From Bdellovibrio sp. (lineage in GTDB: Bacteria; Bdellovibrionota; Bdellovibrionia; Bdellovibrionales; Bdellovibrionaceae): DNA of 11,559 nt. Shown here in pieces: positions 1 to 11,559 of the stretch. The stretch spans positions 1-11,559 of the forward strand of contig JAHRXB010000092.1 of the NCBI GenBank assembly GCA_019104905.1, in the 5' to 3' direction. The translations under genes were made by a program, and so were the position numbers. Numbering within the stretch: position 1 is the stretch's first letter; the number at the start of each line of letters is the position of its first letter. Below the pieces are notes generated by a model that saw nothing but the letters and a program-made list of their open reading frames with translations, did no database searches and was not told where the DNA came from.

Positions 1-336
1 GAAAACTTGGTTTATCCAAAGTCCTTCGCGGGTTTGGACCTGATGTATATCCCCATTTACGGGAAAATGACTTGGTTTAATGAAAAGATCGTTCCTTTTG
101 ATCTTTATTTCTCGGCGGGTTACGGAACGACCAACACCCAGGCGGGGGAAAATGCTGGGACGATCCATTTAGCGACAGGTCAGATTTTTGCGCTTTCCAA
201 GGCTTATGCAGTTCGCTGGGACTTTAGCTGGAACTTCTTTAATGCGACCGGCATTGATGGTTCGACAAACTCTTTCAACAATCTCTTCCTGACCGTGGGT
301 ATGAGTTGGTTCTTTCCGGAGGCTAGTTACCGATGA
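1..336 (+). CDS. Outer-membrane beta-barrel protein, C-terminal part (GltA/GltB type), 5' end outside window
   Basis: The reading frame is open from the first base, so this is the last 111 residues of a gene that begins upstream. A TTG at position 7 is in frame but probably internal. The residues show alternating polar and hydrophobic/aromatic strands (for example DLYFSAGYGTT, YAVRWDFSWNFF, NLFLTVGMSWFF) separated by short turns rich in Gly, Asn and Thr. That is the pattern of the closing strands of an outer-membrane barrel, and the aromatic stretch close to the C-terminus fits a final strand. In the Myxococcus gliding machine, barrel proteins GltA and GltB form an outer-membrane complex with GltC, whose homologue follows here with a 4-base ATGA overlap. 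Barrel identity is seen from the pattern; the Glt assignment rests on context, and GltA cannot be told from GltB with only this fragment. Confidence 0.75.
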   Translation, partial: ENLVYPKSFAGLDLMYIPIYGKMTWFNEKIVPFDLYFSAGYGTTNTQAGENAGTIHLATGQIFALSKAYAVRWDFSWNFFNATGIDGSTNSFNNLFLTVGMSWFFPEASYR

Positions 337-1916
337 AGAAATTATTACTACTCCTGATTGTCGCAAGTTTTGTTATGCCGACGACAAGTTCGGCGCAACG
401 TAAGGCAAATTCAAAACAACTCACTCCTCGTCGAGCAGCGCCGGTGATTCCGTCGAATTCACGTGAGGCTACTTTGCGCAATCAGTTGAGCAATGCTCTG
501 CGGATGGCGCAAGGGGGGCAGTATGAGTCCGCGGCGAACTCATTATTTTCTCTCAGTCGACGTTCTGAATTGGCCGATGAACGTCCGCAAATAAAATACA
601 TTCTGGGAACTATGTTGATCGAACTGAAGATGTACCAGACGGCGGCCTTCCAGTTTGTCGACGTGATTCGCACAAAACATCCAAAATACTCTAAGATGGC
701 GATTGAAAAGCTTTCGATTGTGGCCGACAGCTTGGGTGACGACACGATCTTAAACTATGCGATTTCACGGGTGGATCTTAATGATTTCCCAGCCAACTTG
801 AAGGACATGATCCACTTCCGTTTGGGTGAGATCAAACTGCGCAATCGTGAGTTTGGGCAGGCGGCCGAGCTTTTTGGTCGTGTGAGTTATGGCAGCAGTT
901 ATTATTTCCAAGCTCTTTACAGCAAGGGTCTGGCCGAACTTGAAGCCAATCAGCCGGCATTGGCCATCGGCACTTTCAACAAGATGTTAGACGCTCGCCG
1001 AAAGGCTCCCGTCACTGATACGAACAGAGTGGCGGCGCAAATCGGCTTGGCGCGGGCTCTTTATCAAAAGCAAGATTGGGAGGCTTCTATTGAGGCCTAT
1101 TCGCAGGTGCCACGAGATACTATCATGTGGCATGACGCGATTTTTGAACAAAGTTGGGCCATGCTTCGTGCGGCTCGCTTCCGTTCGGCTTTAAGTAATT
1201 TCCAAACTCTCCATTCGGCATATTATGAAGACTTTTATATGCCGGAGAGTTTACTTCTTCGTTCCATCGTTTACCTCTACATCTGTAAGTACGACGAGAT
1301 GGAAAAGGTTCTAAGTCTTTTTGAAAAGACTTACGGGCCGGTTCGTACCAGAATCGGAGACTTCTTAAAGACGACCACAGAAGCCAGCGCTTTCTATGCG
1401 GAAGTTGAGAAGGCTCACTTTATGAAGACGACAGAGAAAAGCGCGAACTTACGTTTACCTTACATCGTTCTTCGTCACGTTTTGGATCAAGGGGACGTGA
1501 AAAGATCCATGCATTATATCGAAAAATTGAATCAGGAAAGAAGCCGGGTTGAGGCAAACTCTTCTTTCCGTGCTTCACCACTGGGACAATATGCCCTGAA
1601 GATCCTTAGCAATCGCAGTCGCAATGCGAAGTTTGCAGTGGGTGACATGGCGAAGGCTCATCTCCTCAATATGAGGGTGGAACTTCGTGATCTTTATGAA
1701 CAAGCCGGATTTATTCGTTATGAGATGATCACGGGTCGTAAAGAGAGCATCAAAAAGAAAATCGCCGGAAAGGATATTGGAACGGAACAGATCGACGAAA
1801 AGGTGGATCGTCAGTTCTATATTCAAAATGGTTACGAGTACTATCCATTTAAGGGCGAGTACTGGTTGGATGAAGTTGGAAATTATCACTACCTTGGCAA
1901 ACAAAGCTGCGAGTAA
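333..1916 (+). CDS. gltC: Secreted TPR protein, GltC-like component of the gliding/envelope machine
   Basis: The 527-residue product starts with a signal peptide: MKK, a run of leucines, and a likely signal peptidase I site after TSSA near residue 21. A basic, Ser/Pro-rich stretch follows. From about residue 45 to 460 it is almost entirely paired amphipathic helices with TPR-like spacing (AANSLFSLSRR, YQTAAFQFVDV, FGQAAELFGRV, WEASIEAYSQV), suggesting a periplasmic protein-interaction superhelix. The C-terminal end is not TPR and carries an aromatic/acidic motif, PFKGEYWLDE, at residues 505-514. The start overlaps the barrel gene's stop (ATGA), and GGAGG lies 10 bases upstream. In Myxococcus, GltC is a TPR protein working at the outer membrane with barrel proteins GltA/B. 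Position next to a barrel gene and before the GltD-like gene supports the name; the TPR fold alone would not. Confidence 0.72.
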   Translation: MKKLLLLLIVASFVMPTTSSAQRKANSKQLTPRRAAPVIPSNSREATLRNQLSNALRMAQGGQYESAANSLFSLSRRSELADERPQIKYILGTMLIELKMYQTAAFQFVDVIRTKHPKYSKMAIEKLSIVADSLGDDTILNYAISRVDLNDFPANLKDMIHFRLGEIKLRNREFGQAAELFGRVSYGSSYYFQALYSKGLAELEANQPALAIGTFNKMLDARRKAPVTDTNRVAAQIGLARALYQKQDWEASIEAYSQVPRDTIMWHDAIFEQSWAMLRAARFRSALSNFQTLHSAYYEDFYMPESLLLRSIVYLYICKYDEMEKVLSLFEKTYGPVRTRIGDFLKTTTEASAFYAEVEKAHFMKTTEKSANLRLPYIVLRHVLDQGDVKRSMHYIEKLNQERSRVEANSSFRASPLGQYALKILSNRSRNAKFAVGDMAKAHLLNMRVELRDLYEQAGFIRYEMITGRKESIKKKIAGKDIGTEQIDEKVDRQFYIQNGYEYYPFKGEYWLDEVGNYHYLGKQSCE

Positions 1917-1919
1917 AAT

Positions 1920-4900
1920 ATGAAAGTCAACAGGCATCAACTTCTTGTTTCAAGTCTTCTGATTGCACTCTGCGCAGGGCCGGCGGCCTTCGCGCAAGGT
2001 ACTACCGTAAAAACCACAAAGGTCGTCAAGAAAAAGACTGTGGGCGAGTTGTTGTCGCAGGCCGGAGAAAGCAGCCGCGGGGGGCGAGTTCAAATGTCCA
2101 AGACGGACACGTCTTTGCCGTCTGCAAATCTTGGTTTTAAAGATGGCGTGAAGTCTTACAATCTTGAGTCTGTGAAGCCACCTCGTTCCTCTGAGATCAT
2201 GCAAAGAGAATCCGGCGGCGGGGAAAAGGCTGAATACGAAAGAGTCCTCGATCAGCAGATCGGAGAACTCTATAAGTTGACTCAAAAGTTTAAAAGCAGC
2301 CCGAATCGCGGCGAGCTTTGGCTACGTTTGGCAGAGCTCTATGTTGAAAAGGCGGGTTTGATCGACTCTCGCAAGCAAGATGACTATGATGCGAAACTGC
2401 GCGCCTTCCAGGCTGGAAAAACCAAAAATAAGCCAAAGCTGGATGTTGCGGAGGCGCGGGAGTATAACAAAAAAGCCGTGCAGCTTTATGAGTGGTTCCA
2501 ACGGGACTTCCCTCGTGACGAGAAGATGAGTCAGGCGCTTTTCTTCTTAGGATACAATTATTTTGAATTGGGCGAGGTTAAAAAAGGGGCTCATTATTAC
2601 GAGCAATTGACCCAGGGATATCCGAACTCCTCCTTTGTTGGGGAAGCGCACTTTGCCTTGGCTGAATACTACTTTGAAAATGAAAAATGGGCGCAAGCCT
2701 ATAAAGAGTATTCATTTTTGATTAAAGAAAAAAAACATCGTCTGCACACCTTTGCCCTGTATAAAGGCGCTTGGTGTCTTTTCCGCATCGGAAAGGTTCA
2801 GCAGGCCATGAACTATCTTGAGTTCATTATTAAGACGGGGAAAGCCGAGATCGGTGAACAGTTGGCAGGAAAACGTTCTGTCAACCGCAACCGTCTTGAA
2901 AACGAAGCCCTGCGGGACATCGTCGTGTTCTATGCAGAGGGCGGAGATCCGTCTAAAGCGGCTTCCTACTTTAAGAATCTGGTGGGTGGCGACTACAATC
3001 CCTACCTAGAACGGTTGGCATATCAATATTCTGATCGCGGTAATAAGGATGCTTCTCGTGAGGTCTTTAAGCTTCTGATTTCTCAGAACCCCACGTCTCC
3101 GAAGGCCTTCGAGTATCAGTATCAGATCGTGCAAAACTATTATTATGCTAAAAACACGTCGCGCTTCAAAACGGAGCTTTATAGTTGGGTCAAAGATTAT
3201 GACTCAAATGGTGCTTGGTACGCGGCCAACAAAGGCAATAAAGAGCTGATTGAAAGTTCCTATAAACTGCGAGAGACCACGTTGCGCAACTACGTTTTGC
3301 AACAGCATCAGACCGCACAAAACTCCAGAGCGCCGTATTCTCAAGCTCAGGCCAATGAAGGTTATCAATTATATCTTCGCGAGTTTGCCGACTCAGCCAG
3401 CGCTGGAGATATGCACTTTTATTACGGTGAGCTTTTATATGACATGAACAAGTACGATGAAGCGTCCATGCAGTACAAATGGGTTGTCGACAATGCTCCG
3501 CAGAGTAAGTTCTATGGAAAATCGGCACAAAATTTAATTTTGTCCGTGGAACGCAGTATTCCTTCGGATCAGGAGATGCAAAAACGTGTCGGGACGTCGT
3601 TAGATCCCGTGCCGCTTGAGCCTAAAGTGGATCGCTTTATCAAAGCGGGGCAATGGTATGTGGAAAAATTCCCTGGTTCTGAAAAGTCTGTCGAGATCAA
3701 ATTCCGTATCGGTCGACTTTATTATCAAAGCAATCACTTTGATGAAGCGACGAAGTACTTTAAAGAGATCGTTCAGCAGAGTCCCAATACGAAGTATGCG
3801 GAGTATTCGGCCAATCTTCTTTTGGATATCTACAACCTGAAGAAAGACTACGTGGGTTTAGAAAAGACAGGAGCAGAGCTTCTCTTGGTGCCTTCTATTG
3901 CGTCCTCAAAGGCGGGGGCCGATATCCGTGGAGTTCTTGAAAAGGCGTCATTTAAGCGCGGTCAGGATCTGGAACTTGAAAAGAAATACGCGGACAGTGC
4001 GCAAGTTTATGCGGCTTTTGCCAAGCAGAATCCCAAATCAAGTCTGGCGGTCACGGCGTTGTTTAATGCCGGCGTCAACTTTGAAAGAGCCGGCATGAAT
4101 AGTCCTGCGATTGAATCCTACCAAGGAGTGATCGCATCGAAGGACCCGAGCGCCGATAAGTTAAAACCCAAAGCCTATCGTCTTTTGGCAAAACAGTATC
4201 AAGATTCCGCTCGTTTCGAAGAGGCGGCAAAGCTTTATCGACAAGCGGCTCAGGAAAGTCCGACAGATCCATTAGCGCCCAATTTGATTTACAATGCGGC
4301 GGCTCTCTATGAAGCGCTGGGAAAATCAGATGACGCGATTCGGGCTTATACGGAATTTACAAAATTAAACAAAAAACAGTCAGACAACGTCGAGGCGGTC
4401 TACAGCATGGCACAGATTCACCGCAAGGCGGGTCAGAATGCGGCGGCCATTGCTCGCTATACGGAATACGTGGAAGCCGGCGGGCGTGATCAAGAAAAAG
4501 TCGTTGAAAGTGCTTACTGGGTTAGTGAACTTTCTCGTCGTCAAAAGGCCATGACCAAAGCCAACGAGTGGAGTCAAAAGACTTTGGCGCTGCAAAAGCG
4601 TTTTGCTCCAAATAAGAAAGGTGTTGGGGCTTCTTACGCCGCGAAGATTAAGTTGGATGAAGCTGAAGGAACTTTTAAAGAGCTGAAGGGTGTGACCTTC
4701 CCGGCGGACCCGAATAAACAAAAAGCGGCTGCCGATAAAAAAGTAGCTCTTTTGACAAAACTCACGGGCGAGTTGGCGGAAGTTATCAAATACGACAGCG
4801 CGGAAGAGATCGTGAGTTCACTCAGTATTTTGGCGGAAGCCAATCAGAACATGGCGCAAGCGATCTTAAATGCTCCTCTTCCTCCGGGATTAAACGCAGA

Positions 4901-5126
4901 AGAGACCAAACAATACAAAGCTGGCGTTGAAAAGTTCGCGGAACCTTTCAATACGAAAGTCCGTGAAAGCTTTAAGTTGGCGGTCGATCGGGGTCTGGAG
5001 TTGGAAGTCTATAATGAAGGATTTAGAACTGCTTACGACTATATGAGCAAAATTGAGCCCAAGAGCTACTACAATGGCGGAGAAATTGGCTCTGACATCC
5101 GCTTAGTAAACTGGATAGGTCAATAA
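1920..5126 (+). CDS. gltD: Very large periplasmic TPR protein, GltD/AgmU-like
   Basis: The 1068-residue product has an N-terminal signal peptide with a likely cleavage after AAFA (residue 25). A flexible, charged linker runs to about residue 120, followed by a long array of TPR-like helix pairs from about 130 to 890. Typical units are ELWLRLAELYVEK, ALFFLGYNYFELGEVKKG and LAPNLIYNAAALYEALGKSDDA. The last 150 residues form a separate helical domain with LNAPLPPGLNAEE and a conserved-looking end, SKIEPKSYYNGGEIG. Size and architecture match GltD (AgmU), the roughly 1200-residue periplasmic TPR scaffold of the Myxococcus gliding machinery, and the following genes match the gltE-F-G order. The gene begins 3 bases after the previous stop with only a weak ribosome site, suggesting translational coupling. 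It probably bridges inner- and outer-membrane parts. A generic YbgF/BamD-like TPR role is less likely given size and neighbours. Confidence 0.78.
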   Translation: MKVNRHQLLVSSLLIALCAGPAAFAQGTTVKTTKVVKKKTVGELLSQAGESSRGGRVQMSKTDTSLPSANLGFKDGVKSYNLESVKPPRSSEIMQRESGGGEKAEYERVLDQQIGELYKLTQKFKSSPNRGELWLRLAELYVEKAGLIDSRKQDDYDAKLRAFQAGKTKNKPKLDVAEAREYNKKAVQLYEWFQRDFPRDEKMSQALFFLGYNYFELGEVKKGAHYYEQLTQGYPNSSFVGEAHFALAEYYFENEKWAQAYKEYSFLIKEKKHRLHTFALYKGAWCLFRIGKVQQAMNYLEFIIKTGKAEIGEQLAGKRSVNRNRLENEALRDIVVFYAEGGDPSKAASYFKNLVGGDYNPYLERLAYQYSDRGNKDASREVFKLLISQNPTSPKAFEYQYQIVQNYYYAKNTSRFKTELYSWVKDYDSNGAWYAANKGNKELIESSYKLRETTLRNYVLQQHQTAQNSRAPYSQAQANEGYQLYLREFADSASAGDMHFYYGELLYDMNKYDEASMQYKWVVDNAPQSKFYGKSAQNLILSVERSIPSDQEMQKRVGTSLDPVPLEPKVDRFIKAGQWYVEKFPGSEKSVEIKFRIGRLYYQSNHFDEATKYFKEIVQQSPNTKYAEYSANLLLDIYNLKKDYVGLEKTGAELLLVPSIASSKAGADIRGVLEKASFKRGQDLELEKKYADSAQVYAAFAKQNPKSSLAVTALFNAGVNFERAGMNSPAIESYQGVIASKDPSADKLKPKAYRLLAKQYQDSARFEEAAKLYRQAAQESPTDPLAPNLIYNAAALYEALGKSDDAIRAYTEFTKLNKKQSDNVEAVYSMAQIHRKAGQNAAAIARYTEYVEAGGRDQEKVVESAYWVSELSRRQKAMTKANEWSQKTLALQKRFAPNKKGVGASYAAKIKLDEAEGTFKELKGVTFPADPNKQKAAADKKVALLTKLTGELAEVIKYDSAEEIVSSLSILAEANQNMAQAILNAPLPPGLNAEETKQYKAGVEKFAEPFNTKVRESFKLAVDRGLELEVYNEGFRTAYDYMSKIEPKSYYNGGEIGSDIRLVNWIGQ

Positions 5127-5977
5127 TGAAAAAGATCTTAGTTATACTCTCTCTTTTTGTTATGGCGGGGTGTTCTTCCAGTTCGGTGAAGGAAACCAAG
5201 ACGGAATCGTCTGAAGTGAAGACCGTAACGGAAGCGCCGGTTGCGAAGAAGGAAGAACCGAAGGCTCCCGTGGTCGAAGAACCGGCCCGTCCGGTAATTC
5301 CTGCGACCCCATCGCAGTATGCGGAGCTGAACGAGGCTATCAAGTCTCAAAGCGACGAAAAGATCTATCAGGCGGCCACTCATATTTTGACTCAATCGCC
5401 GAACGATACGAAGGCATTGAATGCCTTGGCGATGTATCATTATAAGCGAGGTCGATTTGATCTTTGCCGTTACCTTTTAAATAAAGCGATTGCCGCCAGC
5501 CCCAAAATGGCCGAGCTGTATTCAAACTTGGGTATCGTCCAGTTGGCGCAAGGGGAAAGACGCGAGGCTATTAAATCGTTCCGCAAGGCTTTGGACATCA
5601 ACAACGATGAAGCGGTGGCCGCTTCCAATTTAGGCGCCATCTATGTTCAAGAAAAAGATTATGGAAAAGCTCAGATTGTCCTTGAGACCGCTTACAAGCG
5701 AGGCGTGCGTGATTCGCGAGTTTTGAATAACTTTGCGATTGCCCTGACCGCCCATCGCAAATTCGATCGGGCCGAAGATCTTTACAAGACGATCTTGAAA
5801 GACAATGCGAACAATAAGGATGCTTTATATAATTATGCAACACTGTTGGTAGACCATATGGGTAAATACCAAGAGGGTTTGGACCTAATTAACAGACTAA
5901 AGTTTGTAGGTGGGCCTGCAGATACTCGCAATAAAATTATTGCTTTGGAAAATAAGGCGAAAGCTGGTTTAAAATAG
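5126..5977 (+). CDS. gltE: TPR lipoprotein, GltE/AglT-like
   Basis: The 283-residue product begins with a lipoprotein signal, MKKILVILSLFVMAGC, giving a lipidated Cys16. Serines follow, so there is no Asp at +2 and an outer-membrane destination is expected. Residues 17-93 are a Lys/Glu/Pro-rich tether that would let the body reach into the periplasm. Residues 94-263 divide exactly into five consecutive 34-residue TPR units starting at D94, M128, E162, D196 and N230; the second (SNLGIVQLAQGERREAIKSF) is nearly canonical. A 20-residue tail follows. GltE (AglT) in Myxococcus is a TPR lipoprotein that partners the large GltD protein, and the same adjacency is seen here with a one-base TAATG overlap and GGATAGG as a possible ribosome site. 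A PilF-like pilotin is an alternative for an isolated TPR lipoprotein, but the context argues against it. Confidence 0.78.
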   Translation: MKKILVILSLFVMAGCSSSSVKETKTESSEVKTVTEAPVAKKEEPKAPVVEEPARPVIPATPSQYAELNEAIKSQSDEKIYQAATHILTQSPNDTKALNALAMYHYKRGRFDLCRYLLNKAIAASPKMAELYSNLGIVQLAQGERREAIKSFRKALDINNDEAVAASNLGAIYVQEKDYGKAQIVLETAYKRGVRDSRVLNNFAIALTAHRKFDRAEDLYKTILKDNANNKDALYNYATLLVDHMGKYQEGLDLINRLKFVGGPADTRNKIIALENKAKAGLK

Positions 5978-5998
5978 AGTGAAGGATTGGTGAAAGCT

Positions 5999-6304
5999 AT
6001 GTTGCGATATGTAATCCAAATTTCAATTTTTGTGGCAATGATCTGTGCGTTTGACCAGAGCTTTGCGCAATCAGATCGCACATCGTCAACGACCACCACT
6101 GTGACCACAACCAAGAAGGAACGAAAAGCGACGTTGAATTTCGAAGATGAGTTGGTCGAAGGAGCAACCCAAAAACCGGAATTGTTCTATCTTTTTCAAA
6201 AGAAGAACTTCAACTACAAAAGATTGATTAAATTAAGAGAAAACTTTTTACCCGAGATGAGAAGAACAACAGAGGACATACAGCGGGTTCGGGGTGGTAA
6301 TTGA
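5999..6304 (+). CDS. gltF: Small secreted protein, GltF-like
   Basis: From the ATG at 5999 the product is 101 residues. In-frame GTG (5990) and TTG (5987) starts would add three or four. AAGGA at 5982-5986 lies too close to the GTG and rather far from the ATG, so the start is uncertain. The N-terminus is a signal peptide (hydrophobic segment after LRYV, likely cleavage after QSFA), so the protein should be periplasmic. The mature part has a Thr/Ser-rich stretch, then an acidic segment (NFEDELVEG), then a basic helical end with KKNFNYKRLIKLRENF and PEMRR. I recognise no catalytic motif. It occupies the gltF slot between gltE-like and gltG-like genes, and GltF in Myxococcus is a small periplasmic gliding component; the name is mainly positional. 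It overlaps the next gene by four bases. Confidence 0.62.
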   Translation: MLRYVIQISIFVAMICAFDQSFAQSDRTSSTTTTVTTTKKERKATLNFEDELVEGATQKPELFYLFQKKNFNYKRLIKLRENFLPEMRRTTEDIQRVRGGN

Positions 6305-8388
6305 GAGCGCCTTTAATATTTAGAATTTTTAAAAACAATCAGCTCGTCGGTGTTAAGCAGTTCGATCAAGATCAGATCGTGGTGGGACATAATGCCGAAG
6401 TGCATTTGGATCTCGATTCCGATCAGGTTTCGCCGATTCACTGTCTTATTGAGCTGCGCGATAACGGTTACTATATATGCGACTTGGGTTCCTCATCAGG
6501 AACCTTTAAGAATGGGCAGGCTGTTCTTGATGAATTGATTTCATCAGGGGATGAGGTTGAAGTAGGGCCTTTTAAAATTGCCTTCTTCGTCGGAGTTCCG
6601 AAGCCTAAGGTCGCACCCGGAGTCACGGTTGCCAGTCAGGCCGCGGCCCCCGTCGCGCCGGTTGAAGCTAAAAAGGCGACACCCGCACCGATGCCTCCAG
6701 CGGCCGTGGTGAAGAGTGAAGAGATTAAGGTGACTCCCGCAATTCCGGTGGAGGTTCCCAAGGTTGAAGACAAGCCGGTGATTACAACGGCTCCAGTGCG
6801 ACCTGAGATCCGCAAAGATCGTAATTTCTATAAGAAACCTAAAAAGACAAAAACATTTGCACCTCCAAGTGATGTGCAAGATTTAAGAACTTATTTGAAG
6901 CCTGGCAAAGGAACCACAGTCGAGGTTTTGGTTGCGTGGAAAGAAAGAATTCTGACCACTTACCACTTCAAAGGTAATAAAACCATTCGTGTGAACACGG
7001 GTGGGGATTTACAAATTGCTCTTCCTGACGGTTTGGTTCCACGCGGATATCCCATTTTAGAAATGGCCGGTGGCCTTAAGGTGAACACCACCGCTGAAAT
7101 GAATGTGGAGATGATTTCGGCGGCGGGCCTTCAGCCTGTTGAAGATTTAGCTCGCAATGGAAAAGCCCAACGTGGCGGCCAAGGCTACCACGTTCGCGTA
7201 GATCAAAACGAAATGCTTTGTGTGACGTTGCCGGGTGGCAGTATCACTTTGTATATTCGCTTCTCGCCTCAAGCACCTTTGGTGCCGATGCTTCCGATGA
7301 TGCTCTCGGGTTCGGAAATGACCGGCGTGGTGATGTCTTTGGTGATGGTGTCGTTGTTGGCACTCTATATCTCCGCGACAATTCCGAAGGACTGGCAGGA
7401 AAACAAACAAGAGGAAGTGCAGCGTATCGCGCAAGTGGTGTTTAATAAACCTCCACCAGCGGCGTCTCCAGTTCCAACGCCTCCTCCTCCGACTCCGCCG
7501 CCCGTGGCGCAACCGACGCCGACACCGACGCCTCCTCAAAAGGTGGTGGTTGCGGATCAAAACAAGGATGCGCAGAAAAAGGGACAGCAGGGGCAAAAGG
7601 CGGCAGCCAATCAGGTGGCCGCGCGAGCTAGTGAAGTGGCTCCGAAGCCTAATGCCAAAGATCGTACTAAGAAATTCACTTCAACTCGACAGGGTGGAGC
7701 GATCAAGACGGGTCAGACGGAAGGAGCGAATGCTCAGTCGTCGAATAAAGATCTTTCGAAAGTGGGACTCTTTAGCGCCTTTGGTGGCGGCGGAAGTCGC
7801 GCCAATATCGACAAAGCCTATTCGGGAGCCGGTGAGGTTCTGGGAATGGCGGATAAGGCGACAGGAACTTCCGGATTCAAGGAAGATCGTGCTGGCGATG
7901 ATTTAGGTTCTAAGTTTAAGGATGCTGGTGCCGGAGGAAAAGGAACTGCGACCCAAGGGATTGCAGGGATTGGAACCAAAGGACGGGGATCGGGACAAGC
8001 TGCTTACGGTGCCTCTGACGGCTTCGGCAACAAAACCACAGTCGCTATTGAGGGCGGTGGTTTTGAAGAGTCCTTTGATGGAACGATTGACAAGGAAGCA
8101 ATTCGTCGTGTGATTCGTGCCAAACTTCATGAGGTGAAGAGCTGCTATGAGCGAGCTCTGAACACCATGGAGAAGGGACGTAAACTTGAAGGTAAAATTG
8201 TTTTAGGCTGGGAGATTATAGAAAAAGGGCAAGCGCGTAACGTGAAAGTGAAGAGTTCTTCTTTGGGCAACACCCAGGTTGAAAACTGCATTCGCGACCG
8301 TTTGGCAAGTTGGACTTTCCCAGAACCTCCACCAGGTCTTGTGGCCGAAGTGCAGGCGTATCCCTTTGTGTTGAACCAGGCTAATTAG
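6301..8388 (+). CDS. gltG: FHA-domain inner-membrane protein with AgmX/PglI-type TonB-like tail, GltG-like
   Basis: This 695-residue protein has a clear domain order. Residues 1-100 are an FHA domain: Gly29, Ser44-x-x-His47, LGSSSGT at 62-68 and Asn71-Gly72, but His30 replaces the usual Arg. A Pro/Ala/Lys-rich linker runs to about 195, then a second beta-rich cytoplasmic segment at 205-330 (VEVLVAWKERILTTYHF). A single transmembrane helix lies at about 341-360, a proline-rich rod at 384-412, and a Gly-rich linker contains KVGLFSAFGGGG. Residues 590-693 form the AgmX/PglI C-terminal domain, with AIRRVIRAKL, Cys615-Tyr616-Glu, Cys663 and WTFPEP. This is the layout of GltG (PglI), which couples the proton-driven motor to periplasmic partners. 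The start is TTG: no in-frame Met occurs before about residue 130, and FHA strands begin at once. GGGGTGG precedes it and TTGA overlaps the previous stop. Confidence 0.85.
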   Translation: MRAPLIFRIFKNNQLVGVKQFDQDQIVVGHNAEVHLDLDSDQVSPIHCLIELRDNGYYICDLGSSSGTFKNGQAVLDELISSGDEVEVGPFKIAFFVGVPKPKVAPGVTVASQAAAPVAPVEAKKATPAPMPPAAVVKSEEIKVTPAIPVEVPKVEDKPVITTAPVRPEIRKDRNFYKKPKKTKTFAPPSDVQDLRTYLKPGKGTTVEVLVAWKERILTTYHFKGNKTIRVNTGGDLQIALPDGLVPRGYPILEMAGGLKVNTTAEMNVEMISAAGLQPVEDLARNGKAQRGGQGYHVRVDQNEMLCVTLPGGSITLYIRFSPQAPLVPMLPMMLSGSEMTGVVMSLVMVSLLALYISATIPKDWQENKQEEVQRIAQVVFNKPPPAASPVPTPPPPTPPPVAQPTPTPTPPQKVVVADQNKDAQKKGQQGQKAAANQVAARASEVAPKPNAKDRTKKFTSTRQGGAIKTGQTEGANAQSSNKDLSKVGLFSAFGGGGSRANIDKAYSGAGEVLGMADKATGTSGFKEDRAGDDLGSKFKDAGAGGKGTATQGIAGIGTKGRGSGQAAYGASDGFGNKTTVAIEGGGFEESFDGTIDKEAIRRVIRAKLHEVKSCYERALNTMEKGRKLEGKIVLGWEIIEKGQARNVKVKSSSLGNTQVENCIRDRLASWTFPEPPPGLVAEVQAYPFVLNQAN

Positions 8389-8399
8389 TTTTTTTTATA

Positions 8400-8439
8400 A
8401 ACTCCGGCAAACCCGGAGGAGAAATTTTAAGGAGGAGTT
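8400..8439 (+). promoter_or_regulatory. Leader of the motor genes: GC-rich hairpin plus duplicated Shine-Dalgarno motif
   Basis: The 54-base gap before the channel gene contains the 7-mer GGAGGAG twice, at 8415-8421 and 8431-8437. The downstream copy sits 5 bases before the GTG start and is the working ribosome site. The upstream copy is partly inside a six-pair hairpin, CTCCGG (8402-8407) with CCGGAG (8413-8418), loop CAAAC. The same left arm, as AACTCC (8400-8405), is also complementary to GGAGTT (8434-8439), which covers the working site. The two pairings exclude each other, so the leader could tune motor translation. The pairings are seen in the sequence; regulation is inferred. Confidence 0.45.
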
Positions 8440-8442
8440 CCC

Positions 8443-9108
8443 GTGAACCCAACAGTTACAGCAGACAACATGAATTTCATCCAGCGCGCTTTCGCTGAAG
8501 GTGGTTTCGTCATGTACGTGATCGCAGTTATTGCCATCTTGGCTTTATTTGTGATCGTCGAAAGAATGATGAAAATGAAAAACCTTGCAGTGGATAAAAA
8601 AGAATTCACAGATCAAATCTTCAGAATGGTGGTTTCCGGCGATCTCCGTCAGGCCATTAGTTACTGTGATGCTCGTCCCGCTCCTTTGACAAATACGGTG
8701 AAAGCGGGACTTGTTCAGGCGATGAATAAGCGCCCTGACGAAGAAGTCCAAGTAGCCATGGATGCCGCAGTGATGAGAGAGATGCCTAAAGTAGAGGGAT
8801 GGGTGTCCTTCCTTGCGGTTTTCGGTAACGTGGCCGTTTTGGCGGGTCTTCTTGGAACGATCATCGGTATGATCGGTTCATTCCGTGCGGTGGCGGCAGC
8901 CGACCCTGCAACGAAAGCTCTTGAACTTTCCAAAGGTATTTCGCACGCCTTGAATTGTACGGCGTTCGGTCTTTTGGTGGCGATCGTTTCTATCGTTGCT
9001 TACGGTTTGTTCCAGCATCGCATTCAGAAAACAGAGAATGAAGTTGTTGAGACAAGCATGAGTCTTTTGAATCTGGTTGTTGCGAACAGAGAAAAGATTA
9101 AAGACTAA
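8443..9108 (+). CDS. aglR: TolQ/ExbB/MotA-family proton-channel protein, AglR-like
   Basis: The 221-residue protein has three hydrophobic segments at about 22-40, 121-147 and 169-190, with a cytoplasmic domain between the first two. This is the MotA/TolQ/ExbB topology. The family signature is clear in the second: AGLLGTIIGMIGSF with Thr139, and Thr173 lies in the third helix (LNCTAFGLLVA); equivalent threonines face the ion path in TolQ and ExbB. The GTG start is chosen because AAGGAGGAG lies 5 bases upstream; the first ATG, nine codons later, has no such site. Two ExbD-family genes follow, giving a complete motor set. TolQR or ExbBD proper are alternatives, but no TolA/TolB/Pal or TonB gene is adjacent, while gltC-G homologues are, so AglR of the gliding motor is the better name. 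Confidence 0.82.
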   Translation: MNPTVTADNMNFIQRAFAEGGFVMYVIAVIAILALFVIVERMMKMKNLAVDKKEFTDQIFRMVVSGDLRQAISYCDARPAPLTNTVKAGLVQAMNKRPDEEVQVAMDAAVMREMPKVEGWVSFLAVFGNVAVLAGLLGTIIGMIGSFRAVAAADPATKALELSKGISHALNCTAFGLLVAIVSIVAYGLFQHRIQKTENEVVETSMSLLNLVVANREKIKD

Positions 9109-9130
9109 TAGGCAAGATTAGAGGTTTTCA

Positions 9131-9607
9131 ATGGCTCACATAGATAGTGGCGAATCCAGCGGCAGAAAGAAGAATATCGAGTTGAATCTCGTGCCTTTCA
9201 TCGACTTGATGAGTGTTCTCATCACGTTCTTGCTGATCACTGCCGTTTGGACCCAAGTGTCTATGATTCAAATTGGTAGTTCCCTGTACGGGAAGAAATC
9301 GGACACGCAACCCGCTCCCACGCCTCCTCCCAATGCGGATGTCGTATTGAAAGTGGATGTGAAAGAGATGGGTTATGTCTTAACTGTTGGGAGACAAGTG
9401 ATCAGTCTTCCCATGGTGAATGAACAGTTTGATGAAGCCGGTCTTGTCGCACAGTTGCAACGTGTGAAGCAGCTTTACCCTGAAAAGGTGGATGCGGTGG
9501 TCAGCGTTGCGGATGCGATTCCTTATGAACAGCTCATTAAAGCAATGGATAACTGTCTGACGGCAGGATTTTCAGCAATTTCCGTTGCGACAGGAGGGCC
9601 GAACTGA
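9131..9607 (+). CDS. aglQ: ExbD/TolR-family motor protein, AglQ-like
   Basis: The 158-residue protein has a short cytoplasmic N-terminus, one membrane helix at about 20-40 (LNLVPFIDLMSVLITFLLI) and a periplasmic domain. Asp25 in the helix is the conserved proton-carrying residue of ExbD/TolR proteins. After the helix comes a Pro-rich linker (QPAPTPPPN), then the usual beta-rich ExbD fold ending with IPYEQLIKAMDNCLTAGFSA, whose tyrosine/helix region matches the family's C-terminal motif. GAGG lies 6 bases before the ATG, and the gene starts 22 bases after the channel gene. In Myxococcus, AglQ and AglS are the two ExbD-like partners of AglR. Which of the two this one corresponds to is judged only from gene order and its shorter, more typical length. 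Confidence 0.78.
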   Translation: MAHIDSGESSGRKKNIELNLVPFIDLMSVLITFLLITAVWTQVSMIQIGSSLYGKKSDTQPAPTPPPNADVVLKVDVKEMGYVLTVGRQVISLPMVNEQFDEAGLVAQLQRVKQLYPEKVDAVVSVADAIPYEQLIKAMDNCLTAGFSAISVATGGPN

Positions 9608-10197
9608 TGGCCATCTTCAGACCCGGTGAAAGACACCGTTATCACAATATCTTGAGTAAACGTAAAGGGAAGCGGGACGTGACAGCGTTGCTGTCTTTGA
9701 CAGCGATGGTGGATATGTTCACGGTGCTGGTGATCTTCCTTTTGCAGAACTACAACGCGACGGGGGAAATTCTTTATATCCCGAAAGAAGTGGTTCTTCC
9801 CAAGGCGACCAGCGTGCGTGAGCTGAAGCCGGCTCATGTAGTCACGATTTCAAATAAAGAGATTCTTTTGGATAAGGATCCCGTGGCGACGTTTGATGAA
9901 GTTAAAGCGGCGGAAGACTGGAATATTCAGAATCTGAAGAGTCAGTTGCAAGAAGCTTTAGCGAAATCAAAAGCGGAGCAAGAAAGCAAATTGCAGAATA
10001 AAATCCGTGATGTGGTTGAGTCCACTCGGGGTGAGACGGAAGAGGATCCTAATGCGTGGAGCAAGGTGACGATTCAGGCCGATAAAGGCGTTGATTTTCT
10101 GACCATTAAAAAAGTCCTTTTCACGATCACGGAAGCTGGCGCCGGAGAGATTAATTTCGCGGTGACTAAACTTCCTCAGGATTCGACATCCAATTAA
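9607..10197 (+). CDS. aglS: Second ExbD/TolR-family motor protein with charged insertion, AglS-like
   Basis: The 196-residue protein has a strongly basic cytoplasmic N-terminus (RPGERHRYHN, SKRKGKR), then one membrane helix at about 26-47 (LLSLTAMVDMFTVLVIFLL) holding Asp36 at the conserved proton-site position. The periplasmic domain ends in a typical ExbD segment, VTIQADKGVDFLTIKKVL. Between them, residues 106-150 form a charged, probably coiled-coil insertion that the first ExbD-like protein lacks, which explains the extra 38 residues. The start overlaps the previous stop by one base (TGATG) and has a strong AGGAGGG site 8 bases upstream, so the two are probably made in a fixed ratio. With the AglR-like channel it would build a motor with two kinds of ExbD subunit. 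The AglS name follows gene order. Confidence 0.76.
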   Translation: MAIFRPGERHRYHNILSKRKGKRDVTALLSLTAMVDMFTVLVIFLLQNYNATGEILYIPKEVVLPKATSVRELKPAHVVTISNKEILLDKDPVATFDEVKAAEDWNIQNLKSQLQEALAKSKAEQESKLQNKIRDVVESTRGETEEDPNAWSKVTIQADKGVDFLTIKKVLFTITEAGAGEINFAVTKLPQDSTSN

Positions 10198-10211
10198 AGA
10201 TTCTATATGAT
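10183..10211 (+). promoter_or_regulatory. Candidate sigma70-type promoter for the lptC-lptB genes
   Basis: TCGACA (10183-10188) matches TTGACA at five of six bases, and TATGAT (10206-10211) matches TATAAT at five of six, separated by exactly 17 bases. The -35 lies within the last codons of the second ExbD-like gene. Transcription would begin near 10218, about 64 bases before the lptC start. This would let LPS-export genes be expressed independently of the motility genes. No transcript evidence is available from sequence alone. Confidence 0.45.
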
Positions 10212-10243
10212 GCGCAGGACGTTAATTTTAACCGGACTGCGCA
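10211..10243 (+). repeat. Inverted repeat in the gap before lptC
   Basis: TGCGCAG (10211-10217) and CTGCGCA (10237-10243) are perfect seven-base arms around a 19-base centre. The centre itself contains the smaller palindrome GTTAATTTTAAC (10221-10232). No U-rich run follows, so it does not look like an intrinsic terminator. It lies across the predicted -10 edge and start of the candidate promoter, so a regulator-binding site is possible. It could also be an mRNA-end structure of the motor operon. The rest of the 84-base gap shows nothing recognisable. Confidence 0.4.
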
Positions 10244-10281
10244 GCTGACTCCGTCCCTGTAAAGTGCGAACTTAAACAAAT

Positions 10282-11283
10282 ATGGCTAAATTTAAGAACT
10301 TCATTTTTGTAGCACTTCTCATCCTTTTGTTTGTTGAGGTTCTTATTGTATTTCCTTCGCGCTTGGAGCATGAGGACGATGCGGAAGTGCGTGCGCGTAT
10401 TGAAGCTCAAAATGAACGTCTTCGCCGAGGCGAAAAACCGGAAGAACCTAAAAGCTTGGCCGAACAAAAGATGCAAGGTGTTCATCTTGTAGAAAGTCAG
10501 CAAGGCAGTCGCGACTGGGAGCTTTTTTCGGTTTCTGCCGAAGGCAGTCAGGCCGCGGGGACTTGGAAACTGAAGCAGGTTAAGGTTTATTTCTATAACA
10601 AAGAAAAAGTTGAATTCACCGTCACGGGGGATTCGGGCACGATTGATTCCAAATCCAAAGATCTGAGTGTCATAGGAAACGTCATGACTCGTTCTGAGAA
10701 TGGATATGTTTTTCAGACGCCCTCGATATACTATTCTTCAAAGACAAGACTGATTGAAAGCCCTGAAGAAGTTCTTATGAAAGGCCCTCGCGATAGTTCC
10801 GGCGAAGGGTTGTTGCTCAAAGGGCGTCGTATGAAGGTTTTAGTTGATCAGTCTAAGATGCTGATTCAAGAAAAGATAACGGCAGAGAAGCCTGAAAAAG
10901 CCGGTAAAAAATTTGAGATTGTTGCCGACGGAGCAGAATTTAGCGGCAAAAGCCGAGAGGCTCGCTTTTTGGGATCCGTTCGGATGAGTTACGATAACAT
11001 GAAACTGGAAGGTCCCGAGGCCTCGTTCCTCTATAATACAGGTGCGGACATCTTAAGTTCGATAGCCATCAAGGGTGGGGTCAAGGTCAGCGATGCCGAT
11101 AAGTTCGCCACCTCGGACAGTGTGAGTCTGGACCTTTTGGCGAATAAGTACATCTTCAAAGGGCGTCCCAAAGTAATCCAAAATAATGATGAACTGACGG
11201 GCGAGGAAATCATCTTTCTTGATGGCGGAAAAAAGGTTAAGGTAGAAAGAGTGCGAGCCAAGGTGGAGAATAAAGATCAATGA
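10282..11283 (+). CDS. lptC: LptC-like LPS-export protein with an LptA/OstA-like C-terminal half
   Basis: The 333-residue product has an N-terminal membrane anchor at about 5-24 (FIFVALLILLFVEVLIVF), then a charged segment, then beta-rich LptC-type sequence from about 65 to 205: GTWKLKQVKVYFYN, VTGDSGTIDSKSKDLSVIGNV and GYVFQTPSIYY. A second beta-jellyroll-like stretch from about 210 to 328 has the LptA/OstA style, with FEIVADGAEF, ARFLGSVRMSYDNMKLEG and a closing GRPKVIQNNDELTGEEIIF. E. coli LptC is about 190 residues and LptA about 185, so this protein is long enough to hold both. LptC passes LPS from the LptB2FG transporter to the periplasmic LptA bridge. The ATG is the first in-frame start after a stop codon and has no clear Shine-Dalgarno site. 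The neighbouring lptB strongly supports the role. Confidence 0.8.
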   Translation: MAKFKNFIFVALLILLFVEVLIVFPSRLEHEDDAEVRARIEAQNERLRRGEKPEEPKSLAEQKMQGVHLVESQQGSRDWELFSVSAEGSQAAGTWKLKQVKVYFYNKEKVEFTVTGDSGTIDSKSKDLSVIGNVMTRSENGYVFQTPSIYYSSKTRLIESPEEVLMKGPRDSSGEGLLLKGRRMKVLVDQSKMLIQEKITAEKPEKAGKKFEIVADGAEFSGKSREARFLGSVRMSYDNMKLEGPEASFLYNTGADILSSIAIKGGVKVSDADKFATSDSVSLDLLANKYIFKGRPKVIQNNDELTGEEIIFLDGGKKVKVERVRAKVENKDQ

Positions 11284-11559
11284 GTATGCTCACCATCAAA
11301 GACATTTCAAAATCTTTTAAAAAACGCAAGGTCGTTGATGGCGTTTCATTCTCAGTTGAGTCGGGTCAAGTGGTCGGTCTGCTGGGGCCTAACGGGGCGG
11401 GGAAAACCACTTCTTTTTATATGGTTGTGGGATTGGTACAGTCCGACTCCGGCAGCATTAATATCGACGAAGTGAATATCTCCCAAGAGCCTATGTACAA
11501 AAGAGCCCGCGTGGGTTTGAGTTACCTGGCCCAAGAGCCAAGCATCTTTAGAAAGCTGA
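11280..11559 (+). CDS. lptB: LPS export ABC transporter ATPase LptB, N-terminal part (runs off window)
   Basis: Ninety-three codons are visible. The N-terminus (MLTIKDISKSFKKRKVVDGVSFSV in two pieces, residues 3-26) is typical of LptB. A perfect Walker A, GPNGAGKTT, lies at 36-44, and the Q-loop glutamine is Gln85 in YLAQEPSIFRKL; that sequence is characteristic of LptB rather than other ABC ATPases. Signature motif, Walker B and switch histidine lie beyond the window. LptB is the cytoplasmic ATPase that powers LPS extraction by LptFG and delivery to LptC. The ATG overlaps the lptC stop (ATGA). A second ATG two codons later (11286) is possible, but the first is nearer the GGTGGAG upstream. 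An LptB assignment is firm given the preceding LptC-like gene. Confidence 0.9.
   Translation, partial: MSMLTIKDISKSFKKRKVVDGVSFSVESGQVVGLLGPNGAGKTTSFYMVVGLVQSDSGSINIDEVNISQEPMYKRARVGLSYLAQEPSIFRKL

Follow-up and report, generated by a model that had tools for sequence, protein, structure and literature searches.

A single gene cluster of Bdellovibrio probably encodes most of an Agl-Glt-type trans-envelope machine next to LPS-export genes

Gene content of the locus

The window, that is the whole stretch of 11,559 bp analysed here, is a complete contig of a draft Bdellovibrio genome. On its + strand, from 1 to 10197, the ORF list and profile searches place a collinear cluster that opens with the last part of a barrel gene, continues with gltC-D-E-F-G and closes with a motor of one TolQ-like gene and two TolR-like ones. 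Successive machine ORFs are separated by -4, 3, -1, 9, -4, 54, 22 and -1 bp, and ORF coordinates together with family matches bear out the preliminary description of a one-strand collinear cluster with overlaps or small gaps. The machine cluster ends at 10197 and is followed by a gene of the LptC-LptA type and by the start of lptB. The gltA gene and most of gltB lie beyond the window and are found directly upstream in relatives. With this content, the window probably holds most of the gene set for an Agl-Glt-type trans-envelope machine. A plasmid origin was rejected, as a plasmid collection contained no near match to the gltD gene.

Outer-membrane and periplasmic parts

The first ORF (1..336, + strand) encodes the C-terminus of an outer-membrane beta-barrel protein at the gltB position, open at its 5' side since the gene starts upstream of the contig. 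It matches the NCBIfam family TIGR04565 (OMP_myx_plus) with 87.3 bits for a cut-off of 60 and shares 89% identity with the corresponding end of a 266-aa ortholog from genome G006 (3,782,950 bp), which we take to be B. bacteriovorus HD100. It is followed by a GltC-like protein of 527 aa (333..1916, +) with TPR and a signal peptide recognised by eye, for which NF033756 (gliding_GltC) is the best NCBIfam family at 197 bits, below its curated cut-off of 450. A GltC match was present in 59 of 59 genomes, the genome of the window among them.

The GltD-like product (1920..5126, +; 1068 aa), with many TPR and a signal peptide seen by eye, was named from position and size. Only TPR-type families match it in NCBIfam and Pfam, TPR/YbgF-type models coming first in NCBIfam, and no GltD family was among the 17 NCBIfam families listed for it. 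GltD of M. xanthus has 1191 aa (PMC3169522). The next ORF (5126..5977, +) encodes a GltE-like TPR lipoprotein of 283 aa with the lipobox MAGC, also read by eye. It was assigned from its position and from NF033758 (gliding_GltE), which reaches 39.7 bits for a cut-off of 225, a general TPR family scoring higher with 62 bits. A small periplasmic GltF/CglF-like protein of 105 aa (5987..6304, +) has NF033764 (CglF) as its sole NCBIfam family, with 44.2 bits, below the curated cut-off of 90; CglF and GltF are the same protein (PMC4488436).

The GltG-like protein (6301..8388, +; 695 aa) contains a cytoplasmic FHA domain, one TM segment (by eye), a Pro-rich stretch and an AgmX/PglI-type (TonB-like) C-terminal domain; FHA, TM and TonB-like end are as expected of the Agl-Glt core machine. 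Its best NCBIfam family is NF033760 (gliding_GltG) with 242 bits, below the curated cut-off of 650, and NF033768 (99 bits, cut-off 40) and the Pfam FHA model (49.3 bits) match as well. For GltJ, searches of three genomes gave partial matches alone, to the C-terminal domain and another stretch, with at most 40 bits for a cut-off of 450; according to Luciano et al., Bdellovibrio is devoid of GltH, I, J and K (PMC3169522). The Glt-like identity proposed in the preliminary description holds for GltC, GltF and GltG, whose best or only families are gliding families, and is weaker for GltD and GltE, to which general TPR models fit equally well or better and whose assignment comes mainly from position and less from sequence.

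The motor

The last three machine genes encode an AglR-like proton-channel subunit of the TolQ/ExbB/MotA family (8443..9108, +; 221 aa; PF01618, 93.9 bits) and two TolR/ExbD subunits, AglQ-like (9131..9607, +; 158 aa; PF02472, 65 bits) and AglS-like (9607..10197, +; 196 aa; PF02472, 50 bits). The motor is made of one MotA_ExbB and two ExbD genes, each above the Pfam cut-off, and the names AglQ and AglS are based on gene order and size only. After rows below 240 bits (AglR) or 120 bits (AglQ and AglS) had been set apart, T139 and T173 of AglR were each conserved in 52 of 52 aligned rows, the TM Asp25 of AglQ in 53 of 55, the remaining two being gaps, and the TM Asp36 of AglS in all 56. Among the four low-scoring AglQ rows set apart, the Asp was missing in one paralogue. 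In M. xanthus, the contact between AglR and GltG and the requirement for Asp28 of AglQ are established (PMC3858216).

In a motor tree of 47 rows, none of them from Myxococcus, a branch of 1.45 with 100/100 support separated triads from TolQ/ExbB pairs, and the window-type motors formed one clade of 13 rows, also at 100/100. These 47 rows were taken from 103 TolQ-like ORFs, 85 of them distinct, and the rows dropped were mostly window-type orthologs or one gene repeated in two loci. L174, L175 and L187, low-scoring ORFs with no TolR neighbour, were left out; the listed matches L181, L188 and L192 and the fetched L205 and L206 were not recovered by the model. The row own_C266 is labelled as a triad although its locus is cut and shows a single TolR gene at that end. 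No Myxococcus name appeared among the best 120 rows of each protein search, and no myxobacterial match was obtained in 14 control genomes. Luciano et al. reported in 2011 that the motor of Bd0828-0838 branches with AglRQS of M. xanthus (PMC3169522).

These data bear on the reading of the locus as an ordinary TolQR or ExbBD energiser that works with TPR partners in import or export via an outer-membrane protein and is unrelated to Glt. The window motor does share the proton-channel superfamily with Tol-Pal and TonB-ExbBD, the best NCBIfam models are TolQ for AglR and TolR for both AglQ and AglS, and the solved structures matching AglR are TolQ and ExbB. However, Tol-Pal and TonB-ExbBD have one TolR/ExbD per motor whereas two genes are present here, the motor tree sets the two kinds apart, GltC, GltF and GltG are matched, and none of the products matches a TolB, Pal or TonB-receptor family. 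Such an energiser is disfavoured by the motor tree and appears highly implausible, and the AglR/Q/S-like motor of the preliminary description is confirmed as a one-TolQ/two-TolR triad.

Nine MotA/ExbB-family matches were found in G006, corresponding to four triads, two pairs and three genes without a TolR-like neighbour. The four one-TolQ/two-TolR triads, at 398, 787, 1402 and 2282 kb, agree with the published set of four agl operons, Bd0412-, Bd0828-, Bd1473- and Bd2368- (PMC2797640).

Conservation in relatives and fusion of GltD to GltE

Thirty-eight relative loci were fetched, and nine that stop short of gltA, of the last motor gene or of both were left out. The order gltA-B-C-D-E-F-G-R-Q-S was kept in 25 of the 29 others, which indicates a gene arrangement beyond chance. 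In the four exceptions, gltG was split into two ORFs (one locus) or gltE was fused to gltD (three loci). A GltD-GltE fusion was observed in 11/11 uncut loci without a gltE ORF (10 distinct sequences) and in 0/47 loci with one; L084 and L085 contributed their fused parts to the GltE-like profile, so that their scores with it are by construction. An exception is a paralogous Bdellovibrio cluster (L121, L123), which has neither a gltE ORF nor a GltE-like stretch and whose GltD has 1237 and 1246 aa. The recurrent fusion suggests that GltD and GltE touch each other in the periplasm.

Nesting in the Kdo/LPS operon

In Bdellovibrionales, the glt-agl cluster mostly lies between kdsC and lptC-lptB-rpoN, within the Kdo/LPS operon. 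In 2 of 30 relative loci, no lptC was located within 1.9 kb of the motor. In three genomes (G136, G148 and G212) lptB is in another neighbourhood, and the glt-agl cluster is still whole. Outside the order, 20 lptB loci were fetched; none has glt genes at this place, and in two of them kdsC abuts lptC. As the kdsC-lptC insertion is absent at these 20 loci, the position of the cluster inside the LPS operon looks derived rather than ancestral. A literature search found no paper on this nesting.

In the window, an 84-bp gap (10198..10281, +) separates the motor from lptC, with a promoter-like match at 10183-10211. A scan of 9900-10600 gave one promoter-like site for 0.6 expected from shuffles and no terminator-like site on the + strand, the sole one being on the - strand. 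The gap is followed by the LPS-export flank, outside the machine. Its first gene (10282..11283, +) encodes an LptC-LptA fusion-like protein of 333 aa with Pfam matches to LptC (50.5 bits) and LptD_N/LptA (30.1 bits), both over cut-off. Its model has a pLDDT of 84 and structure matches to LptC, LptA and LptD; the 57% identity of lptC to G006 is an artefact of a cut locus. The start of lptB, the LPS-export ATPase (11280..11558, +), then leaves the contig at its end; the ortholog in L115, which is complete, matches LPS_export_lptB with 367 bits for a cut-off of 240. A GYF-PilZ regulator adjoins lptC in sister families and is absent from the window. It was not counted as a machine part because it stays with lptC where lptC is away from glt.

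Comparison with M. xanthus and ancestral order

As the preliminary description stated, M. xanthus splits the Agl-Glt parts over separate loci, namely the three loci G1 (gltD-J), G2 (gltK-B-A-C) and M1 (aglR-Q-S) (PMC3169522). Both systems have the barrel, GltC, F, G and AglR, Q, S homologues, with TPR proteins in the positions of GltD and GltE, and the motor subunits are of similar size (AglQ 162 aa in M. xanthus and 158 in the window, AglS 194 and 196). In contrast, the window has one cluster instead of three, without GltH, I, J and K, a GltC of 527 versus 673 aa and a GltE of 283 versus 471 aa, and its cluster adjoins LPS-export genes. The sporulation system Nfs of M. xanthus, a close Glt paralogue, uses AglRQS and moves surface glycan (PMC3858216); it differs in that it borrows the Agl motor.

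The single cluster had been taken as a sign of the ancestral order. Luciano et al. found that non-deltaproteobacteria have core genes together in a single region, and they inferred an ancestral core cluster from these other phyla (PMC3169522). Along the same line, all 20 loci fetched from outside the order have gltB and gltC side by side, with gltD-(E)-F-G next wherever the contig continues. Yet 17 of these loci reach gltG and 16 continue past it, none of the latter with an adjoining motor; in two, the motor is on the opposite strand, 0.5-1.6 kb from gltG. Moreover, a second full cluster within the same genus has the motor first and B-C last (R-Q-S-D-F-G-B-C in L123; L121 shows the part from S on), and the nesting itself looks derived. 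A one-cluster layout is in itself no proof of the ancestral order, and a preserved ancestral arrangement of the whole machine is possible but doubtful.

The published ortholog and possible function

We infer, partly from relative map position, that the window cluster is the ortholog of B. bacteriovorus Bd0828-0838. The G006 ortholog has an identical gene order and 73-97% identity over the nine machine proteins of the window (AglR 97%, AglQ 96%, GltC 86%, GltD 86%), and the window comes from another Bdellovibrio species. The window adds a further copy of a machine that was described in 2010-2011 in this relative as an agl/tonB-like operon (Lambert 2010, PMC2797640; Luciano 2011, PMC3169522), in whose passages on the operon the kdsC/lptC-lptB nesting is unmentioned.

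A Bd0838 aglS::tn mutant is defective in prey attachment, killing and rounding and grows axenically (PMC6561027). Expression of Bd0828-0838 is raised in axenic growth and not 30 min into predation (PMC2797640), which is what a growth-phase LPS operon should show. Surface or prey roles, also put forward in the preliminary description, are backed by mutant data of other groups rather than by the present analysis. In regard to gliding, bd1480 and bd3099 are surface-expressed loci linked to it (PMC9140294), and Bd2368-2377, expressed at exit, are linked to it as well (PMC12546842); the terms Bd082 and Bd083 are absent from the main text of the latter. Since gliding expression data point to these other loci, the window-type cluster may not be the gliding motor. 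A 2026 review considers the gliding machinery of Bdellovibrio still unidentified (PMC13104615).

The locus likely encodes a proton-driven Agl-Glt trans-envelope machine that acts at the predator surface in prey attachment or gliding and is made along with LPS export. Judging from other species and published mutants, AglR with the AglQ/AglS pair would form a proton channel of the TolQR/MotAB class in the inner membrane, and GltG would carry motor force across the inner membrane through its cytosolic FHA, TM, Pro-rich periplasmic arm and TonB-like end. Together with GltF, the TPR proteins GltD and GltE would bridge the periplasm to an outer-membrane end of the GltA/GltB barrels and GltC, which would move or lock surface cargo and so allow the predator to attach to prey and to move on surfaces. 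Because the ten genes have their place within the Kdo/LPS operon in this order (kdsC, glt-agl, lptC(A)-lptB-rpoN), the growing cell probably produces the machine along with new outer membrane. Against this candidate glt-agl/lpt co-expression stand the 84-bp gap with its possible promoter and the viable aglS transposon mutant, from which lptC-lptB probably has a further transcription source.

Alternatively, insertion of the Agl-Glt motor into the Kdo/LPS-export operon would have given a growth-coupled housekeeping envelope machine with LPS as cargo or anchor, in which the motor distributes, tensions or anchors new LPS or LPS-linked glycan in a Tol-Pal-like manner; the attachment defect of the aglS mutant would then be secondary to an altered surface. 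This fits with GltC being present in 53/53 genomes of the order in a phylum sample, one of them of 1.2 Mb, with the nesting of the cluster beside a Kdo or LPS-export gene in most of the order, with the axenic expression and with the glycan-moving sister Agl-Nfs. On the other hand, the mutant grows axenically and was reported for prey attachment, linkage to lptB is not needed because the cluster is intact where lptB is elsewhere, and a neighbourhood by itself may mirror shared regulation. We regard this reading as unlikely. If true, the order-wide copy would be a housekeeping one, and the other clusters stage-specific (early bdelloplast, surface, exit).

Significance

For Bdellovibrio gliding, the 2026 review describes the motor, the adhesin and the path of force as a major open challenge (PMC13104615). 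The locus of the favoured Agl-Glt surface machine is present in every sampled genome of the order, encodes a complete motor with its transducer and is linked to the first step of predation through the mutant data of others. It offers two leads: its position in the LPS operon, which may point to coupling with outer-membrane growth, and the GltD-GltE fusion, which suggests a direct periplasmic contact.

Gene content of the cluster and its relation to known loci

The window is an entire contig (C98) from a draft assembly, 88% complete, that totals 2.93 Mb over 317 contigs; among named relatives, a Bdellovibrio sp. MAG comes closest, with 98% identity in GltC. Positions 1-10197 are filled by nine ORFs, all on the + strand with gaps of -4 to 54 bp, which agrees with the collinear Glt-Agl cluster of the preliminary description. 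The Glt-like nature of the products was only partly borne out by family models. GltC, CglF and GltG are the best or only NCBIfam families for the ORFs at 333-1916, 5987-6304 and 6301-8388, though all three score under the curated cut-offs (CglF is GltF, PMC4488436). For GltD and GltE, TPR models do as well or better: the gltE-position product (5126-5977) reaches 40 bits with its own GltE model and more with general TPR models, and no GltD family is among the 17 NCBIfam families listed for the gltD-position product (1920-5126). The barrel end at the gltB position (1-336) matches OMP_myx_plus above cut-off, and the motor genes comprise one MotA/TolQ/ExbB and two ExbD/TolR members according to Pfam.

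In canonical FHA domains, an Arg contacts phosphothreonine. In the alignment of the GltG FHA domain (6301-6600), the window has a His at this position, which is variable, and the usual mode of phosphothreonine binding may therefore be absent.

By sequence comparison, the cluster is the ortholog of a published locus in genome G006 (3,782,950 bp), which we take from its size to be strain HD100, where a cluster at about 777-789 kb shares its gene set, with 73-97% identity across the nine machine proteins. Nine MotA/ExbB-family matches were found in this genome, namely four triads of one TolQ-like and two TolR-like genes (398, 787, 1402 and 2282 kb), two pairs with a single TolR-like gene and three genes without a TolR-like neighbour. 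The map order of the triads agrees with the four agl operons listed by Lambert et al. (Bd0412-0420, Bd0828-0838, Bd1473-1483 and Bd2368-2377; PMC2797640). Bd0411-0421 has been associated with the early bdelloplast and Bd2368-2377 with exit (PMC12546842), and bd1480 with surfaces (PMC9140294); the Bdellovibrio clusters other than the window type thus look stage-specific. For the locus orthologous to the window, Duncan et al. report that a transposon mutant of Bd0838 (aglS) fails to attach to, kill and round prey (PMC6561027).

Distribution and gene order

A GltC match was present in 59 of 59 genomes, the window's own included, and in 96 of the 191 genomes of a phylum sample (E <= 1e-25), among them 53/53 of the order Bdellovibrionales. 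Of 38 named loci, 29 span gltA to the last motor gene: ten genes stand in order in 25, gltG is split in one and three have no gltE ORF. All 20 loci from outside the order have gltB next to gltC, followed by gltD-(E)-F-G where the contig extends. Seventeen of these loci reach gltG and 16 extend beyond it; the motor adjoins gltG in none of the 16, and in two it lies 0.5-1.6 kb away on the opposite strand. Moreover, Bdellovibrio has a second full cluster ordered R-Q-S-D-F-G-B-C (locus L123; L121 is visible from S on), and a cluster of this second type, with gltE, occurs in another family of the order (L120). Because of the loci outside the order and this differently ordered cluster, a single cluster does not by itself establish the ancestral state suggested in the preliminary description.

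A partial cluster, gltB-gltC-gltF-gltA, was also observed in L116-L119 (for example at 3.49 Mb in G006), with no recognised motor, gltD or gltG within the fetched 18-20 kb. For this type of cluster, the identity of GltC to the window protein is 33-34% (G006, G020) or 29% (G014).

Position within the Kdo/LPS operon

Among 33 loci of named relatives that extend far enough, 23 have kdsC immediately before gltA; five of the other ten were inspected and have a kdsD-like gene (two), another ORF (two) or no ORF of at least 120 aa (one). At the other end, 30 loci include the last motor gene: the LptC gene follows at -86 to 115 bp in 23 and at 0.8-1.4 kb in four, is not found within 1.9 kb in two, and one locus is cut. 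rpoN lies downstream of lptB. Across the 53 genomes of the order, 42 have gltC and lptB on the same strand of one contig at a distance of 9-18 kb, and seven have them on separate contigs; in three of these seven (G136, G148, G212) the fetched lptB neighbourhoods are without glt genes and kdsC still precedes gltA. The listing gives no lptB position for four genomes, G039, G194, G203 and the window's own; in the loci themselves, lptB begins at 11280 of the window and lies 0.9 kb past the motor in G203.

Outside the order, the LptC gene (product about 310-430 aa) immediately precedes lptB, with rpoN present, in all 20 fetched lptB loci (L124-L143). None of the 20 holds glt genes, and one carries an unrelated one-TolR motor. 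In L135 and L136, kdsC abuts lptC directly, the latter reading pyrG-kdsA-352-aa gene-kdsC-lptC-lptB-rpoN. The simplest reading of these gene orders is that the glt-agl block was inserted between kdsC and lptC within Bdellovibrionales, and its position in the Kdo/LPS operon looks derived. No report of this nesting was found in searches of a library of open-access papers, judged by title or abstract. Strict co-expression of the machine with LPS export is putative only, because the 84-bp gap between aglS and lptC holds one promoter-like match and an aglS::tn mutant is described as viable (PMC6561027).

The product of 10282-11283 unites LptC and LptA domains (both Pfam domains), and its structure model matches LptC, LptA and LptD structures. 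In three genomes it is the only LptA/LptD_N family match; since that search recovered no LptD either, a separate, divergent LptA may exist besides it. From domains and model, the operon gene looks like an LptC-LptA fusion, a putative built-in LPS bridge.

Just upstream of lptC and pointing away from it, sister families of the order carry a gene that encodes GYF_2 and PilZ domains (L153:6583-7290 and L155:14575-15462, Pfam-tested; L059-L061, L150-L152, L154 and L163, by alignment). Its product, of about 230-300 aa (413 in L150), is a possible c-di-GMP effector. The gene is 1.1-2.0 kb from lptB in 18 of 23 genomes, those with both on one contig; the two are on different contigs in G048, G107 and G167, lptB is unplaced in G194 and G039, and G203 gave no match. 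In Bdellovibrio the best match lies elsewhere (1.91 Mb in G006). A PilZ gene, Bd1482, is described beside another gliding operon (Hobley 2012, PMC3271064) and a GYF-like domain in the predation gene Bd0075 (2025, PMC12034629); no report combining a GYF domain, PilZ and gliding was found in the open-access library searched.

The motor and the proposed machine

A tree of 47 TolQ-like proteins, from 103 ORFs found, separates 18 proteins from pairs with a single TolR (E. coli TolQ and ExbB among them) from 29 triad proteins at 100/100. The 13 motors of the window type fall into a single clade, likewise at 100/100. The motor thus stands apart from TolQ/ExbB, contrary to the grouping that would have spoken against the preliminary description. 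Its closeness to AglRQS itself is taken from Luciano et al., who singled out Bd0828-0838 as nearest to aglRQS and gave gltH, I, J and K as missing from it (PMC3169522), the tree being without Myxococcus rows. The channel Thr of AglR (8443-9108) is kept at both positions in 52/52 window-type rows, and the channel Asp in 53/55 rows of AglQ (9131-9607; two gaps) and 56/56 of AglS (9607-10197).

In the paralogous motor of the 1.40 Mb cluster of G006, the AglQ-like subunit (L123:17344-17901) has Ala at the expected channel-Asp position, so that the Asp may be carried by just one TolR type here.

Contact of AglR with GltG is described for M. xanthus, as is a requirement for AglQ Asp28 and for the proton-motive force (PMC3858216). 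By analogy, 8443-10197 would form the channel, GltG (6301-8388) the arm and 1920-5977 the periplasmic TPR links, with gltA, gltB and gltC providing the outer-membrane end. GltD and GltE are a single protein of 1234-1311 aa in 11/11 uncut loci without a gltE ORF (10 distinct sequences; gltD ORF of L059, L060, L062 [= L156], L084, L085, L104-L106, L162 and L163), two further such loci being cut and outside this count, and in 0/47 loci with a separate gltE. The fusion occurs within the order and in a family outside it (f12), and lends new support to one link of the machine. Outside the order, 11 more GltD proteins have weaker GltE-like ends (12-61 bits). In the paralogous Bdellovibrio cluster (L121, L123), a gltE ORF and a GltE-like GltD end are both absent. 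Similarity among TPR sequences is a caveat to these comparisons.

The cluster is real, conserved and functionally interesting, but it is a new copy of an already described locus. What is new here is its position in the Kdo/LPS operon, the GltD-GltE fusion and the evidence against a simple ancestral-order argument.
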